Source of the DNA: Bacteroidetes bacterium 43-93 | GTDB lineage: Bacteria; Bacteroidota; Bacteroidia; Chitinophagales; Chitinophagaceae | Assembly (NCBI GenBank): GCA_001897855.1 | Contig: MKUO01000001.1 | Location: 620,001 to 684,000 of the forward strand | Reading direction: 5' to 3' | Length of the DNA: 64,000 nt | Part shown: piece after piece, positions 1 through 64,000 of the stretch | How the letters are laid out: the number at the start of each line of letters is the position of its first letter | How positions within the stretch are numbered: position 1 is the first letter of the stretch | Notes under the pieces: model-generated | Database searches by the model: none | What the model was told of the DNA's origin: nothing | What the model saw: only the letters and a program-made list of their open reading frames with translations | Made by a program: the position numbers and the translations under genes

Positions 1-1035
1 ATTGCTAAAAATAAAATACGTCCGGTAGCTTATCATGTATTACAGTCGGTAGATGTTCCAACGGATGTAAAGCAACAATTGAAGCGCGATAGGCTGTCTT
101 TGGCTATAAACTGTGCCGAGCATCAGCAAGAGCTTTTGAAACTGCTAAATGTTTTAAAGCAGCAAGGCATAGATGCTGTTCCTTACAAAGGCCTCGCATT
201 CGCTCATGCGTTTTACAAAGATCATACACTGAGGGAATTTGTTGATATTGATCTGCTGATCAACCCTTCAACTGCTCCGGATCTGCAAAAGCTTATAGAT
301 ATTATTACTCCTTTTGGTTACCTGCCCATGTATGTCCTGTCGCCTGGCATGAAAAGGGTGATTCTTGAGAATACCTGCGAGTTTTATTTTGATAAGTACG
401 TGAATGGGCAACGTAAGTTTCACGTAGAGATACAATGGCTGGCGCATCACCCGGTATTCGAGCTGCATAAAAAGCTGTCCAACCAACAGTTGTTTCAAGA
501 TCCTGCTGTGCTGAACCTCGGGAACACGGATGTTAAAGTCCTGAATACAGAGTCTCATTTTGTAACGATGCTTCTGCATCATGGGTTGCGCGAAAACTGG
601 AATTCCCTAAAATACATGCTTGACCTTGCGATGATATTGCAAAATGGCGAGCCGGATATGAAAGTTGTAACGGTCATAACCCGGGAATACAAGTTTAATA
701 AAGTACTTCTTTCCGGGTCTCAGTTACTCAATGAGCTATTGGGTGTCGGAGGCAATTTGTCGCCTGCCACGCAAACAGATCCAACTCCTTATATAGACGT
801 ATTATTATCGGGCAAAAAAAAGCAAAGAACGTCCTGGCAAAAGCAGGTATCGGTTCTTAGGAATACCGACGATATTACAGGTAAGGCAAAATTGACCTTT
901 AAGTTGGCGAAATATATGTTTCAACCTTCAGTAGAGGATATTCGCTATTACCGGCTCCCGGAAAGATGGCATTTTTTATATTTCTTTGTGAAGTTTATTC
1001 GGTTATCTTCAGAAAAGTTCAAAAGTACAAGCTGA
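1..1035 (+). CDS. Nucleotidyltransferase family protein (NTP_transf_5-like), 5' end cut by window
   Basis: The frame is open from base 1 to a TGA at 1033-1035, so the N-terminus lies outside the window; an internal TTG at 79 is not a convincing start. The visible protein has the hallmark of the uncharacterised nucleotidyltransferase family PF14907: a PYKG segment, then a short helix, an Arg, and a VDIDLLI strand whose Asp pair would bind metal. The C-terminal half is all-helical. Genes of this family recur in lasso-peptide clusters that carry an HPr-kinase-like gene; in the pseudomycoidin cluster, as I recall, one is linked to adding sugar to the phosphorylated peptide. It lies 10 bases before the APS kinase on the same strand and is probably co-transcribed with it. 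Family is seen; a role in modifying the lasso peptide is inferred. Confidence 0.75.
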   Translation: MAKNKIRPVAYHVLQSVDVPTDVKQQLKRDRLSLAINCAEHQQELLKLLNVLKQQGIDAVPYKGLAFAHAFYKDHTLREFVDIDLLINPSTAPDLQKLIDIITPFGYLPMYVLSPGMKRVILENTCEFYFDKYVNGQRKFHVEIQWLAHHPVFELHKKLSNQQLFQDPAVLNLGNTDVKVLNTESHFVTMLLHHGLRENWNSLKYMLDLAMILQNGEPDMKVVTVITREYKFNKVLLSGSQLLNELLGVGGNLSPATQTDPTPYIDVLLSGKKKQRTSWQKQVSVLRNTDDITGKAKLTFKLAKYMFQPSVEDIRYYRLPERWHFLYFFVKFIRLSSEKFKSTS

Positions 1036-1045
1036 TAGTTAGTAA

Positions 1046-1933
1046 ATGTTAGATCTGTTCATTAAAAATATCAGGAACGATTATTCGGTTCGCAGACACC
1101 TGTTAAAATCACTTACATGGCGTATTGTTGGCTCTCTAGATACAACGCTGCTTGGATGGATCGTTACCGGTAAATTAAATACAGGATTAAAGATTGGTGG
1201 CCTGGAGTTGTTTACTAAGTTCTTGTTTTATTTTTTACATGAAAGAGCCTGGCATCAGATAAAGTTAAAAGGCGAAAGCAAAGAAAAGATTGCTGAAAGG
1301 AACAGGAAGAATATAGAACCGCAGTTATTCAAACAAACGATCAAGATCAACAGGCAGCAGCGGGAAGATAAGAACGGACATAAAAGCATTACACTTTGGC
1401 TTACCGGATTATCGGCTTCCGGTAAATCATCTATCGCTACAGAACTGGATGCCTGGCTTCACAACCATGGTTATAACTCTTACGTGCTTGATGGTGATAA
1501 CACGCGTCTGGGCATCAACACCGACCTTTCCTTTTCAAAGGAAGACAGGAAAGAAAATATCCGCAGGGTAGCAGAGATATGCAAATTGTTTAATGATGCA
1601 GGCACCATAGTTATTGCAGCGTTTATCTCTCCATTTGCAGAAGACAGGCAGAATGCGCGTACTGTTATCGGTGCTGATAGTTTTGTGGAAATATTTGTTG
1701 ATGCCAATATCGATACCTGTAAGATGCGGGATAAGAAGGGCTTATACGCGCTGGCAGAACAAGGAAAGATCAAAGACTTTACAGGTATCAATAGTCCTTA
1801 CGAACGCCCTGCAACACCTGATATCCATATTAATGCAAATAACAGCACGATAAAGGAAAGTGTAGCCACCATCATCGCAGCATTAGAAAAATCGGGATCA
1901 ATAACGAGTGGGGAAGTGTCTGTAGCTTTATAG
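1046..1933 (+). CDS. cysC: DUF2061-adenylylsulfate kinase fusion (APS kinase)
   Basis: Phosphorylates adenosine 5'-phosphosulfate (APS) to PAPS, the donor used by sulfotransferases. Residues about 15-70 form a DUF2061 domain (RRHLLKSLTWR start, two hydrophobic stretches), which should anchor the enzyme to the membrane. Residues about 110-285 are a full CysC domain with Walker A GLSASGKSS at 121-129, the LDGDNTR substrate loop, a FISPF segment and the KGLYA and SPYE motifs. DUF2061-CysC fusions occur in other Bacteroidota. It follows the nucleotidyltransferase by 10 bases and its end overlaps the convergent exporter gene by 6 bases. With cysD and cysN nearby and no APS/PAPS or sulfite reductase in the window, PAPS is more likely meant for the sulfotransferase at 10339 than for sulfate assimilation. 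Confidence 0.93.
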   Translation: MLDLFIKNIRNDYSVRRHLLKSLTWRIVGSLDTTLLGWIVTGKLNTGLKIGGLELFTKFLFYFLHERAWHQIKLKGESKEKIAERNRKNIEPQLFKQTIKINRQQREDKNGHKSITLWLTGLSASGKSSIATELDAWLHNHGYNSYVLDGDNTRLGINTDLSFSKEDRKENIRRVAEICKLFNDAGTIVIAAFISPFAEDRQNARTVIGADSFVEIFVDANIDTCKMRDKKGLYALAEQGKIKDFTGINSPYERPATPDIHINANNSTIKESVATIIAALEKSGSITSGEVSVAL

Positions 1934-3703
1934 CCTTTGTGCTTCAAACATCTCGGCAAACTTACCGTTTACAGCTTTTAACTCTTCGAAGCTACCTTGC
2001 TCTATGATCGCTCCTTCATGCATCACATAGATCATATCGGCAAATTTCAGGTTGTATAATCTGTGAGATATGAGTATCAACATTTTATTGCCGAGTGTAT
2101 CTTTTATGTTTTTAAATACCTCTGCTTCTGATATCGGGTCCAAAGCGCTGGTAGGTTCATCTATCACTATCAATTGCGCATCCTTATAAAATATTCGCGA
2201 GAGCACCAGTTTCTGCCATTGTCCGCCACTTAGTTGTTCACTGCTTTCAAAATACCTTCCCAGCCTGGTTTTATACTCTTTCGACAATCGTTTAATAAAA
2301 TGGTGAGCGCCGGATAAGGTCGCGGCATTTTCTAGCCTCCCGATGTCATTTTGTTGTTCGTTACTGCCCAATTTTATATTCTCTTCTACAGTAAGAAAGT
2401 ACTTTTCAAAATCCTGGAATATAAAATTGCAGTTAGCGTTATAGGAGCTCGTAGATATTGACTGTAATTCTGCATTATCTATATATACACTTCCTGTTTG
2501 CAGCTTATACAGTCGCGCCAGCAATTTTACAAGTGTCGATTTGCCCGATCCGTTTTCACCAACAATAGCAATAATGCTACCCGGCCTGCATTCGAGGGTT
2601 ACATCTTTCAAAGCGTATTTATTGGCATCGGGATAAGTAAAGGAGACCTTATCAACAAACAAACCTTTGTTTATTTCGGGGAATGCCTGCTCAGCGGTAG
2701 ACGTAGCAACATTAGGTATATTGAGGAAGGCAAACAGATCGCGCAAAAAGATGTTTTGTTGCAGTACCTGTACTACCGATTGCAGGAAATTCCTTGATGC
2801 GCTCTGCAGTCGTTGAAATCCCTGCAGGTACACCACAAATGTTCCCAGTGTGATCGTCTTTTCCCATGCCGATCTGGCCAGTAAAATAATAAGTATCGAC
2901 ATCACGATTATTTCCGCACTTTCTGCCAGCAGACTATGCCTTGCATGTTTAGCAGCCAGCGATCGCCTTTCGCCAAAAATATATGCCCTTATTTTCCGAA
3001 ACTTCCCGATATAGAATGCACCAAAACCCAACGTCCTCACCTCCTTGGCGCTTGTTGTTGCTGTGAGCATATTATGTATATAGCCCGCCTCGCGTTCTGT
3101 CGGTGCAAGTTGTCTTTCTTGCCTCGCTATAGATTGCCCCTGGTACCATTTTACTATCGCAAGAGGTACAGACATGCAAAGGAACAGTATGGCAAAAGAT
3201 GAATGGAGCGCCACGAAGAATCCCGTCAGAAAAAGAAGGGAAGTACTGTTAAGTATTATAGAATTAAAACTGCTGAGTAATGCAGATGCTTTGTAAATAG
3301 CCTGCTGCTGCGCCAGGTGTAACGTATCATGATAAGATGGGTTTTCATAATATTCGTAATCTACTTCTATGGCTTTGTGTAATACTTTTTCCGATAAATG
3401 ATCCGTTACTTTTTGCAGATGTATCTTGCTGATGTAGCCGGAGTATTGTGCCGCCATTGCCGTTAATAGCTGTACGCCGCTAAATAGAAGTATTAAAAGC
3501 AGTGTACGGTCAAAGCTGCTGTTGCCATCCGTAACCGATTCTATCAGGGCTTTGATAAAGTACAGCGATACTACCGGCAACAATGATTGTACGATTTGCA
3601 GTACAATGTTTGTTACAGCCAGGCGTTTGTCTGTTTGCCAGGTGATAGCCCAGATACTTTCCAGGTTACTGATAAATGATGCCGTGCGCTTTTTTAGATC
3701 CAG
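1928..3703 (-). CDS. ABC exporter (fused membrane and ATPase domains), probable lasso peptide exporter
   Basis: A half-transporter with an N-terminal six-helix membrane domain and a C-terminal ATPase: Walker A GENGSGKST, signature LSGGQWQKL, Walker B LIVIDEPTSALDP and the His switch LISHRL. There is no N-terminal C39 peptidase, as expected for lasso exporters, where a separate protein (B2) removes the leader. It is third in the minus-strand unit cysD-cysN-exporter. The start is a puzzle. The first ordinary start in frame is TTG at 3583, but about 40 codons upstream read like the normal N-terminus of this family (amphipathic linker, Trp-rich, then helix 1) and there is no ATG, GTG or TTG between the stop at 3745 and 3583. 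I place the start provisionally at a CTG (3703), just after the cysN stop. Export of the peptide is inferred from context. Confidence 0.85.
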   Translation of the reverse strand: MDLKKRTASFISNLESIWAITWQTDKRLAVTNIVLQIVQSLLPVVSLYFIKALIESVTDGNSSFDRTLLLILLFSGVQLLTAMAAQYSGYISKIHLQKVTDHLSEKVLHKAIEVDYEYYENPSYHDTLHLAQQQAIYKASALLSSFNSIILNSTSLLFLTGFFVALHSSFAILFLCMSVPLAIVKWYQGQSIARQERQLAPTEREAGYIHNMLTATTSAKEVRTLGFGAFYIGKFRKIRAYIFGERRSLAAKHARHSLLAESAEIIVMSILIILLARSAWEKTITLGTFVVYLQGFQRLQSASRNFLQSVVQVLQQNIFLRDLFAFLNIPNVATSTAEQAFPEINKGLFVDKVSFTYPDANKYALKDVTLECRPGSIIAIVGENGSGKSTLVKLLARLYKLQTGSVYIDNAELQSISTSSYNANCNFIFQDFEKYFLTVEENIKLGSNEQQNDIGRLENAATLSGAHHFIKRLSKEYKTRLGRYFESSEQLSGGQWQKLVLSRIFYKDAQLIVIDEPTSALDPISEAEVFKNIKDTLGNKMLILISHRLYNLKFADMIYVMHEGAIIEQGSFEELKAVNGKFAEMFEAQRL

Positions 3704-3714
3704 GTTGTTATGTT

Positions 3715-4929
3715 TTAATAAATCATGATAGCAGCTACCGTGTTATGAGTTGCAGGGTCTATAATGATACCTCGCGCATTTTCCGGGCACACATCATAGC
3801 TATCATACACAACCGGTACTTCGGTTTCTATAATAGCGCTTGCTACTTCATTAACCTTTAAGCCGGGGACTTTTTCTTTGTCAAAGCTAAAAGGATTTAT
3901 CCGGTATTCTATATCCCTGATGTGGCAAATAGATTCTTGCGTATGAATGCGTAAAATAAATTCTTTGTTTTGCTCGCAGTTAATTTCCGGATCCAGCCAG
4001 CATATAGCTGCAGTGAGGAGTTTCGTGCATTGGGGGCGATGTGTTAAGGGGGCTAATATACTGCCACGCTTCATCCCATCATTGGTATTCAGCTCAAGGC
4101 ATATATTCTCACCGGCTTTAGCCGTTTCCACTTCTTCGTACCCCGAAATAATTTTCTTTACCAATACTTCATTTTCCGGCGGAAAAATTTTCAGAGGTTC
4201 ATTAACATGAATTTCTCCGCTGAGGACTTTCCCAAAGTAAAGACTTGTTTTGGTCGATTCGTCTTCGGCACAGTATTGTATAGATACACGTCCCGGGCCA
4301 TTTGTTGTCTTATGTGTATCACATTGCTCTAAAAAGCTCAGCAGGTCAGGGCCATGATACCAGGGCATATTTTCAGAGTGTGCAGAGACATTATCGCCGT
4401 GTAATGCGCTGATGGGAATAAATATTACATCACGCAGTTGCAGCCTTTCTGCAATAGATCGGTATTCGTTCCTGATGGATTCAAATGCATCTTCACCATA
4501 CGCCAACGCATCCATTTTGTTAACCGCTACTACCACATAACGGGTTCTAAGGAAGGATGCTACTAGGCTATGCAGTCTTGTCTGGCTGGTGATGCCATTC
4601 TTTGCATCTATCAATATGATCATTACATCTACATTCGATGCGCCGGTTACCATATTTTTCGTGTACTGAAAATGGCCCGGAGCATCAGAGATGATGTACT
4701 TTCTGTTGTTGGTTTTAAAATATCTGTACCCGATATCTATGGTAATGCCTCCCGCTCTTTCAGAACGCAGGCCGTCTGTAATATGTGCCAGGTTGATGAT
4801 ATTGCCAACTTTGCTTACAGATTCCAACACATCTTCTTTGATATTGCCTGTGTCATATAGCAGGCGTCCTGTTAATGTGCTTTTCCCGTCATCAATACTG
4901 CCTGCGGTCGTAAATCTCAATAGCTCCAT
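3715..4929 (-). CDS. cysN: Sulfate adenylyltransferase subunit 1 (GTPase)
   Basis: The regulatory GTPase of ATP sulfurylase; with CysD it couples GTP hydrolysis to APS formation from ATP and sulfate. G1 (AGSIDDGKST, residues about 9-18), the GGITIDIGYRYF switch I region, G3 DAPGH and G4 NKMD are all intact, followed by EF-Tu-like beta-barrel domains. At 404 residues it has no fused APS kinase, consistent with the separate cysC at 1046. It starts 8 bases after the cysD stop and runs into the exporter gene, which must begin at or just past its TAA. Placement inside a lasso cluster, with no reductase genes, suggests a PAPS supply for sulfation. Confidence 0.96.
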   Translation of the reverse strand: MELLRFTTAGSIDDGKSTLTGRLLYDTGNIKEDVLESVSKVGNIINLAHITDGLRSERAGGITIDIGYRYFKTNNRKYIISDAPGHFQYTKNMVTGASNVDVMIILIDAKNGITSQTRLHSLVASFLRTRYVVVAVNKMDALAYGEDAFESIRNEYRSIAERLQLRDVIFIPISALHGDNVSAHSENMPWYHGPDLLSFLEQCDTHKTTNGPGRVSIQYCAEDESTKTSLYFGKVLSGEIHVNEPLKIFPPENEVLVKKIISGYEEVETAKAGENICLELNTNDGMKRGSILAPLTHRPQCTKLLTAAICWLDPEINCEQNKEFILRIHTQESICHIRDIEYRINPFSFDKEKVPGLKVNEVASAIIETEVPVVYDSYDVCPENARGIIIDPATHNTVAAIMIY

Positions 4930-4937
4930 TGCTTCTG

Positions 4938-5831
4938 TTAAAAGTATCCCTGTAGTTTTCTGTCTTCCATTGCCGCGTCCGATAGTTGGTCGTCAATGCG
5001 CGTTTCGCCTCGTTCGCTTATGTTCGATGCTTCTATTTCTCTTATTACCTCATCAATGGTTCGGGCGTCCGATTTTATAGCAGCAGTACAGGTCATATCG
5101 CCTACGGTACGGTATCGCACATTTTCAGTCAGGCGTATATCTTCATCATCTATTTTTATGTATCCAGATACTGCTATCAACCGGCCGTTATAAACAATAC
5201 AAGAACGCTCGTGGGCAAAATAGAGCGATGGCAGGTCTATATTTTCCTGCCTTATATATTGCCACACATCCATTTCAGTCCAGTTGCTTATCGGGAATAC
5301 CCGCATATTTTCACCTTCGTTGATGCGTCCGTTATATATGTTCCAAAGCTCCGGCTTTTGATTATAGGGCTGCCATTTGCCTTCTCTATCCCTAACAGAA
5401 AAGAAACGTTCTTTTGCTCTCGCTTTTTCCTCATCCCTGCGCCCACCCCCAATACAGGCATCAAATCCAAATTCCCGGATGGCATCCATCAGTGTGATGG
5501 ATTGCAGTACATTCCTGCTGGGTAGTTTCTCTACAGGCTCTTCTATCCCATGTTCTAGGATAGAGTCTTCTACCTTTCTAATGATCAGTTGTAGCCCTTT
5601 CTGTAGCACCAGTTGATCCCGGAAGCGTAATGCTTCTTCAAAATTATGGCCCGTATCTACGTGCATTACAGGGAAGGGGATAGGCATTGGATGGAATGCT
5701 TTGGCTGCAAGGTGTATGAGCACGGTGGAATCCTTACCTCCCGAAAAAAGTAACACCGGCTTTGTAAACTGGGCAGCTATTTCCCGGAACACATAGATCG
5801 CTTCTGCCTCCAGTTCTTGTAAATAATTCAT
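4938..5831 (-). CDS. cysD: Sulfate adenylyltransferase subunit 2
   Basis: The catalytic subunit of ATP sulfurylase (ATP + sulfate to APS + PPi). It is a PP-loop enzyme with the SGGKDS pyrophosphatase motif at residues 30-35, HVDTGHNF following it, and the conserved GGGRRDEEKARAKER segment; the C-terminal region ends in the usual short basic tail. Full family length (297 residues). The ATG at 5831 is preceded by a TAnnTTTG -7 box on the minus strand at 5842-5849. It is the first gene of the minus-strand unit cysD-cysN-exporter and is divergent from the lasso precursors. Confidence 0.96.
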   Translation of the reverse strand: MNYLQELEAEAIYVFREIAAQFTKPVLLFSGGKDSTVLIHLAAKAFHPMPIPFPVMHVDTGHNFEEALRFRDQLVLQKGLQLIIRKVEDSILEHGIEEPVEKLPSRNVLQSITLMDAIREFGFDACIGGGRRDEEKARAKERFFSVRDREGKWQPYNQKPELWNIYNGRINEGENMRVFPISNWTEMDVWQYIRQENIDLPSLYFAHERSCIVYNGRLIAVSGYIKIDDEDIRLTENVRYRTVGDMTCTAAIKSDARTIDEVIREIEASNISERGETRIDDQLSDAAMEDRKLQGYF

Positions 5832-5841
5832 TGTATATTTT

Positions 5842-5869
5842 CAAAAATAGTTATTAGGTATAAATACCT
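5842..5869 (-). promoter_or_regulatory. cysD promoter -7 box with palindromic operator candidate
   Basis: On the minus strand TATTTTTG (5842-5849) matches the Bacteroidota -7 consensus TAnnTTTG. Just upstream, 5856-5869 is a perfect 14-base palindrome (AGGTAT, AA, ATACCT) that falls in the spacer between the -7 and -33 positions, where a bound repressor would block polymerase. No clear TTTG -33 box is seen (TTTAC at the right distance). It sits in the 118-base gap between cysD and the first precursor and could control both directions. Confidence 0.5.
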
Positions 5870-5912
5870 GTAAATATTTATTCACATCTATACCATCGTG
5901 TTTGTTTTTTAT

Positions 5913-5920
5913 TAATTTTG
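5913..5920 (+). promoter_or_regulatory. Promoter -7 box for the lasso precursor operon
   Basis: TAATTTTG matches TAnnTTTG and lies 29 bases before the ATG of the first precursor. A TTTG at 5901-5904 is too close (8-base spacer) to be the usual -33 element, so only the -7 half is supported. Confidence 0.45.
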
Positions 5921-5949
5921 GCTCGCTGGTATATTTTAAACATTCCATT

Positions 5950-6105
5950 ATGAATAATGCACAACGCGGCTTTGATAGCCCAAAAGAAAATAATACTCCC
6001 GAAAAGAAGGCATGGATAGCACCGGCTTTGATTGAGGAATCCGTTTCTGAAACAAAAGGGGGTGGTATTACTGCTACATTAGAGAACGGTTTTTATCATA
6101 CATAG
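5950..6105 (+). CDS. Lasso peptide precursor A1
   Basis: A 51-residue peptide from ATG 5950. The leader (residues 1-36) carries KKAWIAPALIEESV, a W-x-x-P version of the YxxP element bound by the PqqD-like protein, and ends in Thr-Lys; Thr at position -2 is the classic lasso cleavage determinant. The predicted core (37-51) is GGGITATLENGFYHT: Gly1 can form the macrolactam with Glu9, giving a nine-residue ring and a six-residue tail with Phe-Tyr-His as possible steric plugs. Tyr13 and the C-terminal Thr15 offer hydroxyls for sulfation or phosphorylation. The following genes are the standard lasso enzymes. A TTG at 5902 in the same frame would add an unrelated hydrophobic run and is rejected as the start. 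Confidence 0.9.
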   Translation: MNNAQRGFDSPKENNTPEKKAWIAPALIEESVSETKGGGITATLENGFYHT

Positions 6106-6118
6106 ATAACGATAATAT

Positions 6119-6134
6119 ATCTTATATATAAGAT
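6119..6134. promoter_or_regulatory. 16-base perfect palindrome between the two precursor genes
   Basis: ATCTTATATATAAGAT is self-complementary and lies 14 bases after the A1 stop. It may be a weak RNA hairpin that sets the A1/A2 ratio or protects the upstream mRNA, or a protein site. It has no G+C-rich stem or T-run, so it is not a typical terminator. Confidence 0.35.
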
Positions 6135-6191
6135 GTGCTATTGGGTTTGTAATGGAACAATTATAGCTCGATAACTTTTTAATTCTTACTC

Positions 6192-6347
6192 ATGGAGAAA
6201 ACAACGCAGGGCTCCGGTGGTCTAAAGTCAGCTAGCACCACCGAAAAAAAAGCATGGATAGCGCCGGCGCTAATAGAAGAATCAGTTGCTGAGACTAAAG
6301 GTGGCAGTATTACAGATATATTCGAGAACAGTTTTTATCATACATAG
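6192..6347 (+). CDS. Lasso peptide precursor A2
   Basis: A second 51-residue precursor, same length as A1 and easily missed because it is so short. Residues 18-33 are nearly identical to A1 (EKKAWIAPALIEESV), the leader again ends in Thr-Lys, and the core is GGSITDIFENSFYHT. Gly1, Gly2, Ile4, Thr5, Glu9, Asn10 and the tail Phe-Tyr-His-Thr are shared with A1; positions 3, 6, 7, 8 and 11 differ. Glu9 is the only acid in both cores at a usual ring-closing position (7-9), which supports a Gly1-Glu9 ring. The N-terminal 17 residues differ freely, as expected for a leader outside the recognition element. Confidence 0.9.
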   Translation: MEKTTQGSGGLKSASTTEKKAWIAPALIEESVAETKGGSITDIFENSFYHT

Positions 6348-6400
6348 GCAGTTCCGTTTATAGCATCCGTATTAAACAGCTGTATTTCGTATAATGCGTA

Positions 6401-8230
6401 ATGAGTAGTATAAGCGGTTTTACCGGTAGTGACGCTGATGCATTACAATTAATGCAGAATAAGCTTAGGCACTGGCAGCCGGATGTAGAAGAAATATACC
6501 TGGATGAAGATATAAGTCTTGCATCACTTGAATTATACGATACTCCCGAGTCGACATACACAAAACAGCCATTTGAATATGGTGATATGGTGGTTGTTGC
6601 AGATTGCCGTATAGACAATAGGGAAGAGTTATCAAAAAAAATGGATCTGCCGCTTAACATTGAAGCAGCAGATGTTTTTTTTATTGCCCTTGCTTATAAA
6701 AAATGGGGCAATGATTGTGTAAAGTATTTATACGGAGATCTTGCTTTCGTCATTTGGGATAAGGGGCGCAAGTCTCTTTTTGCCGCCAGGGATCATATTG
6801 GTATCAAAACGCTTTATCACACTACCATTAACGGACGGTTCGTATTCGCAAGCGAAATAAAAGGAATATTAGCCCATCCCGATTTTAAGGCTGAAATAAA
6901 TGAACGCTATATAGTCTCAAGTATCGGCGGTGTTCATGAAGCCTCAGCTGATAATACACCCTATGCCAATATTCAATTGTTACCACCTGGCCACTTCCTG
7001 GAATGGCATTCAGGAAACGTAACAATATCCCGTTATTGGGAATTTGGCAAGAATGTTCCTGCTGTTACTTGCCGCGAGGAAGAATACATACAGAAGTTCA
7101 GAGACTTGTTGTTCGAAGCAGTAAGATGTCGTTTGCGCTCGCCCCAGGGCTTGGGTGCAGAAGTGAGCGGCGGCCTGGATTCAACCTCAATTGCTGCTAT
7201 AGCAATGGAAATATTAGGGAAAGGAACGCCATTTCATTCTTTCTGCCACGGTAAAGCACAGAATAAAAAATTTGACGTTTATGGCGATGATACGTATGTG
7301 GTAAGGGATTTTTGCAATAAGTATAATATATCGGGCTATCTGCATGTAGTGAATGAAGCCAATCATTCATGGGATATTGCAGAAGATATTTTATTAAATG
7401 TGTACGACGAAGAAGATACAACGGAGGTACCATTATTAACAGGTGCTTTCCTGCCGGCTGCAAAGTCTGCAGGTGTTAGGGTGATGTTGTCTGGCCATGG
7501 CGGCGATCATGTAGCAAGCAACCTGGCAAGAGGGTTTTATATGCAAAATGCAATAGATAAAAATTATCTAAGGCTTTGGCGAAATCTTTACAGGGAGTTT
7601 GGCGCTTTGCGTAGTATTCCACGGTTAGGTTATTATACAGCTCGCGGATTAAATGGGACAGCCATCACCAAAGAAGTTTCTAAAAAAGCTTTGCAGGCTA
7701 TCCAAAATAGCGGTTTGCGTAGTGAAGTGATTGAAAAATACAATTTACTCGCAAATCCTGCTGCAATAGACCTTTTATCTGCATCATGCCTGGCAGATAA
7801 ATACGTTCGAAACATGCGTTTTAGAGCCGCCGTAAAACGTGCATATACACACGATCTGGTAAGTAAGCACTTCAATATAGAATATAGATTCCCCCTTTTA
7901 GATGTTCGGTTAATGGAATTCACGATGGCAATAGCACCGCACATTGAAAAAAAGTATGGCTCCCAAAGAGAGTTTTACAAGCTTGCCGTTAAAGATTATA
8001 TTCCCACTGCTGTTTGGGATAGCGGGAAGAGTATGGTGCCTACAACACCTTTTATTCATGCGTTCTATAAAAAAAACGAACAATCAATACGTAAACTGCG
8101 GGAATCTTTAGACTCCGGTCTCACCCGGTTTTTTGATGAGGGTAAACTTCGCAATACTACTGCTAAGCTGAATCTGAAACTAATTGTATTGAATAATGCA
8201 TATAAAAAAATAAAGCATAAACAACTGTGA
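6401..8230 (+). CDS. Lasso peptide cyclase (asparagine synthetase-like, C protein)
   Basis: A 609-residue AsnB-type protein. The N-terminal glutaminase-like half starts MSSISGF, without the Cys2 needed to hydrolyse glutamine, as is usual in lasso cyclases (McjC type). The synthetase half has the PP-loop SGGLDS at about residue 255 and the downstream SGHGGD loop. In lasso biosynthesis this enzyme adenylates the side-chain acid (here Glu9) and joins it to the freed N-terminal amine while the tail is threaded. It lies 53 bases after A2, and its TGA is one base before the ATG of the PqqD-like gene. Ordinary asparagine synthetase is ruled out by the missing Cys and the neighbours. Confidence 0.93.
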   Translation: MSSISGFTGSDADALQLMQNKLRHWQPDVEEIYLDEDISLASLELYDTPESTYTKQPFEYGDMVVVADCRIDNREELSKKMDLPLNIEAADVFFIALAYKKWGNDCVKYLYGDLAFVIWDKGRKSLFAARDHIGIKTLYHTTINGRFVFASEIKGILAHPDFKAEINERYIVSSIGGVHEASADNTPYANIQLLPPGHFLEWHSGNVTISRYWEFGKNVPAVTCREEEYIQKFRDLLFEAVRCRLRSPQGLGAEVSGGLDSTSIAAIAMEILGKGTPFHSFCHGKAQNKKFDVYGDDTYVVRDFCNKYNISGYLHVVNEANHSWDIAEDILLNVYDEEDTTEVPLLTGAFLPAAKSAGVRVMLSGHGGDHVASNLARGFYMQNAIDKNYLRLWRNLYREFGALRSIPRLGYYTARGLNGTAITKEVSKKALQAIQNSGLRSEVIEKYNLLANPAAIDLLSASCLADKYVRNMRFRAAVKRAYTHDLVSKHFNIEYRFPLLDVRLMEFTMAIAPHIEKKYGSQREFYKLAVKDYIPTAVWDSGKSMVPTTPFIHAFYKKNEQSIRKLRESLDSGLTRFFDEGKLRNTTAKLNLKLIVLNNAYKKIKHKQL

Positions 8231-8231
8231 C

Positions 8232-8504
8232 ATGGATTTGAATACACGTTTAGCAAGAGGAAGCCAATATATTTTCAACGAAGTAGATGGTGAGATAGTA
8301 ATGATGAATACTACTACAGGCACCTATGTATCCCTAAACGATACCGCGAGGAAAATTTGGACCATGTTGGAACAACCACAGCAATTATCCTCTATTCTTG
8401 AGGCTCTTGCCCTGGAGTATAATGTTACGCCTGAACAATGTGAACAGGACGTAATTCCCTTTATTGAGCAACTGCTTCATAAAGAAATTGCAATTAAGGC
8501 CTGA
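8232..8504 (+). CDS. PqqD-like lasso leader-binding protein (B1)
   Basis: A 90-residue protein of the PqqD / RiPP recognition element fold: strands around YIFNEVDGEIVMMN and GTYVSLNDTARKIW followed by three helices. The LN-x-TA-x-x-IW pattern is typical of PqqD-like proteins in lasso clusters. It binds the precursor leader (here the WxxP element) and delivers it to the B2 peptidase. It starts one base after the cyclase stop and is 20 bases before the first kinase. Confidence 0.92.
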   Translation: MDLNTRLARGSQYIFNEVDGEIVMMNTTTGTYVSLNDTARKIWTMLEQPQQLSSILEALALEYNVTPEQCEQDVIPFIEQLLHKEIAIKA

Positions 8505-8524
8505 TCTGTTACAGTGTAATTGAG

Positions 8525-9424
8525 ATGGGTTATAGGTACAGGTTGTCGGGTTATGTCTTTGAAATAGATACTCCATTGCGGGAGCTCCCGGAAGTGAATG
8601 ACGAGCCTGAATGCTTCCTTTCTGTTCGGCGGGATATATCGGAAAAGATACCTGCAGAGGCGTTATCTGCCGAATCATATTTAAACGCCGATCTGGCGCT
8701 TACCTGCATTCAAAGAGAGCAGTTCGGGTTTGTAGCAATATGGAATAATAATACTATTGAGTACACCCCCGCATCTCATCTTGATGACATGGGTATTACC
8801 ATACAATTGCTCGGCACAATAGCGATGATTATGTCAGCTACGATGGGTTACGTGAGCCTGCATGCGGCATCTGTCGTCATAGATAATAGGGCCGTTTTAT
8901 TTTGTGGTGCGTCCGGTGTCGGTAAATCAACACTTACTGCCCATTTTTATTCAAAGGGTTATCAGGTATTGTCAGACGATGTAACTACTCTTCGCATCAC
9001 CGCTCCTGGAAAAATAACTGCCTATCCCTCAGTTCCCCGTATCAAACTTTCCGATGAGTCGTTGGCTTTGATAGGAAGATCGGGGGATGGCCTTCAGGAA
9101 ATTAATTTTGAAACGCGTAAATACATATTGCCCATAACCGAAATTACCGGCAGTAATGGATACGAGTTAAGCGCAATTATTTTTCCTTTATATAAAGATG
9201 GCCACATGATATTAGAACAAATAGGAGGCTTCTCTAATAAATTATTGGTTGCAAAACACTTGTACCGAAAGAGGTTGGCAAAACTGCTATATCCCATTAC
9301 ACAAAGGCGGGAACTATTTTTGGCCCTGGCGGCTCATATCCCGATGTATCATTTTTATAGGCCCTGCAACATGGCCACAATGCAGGAAAGCCTGGATTAT
9401 ATAGAAATGCAATTAAACAGATAA
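8525..9424 (+). CDS. HPr kinase-like peptide kinase 1
   Basis: A 299-residue protein whose C-terminal half matches the HprK catalytic domain: SLHAASVVID strand, Walker A GASGVGKST at about residue 129, and the LSDDVTTL segment with the double Asp. The N-terminal half differs from the HPr kinase regulatory domain, as in kinases of lasso clusters. In paeninodin biosynthesis such a kinase phosphorylates the C-terminal Ser of the lasso precursor; here both cores end in Thr, a plausible equivalent acceptor. It is co-directional with the biosynthetic genes, 20 bases after B1 and 10 before the second kinase. The fold is clear; the substrate is inferred. Confidence 0.85.
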   Translation: MGYRYRLSGYVFEIDTPLRELPEVNDEPECFLSVRRDISEKIPAEALSAESYLNADLALTCIQREQFGFVAIWNNNTIEYTPASHLDDMGITIQLLGTIAMIMSATMGYVSLHAASVVIDNRAVLFCGASGVGKSTLTAHFYSKGYQVLSDDVTTLRITAPGKITAYPSVPRIKLSDESLALIGRSGDGLQEINFETRKYILPITEITGSNGYELSAIIFPLYKDGHMILEQIGGFSNKLLVAKHLYRKRLAKLLYPITQRRELFLALAAHIPMYHFYRPCNMATMQESLDYIEMQLNR

Positions 9425-9434
9425 TTTAACCGCT

Positions 9435-10346
9435 TTGTCTACAACAAATTTGAAATATAAATATTGCGTCGGTGGCATTACTATCGGTTCCGATATCCAT
9501 TATCCTGAATTGATTTTAGATAACAGCCATAAAGATGTTGAAGTAGTACTTGCTTACGGAGAGGTCCCGGAAACGCTTGATAATAACAGGGCAGATTTCC
9601 CGATAGTGGAAGTGAATGAAGATAACTATCTTCTTAAGATCCCGCGAGCAGGCAGGTACTGGGTGAATAAGGGAGATCGCATTACAATTCAGGCTGAAGA
9701 AGGTGCTACGTTAGAGGATGTAAGGAAGCAATCCCTTACCGCCGTGCTGGCTATGCTAGGCTACCAGCGCAATTATATTATGATGCATGGTGGTGTTGTG
9801 ATCATTAATGGCCGGGGTGTTTTAATTACAGGTATTTCTGCTATGGGTAAGTCCGCACTGCTGGCTGCGCTCTCTCAGAAAGGTTGTCGGGTAATTTCTG
9901 ATGATATCAGCTATATACAGGTGATAGATAAAGAAGTTATTGCGTTTCCTTCCTTCCCCCGGATCATGCTGTGGAAAGATAGCCTGCGAAAACTGAAGCT
10001 AAAGGCGGAAGAAGGGCAAAAGCTGAGGGCAGATATGGAAAAATATTTTTATCCTGTCAGTAACAGCGCCTTTCAGGAGCAGGTACGTATCGACACAGTT
10101 TGCGTGTTAACGAGCTCAATAGGTTGTGGTTTATTTAAAACTTTATCCGGCCTGGGAAAAACGACCCACCTGCGCGACAATCTTTTTCATCCCTGGATAC
10201 TTGGCCCTATGGGTAAGTCTGGCTACTATGCATCGAGGGTTTTGGGTATGTCAAGCCTTGTTGATGTTATGTTATTTGGCAACGATCAAACAAAAAGCAT
10301 AGAAGAACTGGCGGATTTGTTCATTGAAAACATGACCAATGCTTAA
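9435..10346 (+). CDS. HPr kinase-like peptide kinase 2
   Basis: Paralogue of the preceding gene, 303 residues from a TTG at 9435; no in-frame ATG or GTG precedes it, and a TTG at 9450 is the alternative. It keeps the key elements: MMHGGVVIINGRG strand, Walker A GISAMGKSA at about residue 131 (Ala where Ser/Thr is usual at the last place), and VISDDISYI. Its central region is diverged from kinase 1. Two kinases for two precursors could mean one per core, two sites per peptide, or sub-functionalised partners. It overlaps the sulfotransferase start by 8 bases, which suggests translational coupling. Confidence 0.82.
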   Translation: MSTTNLKYKYCVGGITIGSDIHYPELILDNSHKDVEVVLAYGEVPETLDNNRADFPIVEVNEDNYLLKIPRAGRYWVNKGDRITIQAEEGATLEDVRKQSLTAVLAMLGYQRNYIMMHGGVVIINGRGVLITGISAMGKSALLAALSQKGCRVISDDISYIQVIDKEVIAFPSFPRIMLWKDSLRKLKLKAEEGQKLRADMEKYFYPVSNSAFQEQVRIDTVCVLTSSIGCGLFKTLSGLGKTTHLRDNLFHPWILGPMGKSGYYASRVLGMSSLVDVMLFGNDQTKSIEELADLFIENMTNA

Positions 10347-11199
10347 TACCAACGCAAAGTTTATTTGGCTGGCGTCTTATCCTAAATCAGGTAATACCTG
10401 GGTCAGAATCTTTCTTTCTGCATTACTTACAGGCAAAGAACCGGATATCAATAACCTGGCGACAAACCTGATAATATCGAGCCGGCAACTCATAGATGCT
10501 ACCTTGGGCTTCAGTTCGTCAGATATTCCGGAAGACGATTATCTGTTTTACAGAACCAGGATGTATGAGGTCTATGCAAAAGCGCACAAACAGGAATATA
10601 TTCTTTGCAAAGTGCATGATGCCTGTATCTTAAAGGGAGAGGTTTTATTTACACCTGCCATTACAAGAGGCACAGTATATATATTGCGTAATCCTTTCGA
10701 TATGGTAGCATCAACTGCTAATCATCACAATGTTTCTATAGAACAAGCGCTGGATTATATCTGCAGTCCGGAACATGCCTTGGCAAATAGACGGACAAAG
10801 CTTAATAATCAAGTATCACAATATATGGGCACATGGAGCCAGCATCTGCAAAGCTGGGAAAACGTGCATCACGAAAATATGTTACTGGTAAAGTACGAGG
10901 ACCTGGTAAATGATTCCCTACAAGCCTTTTCTAAAATTGCCGCATATATTAATATACCTCATACTAAAGCGGATGTATTACAGGCTATTGAAAATGCAGC
11001 TTTTCAAAAGCTCCAAAACCAGGAGCAGAAAACCGCAATAAAAATGGCTCCGCATGTAAAAAAGTTTTTCCGTTCAGGCAAAGTAGGGGGCTGGAGAAAC
11101 GAAATAACAACCGATCAGGCCATGCGGATCATCGATTGTCATTATGACGCACTCTTAAAGCATGGTTATATAGACACGGCAGGAAATATCCTGGTGTGA
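10339..11199 (+). CDS. PAPS-dependent sulfotransferase
   Basis: A 286-residue cytosolic-type sulfotransferase (PF00685). The 5'-phosphosulfate loop YPKSGNTW lies at about residues 14-21, a KVHDA segment supplies the usual catalytic His region, the 3'-phosphate motif YILRNPFDMVAS is at about 113-124, and FFRSGKVGGWRNE near the C-terminus is the family's RKGxxGDWKN element. It transfers sulfate from PAPS to a hydroxyl. It is translationally coupled to the second kinase, and cysD, cysN and cysC in the same locus supply PAPS. The likely acceptor is the lasso peptide: Tyr13, Thr5 and Thr15 are present in both cores. A small-molecule or polysaccharide acceptor cannot be excluded. Confidence 0.9.
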   Translation: MLNTNAKFIWLASYPKSGNTWVRIFLSALLTGKEPDINNLATNLIISSRQLIDATLGFSSSDIPEDDYLFYRTRMYEVYAKAHKQEYILCKVHDACILKGEVLFTPAITRGTVYILRNPFDMVASTANHHNVSIEQALDYICSPEHALANRRTKLNNQVSQYMGTWSQHLQSWENVHHENMLLVKYEDLVNDSLQAFSKIAAYINIPHTKADVLQAIENAAFQKLQNQEQKTAIKMAPHVKKFFRSGKVGGWRNEITTDQAMRIIDCHYDALLKHGYIDTAGNILV

Positions 11200-11634
11200 T
11201 CAGCTATAGAAATTAGCAACCTGGTACTGTTTATACCCGTAAGCGCCGGTCAATACATGCTCCCCAAGCATTAACCATGCATGGGCTTTCAATTTTTGAT
11301 AGTTATTATCGTCTTTAGCGATACCCAGGTAGATGGTGGTTTGCAATCCTTTTTTCTTCAGCAACCTTTTGCAGATAATGGCTTGTGCCATACACTCGCT
11401 TTTCCAGGGCGTACCTTTGCATACTTCCTCCACTATGTCTTTTATATGCTCTGCTTGCTTCAACTGTTCATCAGTTACATCCTGAATAGCTTTTTTCTGT
11501 TGCTCGCCTAATAGCCTTCTGTAGTATTTAAACGGCAGGTAAGACATACACAACCTTATGATCAGCGACCATATAAAACAATAGGTATGTACCCATCCAT
11601 GTTTAGATCGTATTTGCGCTGAATCGCTCATCAT
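11200..11634 (-). CDS. Lasso peptide leader peptidase (B2, transglutaminase-like)
   Basis: A 144-residue protein of the lasso B2 family (Transglut_core3). The N-terminal helix region with SYLPFKYYRRLL is typical, Cys81 lies in WKSECMAQAIICKRLL and His118 in KAHAWLML, the Cys-His pair of the protease. It removes the leader after Thr-Lys. Unusually it is encoded on the opposite strand, convergent with the sulfotransferase (stop codons abut), not beside B1. Its ATG at 11634 follows within 2 bases the T-run of a terminator-like hairpin that ends the tRNA-Arg unit, so it may depend on read-through or on a promoter upstream of the tRNA. Confidence 0.88.
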   Translation of the reverse strand: MMSDSAQIRSKHGWVHTYCFIWSLIIRLCMSYLPFKYYRRLLGEQQKKAIQDVTDEQLKQAEHIKDIVEEVCKGTPWKSECMAQAIICKRLLKKKGLQTTIYLGIAKDDNNYQKLKAHAWLMLGEHVLTGAYGYKQYQVANFYS

Positions 11635-11636
11635 GT

Positions 11637-11661
11637 AAAAAAGGCATCCACATTGGATGCC
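11637..11661 (-). terminator. Terminator-like hairpin between tRNA-Arg and B2
   Basis: Perfect 8-base stem (GGCATCCA / TGGATGCC) with a 3-base loop, followed on the minus strand by six T. It directly precedes the B2 start codon, so it either ends the tRNA transcript or acts as an attenuator for B2. Confidence 0.75.
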
Positions 11662-11671
11662 CTCGTTTTTG

Positions 11672-11743
11672 TAGCCCCGACAAGAATCGAACTTGTATCT
11701 AAAGTTTAGGAAACTTCTATTCTATCCATTGAACTACAGGGCC
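11672..11743 (-). tRNA. tRNA-Arg (anticodon CCT)
   Basis: On the minus strand a full cloverleaf can be drawn: acceptor stem GGCCCTG with CGGGGCT, D-arm TTCAATGGATAGAA, anticodon loop TTCCTAA (CCT, reads AGG), and T-arm with GTTCGAT. CCA is not encoded. The lasso cluster ends at this tRNA, a common landing site for mobile DNA, but no integrase or repeated attachment site was seen within the window. Confidence 0.93.
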
Positions 11744-11942
11744 GCCTTTGGGGCAGCAAATCTAAGAAATTGTTTCTTAATCAGCATAGCTCTTTTCATA
11801 TTTATATTTTATCTTATGAGGTTTTTACCTATAGATTTATCGTAACTTGCACGTCATTTTTGGGTAAGCACCCACAGATAGAGGACAACAAACTTTCTGC
11901 TTTATTAAGCTGACTATACCTATATATATTGTTGCTGCTGTC

Positions 11943-13958
11943 ATGATCATTTTGGCGGCGTGCAATTCCGGTTTTCAAACCCGGGAGCAATCTGCTATTT
12001 CCGTAGATACATTAATAGACCGCGCCACAGACCTCTACGAGGCTGGGCATGGAGATGCGGCAATCAGGTACTTTGATTCTGCTTTTGCTGCCAAAGAAGA
12101 TATCACCATCCGCGACAAATTTTACTATTACCATTACTTGTACGAAGTGAACCGTAATATGGGCCGCTCCGCACCCGAAAGGAAGTATATTGATAGTATG
12201 GTGTATGTGATAGAAAATACGGGTGAAGAAGATACCATGGCAGATGAATATGCTATGGCAAATTTCGCGAAAGCTGATTATCTGTTGCAGGACAAGCAAT
12301 ACAATGAAGCCTATCAATATTATTACAAGGCCAAAGCCTCCGCGCAAAAAAATAACGATTCTTGTGCGCTTAGCCACTATGTTTATAAAATTGGTATCGT
12401 TCTTTACAGGGCAGAGCGATATTGGAAGGCCATACCTTATTTCAAAGAGGCATATACATTGTTCAATACCTGCGAAAAGAATATTACCGCAGTAAACAGA
12501 TTACAGGAGATAACCGATAATATCGGTCTTTGCTATGCCAAAGAGGGGGCTTATGATACGGCTATTGTGTTTTACGATTCTGCACTTTCAATAGCACACA
12601 GGTTTCGTGATAGTTTCCCTGCAACCAAAAACAGGCTATTCGATATGGCCGAAGCTGTAGCTCGTGGCAATAAAGGAGCGGCTTATTTTGCTTTGGGTAA
12701 AAAAGATACTGCTGAAAAAGAAATGCTGGCAAGCATTGCTATCAACATGCAGAAGGATTATGATAATCATGATGCACAGCTGACCAGTATCAGGCTTGCA
12801 GATCTCTATCTTACTGAAAGTAAATTTGATAAAGCCCGGCAGTTGCTTGATAGGGTAAGGGAATGGCAGGATTCTAATTACAGTCAGAAAGTAGCGCTGC
12901 GGTGGAACAATATCATGTGGCAATATTGGGCCCGGCAGCATAATGATACCAAAGCGTTCGCCTACCTTTTACGTTACAAAACATTAACAGATTCTCTTGA
13001 CGAGGCCGAGAAAAAATTGCGGTTTATTGATATCGATGAAAAAGTGAAAGGCCTCGAAAAACAAAACCAGATCAATGTATTGCAAAAGCGGGATGAAACT
13101 AAAAAATTGTATCTGGTTATTGCAGTTTTTCTGTGTGTTACCGCAGTGACTGTAAGTTTTCTTGTTTATAAAAACTATAGAGAATCTAAGGAGAACCTGC
13201 GCAAGTTGCAGGAATTGAACGATCAGATTGTTGAGCAAAAAAGCATCCTTCAAAAGGCTTTAGACGATGTTGCCAAAGTAGGAAAGGAAAAAGACCGGAT
13301 ACTCAAGGCAGTATCGCACGATATGCGCAGCCCGGTCAACTCTGCAATGGCGCTTATAGATTTGCTGCTGATGGAAAAAGATAATCTCACCGAAGATCAG
13401 CTGGCCTACCTGAACCTGATGCGCGACTCTTGCGGCAATGCTTTGTCACTGACAACAGATCTGCTGGAAGTGGCCACACTTAGCGACGAAAAGCTTTTCA
13501 AAAGCCCGGTTGATATCAATGCTTTGATAAGGAGTGCTATTGAGCTGTTAAGGTTCAAAGCCGCTGAGAAAAGCCAGGTAATTGAGGTGAGTGTAGCGGA
13601 TGAACCGTTTGCAATAAATATCAACCGCGAGAAGATAACCCGTGTCATCAACAACCTGGTTAATAATGCCATGAAATTCAGCCCTTCCGGTAGTGAAATA
13701 TTAGTTTCAGGAGCACCTGCTGCAGATGGGTACAATATCACGGTTAAAGATCAGGGTATCGGTATCCCTGCTGAGATACAGGATAAAGTATTCGACATAT
13801 TCACCGAGGCCAAACGCTTTGGTACCTCCGGCGAGCAACCTTATGGACTGGGGCTCTCTATTACGCGGCAGATAGTGGACGTGCATCATGGCCGTATATG
13901 GTTCGAGAGTGAGCCCGGCCAAGGCACTACCTTTCACGTCTTTTTGCCTTTGGCTTAA
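11943..13958 (+). CDS. TPR-containing sensor histidine kinase, lipoprotein-like N-terminus
   Basis: A 671-residue membrane histidine kinase. Residues about 20-360 are tetratricopeptide-like helices in the periplasm, a membrane helix follows at about 388-409, then a coiled coil, HisKA with VSHDMRSP (His at about 458), and a complete HATPase with NLVNNAMKFS, GIGIP and YGLGLSI. No receiver domain is fused and no response regulator is adjacent. The N-terminus is unclear: from ATG 11943 a lipobox (LAAC) comes only 7 residues in, while the frame upstream encodes a fitting basic-hydrophobic signal segment (IKLTIPIYIVAAV) but has no ATG, GTG or TTG back to the stop at 11865. Confidence 0.88.
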   Translation: MIILAACNSGFQTREQSAISVDTLIDRATDLYEAGHGDAAIRYFDSAFAAKEDITIRDKFYYYHYLYEVNRNMGRSAPERKYIDSMVYVIENTGEEDTMADEYAMANFAKADYLLQDKQYNEAYQYYYKAKASAQKNNDSCALSHYVYKIGIVLYRAERYWKAIPYFKEAYTLFNTCEKNITAVNRLQEITDNIGLCYAKEGAYDTAIVFYDSALSIAHRFRDSFPATKNRLFDMAEAVARGNKGAAYFALGKKDTAEKEMLASIAINMQKDYDNHDAQLTSIRLADLYLTESKFDKARQLLDRVREWQDSNYSQKVALRWNNIMWQYWARQHNDTKAFAYLLRYKTLTDSLDEAEKKLRFIDIDEKVKGLEKQNQINVLQKRDETKKLYLVIAVFLCVTAVTVSFLVYKNYRESKENLRKLQELNDQIVEQKSILQKALDDVAKVGKEKDRILKAVSHDMRSPVNSAMALIDLLLMEKDNLTEDQLAYLNLMRDSCGNALSLTTDLLEVATLSDEKLFKSPVDINALIRSAIELLRFKAAEKSQVIEVSVADEPFAININREKITRVINNLVNNAMKFSPSGSEILVSGAPAADGYNITVKDQGIGIPAEIQDKVFDIFTEAKRFGTSGEQPYGLGLSITRQIVDVHHGRIWFESEPGQGTTFHVFLPLA

Positions 13959-14548
13959 TGCCAGCGTAATGTTGTCAGTATATGTTTAATATCGGTTCTT
14001 AAAAACTCATTTACAGGTTTTAAAGAGTCCGCGTTGGGCGATACATCAAAGTACAGCGCACCCCTTAGAAAGTGTTGCACAGAATCGGTAGCGTAAAACT
14101 GGTATGCAGATGCCGCGTTGCCCGATACATTGTAAAACAGGCCATGTACATGGGTGCTGTCATTGTGAAATACATATTCTTCAATATTGTCCGCACGTTT
14201 ATCATGTACGGTAACGGTCATGGTATAAGCATCGTCTATTAGTTTTTGCAGCCTGTCCCTGCTGCCTTCTATTAGCTTATAACTCAGGTATATACGGCCG
14301 CCAAGCGATGGGAAATCTATATTGATCCAGTAAGGGGTTTCTTCTTTACTGCCATCAAAGCTGGTGTCGTTGCTGATCTTAGCATAGATAGGATATTCAA
14401 AGCTATACGGGAACCCCGGCCGTTCAAATTGCTGGTATTGCCTAGCAGGTAATTCTACCTTATAGTATCCGCGCGGTTTTGGTGTATATACTTCAGGCCT
14501 GCATGCACTCATGCAAAATATAGCTAATATGGCTGTAACGTATCGCAT
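13955..14548 (-). CDS. gldD: Gliding motility lipoprotein GldD
   Basis: A 197-residue lipoprotein starting at ATG 14548 (a TTG three codons upstream is less likely), with signal peptide and lipobox MSAC, then the GldD-type start RPEVYTPKPRGYYKVELP and FERPGFPYSFEYP. GldD is needed for gliding motility and type IX secretion in Flavobacterium. It overlaps the 3' end of the histidine kinase on the other strand by 4 bases. No other gld gene is adjacent, but several T9SS cargo proteins lie further right. Confidence 0.88.
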   Translation of the reverse strand: MRYVTAILAIFCMSACRPEVYTPKPRGYYKVELPARQYQQFERPGFPYSFEYPIYAKISNDTSFDGSKEETPYWINIDFPSLGGRIYLSYKLIEGSRDRLQKLIDDAYTMTVTVHDKRADNIEEYVFHNDSTHVHGLFYNVSGNAASAYQFYATDSVQHFLRGALYFDVSPNADSLKPVNEFLRTDIKHILTTLRWH

Positions 14549-14646
14549 TGCCGCCAAAACTATAATAAAATCGCTAATTGCAAAGCGTGCTTTAACCTGT
14601 CCTTATCTTTTGCTAATTTTGCAGCTCAATTCTAAAATCCCGTATA

Positions 14647-14958
14647 ATGGAAAATCCCCAGGCAGAACAACAATTAAATATAGAGCTAAGTGAAGAAATG
14701 GCCGATGGTAGCTATGCAAACCTTGTGGTTATTACTCATTCTTTTGCAGAATTCGTTTTCGATTTTGTAAACGTAATGCCTAATGTCCCTAAAGCCAAGG
14801 TGAAATCGCGCATCGTGATGACCCCGCAACATGCCAAACGCCTGATGCGCGCATTGGTAGAAAATGTAAAGCGTTTCGAAGCGCAACATGGCCCTATTAA
14901 AGAACAGGAGGCCACTACTATGCCATTTAATTTTGGTGGCCCTGCAGGACAAGCATAA
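14647..14958 (+). CDS. DUF3467 family protein
   Basis: A 103-residue protein matching DUF3467: an acidic start, SYANLVVITHSFAEFVFDFVNVMPNVPKAKVKSRIVMTP split over two strands, and a helix AKRLMRALVENVKRFEAQHG. The family is found in many bacteria and archaea and has no assigned function. It is 13 bases before guaA and probably shares its transcript. Confidence 0.85.
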   Translation: MENPQAEQQLNIELSEEMADGSYANLVVITHSFAEFVFDFVNVMPNVPKAKVKSRIVMTPQHAKRLMRALVENVKRFEAQHGPIKEQEATTMPFNFGGPAGQA

Positions 14959-14971
14959 ACAATCTTTTTAG

Positions 14972-16510
14972 ATGAACGATAAAATTTTAATACTTGACTT
15001 TGGTTCCCAGTACACACAGCTGATAGCACGTGGCATCAGGGAACTGAATATTTATTGCGAGATACAGCCTTGTACCAAACCGGTTCAGTACGAAGAAGGC
15101 CTAAAGGGTATTATCCTTTCCGGCAGCCCTTTTTCAGTAAATGATCCCAACGCGCCAAAGCCGGATATCAAAGCTATGGCCGATCATTTGCCGGTACTTG
15201 CAGTATGCTATGGTGCACAGTTGCTGGCACAGCAGGCAGGGGGAGAGGTTGGCAAATCTACCCATCGTGAGTATGGCCGTGCTCATCTCCACAATATCGT
15301 ACACGATCCGCTGTTAGCTACCATTGCCGATGGTTCACAGGTTTGGATGAGTCATAGTGATACGATCAAGCATTTACCGGAAGGCTTCGAGGTAATCGCA
15401 CAAACGCATAATATACCGGTTGCCGCATACAAGGCGCCGGCAAGCTATGCAAAGAACGCTTTGTACGCTATCCAGTTCCACCCGGAAGTAACACACAGCA
15501 CGGATGGCCGCCAGTTGCTCAAGAACTTTGTAACAGATATCTGCGGCTGTAAGCAAGACTGGACACCGGCTTCTTTCATTCATGATACGGTTGAGCGTAT
15601 TAAGAATGAGGTGGGTGATAAAAAAGTGGTGATGGCCCTGAGCGGTGGGGTAGATTCTACCGTAGCGGCTACGCTTATTCATCGCGCCATAGGCGACAGG
15701 CTTTTTTGCATATTTGTAGATAATGGCCTGCTGCGCAAGAATGAATTTGAGCAGGTGCTCGAAGGTTATAAGCATCTTGGTTTAAATACCAAAGGTGTGG
15801 ATGCCAAACAAATGTTCTACAAAGAGCTCGATGGTGTTACCGATCCAGAAAAGAAACGTAAGATCATCGGCCGCTTATTCATAGATGTATTTCAGGAAGA
15901 AGCAACGCATCTGAAAGATATTTCTTTCCTTGGCCAGGGTACTATCTATCCGGATGTGATCGAATCCGTTTCTGTACACGGCCCTTCGGTTACTATCAAA
16001 TCGCATCACAATGTGGGTGGCTTGCCCGAGAAAATGCACATGTCGCTGGTAGAGCCACTGCGCTTCCTGTTTAAGGACGAGGTGCGCCGCGTTGGTAAAG
16101 AGCTGGGTATCGATAGCATATTCCTGCAGCGCCATCCTTTCCCGGGGCCGGGTTTAGGTATCCGTGTTCTGGGCGCTATTACAGAAGAAAAAGTACATAT
16201 GCTGCAAGAGGCTGATGCCATATATATACAGCACTTGCGCGATGCAGAATTATACGATAAAGTATGGCAGGCAGGCACTATTTTATTGCCGGTGCAGAGT
16301 GTAGGTGTAATGGGTGATGAGCGCACTTATGAGTTCACAGTTGCCCTCCGTGCCGTTACTTCGGTAGATGGCATGACGGCCGACTGGGCACATTTGCCCC
16401 ACGAGTTCCTTGCTAAGGTGTCTAATGATATCATCAACAGGGTAAAAGGTATTAACAGGGTGGTGTACGATATCAGCTCTAAGCCTCCTGCTACCATCGA
16501 ATGGGAATAG
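14972..16510 (+). CDS. guaA: GMP synthase (glutamine-hydrolysing)
   Basis: Amidates XMP to GMP in purine synthesis. The class I amidotransferase domain (1 to about 190) has the nucleophile Cys in AVCYGAQ and the His/Glu pair in FHPEV; the ATP-pyrophosphatase domain has LSGGVDST; the C-terminal dimerisation domain ends PPATIEWE. Full length, 512 residues. Confidence 0.98.
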
Positions 16511-16525
16511 TTATCAGATCGTTTT

Positions 16526-17800
16526 ATGAGATACAGGATATGCTTCGTTTTACTACTTGTCACTGCCACCTTATACAGCAATAGGGCAGATGCCCAATTC
16601 TGGAAGAACTGGTTCCACAAGAGGGAAACGAAGAAATATCCTGCTCATAAACCGGCAACCAAGGCCAAACCTAAGCCTTCGGTAAAAAAGCCTGCGGCAT
16701 GGGAATATCCCGCATCTGTAAAGAAAACCAGGTACCGAATTGATTTCTTCGCGCCCTTATACCTCGATGAATTAATTAAAAACAACAAGAGTGTGTACAA
16801 GGGCCGCCTGCCTGAAAAAGCCGTGACCGGCCTTGATTTCTACGAGGGCGTTAAGCTGGCTGCGGATACGCTCGATGCTATGGGGTATAATATCGATATC
16901 TATACACACGATGTTACGCAGGAGAAGGAAACACCCGAATGGCTCATCGCACATAAGGCGCTCGATTCTTCCGACTTGTTCATCGGGTGCGTGCATAATA
17001 ACAAGATACCTGCTTTAGCAACCTTTGCACGCAAAAGGAATATTAATTTCATATCCGCTTATTCACCGTCTGATGCAGGTGTTGCCGATAATCCGTTTTT
17101 TGTAATGATTCAGCCTTCATTAGATGTGCACTGCAGTTGGATCATGGATCACATCGACAAAAAATACAAAGGAAAGGATCCTCTTATATTATATCGCACT
17201 GTAGGTTCTTTAGATAGTGAGGCCTTCGCAGCCCTGAATGCCGATTCATCGGTTCCACGGATCTCATTTAATTACTATCCGACCAAAGAAAAGCTGGCAA
17301 AAAATCTTGATAGCACGGGTACCAATCTGGTAGTAATGCCTCTATTAAGTGTTTCTGAGGCCGAGAAGATATTATTGCAACTAAATACCTGGTTTCCAAA
17401 TTATCAATTTGTGGTATATGGTATGCCTTCCTGGCGTTCCATGCCATCTATTAAAAAGCCGGAGGCATTCCCTAATATCGCAGTTTATATTACGGCGCCC
17501 TTCTATTTCGATATGTCCACAGGTCCGGGACAAGCCTTGGCCAATATGTACAAACAGGATATTGGTGGCACACCGGGAGAAATGGTATTCCGGGGTTATG
17601 AAACGACGTATTGGTTTAGCTACCTGCTAAGTAAATACGGCACTGTATTCAATACTAAATTTAAAGACGATGCTGCTGCGCCTTTTACCCGTTTCGATAT
17701 CAGGCAGCAAAAAAATGACGATGGCAAAATAATGTACCTCGAAAATGAGCACATCTACCTTTACAGGTATCAGAGTAGTTCTTACATGGTAGAGCAATAA
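16526..17800 (+). CDS. Exported periplasmic-binding-protein-like (type 1 fold) protein
   Basis: A 424-residue protein with a signal peptide (cleaved after about residue 24, ADAQ), a Lys/Pro-rich linker, then a region resembling type 1 periplasmic binding proteins of the branched-chain amino-acid / ANF-receptor kind: FYEGVKLAADTLDAMGYNIDIYTHD, LFIGCVHNNKIPALATFARKRNINFISAYS, and FRGYETTYWFSYLL. No transporter genes are adjacent; in Bacteroidota such proteins often stand alone and may act as sensors or envelope factors. It starts 15 bases after guaA. Confidence 0.65.
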   Translation: MRYRICFVLLLVTATLYSNRADAQFWKNWFHKRETKKYPAHKPATKAKPKPSVKKPAAWEYPASVKKTRYRIDFFAPLYLDELIKNNKSVYKGRLPEKAVTGLDFYEGVKLAADTLDAMGYNIDIYTHDVTQEKETPEWLIAHKALDSSDLFIGCVHNNKIPALATFARKRNINFISAYSPSDAGVADNPFFVMIQPSLDVHCSWIMDHIDKKYKGKDPLILYRTVGSLDSEAFAALNADSSVPRISFNYYPTKEKLAKNLDSTGTNLVVMPLLSVSEAEKILLQLNTWFPNYQFVVYGMPSWRSMPSIKKPEAFPNIAVYITAPFYFDMSTGPGQALANMYKQDIGGTPGEMVFRGYETTYWFSYLLSKYGTVFNTKFKDDAAAPFTRFDIRQQKNDDGKIMYLENEHIYLYRYQSSSYMVEQ

Positions 17801-17812
17801 AACGTGTATCGT

Positions 17813-18982
17813 TTACATAGATACCGCATCATTCTTATAAAGGTTTCCCGAAGGATTTATTTTAGTATTGCTGACGTTGCGTTTTTTTACATCAGCAGGC
17901 AGGTTGGCCATTTTATGTTTGCGCATATAGTAGAGCAATACAAACAAGCCAAATGATAGCAGCAGAATACAAAGGATAATAATATTGCAATTGATGTTCA
18001 GGAGCAACATCAGTAACGATACGGTAATGATCAGCACATTAGCCGTTATTAGTATCAGTGCGGTGCGCGAATGGTTAAAGCCCAGGTCCAGCAGGTAGTG
18101 GTGCAGGTGTGTTCTGTCTGCTTTAAAGGGCGATCCGCCTTTTATCAGGCGTGTGGTAAACACCCGGAACGAATCAAATACAGGCACAAACAGGATCGAT
18201 AATCCTAACACGAGCGCTGTTTGCGGAGAGTGCAGAACTTCGGCCATTTCAGTGCCGCTGTTATAAGAGCTGGCAAATATGATGCACAATACGGATATAG
18301 TGTACCCAAGCAGTAAAGATCCGGTATCTCCCATAAATATGCGCGCAGGTGGGGCATTATATCTCAGGAAACCGGCAATACCGCCCATCAGGCTGAAAGA
18401 TAAGCTCGCGGCGCCTGCATTGCCTGACAATGCCAGGCATACACCTAGTCCAAAGGTGCAAAGCAGCCCTATAGACCCCGCCAGGCCATCTATGCCGTCT
18501 ATCAGGTTAAAGGCGTTAGTGATAAATATAATACCCACAATACTGAATACAACACTATACCAATACGTCAGTTCATATACACCCAATACTCCATGCAGGC
18601 TGGTCAGCCTGATGTCTGCAAAGCATACCGTGATCGCCGCGGCCATAAACTGGGCAAAGAATTTCTTAGATGCATTCAGCGATATCAGGTCGTCCATGAT
18701 GCCGGTAAGGAACAGCAATAGGGACGAGGCAATGATATAATTCCATTTCCGGAAGCTGTCCGGGTTCAGGAACATAGAGCAGGTAGTGATGTATGCAAAG
18801 AAAATACCTACTCCCCCAAGATTGGGCACGATCCTCAAATGTAGCTTACGCTCATTATCAGGTACGTCGAAAAGGTGCTTTTTGGCTGATATATCTATAA
18901 TTTGGGGTATAGAAACAAGACTTATTATAAGCGATGTTATAAAAGTTAACAGGTAGATAAGATGTGATGGCAATGGCATCAT
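17813..18982 (-). CDS. MraY/WecA-family undecaprenyl-phosphate glycosyl-1-phosphate transferase
   Basis: An integral membrane protein of 389 residues with about ten helices. Family motifs are intact: NLIDGIDGLAG, FMGDTGSLLLG and DRTHLHHYLLDLG. It would transfer a sugar-1-phosphate from a UDP-sugar to undecaprenyl phosphate to start O-antigen or capsule synthesis. The HLHH form and the presence of the epimerase homologue upstream on the same strand favour WecA-like over MraY. Confidence 0.88.
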   Translation of the reverse strand: MMPLPSHLIYLLTFITSLIISLVSIPQIIDISAKKHLFDVPDNERKLHLRIVPNLGGVGIFFAYITTCSMFLNPDSFRKWNYIIASSLLLFLTGIMDDLISLNASKKFFAQFMAAAITVCFADIRLTSLHGVLGVYELTYWYSVVFSIVGIIFITNAFNLIDGIDGLAGSIGLLCTFGLGVCLALSGNAGAASLSFSLMGGIAGFLRYNAPPARIFMGDTGSLLLGYTISVLCIIFASSYNSGTEMAEVLHSPQTALVLGLSILFVPVFDSFRVFTTRLIKGGSPFKADRTHLHHYLLDLGFNHSRTALILITANVLIITVSLLMLLLNINCNIIILCILLLSFGLFVLLYYMRKHKMANLPADVKKRNVSNTKINPSGNLYKNDAVSM

Positions 18983-19113
18983 ACAACCAATAGTCTTGCT
19001 TTGTATTAGCGAAGATGTAAAGTTAATCCAATAATATAAAGAATTCCGCTGCGATTAACATCTTGTTAATGCAGAATATATGATTTGTTGTTGATTTGAC
19101 ACGATTTTGGCCC

Positions 19114-20196
19114 TTATACAAGGTTTCTGAGCGCTGCTACAACTCGTTCTCCTGCCTGCCCATCCCATAAATAAGGTATTTGTCCCTTTTTCCATTTACC
19201 GGCGTCTGCTATGTTTACACATTGTTCCAATGTATCGGTAGTCGCCAGCACATTGGTGCTCAACGCTATACTGTCCGGTACATCGGTATAAGGATATAAC
19301 GTAGCGGTCGGTGTTTGTAGTACGGCCGCATCTTCCTGCATGCTGCTGCTGTCGGTAATGATGAGCCTGGCATGTTGCATCAGGTAGCAAACCTGCAGGT
19401 AATCCGATCTTTTGAAGGTATATAGGTTGCTTGCCTTGAAGCCAATAGCCTGTATGCTTTTTTCGCCCTGCTCTTCCAGCAGCATTATGATGGGCGCATT
19501 CCTGCTCGCGCGTACAAGGGTATTTAGCAGGTGACGGTACGTAGCCGGGTACCCCACATTAAATGGCTTATTGACGGAAACAAGGTAAAAATTACCATGT
19601 TTTAACTGCAGGCTGTCCCAAAATGCAGGTTTTTGAGCCTTGCTGAGCGCCTTTTGCAGGGTGTCTATCCTTGTATTGCCGTAGAAGAATATATTTTCTT
19701 CTACCACGCCGCTATTTCTTAATTGTTCATTTGCAAAATGCGAACTGGTAAAATAGATATGAGCCAGCGAATCAGCTACAATGCGGTTGGTTTCCTGTAT
19801 AGATTCATATCCGGTGCGTATCCCGGCATTGATCACTGCCAGGTTAATGTCCTCTGTTTTACGGGCTGTAACAGCGCAGGCCATCGAGGCGGTGTTTTCA
19901 CCGCTAACCAATACCATATCGGGTTTATTATTGGCCAGTAGTCGTTCATATCGTAGCATTACCCCTGCAGTACGCGCGGCTTCGCTGGTTTCATTAATAT
20001 CCAGGTATATGTTAGGGAGGGCAATGTCTAATTGTTCATAGAGTTGTTTATCATCGGCAAGGTCACGTTCCCTTCCGGTATATATCAGCCGATAGCCTAT
20101 TCTTACCCCTTTTCGTTGCTCATTTTGTATGGCTTCCAGCACAGAAGCCATCCTCATCATATCCGGCCTGTTTCCCGCGATAATGTCCACCAGCAT
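19114..20196 (-). CDS. UDP-N-acetylglucosamine 2-epimerase homologue with altered active site
   Basis: 360 residues with the GT-B layout of WecB: N-terminal AGNRPDMMRM (for GTRPE), NAGIRTGYESIQETNR (for HVEAGLR...EEANR) and TDSSSMQEDAA (for TDSGGxQEE). Three catalytic positions of E. coli WecB appear changed: Asp95 to Glu (VSGENT), Glu117 to Asn (VINAG) and His213 to Asn (LVSVNKPFN); the Glu/Arg pair in ETNR is kept. It may act on another sugar, or be an inactive relative. It lies 131 bases upstream of the WecA-like gene on the same strand. Confidence 0.75.
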   Translation of the reverse strand: MLVDIIAGNRPDMMRMASVLEAIQNEQRKGVRIGYRLIYTGRERDLADDKQLYEQLDIALPNIYLDINETSEAARTAGVMLRYERLLANNKPDMVLVSGENTASMACAVTARKTEDINLAVINAGIRTGYESIQETNRIVADSLAHIYFTSSHFANEQLRNSGVVEENIFFYGNTRIDTLQKALSKAQKPAFWDSLQLKHGNFYLVSVNKPFNVGYPATYRHLLNTLVRASRNAPIIMLLEEQGEKSIQAIGFKASNLYTFKRSDYLQVCYLMQHARLIITDSSSMQEDAAVLQTPTATLYPYTDVPDSIALSTNVLATTDTLEQCVNIADAGKWKKGQIPYLWDGQAGERVVAALRNLV

Positions 20197-20265
20197 ATTA
20201 CTGTAAATATAACGATCCGTTGCATTCTTATATACTCAGGTCGCAGTTATGGTTGTTATTTTTTA

Positions 20266-21207
20266 TTAACCTCCATATTGCTCCATCTTATGTATATAGG
20301 AATTTGTAAATGAGTATAGGTTAAAATCTGGCAGGGTGAGCGCATCTTTTATTGCATTAGTCAGTAGTCTGCGGTCTATTCCCTGCATTTTATATTGCTG
20401 TATCAGCAGCCAGCTCTTTTCCGTAAGCAGGTGCAGCCGCTTTTGGGGTAGTTCATTTTGTGTATCCAGGAAGGTTTGTATAGCACCTGCCAATTCTTCA
20501 ATACCTTGTTTCTGGGTGGCTATTGTTTTAATAACCGGTGTTTCTGTTTTCGTCCCCGCACGTTCATGGGCCATGATACGCAGGTTTCGGTATAGCGTAT
20601 CGGCGGCTTCACGGTCTGCTTTGTTTACAACAAATATATCTGCTATCTCCATGATTCCTGCCTTTAATGTTTGCACTTCATCACCTGCTTCCGGTACCAG
20701 CGCTACAATGGTACAGTCTGCCAGCCCGGCTATTTCTACTTCGCTTTGCCCTACACCTACCGTTTCTATCAATATATAGTCAAAAGGGGCGCTTCTTACT
20801 ATGTCTGTTATCTCTATGATCTTAGGATTCAGCCCGCCCAACGATCCCCGCGTAGCCAGAGACCTTATATACACATTGGGGTTGGTATAGAACTCAGACA
20901 TGCGTATCCTGTCGCCTAGCAATGCACCGTAGTTGAAAGGGGAGGAGGGGTCAACCGCTATCACGGCTACTTTTTTCCCGGTATTTGTCCAGTAGTGTAG
21001 CAGGCTGTTTACCAGCGTACTTTTACCTGCCCCCGGCGGTCCGGTGATGCCGACTACTTTTGCATTTTGCGTGCCATCCAGTCGCATGAGTAATTCCTCA
21101 TACCCTGTAAGGTTGTTCTCTACCCATGATATGCCTTGGGCAAGCGCCCGGTAGCTGCCTTGTTTTATGTCTTCTAAAACTTGTGTTGCCCTGTCCAATT
21201 CTTTCAT
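20266..21207 (-). CDS. meaB: Methylmalonyl-CoA mutase-associated GTPase MeaB
   Basis: A G3E-family GTPase, 313 residues, that protects and reloads the B12-dependent methylmalonyl-CoA mutase. Walker A is GPPGAGKST, followed by VDPSSPF, the GDRIRM switch and NKAD. The mutase genes are not in the window. Ends 69 bases before the epimerase homologue on the same strand. Confidence 0.93.
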   Translation of the reverse strand: MKELDRATQVLEDIKQGSYRALAQGISWVENNLTGYEELLMRLDGTQNAKVVGITGPPGAGKSTLVNSLLHYWTNTGKKVAVIAVDPSSPFNYGALLGDRIRMSEFYTNPNVYIRSLATRGSLGGLNPKIIEITDIVRSAPFDYILIETVGVGQSEVEIAGLADCTIVALVPEAGDEVQTLKAGIMEIADIFVVNKADREAADTLYRNLRIMAHERAGTKTETPVIKTIATQKQGIEELAGAIQTFLDTQNELPQKRLHLLTEKSWLLIQQYKMQGIDRRLLTNAIKDALTLPDFNLYSFTNSYIHKMEQYGG

Positions 21208-21593
21208 CTGTTATCAGGCACTAAAGCTATAAAATAGTTTCTATCAATACGAACCCTTCTCGTTGGATGCGTTGGTCAATGAAGAAGTATTATTGGTCAA
21301 TAAAGGCATAGTTAATACAAACTGCTAAAAAAGGTAAGAGGTCTGTGTTGGTATGAATAGAAATAAATATTGCGTGAAAAGGGTAATATACGTTTCACGT
21401 ACTAATCCCAGGTGGACACAATTGCGGGTATTGGCAGTGTATCTTCTATATTTTACGGCTTTATGTTGGTTATGTTTCTTTTCATAAAAAAAAGCAGCGA
21501 TATCGCTGCTTTTTAGGTGAGGGTCTTTAGGTCTCTTGCCGTTGTTTACTTGCCTGATGTCTGTGACAGATTATTTAAGGCTGTTTACATTCA
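21208..21593. other. 386-base gap with a possible 44-codon ORF
   Basis: Between meaB and the T9SS protein gene. It holds one strong terminator (21486-21514) and a possible plus-strand ORF from ATG 21353 to TAA 21487 (44 residues, basic start and a hydrophobic aromatic C-terminal half) that ends right at that terminator. Nothing else is recognisable. Confidence 0.4.
21486..21514 (-). terminator. Strong bidirectional terminator
   Basis: A perfect palindromic stem GCAGCGATATCGCTGC (21494-21509) with a run of A on one side and T on the other. It follows the T9SS protein gene (ends 21594) on the minus strand and could also end the small plus-strand ORF. Confidence 0.8.
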
Positions 21594-22505
21594 CTAATGT
21601 GCGATAGTCACTTTACCTGCACTCAATAATATATTTTCGTTGTTGAACACTTTGTAGAAATACATACCGTTAGCCATACCTGAAACCGGAATAATACATT
21701 GGGTACCATTGATCTTTTCAGTGGTAATAGTTTTCCCATTGATATCTGTGATAATAATGCTGCCGCTAATAGCCTTGCTTGCGGCAAGCCGCACCTGGTC
21801 TGTAGCCGGGTTTGGATATATTTCTACGGCAGTTGTTGCATCTATTTCGTTTACAGAAGTAGCATTGCCCATATCAAACCCGAAATCGTGTATCGAAAAT
21901 CCAAATGCACCGTTGGCATCGTTCAGACGGCCATAATTGGCTCTCTTATTAGCATTGTTAGTAGTTGTATTAAACCCGTTATCTCCCGATACTTCTAATA
22001 CAAGGTTTTTAGTATTGTCATACTTAAAGGGTTTAGAAAGTGTAAACTCTATCCATCCCGGCGTTGATACGGAATAACTCTTCTGGTTAAATACTTCTGT
22101 GCAGGTATAGAATGGCACATCTGGCGATGTGGGTGTCAGCGCGGCAAAACAAGTATCAGTTGTTTGGGTGAGTTTAATGATCACATCAGTGAGTGTATAA
22201 ACCTTGGCCGTCGCTTTTGCGTGCAGATACACTTTAGTGATATTGCCGGATGGTGCCTTTGTAGATCCGCTCATGGATACTAATTCTGCCGACCGGTATA
22301 ACAGTTGCATGCGTTCAAATAAGTTGTCTGTATTGTTGAACGGTACCTTGTACTCAAAGCTATGCGCGGCATCATACATACCATACTGCGGCGTACTGGT
22401 ATTGTGCTGCGCCATTACAAGTGAAGAACTTCCGAATGCAACTGCAAACAACGAGCATCCGGCAATACAGGAGGTGAGTGAAGCTGGTAAAAATGTCTTT
22501 TTCAT
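21594..22505 (-). CDS. Secreted protein with T9SS type A sorting domain
   Basis: 303 residues: signal peptide (MKKTFLPASLTSC... to VMAQ), a beta-rich middle of unknown function resembling the surface-protein domain with a KVYLHAKATAKVYTLTDVIIKL region, and a C-terminal sorting domain (IYPNPATDQVRL ... GMANGMYFYKVFN). The sorting domain directs it through the type IX system to the cell surface. Confidence 0.85.
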   Translation of the reverse strand: MKKTFLPASLTSCIAGCSLFAVAFGSSSLVMAQHNTSTPQYGMYDAAHSFEYKVPFNNTDNLFERMQLLYRSAELVSMSGSTKAPSGNITKVYLHAKATAKVYTLTDVIIKLTQTTDTCFAALTPTSPDVPFYTCTEVFNQKSYSVSTPGWIEFTLSKPFKYDNTKNLVLEVSGDNGFNTTTNNANKRANYGRLNDANGAFGFSIHDFGFDMGNATSVNEIDATTAVEIYPNPATDQVRLAASKAISGSIIITDINGKTITTEKINGTQCIIPVSGMANGMYFYKVFNNENILLSAGKVTIAH

Positions 22506-22894
22506 AAGTCGTTTTTTGTGGAAGACATATTGTTGGTTGTGTGAGTTGGCAGTTTTTAAACATCATTGACAAAGCGTACTTGTTGACTGACAAATGGCGG
22601 TAAATGCAAAATGCGGGCTCGTTTAGCCCGCATTGCTGTATCACTGCTACTAAAACTTTTAGGATAGGGGCACCGGAAGATGCCCCTCTTTGAAACCACA
22701 TGATTGCCGTTTCACTACTCCTTTTTGCTATGCGTCTTGCGCATGTGTTGAAAGACTTTCTTTTTACTTCCGCAGTTGGCTGCTCTTTTAAGATCTTGAT
22801 GAACAGCATCCACAGGCTGACGAATGAGGCCCTAATAATAAAGCAGCCATTAAGGCTGCCTTTCCATCCGCGTTTCAATTATATGGTATAGCAC
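22506..22894. other. 389-base gap with three successive hairpins
   Basis: Hairpins at 22610-22634 (10-base perfect stem AATGCGGGCT), 22667-22686 (GGGGCA / TGCCCC) and 22840-22863 (GCAGCC / GGCTGC). The last suits a terminator for the LytTR gene on the minus strand. The others have no gene to terminate. Long reading frames over this stretch lack any protein-like features. Confidence 0.5.
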
Positions 22895-23608
22895 TCAGAA
22901 AGGAAACGGATATTCCTGCTTTAATGTATCCGTAATGGTTTTTCTATAGCTCCTGCCTACCGGCAATACTTTATCGCCTACATAAAAATTATAGTTAAGC
23001 ACGCTGTCAACTTTATCCAGGTTTACAAGGTAAGATCTATGTATACGTAAAAAATGATAGGAAGCCAATGCAGCTTCAATGCTCTTCATGGTGCTCAATG
23101 CAAGCACTGTTTTATTCTCGCAGCATATCTTTACATAGTTTTCAAGTCCCTCTACATAATTGATCTTGCTGAATTCTATTTTGGTAAAATTATGATCTGT
23201 CTTTACAAAGCAATAAGCGGCATCCGGTACTATATCTCTTGTGTTTTTTGTTTGCAGTCTTCTTTTTATTTTCTCCATCGTTTTCAGGATGCGTTCCGCT
23301 GTAAATGGTTTCACCAGGCAATCAATTGCATCCAGTTCAAAACCCGTCTGTGCGTTTGCAGCATCATAGGTCGTAAATACGAGGTTGGGAGGCGGTGGTA
23401 AAAAGCTGTCTGTATGCACATCAATAAATTCTTTGTGCCTGATGTCTGTAAACAAAATATCAGTAGTGTTATTTTCAAGGAATACTTTCGCATCCGACAC
23501 AGTATCAAAGCTGCCGGCAATGCTAATGCCCGATAACATCACCAGGTGCTCTTCCAGCAGATCACGCAACCCCTTATCTTCTTCTACAATTACACAACTG
23601 TATCTCAT
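22895..23608 (-). CDS. LytTR-family response regulator
   Basis: 237 residues: a receiver domain (acidic VEED, phospho-acceptor Asp in ILFTDIRH, Lys in LVKPF) and a LytTR DNA-binding domain (about 135-237) with VEGLENYVKI, FLRIHRSYLVN and the VGRSYRK end. In Bacteroidota such regulators usually pair with a LytS-type kinase, but none is adjacent. It is divergent from the TPR histidine kinase at 23865, whose own partner is at 25852. Confidence 0.9.
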   Translation of the reverse strand: MRYSCVIVEEDKGLRDLLEEHLVMLSGISIAGSFDTVSDAKVFLENNTTDILFTDIRHKEFIDVHTDSFLPPPPNLVFTTYDAANAQTGFELDAIDCLVKPFTAERILKTMEKIKRRLQTKNTRDIVPDAAYCFVKTDHNFTKIEFSKINYVEGLENYVKICCENKTVLALSTMKSIEAALASYHFLRIHRSYLVNLDKVDSVLNYNFYVGDKVLPVGRSYRKTITDTLKQEYPFPF

Positions 23609-23706
23609 ATTATTGCCGTTTTTTAGTCCGGTAATAAAATTATTTACTGTCTATGGCTGTTTCATAAGTAATATCACCCATTTTAGTTAGTAAGTATATC
23701 GCCTAT

Positions 23707-23731
23707 ATATCTAAGTAAATCACTTAGATAT
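23707..23731. promoter_or_regulatory. 25-base inverted repeat, candidate operator
   Basis: Ten-base perfect arms (ATATCTAAGT / ACTTAGATAT) with a 5-base spacer, in the 256-base gap between the LytTR gene and the histidine kinase. The half-site TCTAAGT recurs at 23794-23800. The size and symmetry fit a dimeric regulator site. Confidence 0.5.
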
Positions 23732-23864
23732 TGTCGTAAAAGCGCAATGCCAGGGTCTTTGACGGTTTATTATGTTAGTGAATTACTGAAATCTCTAAGT
23801 AGAACTACGTATATTCTGTGCCGATATTTCAAAACAGCCGGTATATCCTTTAATTTACGGTACG

Positions 23865-25832
23865 ATGAATAAAAGACTTCCTGCCCTTGATTTCCGTTTT
23901 TTATGTACTGCCATATTGCTATATGCGATGTGTATTTGCACTTCCGTGTTGGCCCAGGATAATCGTATCACCGTCAGCAGCAATACGCGTGTACAGGACA
24001 GCCTGGAGCTGAAGAGGTTATTTGCAGAATTCGATACCGTTCGCCAGCACGACAGGGCAAAGGCAATGAACTTACTAAAAACGGCTTTTGCCAAAGCCAA
24101 AGCAAAAGGCTTTCCCCGTGCTGCATATATTGCTTTAAGCGACATGGCCATCGAAGCTCGCGAAATGGGCGACTATCAACGGTCTATTGCTTATTTGAAG
24201 CTGGCAGAACCCTATCTTGCTTACCCGGTAAATAAACAGTATGGTGATTTTGTGTATTCAGAGTTTGGCCAGGCTTATGCAGCGCTGGGCAAGTACGATC
24301 TCGCATTGAACTATTATTATAAGTCGCTGGCCGCTTTAAAAGGTGTAGGAAAGAGACAGGAAGTAAGGGATTCTACAGATGTGTACAATCATATAGCCAT
24401 AACATGGGCCGTATTAGGAGAGTATAATTATGCATTGAAAACGTTTCGCCAGGCAGAGGCTATTGCTTCGCATAAAAATGATAGTGAGATTCTCGGAATG
24501 CTCTACCTGAATATCGGTGATGTGTATTTCAGGCTAAAGAACTACAAAGATGCGGAGGTCTATTATAATAAGGTGCTGTCTGTTTCAGAGAAAAAATATC
24601 CCGGTTTGTATATGGGGGGCATAGATGGCATGGCTACTATATACGAAATAAATAAGGATTATGATAAGGCTTTAGAATATGCACATAAAGCGTTGGAAAT
24701 TTCTAAAACCATTCGCTTTGATGCATACAGCGATATAGGAGTAAATGCAATATTGGGCAGTGTATATCATCAGCGCAAAGATTACGTAAAAGCGCAACCT
24801 ATTCTGCAGCAGGCATTCAATAGGGCCGCGGCTATTAATAATAAGGAGCTTATTGAAACCATAGAGCCTTCATTGGCTAAAACTTACGCAGGCCTTGGCC
24901 AATATAAAAAGGCCTACGATCATATACTGCATTATTCAGAATTAAAGGACTCTTTATTCAAACAGGAAAAATCACGCGCGCTGGAAATATTCATGAATGC
25001 ACAGCTCGCCGAAAAAGACAAGGCTGTGCTGGAGCAAAAGCTTTTTATAGAAAGGCAGCAAAGCCAGTTGCAGCGAAAAAATATATGGATATGGGTAGCG
25101 ATAGCGGGATTCATTATACTGGCATTTGTAATAATGGTGCTACGCAGAAACTATCGGCATAAACAGGCTATACAGCAATCGCGTATTGGTCAGTTGCAGC
25201 AATCGCAGGAGATCAACCAGCTAAAGGCGCAGGTGCGGGGAGAAGAGCAGGAGCGTCAGCGTATAGCACACGAGCTGCACGATAACATAGCCAGCCAGCT
25301 ATGGGCAATAAAGCTGAATATGGAAAACCTTAATATGGATGATGGCAAGCGTACATACGTGCTGCACCAGCTTACAGATGCTGCCCGCGATGTAAGGAAG
25401 ACGGCACACAATCTAATGCCTGATCTGCTGCTGGAAGAGGGACTGGCTACGGCAATAGCTTCTGTTTGCGAAAAAACACGCCTCAATACCGGTCTGGATG
25501 TCGACTTCCAGGAATACGGGGTGGTGCCGCGTCTCGATAAGGAAATAGAATTATCTATTTATCGCATGGTGCAGGAGCTGATACAAAATGTTTTAAAACA
25601 TGCTGCAGAGGCCACTGCATTATTGGTTCAGCTTAGCTGCGCAGATATGATGCTGAATATTACGGTGGAGGATAATGGCAGGGTGCCGAAGGAAAATATC
25701 AATAAAGAGGGTGTAGGTTTGCAACAGATAAAGAAACGGGTAGCTGCCCTCAAAGGGCATTTCGATCTTCAGATAGTGCAGGGCAAAGGCACTACAGCGT
25801 ATCTGGAGTTTGACTTACAGCATTTATTATAG
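23865..25832 (+). CDS. TPR-containing sensor histidine kinase (HisKA_3, NarX type)
   Basis: 655 residues: signal peptide to about residue 26 (SVLAQ), six or more tetratricopeptide units in the periplasm (for example LALNYYYKSLAAL and ALEYAHKALEIS), a coiled coil, one membrane helix at about 407-426, HisKA_3 with IAHELHDN (His at about 467) and a HATPase with QELIQNVLKHA. The glycine-rich DNGxG box reads DNGRVPKEN, a relaxed version, followed by GVGLQQIKKR. It is paired with the response regulator 19 bases downstream. Confidence 0.92.
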   Translation: MNKRLPALDFRFLCTAILLYAMCICTSVLAQDNRITVSSNTRVQDSLELKRLFAEFDTVRQHDRAKAMNLLKTAFAKAKAKGFPRAAYIALSDMAIEAREMGDYQRSIAYLKLAEPYLAYPVNKQYGDFVYSEFGQAYAALGKYDLALNYYYKSLAALKGVGKRQEVRDSTDVYNHIAITWAVLGEYNYALKTFRQAEAIASHKNDSEILGMLYLNIGDVYFRLKNYKDAEVYYNKVLSVSEKKYPGLYMGGIDGMATIYEINKDYDKALEYAHKALEISKTIRFDAYSDIGVNAILGSVYHQRKDYVKAQPILQQAFNRAAAINNKELIETIEPSLAKTYAGLGQYKKAYDHILHYSELKDSLFKQEKSRALEIFMNAQLAEKDKAVLEQKLFIERQQSQLQRKNIWIWVAIAGFIILAFVIMVLRRNYRHKQAIQQSRIGQLQQSQEINQLKAQVRGEEQERQRIAHELHDNIASQLWAIKLNMENLNMDDGKRTYVLHQLTDAARDVRKTAHNLMPDLLLEEGLATAIASVCEKTRLNTGLDVDFQEYGVVPRLDKEIELSIYRMVQELIQNVLKHAAEATALLVQLSCADMMLNITVEDNGRVPKENINKEGVGLQQIKKRVAALKGHFDLQIVQGKGTTAYLEFDLQHLL

Positions 25833-25851
25833 ATGCATAAAATTGATTTAG

Positions 25852-26490
25852 ATGATTAAATTGGCTATAACAGACGATCACCCTTTGGTAATAGATGGCC
25901 TGCTCAACGCTCTGAACGATGTGCCGGACATAGTAATTACGGGAACATATAATAATGGGGCATCTTTGTTAAGCGGCCTGCAGGAAATACTTCCTGATGT
26001 GCTTTTGCTGGATCTGCAATTGCCGGATAAAAAAGGTACCGAACTGGTGCCCATATTATTGCAGCAATATCCCCATCTTCATATTCTTATCCTCAGTGGT
26101 ATTGAATCCTCGCCCTATATCCGCGAAATGATGCAGAAGGGTTGTAAAGGCTACCTGCTGAAGAGTAATACAGACAAGGTAGTACTTACCGGTGCTATTC
26201 GGGAGGTGTACAACGGTGGCATATACCTCGAGGCTAGCCTAAAAGAGCAGTTGCTGCACGAAATGCTTATTGTGAAACGCAAAATAGATAAGCTCAGTCC
26301 CCGTATCACCCGTCGCGAGCGCGAAGTGCTTAATCTCATCATGAAAGAACTTACCAACCAGGAGATAGCTGATAAATTATTCATTAGCCTGCGTACGGTA
26401 GAAACACACCGCTACAACCTGTTGCAGAAGCTCGATGCCAGGAATACCGCCGGCCTTTTGCGTATTGCCCGCGAGATGGGTTTAGAATAA
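25852..26490 (+). CDS. NarL/FixJ-family response regulator
   Basis: 212 residues: receiver domain with TDDHP, phospho-acceptor Asp in VLLLDLQLP and Lys in LLKSN, then a LuxR-type helix-turn-helix (LSPRITRREREVLNLI ... NQEIADKLFISLRTVETHRYNLLQKL). Cognate partner of the preceding kinase. Confidence 0.95.
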   Translation: MIKLAITDDHPLVIDGLLNALNDVPDIVITGTYNNGASLLSGLQEILPDVLLLDLQLPDKKGTELVPILLQQYPHLHILILSGIESSPYIREMMQKGCKGYLLKSNTDKVVLTGAIREVYNGGIYLEASLKEQLLHEMLIVKRKIDKLSPRITRREREVLNLIMKELTNQEIADKLFISLRTVETHRYNLLQKLDARNTAGLLRIAREMGLE

Positions 26491-26559
26491 GGTCAAGTTG
26501 TTTTATCTTGCCCTGCACTAAAATTTGCCCTTGAGGCGTTATTAAGATAAAATTACCCA

Positions 26560-27810
26560 TTGGTAGGCCAGGCCAATTCATTTATTATCAAAAAGCTAAG
26601 CAAAACCGATATCGCACTATTCTTTGTGGTCGTGATGTTGGTAGGCTTTCTTTTGTCCCGTAGCTTGCTATCTGCGGGCATGGCGGGCTTTGGTGCTACG
26701 GCCTTGTGGAATGTGCATCTTAAAAACTGGCTGCGCGATAAATGGTGGCTCTGGGGCCTTGCTTGGGTGGCCATGTATGCTATCTCAGGCTTATGGTCGT
26801 CAGATGCCAGCAACTGGCATACAAGGGTAGAGGTTAAGCTGGCTATCTTATTATTACCGTTAAGCTTCACGCTGCTCCCGGCATTTACGGCAAAGCAACT
26901 GCGTCGTTTCGCGCTCATTGCTTCTATTCTTTTTTTATGCAGCGCCGCATACAGTCTCTTTTTTTATTTTAAGGATCCCGTTTATTATTCCGAGCAATAT
27001 GTGTATTCGCATATCCTCCCAACATTGGTATACGGAGATCATATCCGGTATAGCCTTGCTGTGGCTTTATTTATAGTATGGTGCGTATACATCTGGCCAC
27101 AGTTACTGCATCGCTGGCTGCGTGTTTTTATTGCCATCACTATCATTTTGTTAAGTATTTATCTGCATGTTTTGGCGGCGCGGTCAGGCCTGTTAGTATG
27201 GTATCTTTTCCTGGTGCTGTTTTGTTTCAGGCTGGTATTCACGAAAAAGCCAATGGTCGGCATCAGCCTGCTGCTATTTTTGGCTGCAGCGGGTTTTCTT
27301 GCAAGTCGTTATGTACCCACGCTCGAAAAGCGGGTTTGGTATGTAAAGGAAACATATCGCCAATATCAGGGCGGCGTAGCCACGTCCGGCCTCAGCGACA
27401 TGGGTAGGCTTATCTCGTATCGCTTAGCTGTAGATATTATCAAAGCTCATCCGTTTAACGGTGTAGGCGCCGGAGATATGCAGCAGGAAATGGAGAAGGG
27501 TTATATGGCAAAGTATCCGCAGGTTCCGGCAGAGTATCGCCTTATCCCTCACAACCAGTTTCTTATTGTTTGTCTCGGTTGCGGCATACCGGCGCTCGTC
27601 CTGTTTTCAGTGTGGGCATTCTTCCCGGCAACCTGGGGCAGGGGGGCGAAGGGGCGCTTTTTCCTGTTGGTTACATGGCTGTCCCTTTTATTGGCATTAA
27701 TGGTAGAGCCCATGCTCGAGGTTCAGTTTGGTGTTTTTGTCTTCCTGTTTTTCCTGCTTTGGCAGCGGCACACGTTAACGATCGCACCACCGCCTGCGGT
27801 TGCACCATAA
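26560..27810 (+). CDS. O-antigen ligase/polymerase-like membrane protein
   Basis: 416 residues with about eleven membrane helices and the Wzy/WaaL C-terminal loop pattern: the HPFNGVGAGDMQ segment and a later PHNQFLIVCLGCG region, as in O-antigen ligase family proteins. The start is TTG 26560 (upstream stop at 26548), since the first ATG would cut into the first hydrophobic helix. It stands alone; the WecA-like and epimerase-like genes 6-9 kb away may belong to the same surface-glycan pathway. Confidence 0.75.
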   Translation: MVGQANSFIIKKLSKTDIALFFVVVMLVGFLLSRSLLSAGMAGFGATALWNVHLKNWLRDKWWLWGLAWVAMYAISGLWSSDASNWHTRVEVKLAILLLPLSFTLLPAFTAKQLRRFALIASILFLCSAAYSLFFYFKDPVYYSEQYVYSHILPTLVYGDHIRYSLAVALFIVWCVYIWPQLLHRWLRVFIAITIILLSIYLHVLAARSGLLVWYLFLVLFCFRLVFTKKPMVGISLLLFLAAAGFLASRYVPTLEKRVWYVKETYRQYQGGVATSGLSDMGRLISYRLAVDIIKAHPFNGVGAGDMQQEMEKGYMAKYPQVPAEYRLIPHNQFLIVCLGCGIPALVLFSVWAFFPATWGRGAKGRFFLLVTWLSLLLALMVEPMLEVQFGVFVFLFFLLWQRHTLTIAPPPAVAP

Positions 27811-27902
27811 TGCCTGTCTGTCATTTTTTCTAACCGCCATCATAAAATTGTTCAGAGTTTTTATTATTTTGGCTGTCTCACGCACATCAAATTAATAGTA
27901 GC

Positions 27903-28649
27903 ATGTCTGTAAATCTTTGTATCGATTGGGGTAATAGCAGTGTTAAGGCTGCCATATTTGGCGATAATGATGAATTGCTCGAGCAAAGGCGTTTTACCGA
28001 AGATAACTCCCGCGAAGGCATATTGGCAATGATATCTGAGTACAAGCCCGTTAAGGGCATTTTGTGCTCCGTATCAGATAAATCTGCCGCTATAGAGCCT
28101 ATGCTCAAAGAAAATATGCGCGCGCTGGTGGTAATGACCAACAATACACCATTGCCTATTATGAACGCTTATACTTCTCCCGGTACACTGGGTGTAGACC
28201 GCGTAGCTATGGCAGTAGGGGTATTTATGGCCAATCCGGGTATGAACAACCTGGTGGTTTGTATGGGTACGTGTATTACTTATAATTTTATACAAAAGAA
28301 TAAAACATTTAGGGGTGGGGCTATCTCTCCGGGTATGAATATGCGCCTGAAGGCAATGCACCATTTCACAGACAGGCTGCCCGATGTTAGCCCCGAAGGC
28401 GATCTGTTGCTGCTGGGCTATGATACAGAGACCTGTATGCGCAGCGGCACCATCTTTGGTATTGCTGCGGAAGTAGACGGAATGATATCAGAATATGCTG
28501 CTCAATACCCCGATTTTAACGCTGTATTAACTGGTGGTGATGCTCCTTTTTTTGAAGGAAAGCTTAAAAGTAAGATATTTGCTGACCCTAATCTGTTAAT
28601 GAAGGGCCTAAATATAATCTTAAAGCATAATGCGCCACACATACGCTAA
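27903..28649 (+). CDS. coaX: Type III pantothenate kinase
   Basis: First step of CoA synthesis. 248 residues of the ASKHA fold: DWGNSSVKAA (phosphate loop, usually DxGNT), GVDRVA with the catalytic-base Asp, MGTCITYN (usually GTAxTxD) and GGAISPGMNMR. The first and third motifs are slightly changed, as in other Bacteroidota. It overlaps the next gene by 20 bases. Confidence 0.9.
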   Translation: MSVNLCIDWGNSSVKAAIFGDNDELLEQRRFTEDNSREGILAMISEYKPVKGILCSVSDKSAAIEPMLKENMRALVVMTNNTPLPIMNAYTSPGTLGVDRVAMAVGVFMANPGMNNLVVCMGTCITYNFIQKNKTFRGGAISPGMNMRLKAMHHFTDRLPDVSPEGDLLLLGYDTETCMRSGTIFGIAAEVDGMISEYAAQYPDFNAVLTGGDAPFFEGKLKSKIFADPNLLMKGLNIILKHNAPHIR

Positions 28650-29898
28650 GTACCTTTTATTTTCTACCATATTATTATCAGCAGTATCGGGTACAGCGCA
28701 GCCCTACAACTATTCCAATAAGGAAAATTCCCCTTATTCCAGGTTTGGTATCGGTGAGCTTAGAAATGGCGTAAACACATCGCTCAAGGGCATGGGTTCC
28801 ATTTCCTCTGCATACAGTAATGGGCTGAATGTTAATACAGATAACCCCGCATCTTACGCTTCATTGCAGTTAACTACTTACGAAGGTGCCGGCGAGGGTA
28901 CTTCGGCAACACTCAATTCGGGAGTTGATAAATATAAAGTGGGGATGGCTACCGTTTCTTACATGGATATCGGCATCCCATTGGGCAAACATGCCGGTAT
29001 GGCATTAGGTATGAAACCTTTTTCAAGGGTTTTTTACCAGATGAATGATACTTCGGCTATCGATACCTTCGGTACAGGCGTTAAAAGCTATCTTGGTAGT
29101 GGCGCGCTTACAGAGGGTTTCATTGGTTTTGCCGGTAAGGTAAAAGGTGTTAGCCTTGGGTTCAATTTCGGTTACGTGTTTGGCGGCATAGAACGCACCA
29201 GCTCGCTAGAGCCTCTGGATATCACCACCAATGTTATCAGTTCCCGTTTCTATACCAATACCAGGATGGGTGGCCTCTATTGGAATGCAGGCGCTATGTA
29301 CGAGCACAAACTCAGCAAAACATTGGGTTTCCGCATAGGTGGTACATTCACTGCCTCCCAGGAACTGAATGCTAATCGCAGTGAGTATTGGATCGGCTAT
29401 AAATATGAGGCTGATACCGCTTATAAACTGGAAGGTCAAAAGGGCAAGATCACATTGCCTACAAAATACAGCATTGGTCTGATGCTCATTAGCACACATA
29501 ACTGGAATGCCGGTGTAGATTATTCCGCCGCAAGCTGGTCTCAATACCGTAATTATGGACTTACAGATTCTCTGGCATCCAGCGCTTATAAAATGAGCGG
29601 AGGCGTCGAGTACACCCCGGATCCTGAAGGTAAGAAATTGGTCAGCCGCGTTACATACCGTTTAGGTGGATACTATGGTACCGATCCTGTGATGTTACGC
29701 AATACGCAATTAAACTATTACGCGCTCACAGCAGGTATGTCTATACCGTTCCGCAAAAACATCGCCCGCATACATACATCTTTAGAGGTAGGTAGCAGGG
29801 GTACAACGGCTAATGGCCTCATTCGCGAAAATTTTGTGAAATTTGGACTTGGCTTCTCGTTCAATGATAAGTGGTTTATCAAACGCAAATATGATTAA
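28630..29898 (+). CDS. Outer-membrane beta-barrel protein
   Basis: 422 residues: signal peptide (to about residue 24), then alternating beta strands with aromatic girdles (PYSRFGIGELRNG, GLNVNTDNPASYASL, ending FVKFGLGFSFNDKWFIKRKYD), resembling the FadL/OmpP1-type barrels encoded next to coaX in Bacteroidota. It overlaps coaX by 20 bases and lptC by 8, so the three are one coupled operon. Confidence 0.8.
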   Translation: MRHTYAKYLLFSTILLSAVSGTAQPYNYSNKENSPYSRFGIGELRNGVNTSLKGMGSISSAYSNGLNVNTDNPASYASLQLTTYEGAGEGTSATLNSGVDKYKVGMATVSYMDIGIPLGKHAGMALGMKPFSRVFYQMNDTSAIDTFGTGVKSYLGSGALTEGFIGFAGKVKGVSLGFNFGYVFGGIERTSSLEPLDITTNVISSRFYTNTRMGGLYWNAGAMYEHKLSKTLGFRIGGTFTASQELNANRSEYWIGYKYEADTAYKLEGQKGKITLPTKYSIGLMLISTHNWNAGVDYSAASWSQYRNYGLTDSLASSAYKMSGGVEYTPDPEGKKLVSRVTYRLGGYYGTDPVMLRNTQLNYYALTAGMSIPFRKNIARIHTSLEVGSRGTTANGLIRENFVKFGLGFSFNDKWFIKRKYD

Positions 29899-30481
29899 CA
29901 CCCGTTTCCGCATATTATTAATACAAACCACCCGGATGCTTATTCCGGGTATTTTGTTTAGTATGTGTATGCTGGCCGGTTGCCGTAATGATCCGAAGGA
30001 AATAGATGCTTTAGTGAACAAAGGCAATATGCAGGAAGACAAGGCTACTGATGTAACCATGCTCTTTAGCGAGAATGGGCATGTCAAGGCTAAGATCTAT
30101 ACCAAAGAGTTTGTAAAGAATGAAGTGGCCAAGCCGCCATATACCGATATGCGCAAAGGGGTGAACGTAGATTTCTATAACGACAGCCTGGGTATAGAAA
30201 GCACGCTCACGGCCCGCTATGCGCGCTATTACGATAAGCAAGGAAATGTTTTGGTGCGAGATAGCGTAGTGATGGTAAACAAAAGAGGCGAGCGATTGAA
30301 TACAGAAGAACTTGTCTGGAATCAAAGCATCCGCAAGATATTCACCGAGAAATTTGTGCGCATTACCACACCTACACAAATAATGTATGGCGATGGCCTC
30401 GAAGCCAACGAAGATTTCTCCTGGTATCGCATCATCCATCCCAAAGGCATCGTGCAGGTCAATAAGACCGATGTGCCGTAG
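29891..30481 (+). CDS. lptC: LPS export protein LptC (lipoprotein form)
   Basis: About 196 residues from ATG 29891; an in-frame ATG at 29843 would lengthen it into the preceding gene without adding a sensible signal. Lipobox LAGC, then the LptC-type beta-jellyroll: ATDVTMLFSENGHVKAKIYTKEF and LNTEELVWNQSIRKIFTEKFVRI. Periplasmic bridge for lipopolysaccharide transport. Overlaps the barrel gene by 8 bases. Confidence 0.85.
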   Translation: MINTRFRILLIQTTRMLIPGILFSMCMLAGCRNDPKEIDALVNKGNMQEDKATDVTMLFSENGHVKAKIYTKEFVKNEVAKPPYTDMRKGVNVDFYNDSLGIESTLTARYARYYDKQGNVLVRDSVVMVNKRGERLNTEELVWNQSIRKIFTEKFVRITTPTQIMYGDGLEANEDFSWYRIIHPKGIVQVNKTDVP

Positions 30482-30532
30482 TAAGCATTAAATCATCTTG
30501 CTTTTATATAGAATATTAGGTAGTTTTCATGT

Positions 30533-32275
30533 ATGAAAACTTACCTATTCACTATTATCCTGTTTTGTATTTGTTATATCCATTCAGCAACAGCACAGGA
30601 TGCACGTTTCTTTGATTATTACCGCAATACCAACCTGGCCGAGCTCGCCATCTGCGATAGCGATTTTGTAAAAGCGACAGAATATTACAAAGCTGCCTTT
30701 GCCATCAATCCAAAGAAATCTATGTATAGGGATCTTACTAATGCTTTTTTTGTAGCTATGGACCAGGCAGAATATACGCTTGCTGAGAAATACCTTGCAC
30801 AATTGCTTCAGCGCGGACTAGACACAGAATCTCTAGAGCATATTACTAAAGCCTATTCAGGAGATCAGTGGATGTATGTAAGCAAGATGCTTGCCAAACA
30901 TCCTAATCATAGGCTTGATTCAGATCCGCTGGTAAAAAAGTTAAGGAAAATCTATGATCGGGATCAGAAAGTACGGGACTACTTCGGTAATATGAATGGG
31001 GGCGCTTATATGGTGGATTCTACCTACACAATGGATCTTATCAATTCAAACGAATTACTGAAGATATTTCAAACAAGCGGCATTCCGTCAGAGTCGGTTC
31101 TAAAGTTTTCACACTACGATCTTATTATATATCATAATTCCGGGGCAGCATTAGGTGGTAGACCTTCACATCTTTTTGATACGCTGCTATACAAAGCTTT
31201 GTTCTCTTTCAATTTCGATCCTAGAGATATTCTTCTGACATTGGAAAAATATGCGCCGAGTCCTGAGTTTATATATGACACTCTTACACTTCACTTTCCT
31301 TTAAATGTTAGAGGTGCAGAATATCAACATGTTCGTTACGCTGGCTTTTGGGATGAGGCTTCTGAAAAAAGGATAAATGAGGATCGTGCAAAAATAGGTT
31401 TGGAATCTTTAGATGATGTAAGAAGGAAGATCGAATTGGAAAATAAAGGGAATGATAAAAATTCTATATTCCACAAATATTGGTTGAATCCGACTTGGGC
31501 TTTAGAGGTGTTTTTAAAAAAGGAGGGGCTGGACAAATGGCTCTCAGAAAATGGGAAGTATGCACCAATTAAGCCTTCTGTCTTTAATCAGAAATTTGTG
31601 AAGCCTGGACCTGCTCGGTTTGATATAGGTATTATGTCTGATGATTTTGTTATTGGAGAGAAATGTATGGCAGCGAAATTGTATGAGTATAATCATAATG
31701 GGTGTAGGGAATATGTTGCGGGTAAAGTGACCAATAAAACCTGGAAAAATCGCAATCGTACCGTTGGTTTTGTTTATTGTGGGGAAATGATTGCAGATCC
31801 CGCAGAGAATCTACAAACAGATTCAGGGCGTAATAATACAGCCCGGTTTGTTCCGGGGTATCGTATCTTAATAGATAATGGATACGGTTTCTATTTCGGC
31901 TATCTACGGGATATAGAACAGTTATATGATACAGATAGTTCGCTCATTCATTTAACAGCAGGAGTAGATACAGTCTTTTACAGGACCATGATAAAATACA
32001 TTGGTGCGCCTACTGCTGTAACGAAGAAGACAGACACCATTCCATATCCGTTAGACAAGAAATATATAATGATGTTGCACACACGTAACTATACCTGGGT
32101 GAAAGGAAATAAAAACACGGTCGTTACACTACGCGACGAACTAACTGCAAGAGGTAAAAAGATCACCAAAGCCACTTATCAAATGATGGATATTAAACGT
32201 TACGAAGCCTACTTGCAAAAAGTGGAAGAAGAAAAGAAACGACTCGATAAGTTATACGCTGCAACTAAGAATTAG
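30533..32275 (+). CDS. Exported protein of unknown function
   Basis: 580 residues with a signal peptide (to SATAQ). Residues 25-110 look TPR-like (FVKATEYYKAAFAINPKKSMYRDL). The central part has no motif I recognise, apart from a conserved-looking VAGKVTNKTWKNRNRTVGFVYCG strand cluster, and the C-terminus is a charged helix. The reading frame is convincing by length, the signal peptide and the neighbouring gene spacing. No function is offered. Confidence 0.75.
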   Translation: MKTYLFTIILFCICYIHSATAQDARFFDYYRNTNLAELAICDSDFVKATEYYKAAFAINPKKSMYRDLTNAFFVAMDQAEYTLAEKYLAQLLQRGLDTESLEHITKAYSGDQWMYVSKMLAKHPNHRLDSDPLVKKLRKIYDRDQKVRDYFGNMNGGAYMVDSTYTMDLINSNELLKIFQTSGIPSESVLKFSHYDLIIYHNSGAALGGRPSHLFDTLLYKALFSFNFDPRDILLTLEKYAPSPEFIYDTLTLHFPLNVRGAEYQHVRYAGFWDEASEKRINEDRAKIGLESLDDVRRKIELENKGNDKNSIFHKYWLNPTWALEVFLKKEGLDKWLSENGKYAPIKPSVFNQKFVKPGPARFDIGIMSDDFVIGEKCMAAKLYEYNHNGCREYVAGKVTNKTWKNRNRTVGFVYCGEMIADPAENLQTDSGRNNTARFVPGYRILIDNGYGFYFGYLRDIEQLYDTDSSLIHLTAGVDTVFYRTMIKYIGAPTAVTKKTDTIPYPLDKKYIMMLHTRNYTWVKGNKNTVVTLRDELTARGKKITKATYQMMDIKRYEAYLQKVEEEKKRLDKLYAATKN

Positions 32276-32514
32276 ATAGGTACTGTCAATATCCCAATTT
32301 TTCCTCCTGCCTTATCTTCCGTAATTTTGCAGAAACACTATACTATGAACCTATATATTATCTCCTTCGGCAAAACTTTTGATTCAATCGGGTTTGCAGA
32401 TTTTCTTTCCAAAACATCAAAAAGACTAGCAAAAACTAGCATTTTCTAACATTTTCGGCTTTGTAGCCGCTAAATCACTCCTAATATAACCCTTCGTCCT
32501 TTGAACGCAATGAT

Positions 32515-32522
32515 TAAATTTG
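32515..32522 (+). promoter_or_regulatory. Promoter -7 box for the S46 peptidase
   Basis: TAAATTTG matches TAnnTTTG, 38 bases before the ATG, in the 284-base gap that precedes the gene. A TTTG at 32500-32503 is too near to be the -33 element. Nothing else was recognised in the gap. Confidence 0.45.
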
Positions 32523-32559
32523 CGGCTCATATTTCTTAAAAGGACTCAATTACAAACGG

Positions 32560-34713
32560 ATGAAAAAATTACTGTTATCATTCCTTGCGGCTGTCACGCT
32601 GTTGCAGGTTAAGGCAGATGAAGGTATGTGGATACCAAGCCTCATTGGCAAGAATTACGATGAGATGGTACGCATGGGCCTGAAACTGTCTAAAGACGAC
32701 TTGTATAGCATTAACCATAGCAGCCTTAAAGATGCAGTTGTTCAATTTGGTGGTGGCTGCACTGCCGAGATGATCTCTGCAAACGGATTGCTGATTACCA
32801 ATCACCACTGCGGGTATGGTGCCATAGCAGGTCTTAGTACCATTGAGCACAACTATCTCGATAATGGTTTCTGGGCATATAGCAAAGAGCAGGAATTACC
32901 GGCAAAGGATATGACAGTAATATTCCTGGAAAGGGTAGAAGATGTAACAGCGCAGATCAATGCAGCAACACGTCGCTATAAGGGAGATAAGCAGGCAAAA
33001 AAACTGGAAGAAGTAATAAAGAAGATCGAGGAAAAAGCTGCTGAGAATAAAAAGTATGTCGCTAATGTAAAAGAATACTTCAATGGCAACCAATACCTGT
33101 TATTGGTGTATAAGAAATATACAGACATTCGCTTGGTAGGCAATCCTCCTAAGTCCATTGGTAAGTTCGGTGGCGACACGGACAACTGGATGTGGCCTCG
33201 TCATACGGCCGACTTCTCTATGTTCCGCGTATATGCCGGCAAAGACAATGAGCCTGCGGAATACGCTACAGATAACGTTCCTTACAAACCAAAGAAATAC
33301 CTGCCTATCAACATCAAAGGTCCCAAAGAAGGCGATTATACCATGATCTTTGGTTACCCCGGCCGCACTAACCGTTACGAGGTTTCCTATGGTGTGGAAG
33401 TAGCTATCAAAGATGTAAACCCTTCCATCGTTAAGATACGCGGCAAGCGCCTGGATATTATGAAGGCGCACATGGATAAGGATAAAGCCGTGTACCTGAA
33501 GCTGACTTCTATGTATGCCAGCATCGCCAACTATTGGAAGTACTTCATTGGCCAGACCGAACAGTTGAAAAGGTTGCACGTAGTAGATCAGAAAATGGAT
33601 AACGAAGCTGCATTTACAAAATGGGCTTATAAAAACGCACCTGAATACAAGGGTTTAATGCGCGACTTCAGTAAAATATACAATGGTTATAATACCTATG
33701 CCAAACATGCTGTGTACTACTCTGAGTGTTTTAAAGCTCCGGCATTAGCAAAACTGGGTGCAAGCACCGAAAAGCTATATGAAGAGTTAGATAAAGAAAA
33801 TCCTAACCAGGATACTATTAAGAAACATGTGGATGCGATCAAATCTGCACGTAAGTCTATAATGAAGACTTTTGATAAGGGTACTGAAACAGAACTTACC
33901 GCAGAGATGCTTAAACTGTTCTATCAGGATATCCCTAAAAGCCAGCATCCAAGCGTGTACGAGCGCGTCATCTTCAAAAAGTTTGGTGGCGATGATATGG
34001 ATAAAACATTCAGGAATTATGCTGCTTACCTGATGGACAATAACATGTTCCTCGATAGCAACAAGTTCAATGCCTTTTGTGCGCATCCTACTTTAGAAAA
34101 AATGGATGAAGATCCTGTTGTAGTATATGCATTAAGCTTTGTTTATAACTACACTACCTATTACGAGCCTAAGGTTGATGCATTCGCTAAACGCAAAAAA
34201 GAACTGGCTAAAGAGTATGTACGTGGCCTGATGGAAATGAACAAGAATAAATTGTTCTACCCGGATGCTAACTCTACAATGCGCATCACTTATGGCAAAG
34301 TGCTAGGGTATAGTCCGCAGGATGCTGTGCATTATGACTACTTCACTACGCTGGATGGCTATGTAGCTAAGATTAAGCCGGGAGATGATGAGTTCGATTC
34401 TCCGAAAGAGCTGGTTGATCTGTATAAGAAGAAGGACTATGGTATGTATGTCGATGCAGATGGTACCTTACATACAGACTTCATTACAAACAACGACATC
34501 ACAGGTGGTAACTCAGGTAGCCCCATCATCAACGGTAATGGCGAATGGATAGGCATTGCTTTCGATGGCAACTGGGAGGCCATGAGTGGTGATATAGCTT
34601 TTGATAAGAACTACAAACGTACCATTTGTACAGATGCAAGGTTTATCCTTTTCCTGATCGAGAAATTAGGTAAAGCGCATAACCTCATCGAAGAAATGGA
34701 AATCAGGAAATAA
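32560..34713 (+). CDS. S46 family dipeptidyl-peptidase (DPP7-like)
   Basis: 717 residues, with signal peptide. Chymotrypsin-like halves are split by a large helical insert, as in DPP7/DPP11: catalytic His in TNHHCGYGA (residues about 80-88) and Ser in GGNSGSPI (about 649-656). The FDGNWE segment carries Gly where I recall acid-specific DPP11 having Arg, which would favour DPP7 specificity for hydrophobic residues; that is inference. These enzymes release dipeptides from the N-terminus of oligopeptides in the periplasm. Its TAA overlaps the ATG of the Nudix gene by one base. Confidence 0.93.
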   Translation: MKKLLLSFLAAVTLLQVKADEGMWIPSLIGKNYDEMVRMGLKLSKDDLYSINHSSLKDAVVQFGGGCTAEMISANGLLITNHHCGYGAIAGLSTIEHNYLDNGFWAYSKEQELPAKDMTVIFLERVEDVTAQINAATRRYKGDKQAKKLEEVIKKIEEKAAENKKYVANVKEYFNGNQYLLLVYKKYTDIRLVGNPPKSIGKFGGDTDNWMWPRHTADFSMFRVYAGKDNEPAEYATDNVPYKPKKYLPINIKGPKEGDYTMIFGYPGRTNRYEVSYGVEVAIKDVNPSIVKIRGKRLDIMKAHMDKDKAVYLKLTSMYASIANYWKYFIGQTEQLKRLHVVDQKMDNEAAFTKWAYKNAPEYKGLMRDFSKIYNGYNTYAKHAVYYSECFKAPALAKLGASTEKLYEELDKENPNQDTIKKHVDAIKSARKSIMKTFDKGTETELTAEMLKLFYQDIPKSQHPSVYERVIFKKFGGDDMDKTFRNYAAYLMDNNMFLDSNKFNAFCAHPTLEKMDEDPVVVYALSFVYNYTTYYEPKVDAFAKRKKELAKEYVRGLMEMNKNKLFYPDANSTMRITYGKVLGYSPQDAVHYDYFTTLDGYVAKIKPGDDEFDSPKELVDLYKKKDYGMYVDADGTLHTDFITNNDITGGNSGSPIINGNGEWIGIAFDGNWEAMSGDIAFDKNYKRTICTDARFILFLIEKLGKAHNLIEEMEIRK

Positions 34714-35288
34714 TGAACAGGAAGGTAATAGTAGAGAGCAGCAAGATTGTCTTCGATGATTTTTACAAACTCGAAGAGGCTACATTTCAATATGAATTAC
34801 CTGATGGAAAGATGACAGAGCCTCAAACGAGGCTCTGTTTTCATAGAGGTGATAGTGTTGCCTGCGCGGTATGGAATACCGATGCTAAGCAGGCTATATT
34901 GGTCAGGCAGTTTCGTTATCCCGGCTATGCTCATGGCGATGGATGGATCACAGAAGTGGTAGCCGGTATGCTCAAAGAAGGTCATGATCCTATTGAAGAG
35001 ATGAAACGCGAGGTGCTGGAGGAGATTGGCTACGAGGTGGCTACAATCGGGCACATTACTACATGCTATGCATCGCCGGGAGGCTCGTCCGAGCGTGTAT
35101 TCCTCTATTATGTAGAAGTGAATGAAGCAGGTCGTAAAACTAACGGCGGCGGGCTCGAAGAAGAGTCAGAAAATATCGAGATACTCAACTACAGCCTTGA
35201 TGAATTAAAGGCCGCATTGGAGCATAATGATATTAAAGATGCCAAGTCTATCATAGCATGCAACTACCTGTTAGCAAAACAGGCTTAA
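34713..35288 (+). CDS. Nudix hydrolase (NudK / ADP-ribose pyrophosphatase-like)
   Basis: 191 residues beginning with the NudK-like DDFYKLEEATFQYELPDGKM and RGDSVACAVWN regions, then VRQFRYPGY and the Nudix box GMLKEGHDPIEEMKREVLEEIG. The metal-binding REVLEEIG core is intact, but the first Glu of the box consensus (G-x5-E-x7-REUxEE) is His. It probably hydrolyses a nucleoside diphosphate sugar. The early coding region contains a terminator-like hairpin (34815-34841). Start overlaps the peptidase stop. Confidence 0.88.
   Translation: MNRKVIVESSKIVFDDFYKLEEATFQYELPDGKMTEPQTRLCFHRGDSVACAVWNTDAKQAILVRQFRYPGYAHGDGWITEVVAGMLKEGHDPIEEMKREVLEEIGYEVATIGHITTCYASPGGSSERVFLYYVEVNEAGRKTNGGGLEEESENIEILNYSLDELKAALEHNDIKDAKSIIACNYLLAKQA
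34815..34841 (+). terminator. Terminator-like hairpin inside the Nudix coding sequence
   Basis: Ten-base perfect stem (ACAGAGCCTC / GAGGCTCTGT) with an AAAC loop, ending in TTTT, about 100 bases after the peptidase stop. The codons here read MTEPQTRLCF and belong to the conserved Nudix N-terminus. It may reduce transcription of the Nudix gene relative to the peptidase. Confidence 0.5.
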
Positions 35289-35290
35289 CG

Positions 35291-36313
35291 CTACGACAGC
35301 ATCGTTTCCAGTTCTTTGAAAATTTCAGCAGGCGTTCTATCGCCCCATAATGCACTATAGATGAGGCTTGCTATAGGATGGTCAATGCCTAGTTGCGTAG
35401 ATATGGTCTCCATACCGCGAGATGCATAGTAGCCTTCAGCAACCATGTTCATTTCCAGTTGTGCATTCTTTACTGAGTAACCCTTGCCCAGCATATTACC
35501 AAACATGCGGTTACGGCTATGTAATGAATAGCAGGTTACTAAAAGATCGCCCAGGTACGCACTTGTATGAAAGTCTGGCCTATCGTTCGATGGATGCACT
35601 TTCTCAAAATGAGCTTCCAGGAAGCGGTACATTTCTCTGTAGCAGTTGGTGATATATACACTCAGGAAGTTATCGCCGTAGTCAAGGCCATGTGCCATAC
35701 CCGCACCGATGGCATAGATGTTCTTCAGCACGGCAGCAAACTGCGCTCCCCATATATCATGGTTATGCGTAGTATGAATATAGCTTGTATAAAATGCCTT
35801 CGCTACCTGGCCTGTAAGGTTATCATCCAATCCTGAGAATGTTAGATAGGACAGTCGTTCCTGTGCTACTTCTTCTGCATGACAAGGGCCTGTTATGGCG
35901 ACATAGCTATTCAGATCAAATGAGTTGTCCTTTGCCAGGTAATCATTGAGCAGCAGGTTAGAGTCGGGTAGGATACCTTTGATGGCAGACACGATGTATT
36001 TGCCATGCCACAGGCTTCTACCCACGCTTTCTATCACCGATTGAGCATATGCAGATGGCACCGCAACGATCACTGTATTGCAATGCGATAGTAACGACTC
36101 CAGGTTATCTGTAGGCATGATGCTCTGTTGTGCAAAGCGTACCGATGTAAGATAGTGAGGATTGTTGTGTCTCGTAGCCAGGTGGTTCATGGCTTCTTTG
36201 TTCCTTACCCACCAGTGTATCTTATGTCCGTTGTCTGTAAGTATCTTGGCAAGGGCTGTACCCCAGCTTCCGTTACCAACAATGCCTATATTTCCTAGAA
36301 TGCTGTCGCTCAA
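35291..36313 (-). CDS. gpsA: Glycerol-3-phosphate dehydrogenase [NAD(P)+]
   Basis: 340 residues. N-terminal Rossmann motif GNGSWGTALA, VPSAYAQSV, and the catalytic Lys region VLKNIYAIGAG with GDLLVTCYS and SRNRMFG. Makes sn-glycerol-3-phosphate for phospholipids. The start is TTG 36313; the next in-frame codons upstream lead straight to a stop at 36317. Confidence 0.96.
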   Translation of the reverse strand: MSDSILGNIGIVGNGSWGTALAKILTDNGHKIHWWVRNKEAMNHLATRHNNPHYLTSVRFAQQSIMPTDNLESLLSHCNTVIVAVPSAYAQSVIESVGRSLWHGKYIVSAIKGILPDSNLLLNDYLAKDNSFDLNSYVAITGPCHAEEVAQERLSYLTFSGLDDNLTGQVAKAFYTSYIHTTHNHDIWGAQFAAVLKNIYAIGAGMAHGLDYGDNFLSVYITNCYREMYRFLEAHFEKVHPSNDRPDFHTSAYLGDLLVTCYSLHSRNRMFGNMLGKGYSVKNAQLEMNMVAEGYYASRGMETISTQLGIDHPIASLIYSALWGDRTPAEIFKELETMLS

Positions 36314-36364
36314 TGCTTATACTGTTAAGTTATACCATAGCAGCTATAGGTTAGCCGCTTTCAC

Positions 36365-37702
36365 TTAGTCTTCCTTCTTAGCTTCGAAAAGCTTGTCTTT
36401 GTCGGTGATGGTAACAGATGACTTATCTTTCAATGTACGGGCTATTGCTCCATAAGGTGCTATTACAACCTCCTCACCTTCTTTCAGCCCATTGGTTATC
36501 TGTATGTATTGATTGTCCTGTATCCCTGTTTTTACGTCGCGCAACATCACCTTGCTTTGCTTCTTATCATATACAAACACTACCTGGCGTACGTCATCTA
36601 TATCGGCACCAGTGGTTTCCTTGTTCTTCTTCTTTACACTATCCGGCCAGTCGCGTGTAGTAACGGCATTTACCGGTACAGACAGTATGTTGCGCTCCCT
36701 GCGTGTCTGTATCTCTACAGATGCACTCATGCCGGGCTTGAATACGAAGTTGCCTTTGGCGAGTGTAGCGCTGATATCTGCATAGCTGGATGGTAATATC
36801 CAGATGTATACAGTATAGTTAGTTACCTGGTCTGTAGTAGAGGTTATGGAAGAAGCACTCTTGCTCGATACACTCACTTTAGATACCACACCAGTAAACT
36901 TCCTGTTGCGGTATGCGTCTGCTTCTATTAGTGTGGTGTCGCCAATCTTTACTTTGGCAATGTCTGTCTCACTTACATCTACACGTACTTCAATCCTGCT
37001 CATGTCTGCAATGGTCAGCATCTCGGTACCTGCCATTTGAGCAGTACCTACAACACGTTCACCAAGCTTCACATTCAGTGCAGATACTACTCCTGAGCGC
37101 GGTGCAACTATAGTTGTCTTACGAAGGTTCTCGCGTGATTGGGTCAATCCTGCACTGGCAGCTTGTATACTATACCCTCCGCCCGATACACTGGCCTTAG
37201 CGGCTTCATAGCTTGCCTTGGCGCTCAGGTAAGTCGCCTGCGCCTGCTCAAACTCCATGGCTGATATTACCTTATCGTTATAGAGCTTCTTATTGCGGTT
37301 ATAGTTAGACTGTGCCTGGTCGAAATTCGCCTTTGCCTGCTGCATCATTTGTGTAGAATTGGCCGCGCGAGATCGTGTTTCCGCGACATTGGCTTCTGAT
37401 TGCGATACTATAGAGCTATATATGGCAGGGTTAATACGCACTAATAGCTCACCTTGCTTTACACTGTCTCCTTCCTTTACGTTCAGCTCTATGATCTCAC
37501 CACTTACTTCCGGGCTTATCTTAACCTCTGTTTCAGGGTATATCTTGCCGCTCGCCGTAACTGTTTCTGTAATGGTGTGGGATGCTGCTTTCTCAATGGC
37601 TACTTTGGTTCCTTTATCTCCGTTGGCTTTAGCTATGGCAATAAGGATGATCAGCAGCACAATACCGCCTATTACTAACCACCAGACTGTCTTCTTTTTC
37701 AT
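36365..37702 (-). CDS. Efflux transporter periplasmic adaptor (HlyD/MacA family)
   Basis: About 445 residues from ATG 37702 (a TTG 24 bases upstream is possible). Signal-anchor helix WWLVIGGIVLLIILIAIA, lipoyl half SGKIYPETEVKISPEVSGEI and GDSVKQGELLVRI, alpha-hairpin coiled coil (SEANVAETRSRAA... to SRENL), second lipoyl half, beta-barrel and membrane-proximal domains. The partners of such adaptors (permease, TolC-like channel) are not in the window. It starts 25 bases after metG on the same strand. Confidence 0.88.
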   Translation of the reverse strand: MKKKTVWWLVIGGIVLLIILIAIAKANGDKGTKVAIEKAASHTITETVTASGKIYPETEVKISPEVSGEIIELNVKEGDSVKQGELLVRINPAIYSSIVSQSEANVAETRSRAANSTQMMQQAKANFDQAQSNYNRNKKLYNDKVISAMEFEQAQATYLSAKASYEAAKASVSGGGYSIQAASAGLTQSRENLRKTTIVAPRSGVVSALNVKLGERVVGTAQMAGTEMLTIADMSRIEVRVDVSETDIAKVKIGDTTLIEADAYRNRKFTGVVSKVSVSSKSASSITSTTDQVTNYTVYIWILPSSYADISATLAKGNFVFKPGMSASVEIQTRRERNILSVPVNAVTTRDWPDSVKKKNKETTGADIDDVRQVVFVYDKKQSKVMLRDVKTGIQDNQYIQITNGLKEGEEVVIAPYGAIARTLKDKSSVTITDKDKLFEAKKED

Positions 37703-37727
37703 TTGTGATCTGTGTTGTGCTTTCAAG

Positions 37728-39818
37728 TTATTTTACTTCGCTGCCGGCAGTTGCCTGCTCTAGCGGAGACACGAATATAAGCTTTCCTTCTGCGTTTTGA
37801 GCCATGAGTATCATGCCTTTGCTTTCAATGCCGCGCATTTTACGTGGGGCAAGGTTGGCCACTACTGTTACCTGCCTGCCTACAATCTCTTCCGGACTAA
37901 AATGTTGCGCGATGCCAGACAATACCGTACGCTTTTCAAATCCCAGGTCTATTTCCAGCTTTAGCAGTTTATCGGCTTTCTCTACTTTTTCAGCACTCAA
38001 TATCACACCGGCACGTAAATCTATCTTCGCAAAGTCGTCTATTGATATCTCCGGCTTCAGCTCTGCATGTTCCACTTTAGCTTCCGTACTTGCTGTTTCA
38101 GTTGCGGCAGTGTTCGGTTTTACCATATTAGCATGCAGTTTCTCAACCTGGGTTTTGATCTCTTCATCCTCTATCTTCCTAAACAACAGTTCCGGTGCTT
38201 TTAAAGGATAGCCAATATTCAGCAGGTTCATCTTACCGGCATTTTCCCATTCCAGCATACGGTCTACTACTTTCATCATGCCGCACATCTTCCTGGCGGT
38301 AAACGGCAGGAAGGGATTAATGAGTATAGCCAGGTTAGCTGTTAATTGCAGGCAAAGATGCAGGCAATTATCAATCAGTTTCTGATTATCGGGATTTTCT
38401 GCAAGCGATTTAGCCACTATCCATGGTTCCTTATCCTGCATGTATTTATTGCCCTTGCGTGCAAGGTCTATCACCTCAAACAAGCCATCGCGGAACTTGT
38501 AGTTCTCAATGTCAGATTCTACCAGTGTTTTGGCATTCTGTATCGCCTGTATCAGTGCATGGTCTGATTCATCCATTACATCCGTGTGCAGCTTTGGTAC
38601 GCGGCCGCCACAAAGCTTATGCATCAATACAAAAGCGCGGTTCACAAAATTGCCGAATATAGATACAAGCTCGCTATTGGTCCTTTCCTGGAAGTCCTTC
38701 CAGGTGAAGTCATTGTCTTTTGTTTCAGGTGCGTTAGAGCAAAGCACATATCTCAATACATCCTGCTGATCAGGGAAGTCTTGAATATAGTCGTGCACCC
38801 ATACAGCCCAGTTGCGCGATGTAGATACCTTCTCGCCTTCTATATTCAGAAACTCGTTAGCGGGCACATTATCAGGCAGTACATAGCTGCCATGCGCCTT
38901 CAGCATGGCGGGGAATATAATACAGTGGAATACTATATTATCCTTGCCAATGAAGTGCACCAGTTTGGTATCTTCCTTCTGCCAGTAGTCGGCCCATTGA
39001 TTTGTTAGTTCCTTAGTTGCACTGATATAGCCTATTGGCGCATCAAACCATACATACAGTACTTTGCCTTGCGCATCGGGCAGAGGAACAGGCACACCCC
39101 AGCTGCTATCGCGTGTCATAGCGCGGGGTTGCAGGCCACTATCCAGCCAGCTCTTGCATTGGCCATATACATTTGCCTTCCACTCGTCTTTTTTCCCTTC
39201 TACTATCCATTCGCTCAGCCATTGCTCATATTTATTAAGAGGGAAATACCAGTGTTTGGTCTTCTTCTTTACAGGTACTGCATTGCTTAGTGCGCTGTGC
39301 GGATTGATCAATTGCTCCGGGGATAAGGAGCTTCCGCAACGTTCGCATTGATCTCCATAGGCATTAGGGTTGGCACAAACAGGGCAGGTGCCTACTATGT
39401 AGCGATCTGCAAGAAATACCTGCTTCTCTTCATCAAAGTATTGTTCGCTCTCACGTTCTTCAAAAAGGCCATCATCATACAGCTTTTTAAAGAAAGCCTG
39501 CGATGTTTCGTGGTGGATCTTGTTACTGGTACGGGAATATATATCAAAGGAAATACCCATTTGCTCAAAGCTTTCCTTTATCAGCGCATTGTATTTATCA
39601 ACCACCTGCTGGGGGGTAATACCTTCTTTCATAGCACGGATAGTGATAGGTACACCATGCTCATCACTGCCGCATACAAATTTTATATCCCTTTTCTGTG
39701 CACGCTGATACCTTACATATATATCTGCCGGCAAATAACATCCTGCCAGGTGGCCTATGTGAACCGGGCCATTAGCATAAGGTAGTGCCGCCGTAACCAA
39801 TAATCGTTTAAAATCCAT
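37728..39818 (-). CDS. metG: Methionyl-tRNA synthetase
   Basis: About 696 residues from ATG 39818 ([17 protein letters not shown]). Contains HIGH in [10 protein letters not shown], the zinc knuckle [17 protein letters not shown], the KMSKS equivalent KVSTSR, and a C-terminal tRNA-binding domain ([16 protein letters not shown] ... [13 protein letters not shown]). A longer reading to 39908 adds an unlikely N-terminus. Confidence 0.97.
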
Positions 39819-39979
39819 TCTTTGGGTCCTGTAATTAATTGAAGCTGCAAGATAAGTTGATTTGTCTATTAGCTGAAAAATAAAGGGTAAAATTGTATAA
39901 TATATCATGATTCTTTAATACAGTAAGGAATAACGTTTATGATAGTGTCTTTTGTTGTATATTGAAACAAATCTATACT

Positions 39980-41653
39980 ATGAAATATCTATATATAGCT
40001 TTATTCCTTTTAGCAACTTCTATTGCCAGTGCTCAGTATTCTGGCATTGTAACGAGCAATGGCACTAAAAATGTGCTACTGGAAATTTCGCGAGGTGCTT
40101 CCTGTGGGTATGCACCCGACGCAGATGTATATATCAATCATGTTTTTGATAGTGTAAAAGATGTAATACCGGTTTGCATCCATAGTAATATAACCTATGC
40201 CGACGCTATGGGAACGTCAGCGGGTACAACATGGGAGCAGACCTATACAACAGGATGTCCTATGGGTACTGTGGATAGGATTACTATTCCGTCTGTTAGT
40301 ACGTCAGTAGAAGTAGACAGAACTTTGTGGGTGCCGGCAGCCACTGCCAGAAAAAGTGCTTTGCCGGATTATGATGTAACGATGAGTTATTCAATTAATA
40401 TGACCACAAGGGTTATTAATGTTGTGGTTAAAGGTAAAGCTCTGAGAAATCTTACAGGTGATTATCGTTTAAATGTTTTTGTGATCGAAGATAGCGTAAG
40501 TGGTTCTGGAACCGGCTACGACCAGAGAAACTATTATGGTTCAACAACTGGCCATCTTTATTTTGGACAGCCGGATCCCATTCCTGGTTTCTATCATAGG
40601 CATGTACTGCGTGAAATGTTGGGTGGAGTTTGGGGAACACCTGTAGTTACCAATCCATCTGTTAATGCTGTATCAGCACAATCGTATAGTTATACAGTAC
40701 CAACTGGTTACAATATAAACAAAATCAGGTTGGTAGGGATGGTAATGAAATATAACACTGCCAATATTAATGATCGTGAAATATTAAATATTACTTCGAC
40801 ACCGTACACCAGTACGCCTGCACCTGAACATATCAATATATGTGTAGTTGGCAGAGATTCTGCGACAAATAAAAATATTGTAGTGTGGGAGAAAGGAGGT
40901 ATTAACAGGGCCAAGATGTATAAGATATATCGTGAGGATGATAATGTCATCGGTCAATATAATCTTATCGACACCCAATCAGCTTCGGCTTTCAGTACTT
41001 TTATCGATACAGGATCTCACCCGGATGTTCGCAGTTATCGTTATAAGCTTACATTGGTAGATACTTTCGGACAGGAACTGATTCTGGATTCGGTAACACC
41101 CCATCGTACTATCCTTGTATCTTCAGTAACAACAACTACCAGTATTATTCTGAAATGGAATCTGTATGAAGGTAAGCCCAATACGGTTGCTCACGTTATG
41201 GAAAGTGTTAACGGCGGCACATTTACTTCTATTGCAATACTTCCCCCAGGAACTACGACCTATACAATTACATCTTCTGCATCAGGCGGTACACATGCTT
41301 ACCGGATCGATATAGAAGTGCCGAATGGTTGCGCTCCTTCCAAGTCAACAGGGTATAATTTTATTTCTTCAAACGTTATATTTCCGTTCCCGGTATCTAT
41401 AAACAATATTCCTGGCTATAATGACTTAATTGTGTCGCCCAACCCCGCGTCAGATAATATTACTGTTAATAATACACGGAAAGGTGATGTTTTAAGGTTT
41501 TACAACATGATCGGTGTGCTCCAAAAACAATACATTGTAAAGGAAGGTAATATTACAGTAAATGTTGGAGATTTATCTACCGGAATGTATGTGCTAAATG
41601 TGTTAAGGGATAACGTATCTATCCAAAGAATATCAGTGCAAATAAAGAATTAA
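39980..41653 (+). CDS. Secreted protein with T9SS type A sorting domain
   Basis: About 557 residues from ATG 39980; signal peptide MKYLYIALFLLATSIASAQ. The middle is beta-rich, with two fibronectin III-like stretches (KNIVVWEKGGINRAKMYKIYRED and TTSIILKWNLYEGKPNTVAHVM). The C-terminal sorting domain has VSPNPASDNITVNN and LSTGMYVLNVLRDN. Function unknown, surface exposed. Confidence 0.82.
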   Translation: MKYLYIALFLLATSIASAQYSGIVTSNGTKNVLLEISRGASCGYAPDADVYINHVFDSVKDVIPVCIHSNITYADAMGTSAGTTWEQTYTTGCPMGTVDRITIPSVSTSVEVDRTLWVPAATARKSALPDYDVTMSYSINMTTRVINVVVKGKALRNLTGDYRLNVFVIEDSVSGSGTGYDQRNYYGSTTGHLYFGQPDPIPGFYHRHVLREMLGGVWGTPVVTNPSVNAVSAQSYSYTVPTGYNINKIRLVGMVMKYNTANINDREILNITSTPYTSTPAPEHINICVVGRDSATNKNIVVWEKGGINRAKMYKIYREDDNVIGQYNLIDTQSASAFSTFIDTGSHPDVRSYRYKLTLVDTFGQELILDSVTPHRTILVSSVTTTTSIILKWNLYEGKPNTVAHVMESVNGGTFTSIAILPPGTTTYTITSSASGGTHAYRIDIEVPNGCAPSKSTGYNFISSNVIFPFPVSINNIPGYNDLIVSPNPASDNITVNNTRKGDVLRFYNMIGVLQKQYIVKEGNITVNVGDLSTGMYVLNVLRDNVSIQRISVQIKN

Positions 41654-41684
41654 AAAAACAAGAAAATAGAGTGCTTATGCTTCT

Positions 41685-43628
41685 TTATTTTGCATCAACT
41701 ACCATCTTTATAGTCTGATCATTTACTTTCAAAAAATAGGTGCCCGGTGAAAAATTACATTCAATTTGTTCGTTGATATGTTTAACTGCCGTCACAAAAG
41801 ATTTTTTATATAATTGCTTCCCAATGATATCGGTAATGAATATCCGGCATTCTGCATTTTGAGTTGTACCAGTCAAAGTAAAACTTCCGTTATTGGGGTT
41901 GGGATAGATGTTGAAGTTTCCCTGTTTATTTTTTTGAATAGTTCTTATACCCACAGACATTTTTATACCGGAGCTAGTACTATATCTCGGTTGGGGACAA
42001 GTATCAGCACATAGCAACCTGCAAGATACAAGGTCTGCATCTATAAGCCCGGAGGTTAGAAAACTGTCAGATGTCTCGCCGGGGACATCCACACCATTAA
42101 CCTGCCATTGATATAGTGGTTGAGCGCAATTTGTTGTGGCAGCTATAAACAAAACCTGCTGGCCGAATGTAATGACAGAATCAGGATAGGTAGAAATGGA
42201 TATGGTAGGGTGTTGATTGCTGGTTTTTACCTGAACAGTTACAGTGTCTGAATAATTTACCCCACAACTGTCGCCGCTCGATGTGATTACATATGTTGAG
42301 GTAGTATTGGGAAATACACTTAGGGATGAACAGGTCCAGCAGCCGTTATTATTTGCAGAACCGTTTAATAACTGCCACTGATAGTGATATTCTCCATATT
42401 GTGCCCAAAGTCCTACGGTGTCTCCTATGCATATTGTGGTATCATCAGAGATGATCATGGGGTCTGCTATTTTTACGTAATTGGAGATAGCGTAGTAGGG
42501 GACGATGCCCGGTGGGTAACAAGTAGAATCAATAGCTGTAACTATAAAACGTTTAACCGGTCCGTCTCCGGGTTGTGGAGTATAAGATAATACGGCCGAT
42601 ACCGAATCGGTGTGTTGTCCGTAGTATGAAATAGCAGCACCTTGCGGAAGACTGTCTGCTGTCATTACCAGATTGGTGTTTGGGTGGTTGGTTGCAGTAA
42701 ATAATAAATTGAAGGGTTTGCCTACACAGCCAAGAATATTAGAACTGGAAGTTACCGTAGTTGATAACCGATAAGGTTGCATGACATAATATTGGGCCTC
42801 GCGCATGGTATAGCCTATCAGTGTGTTGTTACGATACTCTGTTATCTTAAAGCATGCCGTATTTTTACCAAGTACAGCACCGTTGAAGGTAACAATACCA
42901 CTGTCGTTAAGGGTAAAACTATTGTTTGTTTGGAAAGGATTCGAGGGAAGTGCAATTAGAGGTGAAGTGGTTACATACGTAACATTGGTCGGTGTGCCGG
43001 AGCAGGATGAGACCCCGGTTTGTGGCTGCGCAAGTTCTACAGATATGGAGTCCCCATCCGTATTAGTGATGCCGGGTATTGCACCAAAGGGCATGAACTG
43101 GCCGGCATAGTAAACCGGCTTATCATTAAAATGTACGGAGGAATTGCCCTGGAAATTTCCTGTATTATCAAAGCCGATCTCGGTGTAAAAATTACCCGAT
43201 GTTGGGTTAGCAATATTTAAGCTGTTATTTCTTGATGGTGCGTAAGCGAAAATGTGCCAGGCATTGCATTGAGCTGGCAATGTGACCGTGGCAGAATATA
43301 TCCATTCTTTATACCCTGGAATGTTGGACGCAGGGCTATCACATATTGTCTTTACCTTACTGCAGCTAACGCTTATGCTACCCGGACCTGAAAATTTTGT
43401 GAGTGTTGCGGTGAAATTGAGACTGGTATTGCAAGGGTTTTGCAAACACATAGGAACAGAAGATGGCTCCGCATTACCACTGCAGTCTATATATAATTTC
43501 AGGAAAAATCTATAGGTAGAGTCGCTTTGCCATTCATAATAAAAATCTCCTGCGGCTATACTATTGGCGAATGTTTGATGAAATGATAATAATATGCTTA
43601 CTAGTATTGCGAGTTTACATAGTTTCAT
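41685..43628 (-). CDS. Secreted surface protein with T9SS sorting domain, paralogue 1
   Basis: 647 residues: signal peptide, an N-terminal domain with FYYEWQSDSTYRFFLKLYIDC and a Cys-rich start, Ig/PKD-like central repeats, and a C-terminal sorting domain (FNIYPNPNNGSFTL ... FSPGTYFLKVND). The N-terminal domain type occurs in large gliding-associated surface proteins. It is a tandem paralogue of the gene at 43674, from which it is separated by a strong terminator. Confidence 0.82.
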   Translation of the reverse strand: MKLCKLAILVSILLSFHQTFANSIAAGDFYYEWQSDSTYRFFLKLYIDCSGNAEPSSVPMCLQNPCNTSLNFTATLTKFSGPGSISVSCSKVKTICDSPASNIPGYKEWIYSATVTLPAQCNAWHIFAYAPSRNNSLNIANPTSGNFYTEIGFDNTGNFQGNSSVHFNDKPVYYAGQFMPFGAIPGITNTDGDSISVELAQPQTGVSSCSGTPTNVTYVTTSPLIALPSNPFQTNNSFTLNDSGIVTFNGAVLGKNTACFKITEYRNNTLIGYTMREAQYYVMQPYRLSTTVTSSSNILGCVGKPFNLLFTATNHPNTNLVMTADSLPQGAAISYYGQHTDSVSAVLSYTPQPGDGPVKRFIVTAIDSTCYPPGIVPYYAISNYVKIADPMIISDDTTICIGDTVGLWAQYGEYHYQWQLLNGSANNNGCWTCSSLSVFPNTTSTYVITSSGDSCGVNYSDTVTVQVKTSNQHPTISISTYPDSVITFGQQVLFIAATTNCAQPLYQWQVNGVDVPGETSDSFLTSGLIDADLVSCRLLCADTCPQPRYSTSSGIKMSVGIRTIQKNKQGNFNIYPNPNNGSFTLTGTTQNAECRIFITDIIGKQLYKKSFVTAVKHINEQIECNFSPGTYFLKVNDQTIKMVVDAK

Positions 43629-43642
43629 TGTCTAATTAATTT

Positions 43643-43672
43643 AATAGATCCCACAATGACGTGGGATCTATT
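43643..43672 (-). terminator. Terminator after paralogue 2
   Basis: Twelve-base perfect stem (AATAGATCCCAC / GTGGGATCTATT) with a 6-base loop, directly after the stop codon at 43674 on the minus strand. Each paralogue therefore probably has its own transcript. Confidence 0.7.
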
Positions 43673-43673
43673 A

Positions 43674-45632
43674 TTATTTATTTATAACTAGTTGCACAAC
43701 AATATTATCCACTCGTAGAATATAAACTCCCGGCCGCAGATCGAGTTGTACCTGCTCGTTAAGTGTTCCATCGGCGGTCTTAACCTGTTTGCTGTACAAT
43801 TGTTTGCCGGTTATATCCAGTAACTCTATCGTATTGTTGCTTGCGTCCACTTTGCCAACGATCGTAAAGCTGCCATTGTTGGGGTTGGGGTAGATGCTGA
43901 ATGGAGAAGAGGCTTTGATTGAGTTTATACCGCTGCTGACGTGTATAGTTAATGGGTTGCTCACAGTATCAGCAGGCCTGGGGCAATCATCACCACAATC
44001 TACCTCACAGGTCACCACATCATTATTTTTTAGGTTGGCCTGCACAAATGAATCAGTCACAGCACCCGGTATGAGCATCCTATTGATAAACCATTTGTAA
44101 TGGGGGTGCGCACAATTGATTACATGTGCTTTGAATGTAACGGACGTTAATGGTGCTATATTAGTATCCGGACTTGCAGTTATCGTTACCGCAGGGTGTG
44201 TAAGATGGGTATTTACGTTTACCTGCACCGTATCATGAAAAGCCGGGCAAGCACCTGCGGGAGACATGTACACTGTGTATTGTGATGTTGCGGTTGGATA
44301 CATACTTGCAAACTGGCAGGTGGTGCAGTTAATGCTGTTTGGTGTACCTGAAAATACAGACCAGGATCCGGAGAATAACAGACCGAATTTTGCTGTATCG
44401 CCAAGGCAAATGGTAGTATCTATCAAAGGTTTTTGTCTTGGATCTACACTCAGTAGTGTTATGGTTTGTGTATTGGGTACTATTACTCCAGGCCTTCTGC
44501 AGGTAGAATCAAATGCAGTGATAATAAAATTCGTCGGCCCCATAGGTGTTGCTATCCAATGAAAATGGCCGTGTACGGAATCTGAATATTGAGATGTGTA
44601 GGTAATCGTTGCGCTGGGGAATTTATATATATGACTATCATGGACAGCCAGGCGGGCGTTACTATCCGCAGAAATAAAGGCAAAATCAAAATCAAGTGTG
44701 TCCCCTTCACAAATTTTTGTGGGAGGTGGCGCAGTAGTAAATTTAAACTGGCTGCCAATATTTGGTGGAGGGGCAAACGCTACAACTTGTACCTCTCTTG
44801 TTACATAACCAACCAGCACTCCCCTTCGATATTCTTTGACTTTTAAAGCAACGTTTTGTGAGCCCGCATTTGTTGGTATAAAACTTAGAGTTCCGTAAGT
44901 AAAGCCCAATGAAAATGAATTGTTAGTTTGAAAAGGGTTGTTGACATTATTTAACGCCGGAGATGTCGTTATATAAGGCGCAACTGAGGCGACCGTATCA
45001 GCACAAGTGCTTACATTAGTTAATGGCGAGACAGTTTCAATAACGATCGAGTCGCCATTGATGTCGGTAACCTTGTTGTCATATCCAAACGGAATTCCGG
45101 TATAGGCAAAAAATATAGGTACGGCTCCAAAGTTCGGGGAGGAATTGGTTATAAAACTTCCTGTATTATTGAAGCGGGCCTCTGCGTAATATTGTTTAGA
45201 GGTGGGGCTTTGCAGGTTGATCATATTATTCCTATAATCTACATGCGTAAAAATATGCCAGGAATTGCATCTTCCCGGCAAAGTAGCTAATGCTGTGTAA
45301 GTATACTGCTTAAGGCCGGGAAGAGTAGAAGCCGGGCTATCGCATTGGGATTTCGCTTCAGAACAGTCTTTCAGGACCGTGGTACCTGATAATTTCCTCA
45401 GATAGGTGCTAAAGCTTAGTGTATTATCGCAGGGATCATGAAAACACAATTGTACGCTATCCGGTTCTGCACCGCCTGAACAATCGCGGTAGAGGGTAAA
45501 CATAAAGCGGTAGGTAGAATCGCTTTGCCATTCGTAGGTAATTTCACCGGCAGCAACACTTACTGATGCATTAGCAACAAAAGAAGTGCAGAGCGCCAGG
45601 CATAACAATGCAGGCAATAATAGTCTTTGCAT
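43674..45632 (-). CDS. Secreted surface protein with T9SS sorting domain, paralogue 2
   Basis: 652 residues with the same architecture as the neighbour: signal peptide, ITYEWQSDSTYRFMFTLYRDCSG N-terminal domain, similar spacing of Cys residues (CDNT, CDSPASTLPG), Ig-like middle (TICLGDTAKF), and the FSIYPNPNNGSFTI ... LRPGVYILRVDN sorting domain. The two arose by tandem duplication and have diverged in the middle. Likely surface adhesin or gliding accessory; unproven. Confidence 0.82.
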   Translation of the reverse strand: MQRLLLPALLCLALCTSFVANASVSVAAGEITYEWQSDSTYRFMFTLYRDCSGGAEPDSVQLCFHDPCDNTLSFSTYLRKLSGTTVLKDCSEAKSQCDSPASTLPGLKQYTYTALATLPGRCNSWHIFTHVDYRNNMINLQSPTSKQYYAEARFNNTGSFITNSSPNFGAVPIFFAYTGIPFGYDNKVTDINGDSIVIETVSPLTNVSTCADTVASVAPYITTSPALNNVNNPFQTNNSFSLGFTYGTLSFIPTNAGSQNVALKVKEYRRGVLVGYVTREVQVVAFAPPPNIGSQFKFTTAPPPTKICEGDTLDFDFAFISADSNARLAVHDSHIYKFPSATITYTSQYSDSVHGHFHWIATPMGPTNFIITAFDSTCRRPGVIVPNTQTITLLSVDPRQKPLIDTTICLGDTAKFGLLFSGSWSVFSGTPNSINCTTCQFASMYPTATSQYTVYMSPAGACPAFHDTVQVNVNTHLTHPAVTITASPDTNIAPLTSVTFKAHVINCAHPHYKWFINRMLIPGAVTDSFVQANLKNNDVVTCEVDCGDDCPRPADTVSNPLTIHVSSGINSIKASSPFSIYPNPNNGSFTIVGKVDASNNTIELLDITGKQLYSKQVKTADGTLNEQVQLDLRPGVYILRVDNIVVQLVINK

Positions 45633-45733
45633 AGAGAGTGGAATTTAGGTTTATTGCAAAGACAAGCTACTCTATTTATTTAGTTGGGTTTAGGCAGATA
45701 TTATTATTATGCTTAATTGTTAGGAATTTGGGC

Positions 45734-46522
45734 TTAATGATTGGTAATGTGTGCCCACTGTTGCTGTAAGTTTTGTTTCATATGTTCATCAGTAAAGTCG
45801 AACCTTACGGGCACTACTGAGGCATAGCCATTTTGCAATGCCTGTACATCTGTATCTTCCCGCTCATCCATATTCATAAACTTGCCTGTCATCCAGTAAT
45901 AATCCTTTCCACGTGGGTCAACGCGATGATCAAATTCTTCCTGCCATTTGGCATAAGCCTGCCTGCATATACGGATGCCTTTAAATTCTTCTCCATAAAC
46001 CTTTGGAATGTTCACATTAAGTAATGTGTGGGCAGGCATGGCAGTTTGCAGCATTTGTGACGCAATGGTACGTGCAACATGGCCTGCAATGCTAAAATCG
46101 GCATCGTAGCTGAAATCTAATAGCGAAAAGCCAACCGAAGGTATGCCTTCTATAGCAGCCTCCATGGCAGCGCTCATGGTACCGCTGTATATAATATTAA
46201 TGGAGTGGTTGGCGCCGTGGTTGATACCGCTCAGGCATAGATCTGGTTTGCGGTGCAGTATCTTATCTCGTGCCAGCTTTACGCAGTCCACCGGTGTGCC
46301 GCTACATTCCCAGGAATCTATACCGTCAAAAACATCGGATTTATGCAGTCTTAAAGGCTCACCTATGGTAATAGCGTGCCCCATGCCCGACTGTGGGCTA
46401 TCAGGAGCTACTACAATTACTTCCCCCAGGTCTTTTACGGCATCTACGAGGCTGCGTATGCCGGGTGCAGTAATGCCATCATCATTTGTTATCAGTATTA
46501 CAGGCCTGTCCTCATGTTTCAT
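45734..46522 (-). CDS. surE: 5'/3'-nucleotidase SurE
   Basis: 262 residues. ILITNDDG metal motif at the start, APDSPQSGMGHAIT, SGTPVDCV and the LSGINHGAN segment with YSGTMSAAMEA. Dephosphorylates nucleoside monophosphates. Confidence 0.96.
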   Translation of the reverse strand: MKHEDRPVILITNDDGITAPGIRSLVDAVKDLGEVIVVAPDSPQSGMGHAITIGEPLRLHKSDVFDGIDSWECSGTPVDCVKLARDKILHRKPDLCLSGINHGANHSINIIYSGTMSAAMEAAIEGIPSVGFSLLDFSYDADFSIAGHVARTIASQMLQTAMPAHTLLNVNIPKVYGEEFKGIRICRQAYAKWQEEFDHRVDPRGKDYYWMTGKFMNMDEREDTDVQALQNGYASVVPVRFDFTDEHMKQNLQQQWAHITNH

Positions 46523-46531
46523 GAGGTAAAT

Positions 46532-47320
46532 TTACCAATCAGATTTCAGTAATAACCGGCGACTTATTAAGTAATAGATAATTATCCATGCGAAGGAAGC
46601 TATTACATAATAGGCATTATTGGTTTCCGTTTGCATTTTGGCAATGGTCTTCAGCATATCCATCAGCGGAAAGGGGAGTAGCTCATCACTGCATTGTAAT
46701 GGCAGAAAATTGCCGGGGTTGGAAGATAGCTGCCAGTTGAGCAGCGACTTTAATAGTGTTTCTACAAACATGCTGTAGAGGAAGAATATACCAATAGTAA
46801 TACCGCTGCGCTTAAATATAAAAGCCAGCAGCAGGCTAAAGCTGAAATAATTGAGCGTGAGCACAAATGTGTAAAACAGCTTTTCTATATGGCCGGGGAA
46901 ACCACTCATAGAACCGCCGGCCGCTGCAAATACCACACCGTTGATAAAAACATAAAGTGTCGTGAGCAGGCTTAATACCAGAACCATACCCCATTTTGCA
47001 TGGAAGAACTGCAGGCGACTCCATCCATCTATTACGTTCTGGCGATTGGTCTTATATTGATACTCGTTGGTAGTAAGGATGATGACCAGTACAGAAAGAA
47101 ATACCACAAACAGGCTGGTCCAGTAGCCGATGTTTTCCCAAACATAGCTATAGCTATATACCTGGTTGAGGATGTTTACACCATTACCGCCAATTTTTAG
47201 CACGCCGTTTTTTAAGCCATAGTTCCATGCAGGCAGCATAAACAGGAACAGTGCAGATAATATCCAGAAGGTACGGTACTTTTTTACCTTCATCCATTCT
47301 ATAGAGAGTATTGCTTGCAT
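46532..47320 (-). CDS. ABC-2 type transporter permease
   Basis: 262 residues, six membrane helices, starting MQAILSIEWMKVKKYRTFWIL, the usual opening of ABC-2 permeases of this group. It follows its ATPase by 4 bases. Substrate not deducible. Confidence 0.85.
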   Translation of the reverse strand: MQAILSIEWMKVKKYRTFWILSALFLFMLPAWNYGLKNGVLKIGGNGVNILNQVYSYSYVWENIGYWTSLFVVFLSVLVIILTTNEYQYKTNRQNVIDGWSRLQFFHAKWGMVLVLSLLTTLYVFINGVVFAAAGGSMSGFPGHIEKLFYTFVLTLNYFSFSLLLAFIFKRSGITIGIFFLYSMFVETLLKSLLNWQLSSNPGNFLPLQCSDELLPFPLMDMLKTIAKMQTETNNAYYVIASFAWIIIYYLISRRLLLKSDW

Positions 47321-47324
47321 GTTT

Positions 47325-48215
47325 TTAATTGTTGGTGAGTTCCATGAATTTGGTTTCGAGGCTTTTCTTCTTCATTGCCAGGTGTGATAGTACTATGTTA
47401 TTGTCTATGCAATATTTATTCACCTGCTCGGGCAGCATGTTGCTTTCGCACGATAACAGTAAGCTGCCATTAACGGATTTGACATCCTTAATGCCCGGCA
47501 TTGAAGCAACTACCTGTTTTAAATGATCGAGATTCATTGCAGATACTTCTATCTGGTCTTCGCTGCGCAGCGTTTCGTTCACTGGTCCGCTCAGCAACAA
47601 CTGGCCTCGTTTGAGAATAGCCACGTGCGTACATACTTTTTCTACCTCGTCCAGCAGGTGGCTGGCCATTACTATAGTTATGCCTTCACTGTTCAGCTGG
47701 CGTATCAGATCTCTTATTTCAGCAATGCCTGCAGGATCCAGCCCGTTGGTAGGCTCATCAAATACCAATACTCTTGGATTGCCCAGCAAAGCAGACGCAA
47801 TTGCGAGCCTTTGTTTCATACCCAGGGAGTAAGTCTGGAACTTACTGTCTTTTCGCTGTAGCAGGTTTACCTTTTCCAGTACATTATCAATGTCGTTTTT
47901 CCCCCGTTGTTTGATAGCAGCTGCGATTTTAAGATTATCTACTGCAGACAAGTAATGGTAGAAGTTAGGTGTCTCCAGTAAGGAACCGATCTGCCTTCTC
48001 GATTCGCTGGATGCAGGGTTATTGAACCAGCTATAGGTTCCCGCGTCGGCTTGCAATACGTCCAATAAGATGCCCAACAGGGTGGTCTTGCCACTACCAT
48101 TGGGCCCCAGTATGCCAAATACGCAGCCCGGTGGCACTTCAAAAGACACATCGTTCAACGCCCGTACGGGGCCGTACGACTTGGATATGTTGTTGATAGA
48201 GAGAATATTTTCCAA
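47325..48215 (-). CDS. ABC transporter ATP-binding protein
   Basis: 296 residues. Walker A GPNGSGKTT, signature YSLGMKQRL, Walker B VLVFDEPTNGLDP and His switch MASHLL, with a C-terminal regulatory extension. The start is TTG 48215. Pairs with the permease at 46532. Confidence 0.92.
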   Translation of the reverse strand: MENILSINNISKSYGPVRALNDVSFEVPPGCVFGILGPNGSGKTTLLGILLDVLQADAGTYSWFNNPASSESRRQIGSLLETPNFYHYLSAVDNLKIAAAIKQRGKNDIDNVLEKVNLLQRKDSKFQTYSLGMKQRLAIASALLGNPRVLVFDEPTNGLDPAGIAEIRDLIRQLNSEGITIVMASHLLDEVEKVCTHVAILKRGQLLLSGPVNETLRSEDQIEVSAMNLDHLKQVVASMPGIKDVKSVNGSLLLSCESNMLPEQVNKYCIDNNIVLSHLAMKKKSLETKFMELTNN

Positions 48216-48236
48216 AGTATATGTGTTTTGTTATGG

Positions 48237-49058
48237 TTAATCGAGAAAAAGGTCTTTTTGCAATTTTCCGCCGGGCACTACCGCGTATTGATCCAGTTCG
48301 GTAATTCCTTCTGCTGCAAGCACCTGCTCATCTACAAAATGATTACCCGTGCAAGTGGCAGACTCTTTAGATAATATATAATAAGCTGCATCGGCAACAA
48401 TATCAGGTTTGCGGCTGCGTTGCACCAATGCATCGCCGCCAAGCAGGTTTTGTACAGCCGCGGTAGCAATAGTAGTAGCGGGCCATAGCGAGTTAGCGGC
48501 TATCCCATATTGTTTCAGTTCTACTGCCCATCCCATGGTCATCATACTCATATTATACTTGCTGATGGTATAAGCTACAGACATGCCGAACCACTTAGGC
48601 TGCATATCGGGTGGGGGTGACAAGGTGAGTATATGCGGATTGCTGCCTTTCTTTAAAAAAGGGATGCAATGTTTGGTAACCAGGAAGGTACCGCGCACGT
48701 TGATGTCATACATCAAGTCATAGCGTTTGGTTTCTGTTTGCTCTGTATTGGTAAGGCTAATGGCCGAAGCATTGTTGACGAGTACATCTATGCCTCCAAA
48801 AACCGAAATGGTTTTTTGTACTGCTTCTATTATCTGCTCCTCGTCGCGTATATCGCATTGTATGGCAAGGGCCTTTCCGCCGGCCGCTATGATCTCCTCT
48901 GCAACAGAATAAATAGTACCGCCCAGCTTTGGATTTTCTGTGGTCGATTTGGCAACTACGGCAATATTAGCGCCGTCTTTGGCAAGTTTTAAAGCAATAG
49001 CACGGCCGATGCCACGGCTGGCACCGGTAATAAAAATAGTCTTGCCTAGGAATGACAT
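48237..49058 (-). CDS. Short-chain dehydrogenase/reductase (HSDL2-like)
   Basis: About 273 residues from ATG 49058. NAD(P) motif TGASRGIG, NNASA, catalytic Ser in LTLSPP and YxxxK in YTISKYNMSM. The VAKSTTENPKLGGTIYSVAEEI stretch is characteristic of the HSDL2 / hydroxysteroid-dehydrogenase-like branch. Substrate unknown. It lies 21 bases upstream of the ABC ATPase. Confidence 0.85.
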   Translation of the reverse strand: MSFLGKTIFITGASRGIGRAIALKLAKDGANIAVVAKSTTENPKLGGTIYSVAEEIIAAGGKALAIQCDIRDEEQIIEAVQKTISVFGGIDVLVNNASAISLTNTEQTETKRYDLMYDINVRGTFLVTKHCIPFLKKGSNPHILTLSPPPDMQPKWFGMSVAYTISKYNMSMMTMGWAVELKQYGIAANSLWPATTIATAAVQNLLGGDALVQRSRKPDIVADAAYYILSKESATCTGNHFVDEQVLAAEGITELDQYAVVPGGKLQKDLFLD

Positions 49059-49119
49059 GATAGTATATCGTTGTTGTAAAAGAAAAGTTACAATAAAACG
49101 GAGGAATATTTTCAGAAAT

Positions 49120-49143
49120 AAAAAAGGCACCGGTAGGTGCCTT
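49120..49143 (-). terminator. Terminator after the MauE-thioredoxin gene
   Basis: AAGGCACC / GGTGCCTT stem with a short loop and a T-run on the minus strand, just after the stop at 49150. Confidence 0.75.
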
Positions 49144-49149
49144 GCATTG

Positions 49150-50088
49150 TTAAGGTTTTTTCAACCAGTCTTCTATTTCTGCCTGGTTCATATTAATATA
49201 GTTGGTCTGTGCCTCTACCATCCCATTATTTACCAGGAATATCGCCGGCCAGCTAAAGCCTGCAATCGCGGTAAACTCTTCACTGTTCAACTTTGCATAA
49301 GGTATGTTTTGGGCGTGCGTATCTTCAAAGAATGGTGCCAGGTATTTATCATTACCTGCAACTACCATATAAAAGGGTAGGGAAGGGTTCTTCTCTTTCA
49401 TAATATGCATTTTTTTAGCGGCCATACGGCAGTGAGGGCACTTTAGGCTAAAGAAGGCTATTACATGCTTTCCTTTATATAGGTCTTCTTTGGGCGCATC
49501 GGTTTTTCCCGGTGCATAAAGAGATGAAAGGTTGATTTTATATTTATCCTTGTTTAGCCAATCGGGCTGCGTGTTTGGAAGCGGATATATGATAAAAGGA
49601 GCAATTGTCAGTCCTATTAATAATATCCACGTGATCCATTCCTGCCGTTTGAACTTTATGCCATTACAAAACCTGGTGAGGAGATAGATGCCTATCAACA
49701 GAGCAGCGTTTTTTAAAAGTGATACTGCAGGGCTCATCTTCAGGTAGTCTCCAAAGCACCCGCAATCTACATTATTGCCTACAGCAGCCCATAGATATAC
49801 AAGATAAACGCTGAAAATGATCAGTAAAAAGATAGCAAGCTTTAATACCCATTTCTTCCTGCCATAAAACTGTATGGCCATTAATAAACCTAACGCAGCT
49901 TCCATACCTATAAGAATACGTGCTCCTAAAGTCGCCAATATCCATGGTACGTGTACATATTCTACAATGGTGTACTGAAAACCCTCAAAGCTTTCGAGGT
50001 CATATATTTTGGTGAAAGCTGAAAAAAGAAACAGTGCACCCAGGCTGAGGGAAAGTATACTTAGAAGTATTTTTTTTAGAATTATCAT
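49150..50088 (-). CDS. MauE/DoxX-like membrane protein fused to a thioredoxin-like domain
   Basis: About 312 residues from ATG 50088 (an in-frame ATG at 50112 lies in the preceding terminator). Four membrane helices of the MauE/DoxX type with the NVDCGCFG motif after the third, then a linker and a periplasmic thioredoxin fold with SLKCPHCRMAA and the cis-Pro region FSWPAIFLVN. Probably passes electrons through the membrane to the CxxC site for disulfide reduction. The two small Cys-rich lipoproteins upstream on the same strand are possible but unproven clients. Confidence 0.82.
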   Translation of the reverse strand: MIILKKILLSILSLSLGALFLFSAFTKIYDLESFEGFQYTIVEYVHVPWILATLGARILIGMEAALGLLMAIQFYGRKKWVLKLAIFLLIIFSVYLVYLWAAVGNNVDCGCFGDYLKMSPAVSLLKNAALLIGIYLLTRFCNGIKFKRQEWITWILLIGLTIAPFIIYPLPNTQPDWLNKDKYKINLSSLYAPGKTDAPKEDLYKGKHVIAFFSLKCPHCRMAAKKMHIMKEKNPSLPFYMVVAGNDKYLAPFFEDTHAQNIPYAKLNSEEFTAIAGFSWPAIFLVNNGMVEAQTNYINMNQAEIEDWLKKP

Positions 50089-50104
50089 CTTAAGCAAATA
50101 TAAA

Positions 50105-50128
50105 GAGGGCACCCATAAGAGTACCCTC
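50105..50128 (-). terminator. Terminator after small lipoprotein 1
   Basis: GAGGG(C/T)AC stem with one mismatch and a short loop, between the small lipoprotein gene and the MauE-like gene; the T-run on the minus strand is weak. Confidence 0.5.
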
Positions 50129-50202
50129 GTTTTTGTTCAGTTTAGTTTCTCAACCAATGAACAGAATAGTTACCTTAATTGATAACAACTGACCTGTCCA
50201 TA

Positions 50203-50409
50203 TTACAGCGAGCAACTACCACCATCGATCTGGTAAGTACTGTTCCAGGTGTCGCAGGCTGCTTTAGCGTTTTTCTTTGTTACTTTGGTAAACTTGTAAG
50301 TAAAACCATCACCTGATCCGTCTTTACACGTGCAGGTATAGTCTTTTTTGCAAGAAGTAAATGCAAAAGTAAGCAACAGGGCCGCTGCTAATGGGGCGAT
50401 TTTTTTCAT
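50203..50409 (-). CDS. Small Cys-rich lipoprotein 1
   Basis: 68 residues: signal peptide with lipobox ending at Cys20 (AFTSC), then a 48-residue mature part with four more Cys (26, 28, 52 and 66 by count), Lys-rich around YTCTCKDGSG and AKAACDTWNSTYQI, ending GGSCSL. Clear tandem paralogue of the gene at 50545. The Cys pattern would allow two disulfides. Function unknown. Confidence 0.75.
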   Translation of the reverse strand: MKKIAPLAAALLLTFAFTSCKKDYTCTCKDGSGDGFTYKFTKVTKKNAKAACDTWNSTYQIDGGSCSL

Positions 50410-50492
50410 AACGTTATAGTTTTAGTTGTGCCCTAAACTATAGATTGTCATGCAATTATCATAATGTTTTCTAAAAAAATATTATTGACTAC

Positions 50493-50522
50493 AAAAAGAG
50501 AGCCCGAAAAGCTCTCTTTTTT
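50493..50522 (-). terminator. Terminator after small lipoprotein 2
   Basis: Eleven-base stem AAAAAGAGAGC / GCTCTCTTTTT with a 7-base loop, between the two paralogues. Confidence 0.75.
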
Positions 50523-50544
50523 CATACAAAAACCGCCGTACCCA

Positions 50545-50751
50545 TTATAGTGAGCAGCTGCCACCAGATATCTGGTAAGTGCTATTCCATGTATCGCATG
50601 CTGCTTTAGCGTCTTTTTTCTTCACCTTGTTAAACTGGTAGGTAAATGGCGTACCTGTTCCGCTTTTGCAGGAGCAGGTGTAATCTTTTTTGCAGGAACT
50701 GAAGGCGGCTACCATCAGGGATAATGCAACGATCGGGGCGAGCTTTTTCAT
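50545..50751 (-). CDS. Small Cys-rich lipoprotein 2
   Basis: 68 residues, same length as its neighbour, with all five Cys, CKKDYTC and AKAACDTWNSTYQI kept; the signal peptide (MKKLAPIVALSLMVAAFSSC) and the loop GTGTPFTYQFNK differ. Each copy has its own terminator, so they can be expressed separately. Confidence 0.75.
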   Translation of the reverse strand: MKKLAPIVALSLMVAAFSSCKKDYTCSCKSGTGTPFTYQFNKVKKKDAKAACDTWNSTYQISGGSCSL

Positions 50752-50871
50752 AAATAATTGCTTTTTGAATGAAGTAATTGTTTTATGAAAGCAAAAGTAG
50801 AATGCGCACTATGCCTGCTATATACCATGCATATGGTAATTTCATCTGCGTATTAGCACGGATATGAGCGG

Positions 50872-51804
50872 CTATTTTGCGAATGCAGGTGATGTATAGC
50901 CGTGTGAAAGGTAAGCCCCTAATGACTTTTCAGGCACCCAATAACGTACCCAGTCCACCTTCATTTCCAGGCCATTTGTTGTGCGCTCGTTGGTTTGTAG
51001 TGTGATATACAGGCTTTGAAAATCACTAAAGGTCTTTTCTTCTGAAAACTCTATACGTTTCAGGAAAATGCCATCCAGGTAAAAGGTAGCGCTGTATGGT
51101 TCCCATAGGCAGGAGTAGGTATGGAAATCAGCAGAAAGTACCGTTGGCACTTTTGTGTTCTGCGTGTTTTCGCCTTCGATTCCTTTCCAGCCGGTTTTAA
51201 AGAAAATATTGTTCTGTACCGATCTGTCTGCTCCATCAGAATTATCTATAATATCTATTTCCGTTTGCCCACCGGTGGCATTAGGGCCTTTGCAATCGCC
51301 GTTATGTCCCCAGGCTACCCAAAAAGCCGGCCATGCCGATGTGCTTTTATCGCCCTGATAAGGTGGGATGCGGATGCTTGCCTCAATAATGCCCATACTC
51401 ACAACCCCCTGGCTATCAGCACGGGTCAGGTTCAGCATGCCCGATATGTGCGTTACCGGGTTGCCTACCATGTTATTGATACAGTCGGCTGGCGTTGTTG
51501 CGCTATCCCTTAGCCGAATAACGCCGGGTTCAGGCATATCCACCATCCATGCCCTGTATATCTCGTATCCCCATCCCACGCAGGCTCCTTTATTAGTGCA
51601 ATCTTCATTTGGGTGCAGCCGCCAGTTTTGCCTGAATGCAGGATCTTCTTTAAAAGTTGCAGGATCGTAATTGAAATCTTCAGAGAAAACCAGTTTATAG
51701 CCATCGTAACTCAGATCGCCAAAGCCATTTTGGGCTTCACTGCTAAACGGTAAAACAAGAACGAGTATATAGAACAACCGGCGTAGTAAAAGAGAGTATC
51801 TCAT
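50872..51804 (-). CDS. GH16-family glycoside hydrolase-like secreted protein
   Basis: About 310 residues from ATG 51804 with signal peptide. The jelly-roll of GH16 (beta-glucanase / agarase family) is visible: LVFSEDFNYD, WPAFWVAWGHNGD, the catalytic strand, and FHTYSCLWEPYSATFYLDG. The catalytic motif, usually ExDxxE, reads EIDIID: nucleophile Glu and middle Asp are kept, while the acid/base Glu is Asp. Activity on a beta-glucan is possible but doubtful. Confidence 0.8.
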   Translation of the reverse strand: MRYSLLLRRLFYILVLVLPFSSEAQNGFGDLSYDGYKLVFSEDFNYDPATFKEDPAFRQNWRLHPNEDCTNKGACVGWGYEIYRAWMVDMPEPGVIRLRDSATTPADCINNMVGNPVTHISGMLNLTRADSQGVVSMGIIEASIRIPPYQGDKSTSAWPAFWVAWGHNGDCKGPNATGGQTEIDIIDNSDGADRSVQNNIFFKTGWKGIEGENTQNTKVPTVLSADFHTYSCLWEPYSATFYLDGIFLKRIEFSEEKTFSDFQSLYITLQTNERTTNGLEMKVDWVRYWVPEKSLGAYLSHGYTSPAFAK

Positions 51805-51968
51805 AAAAATCTGTAACGCAATAGGGTGCATATTAATAAATTGCGGCAATATTTATACCCGGAAATGCTTTTAAGCAAGTGCCAATCTGTTTTATGGTGT
51901 AAATGTTTAATTTGATGTGTAAAACATTTTACGAAAAAAAATGGCAAAGCTTCGTTTTTGGAATATTT

Positions 51969-52000
51969 TTTGATTAATAAAACAGGAATTCCTATATTTG
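51969..52000 (+). promoter_or_regulatory. rpoB promoter
   Basis: TTTG (51969-51972), a 20-base spacer, and TATATTTG (51993-52000): a textbook Bacteroidota -33/-7 pair. It lies 140 bases before rpoB in a 335-base gap after the divergent GH16 gene. Confidence 0.8.
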
Positions 52001-52073
52001 CAATCCCTCTTCGGGGAATTAGCACGTGCACAAGTTAATTTTGACTAATTTTTTTGTTACAGTTTTATAACCT

Positions 52074-52110
52074 GTACTGAAAGGCGTCGCCTTTGGGTAC
52101 GGGGATTTTT
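52074..52110 (+). promoter_or_regulatory. Terminator-like hairpin in the rpoB leader
   Basis: Inner stem AAAGGC / GCCTTT with a 3-base loop and outer stem GTAC / GTAC, followed by GGGGATTTTTTG. The only upstream gene is on the other strand, so this is in the rpoB leader: a probable attenuator or pause site. The AAGGAG ribosome site lies at about 52121-52126. Confidence 0.6.
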
Positions 52111-52139
52111 TGTTTTGTAAAAGGAGTTTTTAATATACT

Positions 52140-55100
52140 ATGGCAATACCACAAAAACGCACAGCAACGGGACGTGTAAACTTTGGTAAAATTCACGATG
52201 TAGCTGATACGCCTGATCTGTTGGGCATTCAGTTGCAGTCTTTCCAGGATTTTTTCCAATTGGAAACTACTCCTGATAAGCGTAATAACGAAGGTTTGTT
52301 CCGTGTGTTCAAGGAGAACTTTCCGATCACTGACACCCGCAACATCTTCGTTCTGGAGTTCCTGGATTATTTCATTGATCCACCACGTTACACTATCGAC
52401 GAATGTATGGAGCGCGGCCTTACGTACTCCGTACCTCTGAAAGCTAAGTTGAAACTGAGCTGTAATGATGAAGAGCACGTAGATTTCGAAACCATCATCC
52501 AGGATGTGTTCCTCGGTAACATACCGTACATGACACCGCGTGGTACTTTCGTTATCAATGGTGCAGAACGTGTAGTTGTATCCCAGCTTCACCGTTCTCC
52601 GGGTGTGTTCTTCGGACAGAGTGTTCACCCCAACGGAACTAAAATATACAGTGCGCGCGTAATACCTTTCAAAGGTGCGTGGATGGAATTTGCTACGGAT
52701 ATCAACAACGTGATGTATGCGTACATCGACCGTAAGAAAAAATTCCCTGTAACTACATTGCTGCGTGCCATCGGTTACGAAACAGATAAGGATATCCTGG
52801 AACTGTTTGGTATGGCCGATGAAGTGAAGGTGGATAAAAAGAACCTGGCTGGACACATTGGCCGTCGCCTGGCTGCGCGTGTACTGCGTACATGGACAGA
52901 AGACTTCGTTGATGAAGATACCGGCGAGGTAGTAACCATCGAACGTAATGAAGTAGTACTGGATCGTGATAATGTACTGGATGAGGATAACCTGGCGATG
53001 ATCATCGAGATGGGCATCCCTACAGTATTCCTGCAAAAGGAAGAAGTAAGCGGAGATTTCTCTATCATTTACAACACTTTAAATAAGGATACTTCAAACT
53101 CTGAATTAGAAGCGGTTCAGCATATCTACCGCCAATTGCGTGGTTCTGATGCACCGGATGATGAAACTGCCCGTGGTATCATTGAGAAATTGTTCTTCAG
53201 TGATAAACGTTATGACCTGGGTGAAGTAGGCCGTTATAAAATAAACAGGAAATTAGGACTTGATATTGACCTTGATACGAAAGTATTAAGCAAACAGGAT
53301 ATCATTTCTATCATTAAATACCTGGTACGCCTGACGAATGGTAAAGCGGAGATCGATGATATCGATCACCTGAGCAACCGCCGTGTACGTACTGTGGGCG
53401 AACAATTGTTTGCACAGTTTGGTGTAGGTCTTGCACGTATGGCACGTACTATACGTGAGCGTATGAATGTGCGTGATAATGAGGTGTTTACGCCTATTGA
53501 CCTGATCAATGCACGTACATTATCCTCTGTAATCAATTCATTCTTCGGTACTTCTCAGCTTTCTCAGTTCTTAGATCAAACCAACCCGCTGTCAGAGATC
53601 ACGCACAAGCGTCGTATTTCTGCCCTCGGACCAGGTGGTCTGAGCCGTGAACGTGCTGGCTTTGAGGTGCGTGACGTACACTATAGCCACTACGGCCGCC
53701 TGTGTACTATCGAAACACCGGAAGGTCCGAACATTGGTCTGATATCTACTCTTTGCGTACACGCTAAGATCAACGATATGGGCTTCATCGAAACCCCATA
53801 CCGTAAAGTAAAAGAAGGTAAAGTAGATCTGAAGCATCAGCACTACCTGAGCGCTGAAGAAGAAGATGAAGCTAAGATCGCCCAGGCAAACATTCCTTTG
53901 GATGACAAAGGCAACTTCGTAGAAGAAAAGATCAAATCCCGTCAAACAGGCGACTTCCCGATATTAGACAGGGAAGAAGTAGAATACATGGACGTGGCTC
54001 CGAACCAGATCGTAGGTTTGAGTGCATCGCTGATTCCGTTCCTGGAGCACGATGATGCCAACCGTGCGCTGATGGGATCGAACATGCAACGCCAGGCAGT
54101 ACCGCTGATCCGTCCGCAAGTACCTATCGTTGGTACTGGCCTGGAAGGTAAGGCAGCACGCGATGCGCGCATCCAGATACATGCAGAAGGCCCTGGTGTG
54201 GTTGAGTATGTAGATGCTAACGAAATACACGTACGTTACGAGCGTGGCGAAACTGCTCGTCTTGTATCTTTCGAAGACGATCTGAAAGTTTATACACTTA
54301 CTAAATATAAGAAGACCAACCAAAGCACCAGCATTACTTTAAGGCCATGCGTAAAAGTGGGCCAGAAAGTAAAAGAAGGCGACTTCCTTACAGAAGGTTA
54401 CGCTACCAAGGATGGTGAACTGGCACTGGGCCGTAACCTGAAAGTGGCGTTCATGCCATGGAAGGGCTACAACTTCGAGGATGCGATCGTTATCAACGAA
54501 AAAGTGGTACGCGACGACCTGTTTACATCAGTACACATTGATGAATATGAACTGGAAGTACGTGATACTAAACTGGGTGAGGAAGAATTGACCCCGGATA
54601 TACCAAACGTATCTGAAGAAGCAACGAAAGACCTGGATGAGAACGGTATCATTCGCATAGGTGCTCACGTAGGTGAGGGCGACATCCTGATAGGTAAGAT
54701 CACTCCAAAAGGTGAAACTGACCCTACTCCGGAAGAAAAACTGTTGCGTGCCATCTTCGGTGATAAAGCAGGTGATGCAAAAGATGCTTCCCTGAAGGCG
54801 CCAAGTGGTACAGAAGGTATCGTAATATCTAAGCAATTATTCCAACGCGCTAAAAAGGATAAGAACTCTAAGGTGCGTGAGAAAGCAGCTCTTGAAAAAA
54901 TCGAAAAGGTTCATGAAAAGAACCTGGAAGATATCAAGTCACTGCTGATGGATAAACTGATGACCCTGTTGAAAGATAAATCTTCTGCAGGTATCACAAA
55001 CAACTTTGGTGAACTGGTACTGAGCAAAGGTGGTAAGTTCAACTCAAAAACATTGGGCTCTATCGACTTCCAGAACGTTAACCCTCTGGGTTGGACTGGC

Positions 55101-55952
55101 GATAAAGAAACAGATGAACTGATCAACCAACTGCTGCACAACTATAATATCAAGTTTAACGAAGAACTGGGACGTTACAAGCGTGAGAAGTTCAACCTGA
55201 GCATAGGTGACGAATTACCCGCCGGTGTATTGAAACTTGCTAAAGTATATCTTGCCAGTAAGCGTAAACTGAAAGTGGGTGATAAGATGGCGGGCCGTCA
55301 CGGTAACAAAGGTATCGTTGCCAAGATAGTACGTGCAGAAGATATGCCGTTCCTGGAAGATGGTACTCCGGTAGACATCGTTCTGAATCCACTGGGCGTA
55401 CCTTCCCGTATGAACCTGGGACAGATCTACGAAACAGTACTTGGATGGGCCGGTGAAAAACTGGAAGTTCGCTTCGCTACTCCGATCTTTGATGGTGCTG
55501 CAGTTGAAGAAATTGCAGGCCTTATCGATCAGGCAGGTTTACCTGGCTTTGGCCACACACACCTGTATGACGGTGAAACCGGCGAACGTTTCCACCAGAA
55601 GGCTACAGTTGGTATCATCTACATGATCAAACTGCACCACATGGTTGATGATAAGATGCACGCGCGTTCTATCGGGCCATACAGCCTCATCACGCAACAA
55701 CCGTTGGGTGGTAAAGCACAGTTCGGTGGTCAGCGTTTTGGTGAAATGGAAGTTTGGGCACTGGAAGCATATGGTGCATCTAACATCCTGCAGGAATTGT
55801 TGACTCTGAAATCAGATGATATAGTTGGCCGTGCCAAGACTTACGAAGCCATCGTTAAGGGTGATAACATACCTAAGCCAGGTATTCCTGAATCATTCAA
55901 CGTATTGGTGAACGAGCTGCGCGGACTTGGCCTGGAACTGAAATTTGAATAA
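52140..55952 (+). CDS. rpoB: DNA-directed RNA polymerase subunit beta
   Basis: 1270 residues, full length. The rifampicin region reads [18 protein letters not shown] followed by [12 protein letters not shown], with the sensitive-type Asp, His and Ser at the main resistance positions. C-terminal [20 protein letters not shown] is typical. Not preceded by rplKAJL in this window, unlike the usual bacterial order. Confidence 0.99.
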
Positions 55953-55958
55953 ACCAGT

Positions 55959-55976
55959 TACCCTCAAATGAGGGTA
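55959..55976 (+). other. Hairpin between rpoB and rpoC
   Basis: Perfect 7-base stem TACCCTC / GAGGGTA with an AAAT loop in the 67-base gap. No T-run follows, so it is more likely an RNA-processing or stability element than a terminator. Confidence 0.5.
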
Positions 55977-56019
55977 GCCGGATTTTCACAAAAAACATTT
56001 AAAATACTTCTTTTTTGAT

Positions 56020-59000
56020 ATGGCAATAAAGAAAGACAACCGCCCGAAAGCGGGGTTCAATAAAATAACTATCAGCCTTGCTTCTCCTGATACGATACTG
56101 GACCGTTCGTATGGTGAGGTGCTGAAGCCTGAAACTATTAACTATCGTACCTACAAGCCGGAACGTGATGGCTTGTTCTGCGAAAAAATATTCGGCCCTG
56201 TAAAGGATTACGAATGTTATTGCGGTAAGTATAAGCGTATCCGTTATAAAGGTATCGTCTGCGACCGTTGCGGTGTAGAAGTTACCGAAAAGAAAGTACG
56301 TCGTGAGCGTTTAGGCCACATCAAACTGGTAGTGCCTATCGTACATATATGGTACTTCAAAAGCTTGCCAAACAAGATCGGTTACCTGCTGGGTAGCAGC
56401 TCTAAAAAACTGGAAAGCATTGTTTACTACGAACGTTACGTGGTAGTGCAAGCCGGCGAAGCTGATGACCTGATACGTCAGAAACTGAACCTGAAAGATT
56501 CAGAAAATACATATCTGCAACTGCTGACAGAAGATGAGTACCTGGAAATACTGGATACCATCTCTAAAGAAAATCAATACCTGCCTGATGATGATCCGAA
56601 CAAGTTCATCGCCAAGATGGGTGCTGAGGCGGTACACTCTTTATTGAGCCGTATCGATTTAGATCAACTGTCTTACGACCTGCGTAATGCAGCTGCTAAC
56701 GAAACATCACAACAACGTAAGCAGGAAGCCCTGAAACGCCTGAGCGTAGTAGAAGCTTTCCGTGATGCGAATACAAGGGTAGAGAACAGGCTGGAGTGGA
56801 CAGTGATGCAATACATCCCTGTAATACCACCGGAACTGCGCCCGTTAGTACCACTGGATGGTGGCCGTTTTGCGTCATCTGACCTGAACGACCTGTACCG
56901 TCGTGTTATCATCCGTAACAACCGTCTGAAACGCCTGATAGAGATCAAGGCTCCGGAAGTGATCCTGCGTAACGAAAAACGTATGCTGCAGGAAGCTGTG
57001 GATTCCCTGTTCGATAACAGCCGTAAATCGAACGCGGTGAAGGCAGAAGGTGGCCGTGCGCTGAAATCCCTTTCTGATGTACTGAAAGGAAAGCAAGGTC
57101 GTTTCCGTCAGAACTTGTTGGGTAAACGTGTTGACTACTCAGGCCGTTCTGTTATCGTGGTAGGACCAGAAATGAAACTACACGAGTGCGGTTTGCCAAA
57201 AGATATGGCTGCTGAATTGTTCAAACCATTCATCATCCGTAAGCTTATAGAAAGGGGTATCGTAAAAACAGTGAAGAGCGCCAAGAAACTGGTAGAACGC
57301 AAAGAAGCTGTTGTTTGGGATATCCTCGAAAACGTACTGAAAGGACACCCTGTAATGCTAAACCGTGCCCCAACACTGCACAGGTTATCTATACAGGCCT
57401 TCCAGCCAAAACTGATTGAAGGTAAAGCGATACAACTGCACCCGCTGGTATGTTCTGCGTTCAACGCCGACTTTGACGGTGACCAGATGGCGGTACACGT
57501 GCCGTTGAGCGCTGCTGCTATATTGGAAGCACAGATATTGATGCTGGCTTCTCACAACATCCTGAACCCGCAAAACGGTACACCAATTACCCTTCCTTCG
57601 CAGGACATGGTACTTGGCCTGTATTATATCAGTAAGGGTAAAAAGAACCTGCCTAACGATCCTGTAAAAGGAGAAGGCATGGCATTCTACAGTCCTGAAG
57701 AAGTGATCATTGCATATAACGAAGCAAGGGTAGACCTGCATGCATGGATCAAAGTAAAAGTAGATGTACTGACCAAAGAAGGCGGGCTGGAGAAGAAACT
57801 GATAGAAACTACGGTAGGCCGTGTGCTCTTCAACCAGTTTGTACCTAAGGAAAGCGGCTTTGTAAACGCGCTGCTTACCAAAAAATCTCTGCGTGAGATC
57901 ATCGGTGACATCCTGAAAAATGCCGGTATTCCTAAGACCGTCCAGTTCCTTGATGATATCAAGACACTTGGTTTCCGTACGGCGTTCCGTGGTGGACTGT
58001 CGTTCAACATTAATGACCTTACTGTTCCTGATGTTAAAGAAGAGCTGATCGTTTCTGCACAGGCAGAAGTGGACGAGGTATGGGAAAACTATAACATGGG
58101 TCTTATTACCAATAACGAACGTTATAACCAGATCATCGATATCTGGTCTCGTGTTGATACCCGTGTTACAGAAACACTGATCCGCGAAATGGCGAGTGAT
58201 AAACAAGGGTTCAACTCTGTTTACATGATGCTTGATTCCGGTGCGCGTGGTTCTAAACAACAGGTTAAGCAGCTGGCCGGTTTAAGGGGTCTGATGGCTA
58301 AACCTCGTCGTAGTGGTTCTACAGGTTCTGAGATCATTGAAAACCCGATCCTGTCTAACTTTAAAACAGGGCTTTCGGTATTAGAATACTTCATCTCTAC
58401 GCACGGTGCGCGTAAAGGTCTTGCGGATACCGCCCTTAAAACAGCGGATGCCGGTTACCTGACACGCCGTCTTGTAGACGTTGCCCAGGACGTTGTTATC
58501 AACGAAGAAGACTGCGGTACACTGCGTGGTATTGCAACGTCTGCCCTGAAGGACAACGAGGAGATCGTAGAACCATTGTATGATCGTATCCTGGGCCGTA
58601 CATCATTGCATGATGTGTACGATCCTATTACGGATGAGCTGATCGTATCTGCGGGTGAAGAAATTACACAAGATGTTGCCAAGCATATAGAAGATAGTGC
58701 TATAGATACTGTTGAAATACGTTCTGTACTTACCTGCGAAAGCCGCCGTGGTGTGTGTGCTAAGTGCTATGGTAAAAACCTGGCTACAGGTTACATGGCG
58801 CAAAGAGGTGATGCTGTAGGTATCATCGCTGCACAGTCTATCGGTGAGCCGGGTACACAGCTTACCCTGCGTACCTTCCACGTGGGTGGTGTGGCCGGTT
58901 CTTCAGCTATCGAATCTCAATTGGTAGCTAAGTTCGATGGTACAGTACAATTTGACGGTCTGCGTACTACAAACTATGTAGATACAGAAGGCGAAAATGT

Positions 59001-60342
59001 AACAGTGGTTATAGGCCGTACCGGTGAAATGCGTATCGTTGACGTTGCTAACGATCGCCTGTTGATCACCAACAACATACCTTACGGTTCTCTGCTGAAA
59101 GTGAAGAACGGGCAGAAAGTGAAGAAAGGAGATGTGATCTGTACATGGGATCCGTTCAACGCCGTTATCGTATCAGAAGTAAGCGGTAAAGTAAAATTCG
59201 ATTCAGTAATAGAAGGTATCACTTATCGTGAAGAGGCTGATGAACAAACAGGCCACCGCGAAAAAGTGGTTATCGAAACCAAGGATAAAACTAAGATCCC
59301 ATCTATCATTGTAGAAGGTAAAGAAGAAAAATCTTACAACCTTCCGGTTGGCTCTCACATCATCGTGAGCGTTGGCGATACAGTAAACAATGGCCAGGTA
59401 CTGGTAAAAATACCACGTATCATGGGTCGTAGCCGAGACATCACGGGTGGTCTGCCACGCGTAACAGAATTGTTCGAGGCACGTAACCCAAGTAACCCGG
59501 CCGTAGTTGCAGAAATAGATGGTGTGGTAACATTTGGTAACGTAAAACGTGGTAACCGTGAGATCATCGTTGAATCTCGTGAAGGTCTGGTGAAGAAGTA
59601 CCTGGTACCTCTTACCCGCCACATCATGGTTCAGGATGGTGACTTCGTAAAAGCAGGTACGCCACTATCTGATGGTGCTACAACTCCAAGTGATATCCTG
59701 GCTATTAAAGGGCCTTTCGCAGTACAGGAATACCTGGTAAACGAAATACAGGAAGTATATCGCTTACAGGGTGTGAAGATCAACGATAAACACATTGAGG
59801 TGATCGTTCGCCAGATGATGCGTAAAGTAACCATCATTGATCCGGGAGATACTAAGTTCCTTGAAGATGATACAGTTGATAAATTCGACTTCCAGGTTGA
59901 AAACGACTGGATCTTCGATAAGAAAGTAGTTACTGAAGCAGGCGATTCTGATAAACTGCATGCCGGACAGATAGCTACCCTGCGCGAGATTCGCGAAGAG
60001 AACAGCTTGCTGCGCCGCTCAGATAAGAAGGTGATAGAATACCGCGATGCTAACCCTGCTACATCGGCTCCGCTGTTGTTGGGTATCACCAAAGCATCAC
60101 TGGGTACACAAAGCTGGATATCTGCAGCATCGTTCCAGGAAACAACCAAAGTGCTTTCTCAGGCCGCTATCAACGGTAAGAGCGATTCACTGATGGGTCT
60201 GAAAGAAAACGTTATTACAGGTAACCTGATACCAGCAGGTACCGGTATGCGCGAATTCGATGACCTGGTAGTTGGTTCTAAAGAGGAATTTGAACTGCTG
60301 ATGGCTAACCGTGATGTACTGCAGTTTGACGAAGAAGAATAG
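56020..60342 (+). CDS. rpoC: DNA-directed RNA polymerase subunit beta'
   Basis: 1440 residues. Zinc site [20 protein letters not shown], active-site [12 protein letters not shown], bridge-helix region and the second zinc site ([13 protein letters not shown]) are all present. Second gene of the rpoBC unit. Confidence 0.99.
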
Positions 60343-60366
60343 TCTTAAGACATATTCGACATAACG

Positions 60367-60397
60367 AAAGCCCCTCGATAGAGGGGCTTTTAGTTTT
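60367..60397 (+). terminator. Terminator after rpoC
   Basis: AAAGCCCCTC / GAGGGGCTTT stem with a 4-base loop and a T-rich tail; ends the rpoBC transcript. Confidence 0.85.
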
Positions 60398-60869
60398 TAT
60401 AAAACCGTCTGCTGGGGATGTAATTTGAGTGCGATGGTGGTTCAATGTATACCTCACCATTGCATTTAAAAGTAAAGAACTCTTCATCAAATGGTCTGCG
60501 ATAACTGCATCCTGAAGTAATAGCATCATAGTTTTGGTCTGTGAATATTCCTTTCAAATGAATACCCCATGTTGATGGTGTCCACAATCCCTTTGCATGT
60601 AGCTTGTAGGTAGTGGCACCACAATCATCGGCTGTATCGTTGATGCAATAGACCTCCATTTTGAATGAGTCTTTATAAAAAACGAATTGATAGGTGGAGT
60701 ATCCCCTTGCATATGTAGGCAATGCGCCATAGCCATATTGCGTCCATTTGCCATAAAGATCGTCCTTGGTAAATTGTAGCTGCTCACATTCCAACTCTTG
60801 TTTTTTCTTTTTGCATGCCATAAAAGTCATGCATAACAATAATAAAATAATAATAGGTGGTTTTTGCAT
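60390..60869 (-). CDS. Lipoprotein of unknown function
   Basis: 159 residues: signal peptide with lipobox FMAC, a run of Lys, then a small beta-rich domain (LYGKWTQYGYGALPTYARGYSTYQFVFYKD) with paired Cys. Resembles lipocalin-like small lipoproteins but is not assigned. Its 3' end overlaps the rpoC terminator. Confidence 0.7.
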   Translation of the reverse strand: MQKPPIIILLLLCMTFMACKKKKQELECEQLQFTKDDLYGKWTQYGYGALPTYARGYSTYQFVFYKDSFKMEVYCINDTADDCGATTYKLHAKGLWTPSTWGIHLKGIFTDQNYDAITSGCSYRRPFDEEFFTFKCNGEVYIEPPSHSNYIPSRRFYKN

Positions 60870-60923
60870 TTTAAGGCTTTATCCTATAACTATTTCCTAC
60901 CAATGGATATTGTCATCAGGAAT

Positions 60924-60955
60924 AAAAAAACTCCCGCAGTATCTACGGGAGCTTC
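60924..60955 (-). terminator. Terminator after the outer-membrane protein gene
   Basis: CTCCCG / CGGGAG stem with T-run on the minus strand, about 20 bases past the stop at 60976. Confidence 0.7.
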
Positions 60956-60975
60956 AAAAATATAAAGTGATATTA

Positions 60976-61818
60976 TTAGAACCTGTAACCAAGTTTAAAG
61001 CCAAACTGCGCCAGGAAACGTTCGTCGTCGTTAAAGCTATTAAGTTGGTTGATATAAGACACGCCCAGGCCTAATTCTAATCCAAGGTAAAGATGCGGAG
61101 TGGGGTTGATATTAAGGCTGTTGTTTACCATTACACCTAGCGTGAAGCGATCATTTTGTTCATGTACCCATTGGCCATTATAATAATTGTTATAATAAGG
61201 GTAATTATTATAATAGTAGAACACATCCTGAGATTCGCGGGCAAAGCCTGCAACTATATTAGGGCCGATGCCGTAACGAACTTTACCTCTGCAACCTGTA
61301 GGATAAAATTTAAGGCCAGGCATAAAATAGAAGGTATTGTTATGATAATCATTGTTATTGTAGTAAGGGCCGTTATTGTCATTGATAAAAGACCATGACA
61401 TAGGCATGTAGAAGCTCACATAACCTCTTCTGTCCAGCACTCTTTCATAGCTCAGTCCTATACCTACACCGGCATCAGTAACCTGTAGCGGAGCCAGGGC
61501 AATAATATTATTGCCGTAGTGTACCTTAGGCCTCTTTCTTTCTGTCTCTTCTTCATCATGATGCATCATCCTGCGGCGGTCATCTACGTATTCTTCAGTA
61601 CCGTTTTGGTATTCGATCCTGTCTATATAGCCTTTTTCAATTACATAACTAGGTCCGTCGGGGTTATCGGCTTTTTTGTAGGAAATGGTTTTAGTTCCAA
61701 CTTCTATTATTTTACCTTCTATAACATCGCCACTGCGTTTATAGATTTTGTCTTGTGCAGAAGCGGTACTGCATATAGCAGCGGCAAGGGATGCCAAAAG
61801 AATTGATTTAATATTCAT
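60976..61818 (-). CDS. Outer-membrane beta-barrel protein
   Basis: 280 residues: signal peptide (to ASAQ), a small SH3-like domain (KIYKRSGDVIEGKIIEVGTK ... IDRIEYQNG), an acidic/basic linker with HHDEEE, then a barrel of about eight strands with very Tyr/Asn-rich loops (YYNNNDYHNN, YYYNNYPYYNNYYN), ending FGFKLGYRF. Function unknown. Confidence 0.8.
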   Translation of the reverse strand: MNIKSILLASLAAAICSTASAQDKIYKRSGDVIEGKIIEVGTKTISYKKADNPDGPSYVIEKGYIDRIEYQNGTEEYVDDRRRMMHHDEEETERKRPKVHYGNNIIALAPLQVTDAGVGIGLSYERVLDRRGYVSFYMPMSWSFINDNNGPYYNNNDYHNNTFYFMPGLKFYPTGCRGKVRYGIGPNIVAGFARESQDVFYYYNNYPYYNNYYNGQWVHEQNDRFTLGVMVNNSLNINPTPHLYLGLELGLGVSYINQLNSFNDDERFLAQFGFKLGYRF

Positions 61819-61888
61819 AGGTTATATTGATTTCGTTAGTTACAGCACAGATTGTGCCACAATTGTTTATGAAAATAACAATAATATT

Positions 61889-63061
61889 TTATTTATAAGA
61901 GAAAGTACCATACGGGCTTTCTATAACTACTTCTTTCTGCTCCGCATTTTCTACAAATCCGGATATCTGTGCATCTATATTAAAGCTTTTAGATATCTCA
62001 ACAATGCTCTGTGCCGTTTCTTTGTCCGTAAATATCTCCAGTCTCTGGCCCATATTAAATACCTGGTACATTTCTTTCCAATCCGTTTTTGCAGATTGCT
62101 GTATCATGGTAAATAACGGAGGAACCGGTAATAAATTGTTTTTCACCACCCTTAACGCTGCTGGTAAATAATGCAAACATTTACTTTGTCCGCCGCCGCT
62201 GCAGTGTATAATGCCATGTATCTTATCAAAATGCTGCTGTAGCACTTTTAATACAACAGGTGCATATGTACGGGTAGGGGACAAGATCATCTTGCCTACA
62301 TTCAATGGTGTGTCAGTTGCATCGGTTAAGCCATAGCTTCCATTATACACTACGTCATCCGGCAGGTTAGGGTCTACGCTTTCGGGGTATTTGCGTGCGT
62401 ATTCTTTTTTTAGCAGTTCGTGGCGTGCGCTGGTAAGCCCGTTGCTGCCCATACCGCTGTTATATTCGTCTTCGTAGGTGGCTTGTCCGTAGCTGGCAAG
62501 AGAAACCAATACATCACCGGCTTTCATTTTTTCGGTTGTCACCAGTTTATCCCTTCTCATGCGGCAGGCCATTGTACCGTCTACAATAACGGTGCGTACT
62601 ACATCGCCCACATCTGCGGTTTCGCCGCCAAGAAAATGCACGTCAATATCATATTGTTTCAGCCTGTCGAAGTAGGCCTGGCTGCCATTGATAAGGGAAG
62701 CGATCACATCGCCCGGTATCAGGTGCTTATTGCGGCCTATGGTAGACGAGTAGGTAAACGGCCCTGTTGCACCAACGCATAGCAGGTCGTCTATATTCAT
62801 TACTATCGAATCTATGGCAATGCCTTCCCATACACTCATATCGCCGGTTTCCTTCCAGTACATGTAGGCAAGTATAGATTTAGTGCCGGCTCCATCAGCA
62901 TGCATCAGGTTGCAATAAGCGTCGTCACCACCCAGGTAGTCGGGATATATTTTACAAAATGCATTTGGGTAAAGCCCCTTATCTAACCTGGCTACTGCGC
63001 GGTGTACATCTTCTTTCTGTGCTGATACACCTCTCTGGTTATACCTGTTATTATCTGACAT
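61889..63061 (-). CDS. purM: AIR synthase (phosphoribosylformylglycinamidine cyclo-ligase)
   Basis: 390 residues of the PurM/ThiL fold: DGAGTKSILAYMY (the GT-K motif), AIDSIVMNIDDLLCVGATG, GGETADVGDVV, and the C-terminal domain with HCSGGGQSKCLHYLP (usually H-T-GGG). It is the long Bacteroidota form. Makes aminoimidazole ribotide in purine synthesis. Confidence 0.9.
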   Translation of the reverse strand: MSDNNRYNQRGVSAQKEDVHRAVARLDKGLYPNAFCKIYPDYLGGDDAYCNLMHADGAGTKSILAYMYWKETGDMSVWEGIAIDSIVMNIDDLLCVGATGPFTYSSTIGRNKHLIPGDVIASLINGSQAYFDRLKQYDIDVHFLGGETADVGDVVRTVIVDGTMACRMRRDKLVTTEKMKAGDVLVSLASYGQATYEDEYNSGMGSNGLTSARHELLKKEYARKYPESVDPNLPDDVVYNGSYGLTDATDTPLNVGKMILSPTRTYAPVVLKVLQQHFDKIHGIIHCSGGGQSKCLHYLPAALRVVKNNLLPVPPLFTMIQQSAKTDWKEMYQVFNMGQRLEIFTDKETAQSIVEISKSFNIDAQISGFVENAEQKEVVIESPYGTFSYK

Positions 63062-63127
63062 ATGTATATAGAAAGCGCAAAGATAAACTTTATGGCGCCA
63101 GTACTAAAGCATATTTGTACAAAATGC

Positions 63128-64000
63128 CTACCTCAATAGCACAAAATCACCTTTCATTTCGTACGTATCTCCATCATCGCATATGTATTTTATGTAATAA
63201 AAATACGTGTCGGGCGGTTGTGGCGTATGCTTGTATTTGCCATCCCAGCCATCATCGTTACTGGTAGTGGAATATACTATTTGTCCGTACCTGTTGGTAA
63301 TAATGAATGTGTGGATGCGATGATTATCTATGGCTACAGGATGGTATAGATCATTTACGCCATCTTTATTGGGGCTGAAGGCACTCGGCATAAATATCTT
63401 ACAACACAGTCCTGCCGTTACATGAAGGCTATCCATGGTAGAACAGCCCCAGCGGTTGGTTACTTCTAAATGCACGGTTGTGTCTTTTTCCGCCTTCATT
63501 TTTACTTCATAATAGTTATTGTTTAAGAAGTATTCAGGTGGTGACCAGCCATATGTATAATCCCTCCCTTCTGTAGTATTCAATACCACTTCATCGCCAA
63601 AACATATTCGTTTCGATGGGTCAGACAGACTAATATGTGCCGGTGGATCGTCGTTGATATAAATGATCTGTGTATCCGGTGGCGGGCTGCAGCCATTGTC
63701 TGATCTGACAGTCAATATCACGAATTTTTGCCCGCTGGTAGGCCAGGTCAATTTGTATTCAGGTTTATACACAGTATCGCCGATAGTCTGCTCCGTAATA
63801 TTCCAATGATAAGAACCGGGCAATGTTGGCTTGGGCGCTAATATTTGTTCTCTGTCAATACAACCGCTTTGCGGCAGATCAAATGCAGCAACAGCAGTTT
63901 CCTTCACGAAGATATTTGTGGTATCATATTCGTTGCAGATCAGGGAATTGTCTGCCATAATAGTTACCGATTTCATGCCGGGAGTATTCCAGGCTATGGT
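63128..64000 (-). CDS. Gliding motility-associated (CHU_C) surface protein, 5' end cut by window
   Basis: The frame is open to the right window edge, so only the C-terminal part is seen. It has PKD/Ig-like stretches (SDPSKRICFGDEVVLN, PDTQIIYINDD) and the type B sorting domain: KIFMPSAFSPNKDGVNDLYHPVA, FIITNRYGQIVYST and WDGKYKHTPQPPDTYFYYIKY. Exported by T9SS and probably part of the SprB-like adhesin family. Confidence 0.88.
   Translation of the reverse strand, partial: TIAWNTPGMKSVTIMADNSLICNEYDTTNIFVKETAVAAFDLPQSGCIDREQILAPKPTLPGSYHWNITEQTIGDTVYKPEYKLTWPTSGQKFVILTVRSDNGCSPPPDTQIIYINDDPPAHISLSDPSKRICFGDEVVLNTTEGRDYTYGWSPPEYFLNNNYYEVKMKAEKDTTVHLEVTNRWGCSTMDSLHVTAGLCCKIFMPSAFSPNKDGVNDLYHPVAIDNHRIHTFIITNRYGQIVYSTTSNDDGWDGKYKHTPQPPDTYFYYIKYICDDGDTYEMKGDFVLLR

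Follow-up and report, generated by a model that had tools for sequence, protein, structure and literature searches.

The first part of the window, by which we mean the whole stretch of 64,000 nucleotides analysed, raises the question of what a lasso-peptide cluster would do with a sulfotransferase (ST) and with the genes that make PAPS for it. The cluster spans positions 1-11634, as delimited by ORF reading together with Pfam and NCBIfam scans (Table 1). These analyses confirm the inventory given in an earlier note on this DNA, which listed two precursors, a cyclase (C), the proteins B1 and B2, an exporter, a sulfotransferase and cysD, cysN and cysC. The lasso core of the locus is ordinary; its self-contained sulfation kit is unusual.

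Table 1. Features of the lasso cluster and the adjoining tRNA gene, with window coordinates and the evidence for each assignment.
Feature	Position	Strand	Evidence
NTP_transf_5 (PF14907) protein, 5' end before window	<1-1035	+	Pfam 110.1 bits
DUF2061-APS kinase (CysC) fusion	1046-1933	+	PF01583 209.7 bits, PF09834 69.4 bits
ABC exporter	1928-3583	-	PF00005 104.2 bits
CysN, sulfate adenylyltransferase large subunit	3715-4929	-	TIGR02034 379.4 bits, above cut-off
CysD, sulfate adenylyltransferase small subunit	4938-5831	-	TIGR02039 405.3 bits, above cut-off
Lasso precursor A1, core GGGITATLENGFYHT	5950-6105	+	ORF; leader end KKAWIAPALIEESVSETK, Thr at -2
Lasso precursor A2, core GGSITDIFENSFYHT	6192-6347	+	ORF
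Lasso cyclase C, Asn synthetase-like	6401-8230	+	PF00733 102.7 bits
PqqD-like leader-binding protein B1	8232-8504	+	PF05402 69.4 bits
HPr-kinase-like protein K1	8525-9424	+	PF07475 25 bits, below gathering cut-off 33.3
HPr-kinase-like protein K2	9435-10346	+	PF07475 38.4 bits, above cut-off
PAPS-type sulfotransferase ST	10339-11199	+	PF00685 95.6 bits
Leader peptidase B2 (Transglut_core3)	11200-11634	-	NF033537 67.4 bits, cut-off 33; PF13471 70.1 bits
tRNA gene adjoining cluster	11672-11743	-	sequence

Both precursors carry the lasso hallmarks of Thr at -2, Gly1 and Glu9, and the C, B1 and B2 genes are all present, with B2 alone exceeding its NCBIfam cut-off. The top NCBIfam match of the cyclase is NF033535 (306.3 bits, below the cut-off of 525), and the best match of B1 is the lasso model NF033536 (66.9 bits, below the cut-off of 80). 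The genes are arranged as NTP_transf_5 and DUF2061-CysC (forward), CysD, CysN and the ABC exporter (reverse, with the exporter nearest to CysC), A1, A2, C, B1, K1, K2 and ST (forward), and B2 (reverse). The stop codon of K2 overlaps the ATG of ST by 8 nt (ATGCTTAA, 10339-10346), so the coupling of the sulfotransferase to a kinase gene proposed earlier stands; the operon itself is more restricted. A single transcript is possible only for A1-A2-C-B1-K1-K2-ST, because cysD, cysN and the exporter gene are encoded on the other strand, cysC belongs to a separate unit behind NTP_transf_5, and B2 is convergent. A sigma-70 scan returned fewer sites than in shuffled sequence and was set aside. Judged by eye, the ORFs upstream of the cluster look like genes for haem synthesis, for a TonB receptor and for enzymes of unrelated function, and the tRNA gene downstream is followed by a probable histidine kinase.

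The sister locus L027 has identical gene content and order, with an ST that is 90% identical, on a contig that starts within NTP_transf_5. Comparison of the two loci gave dN/dS values (NG86) of 0.077 for ST, 0.056 for CysC and 0.062 for CysD, and these three genes are under purifying selection. Since L027 repeats the order and dN/dS is low, the assembly of genes is not a product of chance. The L027 cluster is also flanked by a tRNA of the same sequence as that of the window. Insertion of an island into the flanking tRNA was considered and rejected, as neither the cluster nor the 3 kb before it contains a 12-base repeat from the tRNA gene.

The earlier description of ST as PAPS-dependent is borne out insofar as its family, motifs and predicted fold point to an enzyme of the PAPS type. 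The motifs PKSGNTW, KxH, RNPxD...S and FFRxG, which we take to be PAPS-binding and catalytic, are invariant in six aligned sequences, and K-S-G-N-T-W, K91, H93, R117, P119, S125, FF and G247 are invariant in 38 aligned STs. When the AF2 model of ST (pLDDT 91.8, pTM 0.91) was compared with the PDB by fold (Foldseek), the top match was Teg12 in its structure with teicoplanin aglycone, at 23% identity (E 1.9e-13, TM 0.64, rmsd 5.4). The sequence-profile ranking of solved structures likewise placed Teg12 (E 5.5e-24) and Teg14 first and StaL lower; behind Teg12 in the solved-structure matches come human SULTs and StaL. The glycopeptide sulfotransferases Teg12, Teg14 and StaL, all among the nearest solved structures, tailor peptide antibiotics, their substrates being nonribosomal glycopeptides, and Teg12 and Teg14 act on aryl hydroxyls of these antibiotics. 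PF00685 enzymes have diverse acceptors, and the fold offers no choice among them, because alcohol- and phenol-sulfating enzymes are both found among the matches.

Profile searches of the host genome, which for sulfotransferases covered the PF00685 family only, returned one PF00685 gene (ST), one CysD and one APS kinase (the DUF2061-CysC fusion), and a profile search for the NIR_SIR sulfite reductase domain found none. ST is thus the one visible user of PAPS in this genome, which upholds the suggestion that cysD, cysN and cysC would supply it. In other bacteria CysD, CysN and CysC feed sulfate assimilation, and ordinary assimilation genes could have come to lie here by coincidence; given the missing NIR_SIR domain, we consider this very improbable. 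PF01507 was matched twice in the host genome, by CysD and by a 437-aa protein encoded near cysteine desulfurase-like and SMC-like proteins (L006, G000:C7, about 380160-383695), in what looks like a dnd DNA phosphorothioation locus; this second gene therefore also argues against assimilation. The L006 row reads as a cysteine desulfurase, the PAPS-reductase-like 437-aa protein and an SMC-like ATPase. Two sampled congeneric genomes gave no ST match (E <= 1e-10) and no APS kinase match (E <= 1e-20).

The same question can be asked of other ST loci. Among the matches listed, CysC/CysD/CysN were present in 14 of 87 ST loci, compared with 2 of 39 B2 loci without ST. For instance, L044 has CysC-CysD-CysN-B1-B2-K-ST as a contiguous series, K being the HPr-kinase-like protein, and in L025 CysD, CysN, CysC, K and ST all point in the same direction. 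At the genome level, 42 hand-picked ST genomes were searched, including all those with local PAPS genes. An APS kinase scored above the cut-off in 41 of them, the exception being G1250 (L062). In the window's order 238 of 392 genomes had one at a stricter threshold (E <= 1e-20), an unmatched comparison given that the 42 genomes are spread over many phyla. The 13 genomes whose PAPS genes adjoin ST (14 loci, as L045 and L061 share one genome) had no second APS kinase above the cut-off elsewhere; among the other 29, an APS kinase outside the stretch examined was found in 28. Kinases were assigned to the ST locus by coordinates or, in G1257 and G1261, where contig numbers differ, by position. NIR_SIR was present in 13 of these 29 genomes; it was also present in four of the 13 with local PAPS genes, which would suit an assimilatory role, but absent from the remaining nine, which, like the lack of a second APS kinase in the 13, speaks against that role.

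The Desulfosporosinus MAG contig JARLHV010000004.1 carries two consecutive lasso-type clusters (L045 and L061); K, ST and NTP_transf_5 are present in both, and both have an APS kinase of their own. CysC is the sole local PAPS gene in both, a supply that may fit a sulfate reducer because such an organism already makes APS. CysC ORFs of a length near that of the window's DUF2061 membrane-domain fusion occur in the ST loci L020 and L027. In L139 and L142, which by group code belong to the same genus, an APS kinase gene lies less than 10 kb from B2, and no ST was detected.

The wider family was collected by a profile search of genome contigs with a six-ST alignment, from which the best 80 of 578 confirmed relatives were kept, and by matches from the window's order, class and phylum; the set is therefore a non-random sample. 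L039, L067 and L070 were left out of the counts as duplicates, L147 was also dropped from the core analysis, L026 was excluded from the latter, and the K, ST, C, B1 and B2 profiles were built from the first loci. By record titles and partly by our own sorting, STs occur in Bacteroidota, Desulfobacterota-type groups, Pseudomonadota, Chloroflexota, Bacillota, Petrachloros (a cyanobacterium), Acidobacteriota, Riflebacteria, Verrucomicrobia, Gemmatimonadetes, Scalindua (a planctomycete), Armatimonadetes, Actinomycetes and Wallbacteria. At least one of C, B1 and B2 was matched in 77 of 87 ST loci and B2 in 58 (among the matches listed), a single C or B1 match being weak because the profiles pick up Asn synthetases and PqqD proteins in general. 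Within the window's order, 12 of 396 genomes had ST matches (E <= 1e-10), seven of them strong, the host genome included. K lies directly before ST in all seven and also for the divergent match in G162; four weaker matches are ORFs of 688-705 aa with no match to the K profile.

K is the regular partner of ST: it lies immediately upstream of 79 of 93 ST ORFs in 87 loci, among the matches listed. Seven of the 14 exceptions are in loci without lasso genes (four in L106, two in L097 and one in L103). The others are two fragments of one split ST (L094), two STs at contig ends (L059 and L099), the common frame of L066, a weak second match in L077, and the ST of L063, where B1 is matched, K is absent and the neighbour upstream of ST reads as DapF. 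By our own profiles, K and ST share one frame in three loci: K 21-305 and ST 352-629 in a 653-aa frame of L066 (8951-10909), ST 7-285 and K 307-598 in a 600-aa frame of L077 (9995-11794), and a partial K 170-348 and ST 444-720 in a 724-aa frame of L089 (8675-10846). Pfam found PF00685 in all three frames and Hpr_kinase_C below gathering in L066 and L089, with no such match in L077. As all three are MAG contigs and L089 has an additional K stretch in another frame, the evidence for fusion rests mainly on L066 and L077. Fusions occur in both orders, which suggests that K and ST cooperate.

In the window, both kinases retain an intact P-loop and Asp pair (GASGVGKS and DD in K1, GISAMGKS and DD in K2), and the idea of K2 as a dead partner was rejected. 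Of 76 coupled kinases examined, 68 have the P-loop pattern; seven of the eight misses keep GKS, L101 being the one that does not, and the acidic pair is changed in some of the 76.

These observations bear on whether the acceptor is a peptide at all. ST could serve a lipid or polysaccharide and lie in the cluster by chance, a reading that draws on the many acceptors of PF00685 enzymes, the role of ST here being read from sequence. Some STs also lack K or lasso genes (L063, L097, L103 and L106), and beyond the C-terminal Ser/Thr, which K already explains, no hydroxyl is common to most ST clusters. Nevertheless, K-ST pairs, some of them fused, recur in lasso-type loci of many phyla, and the search of its own genome found no PF00685 gene besides ST, so that we regard a non-peptide acceptor as improbable.

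To compare acceptor sites, precursors were called by one pattern, which found 68 cores in 46 of 92 ST loci (among the matches listed) and 17 cores in 16 of 56 B2 loci without ST; the latter all come from the window's phylum, the former from many phyla. Codon-shuffled loci yielded 3.2 cores per ST set and 3.9 per ST-less set, which suggests about three spurious cores among the 68 and about four among the 17, and makes the ST-less controls weak. All fractions of the 46 given below refer to the matches listed.

Both window cores end in Thr15 rather than Ser, and both have Tyr13, that is, Tyr at ring acid +4. The earlier note named Tyr13 as the likeliest site, and ST might indeed sulfate its phenol independently of the kinase, a reading to which we give a little less than an even chance. 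In the ST tree (45 rows, L106 removed as spurious), the window, L027, L030 and L148 form one set with an SH-aLRT of 100, and Tyr +4 is kept in all four loci although the cores differ: in both cores of the window and of L027, and in at least one core each of L030 and L148, which also have one core each without Tyr. Over the 46 ST loci, Tyr +4 occurs in 13, compared with a mean of 5.2 expected from tail shuffles, and none of 10000 shuffles reached 13; mapped on the ST tree, the label needs 9 changes, compared with 11.6 when shuffled (9 or fewer in 19 of 500 shuffles). Teg12 and Teg14 as the nearest solved relatives would also suit a phenol. Even so, Tyr +4 was found in 3 of 16 ST-less loci as well (Fisher p 0.53), two of the three with near-identical peptides, and it may be a plug residue. 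Tyr occurs in any core of 26 of 46 ST loci and of 4 of 16 ST-less loci, which leaves 20 ST loci with no core Tyr (the probably spurious L106 among them); L090 lacks it, next to L047 and L075 with closely related STs. A Tyr13 site would also leave the coupling and fusions with K unexplained. Tyr as the universal acceptor is thus ruled out by the 20 loci without it, and an irrelevant Tyr by its enrichment at +4.

Alternatively, ST may act on the C-terminal residue or on a group built there, with K adding phosphate, the NTP_transf_5 protein a hexose and ST then sulfate. We consider this possible but tentative. A C-terminal Ser/Thr is found in 39 of 46 ST loci, compared with 8 of the 16 loci without ST (Fisher p 0.014, kinship uncorrected), and K-ST coupling and fusions point the same way, yet K alone would account for such an ending. 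NTP_transf_5 is present in the window, and a passage in PMC8498205 describes a hexose attached to the phosphate of pseudomycoidin. However, this gene shows no clear enrichment with ST (33 of the 51 ST loci flanked by 6 kb on each side, among the matches listed, versus 22 of 39 ST-less loci), and being about equally common without ST, it does not support a sulfated sugar as the rule. From the peptide sequences, Tyr13 is a fair guess for this locus and the C-terminal Thr a general one, both plausible and not settled; another Ser/Thr as the sulfate site appears quite improbable.

Overall, the product of the cluster is probably a sulfated lasso peptide. The original prediction of such a peptide holds in that ST lies in the cluster as the sole visible user of the PAPS predicted to be made there, while its choice of Tyr13 is not settled. 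The cluster likely installs sulfate, and probably phosphate, on its predicted product; K2 and ST most likely attach both groups to the precursor in its C-terminal tail. CysD and CysN would convert sulfate and ATP to APS, and DUF2061-CysC would convert APS to PAPS. ST, as a unit with K2, would transfer the sulfuryl group from PAPS onto one of the hydroxyls of the A1 or A2 precursor's C-terminal tail, and K2 would phosphorylate Thr15, by analogy with the paeninodin kinase. B1 and B2 would then remove the leader, C would close the Gly1-Glu9 ring, and the ABC protein would export the mature peptide. The gene content, the K2-ST overlap, the motifs and the single visible use of PAPS are read from the sequence; that the peptide is the acceptor, where it is modified and in which order the steps run we infer.

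A bolder version of the K2-ST reading, which we think unlikely, is that K and ST together act as a bifunctional kinase-sulfotransferase and build a composite acidic C-terminal cap, with phosphate on the terminal Ser/Thr and sulfate there or beside it. A phospho-sulfate anhydride would be possible in such a cap because related kinases extend phosphate chains. If true, sulfo-phospho lasso peptides with this cap would be a class not yet described but widespread over many phyla, and the cluster would have taken up PAPS genes where the host is otherwise without them.

Parts of this locus have known counterparts. The lasso kinase described in a passage of PMC8498205 phosphorylates the C-terminal Ser of the linear precursor. 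The paeninodin cluster and the proteobacterial ThcoK and SyanK clusters share with the window an HPr-kinase homologue and a core ending in a hydroxy residue; the window differs from the paeninodin type, whose kinase substrate ends in Ser, in its two kinase-like proteins, one of them ST-coupled, its PAPS supply and its C-terminal Thr. The pseudomycoidin cluster has a kinase and a nucleotidyltransferase gene in common with the window, which adds ST and CysDNC, and the likeness to PsmN is one of PF14907 membership only. By 2014 at the latest, a passage in PMC4289311 had pointed out that some lasso clusters contain an HPr kinase and a sulfotransferase, and according to PMC8498205, Zhu et al. 2016 noted a putative sulfotransferase gene in a lasso cluster. 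These clusters thus share a putative ST gene with the window, although the survey passages concerned mention no K-ST coupling, fusion or PAPS supply, of which the window has the coupling and the supply. No sulfated lasso peptide was found in the open-access literature (subscription papers and preprints lay outside the search), in agreement with the earlier remark that sulfotransferases had been seen near lasso clusters, no characterised sulfated lasso peptide being known to its author. What is new here is the order, overlap and common frames of K and ST, the complementary supply of PAPS, and the comparison of Tyr +4 with C-terminal Ser/Thr.

These findings identify genomes in which ST is the only visible use of PAPS, and the K-ST unit together with the PAPS pattern makes the earlier sulfotransferase hint testable. 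A sulfated lasso peptide would bring new charge chemistry to the lasso class.
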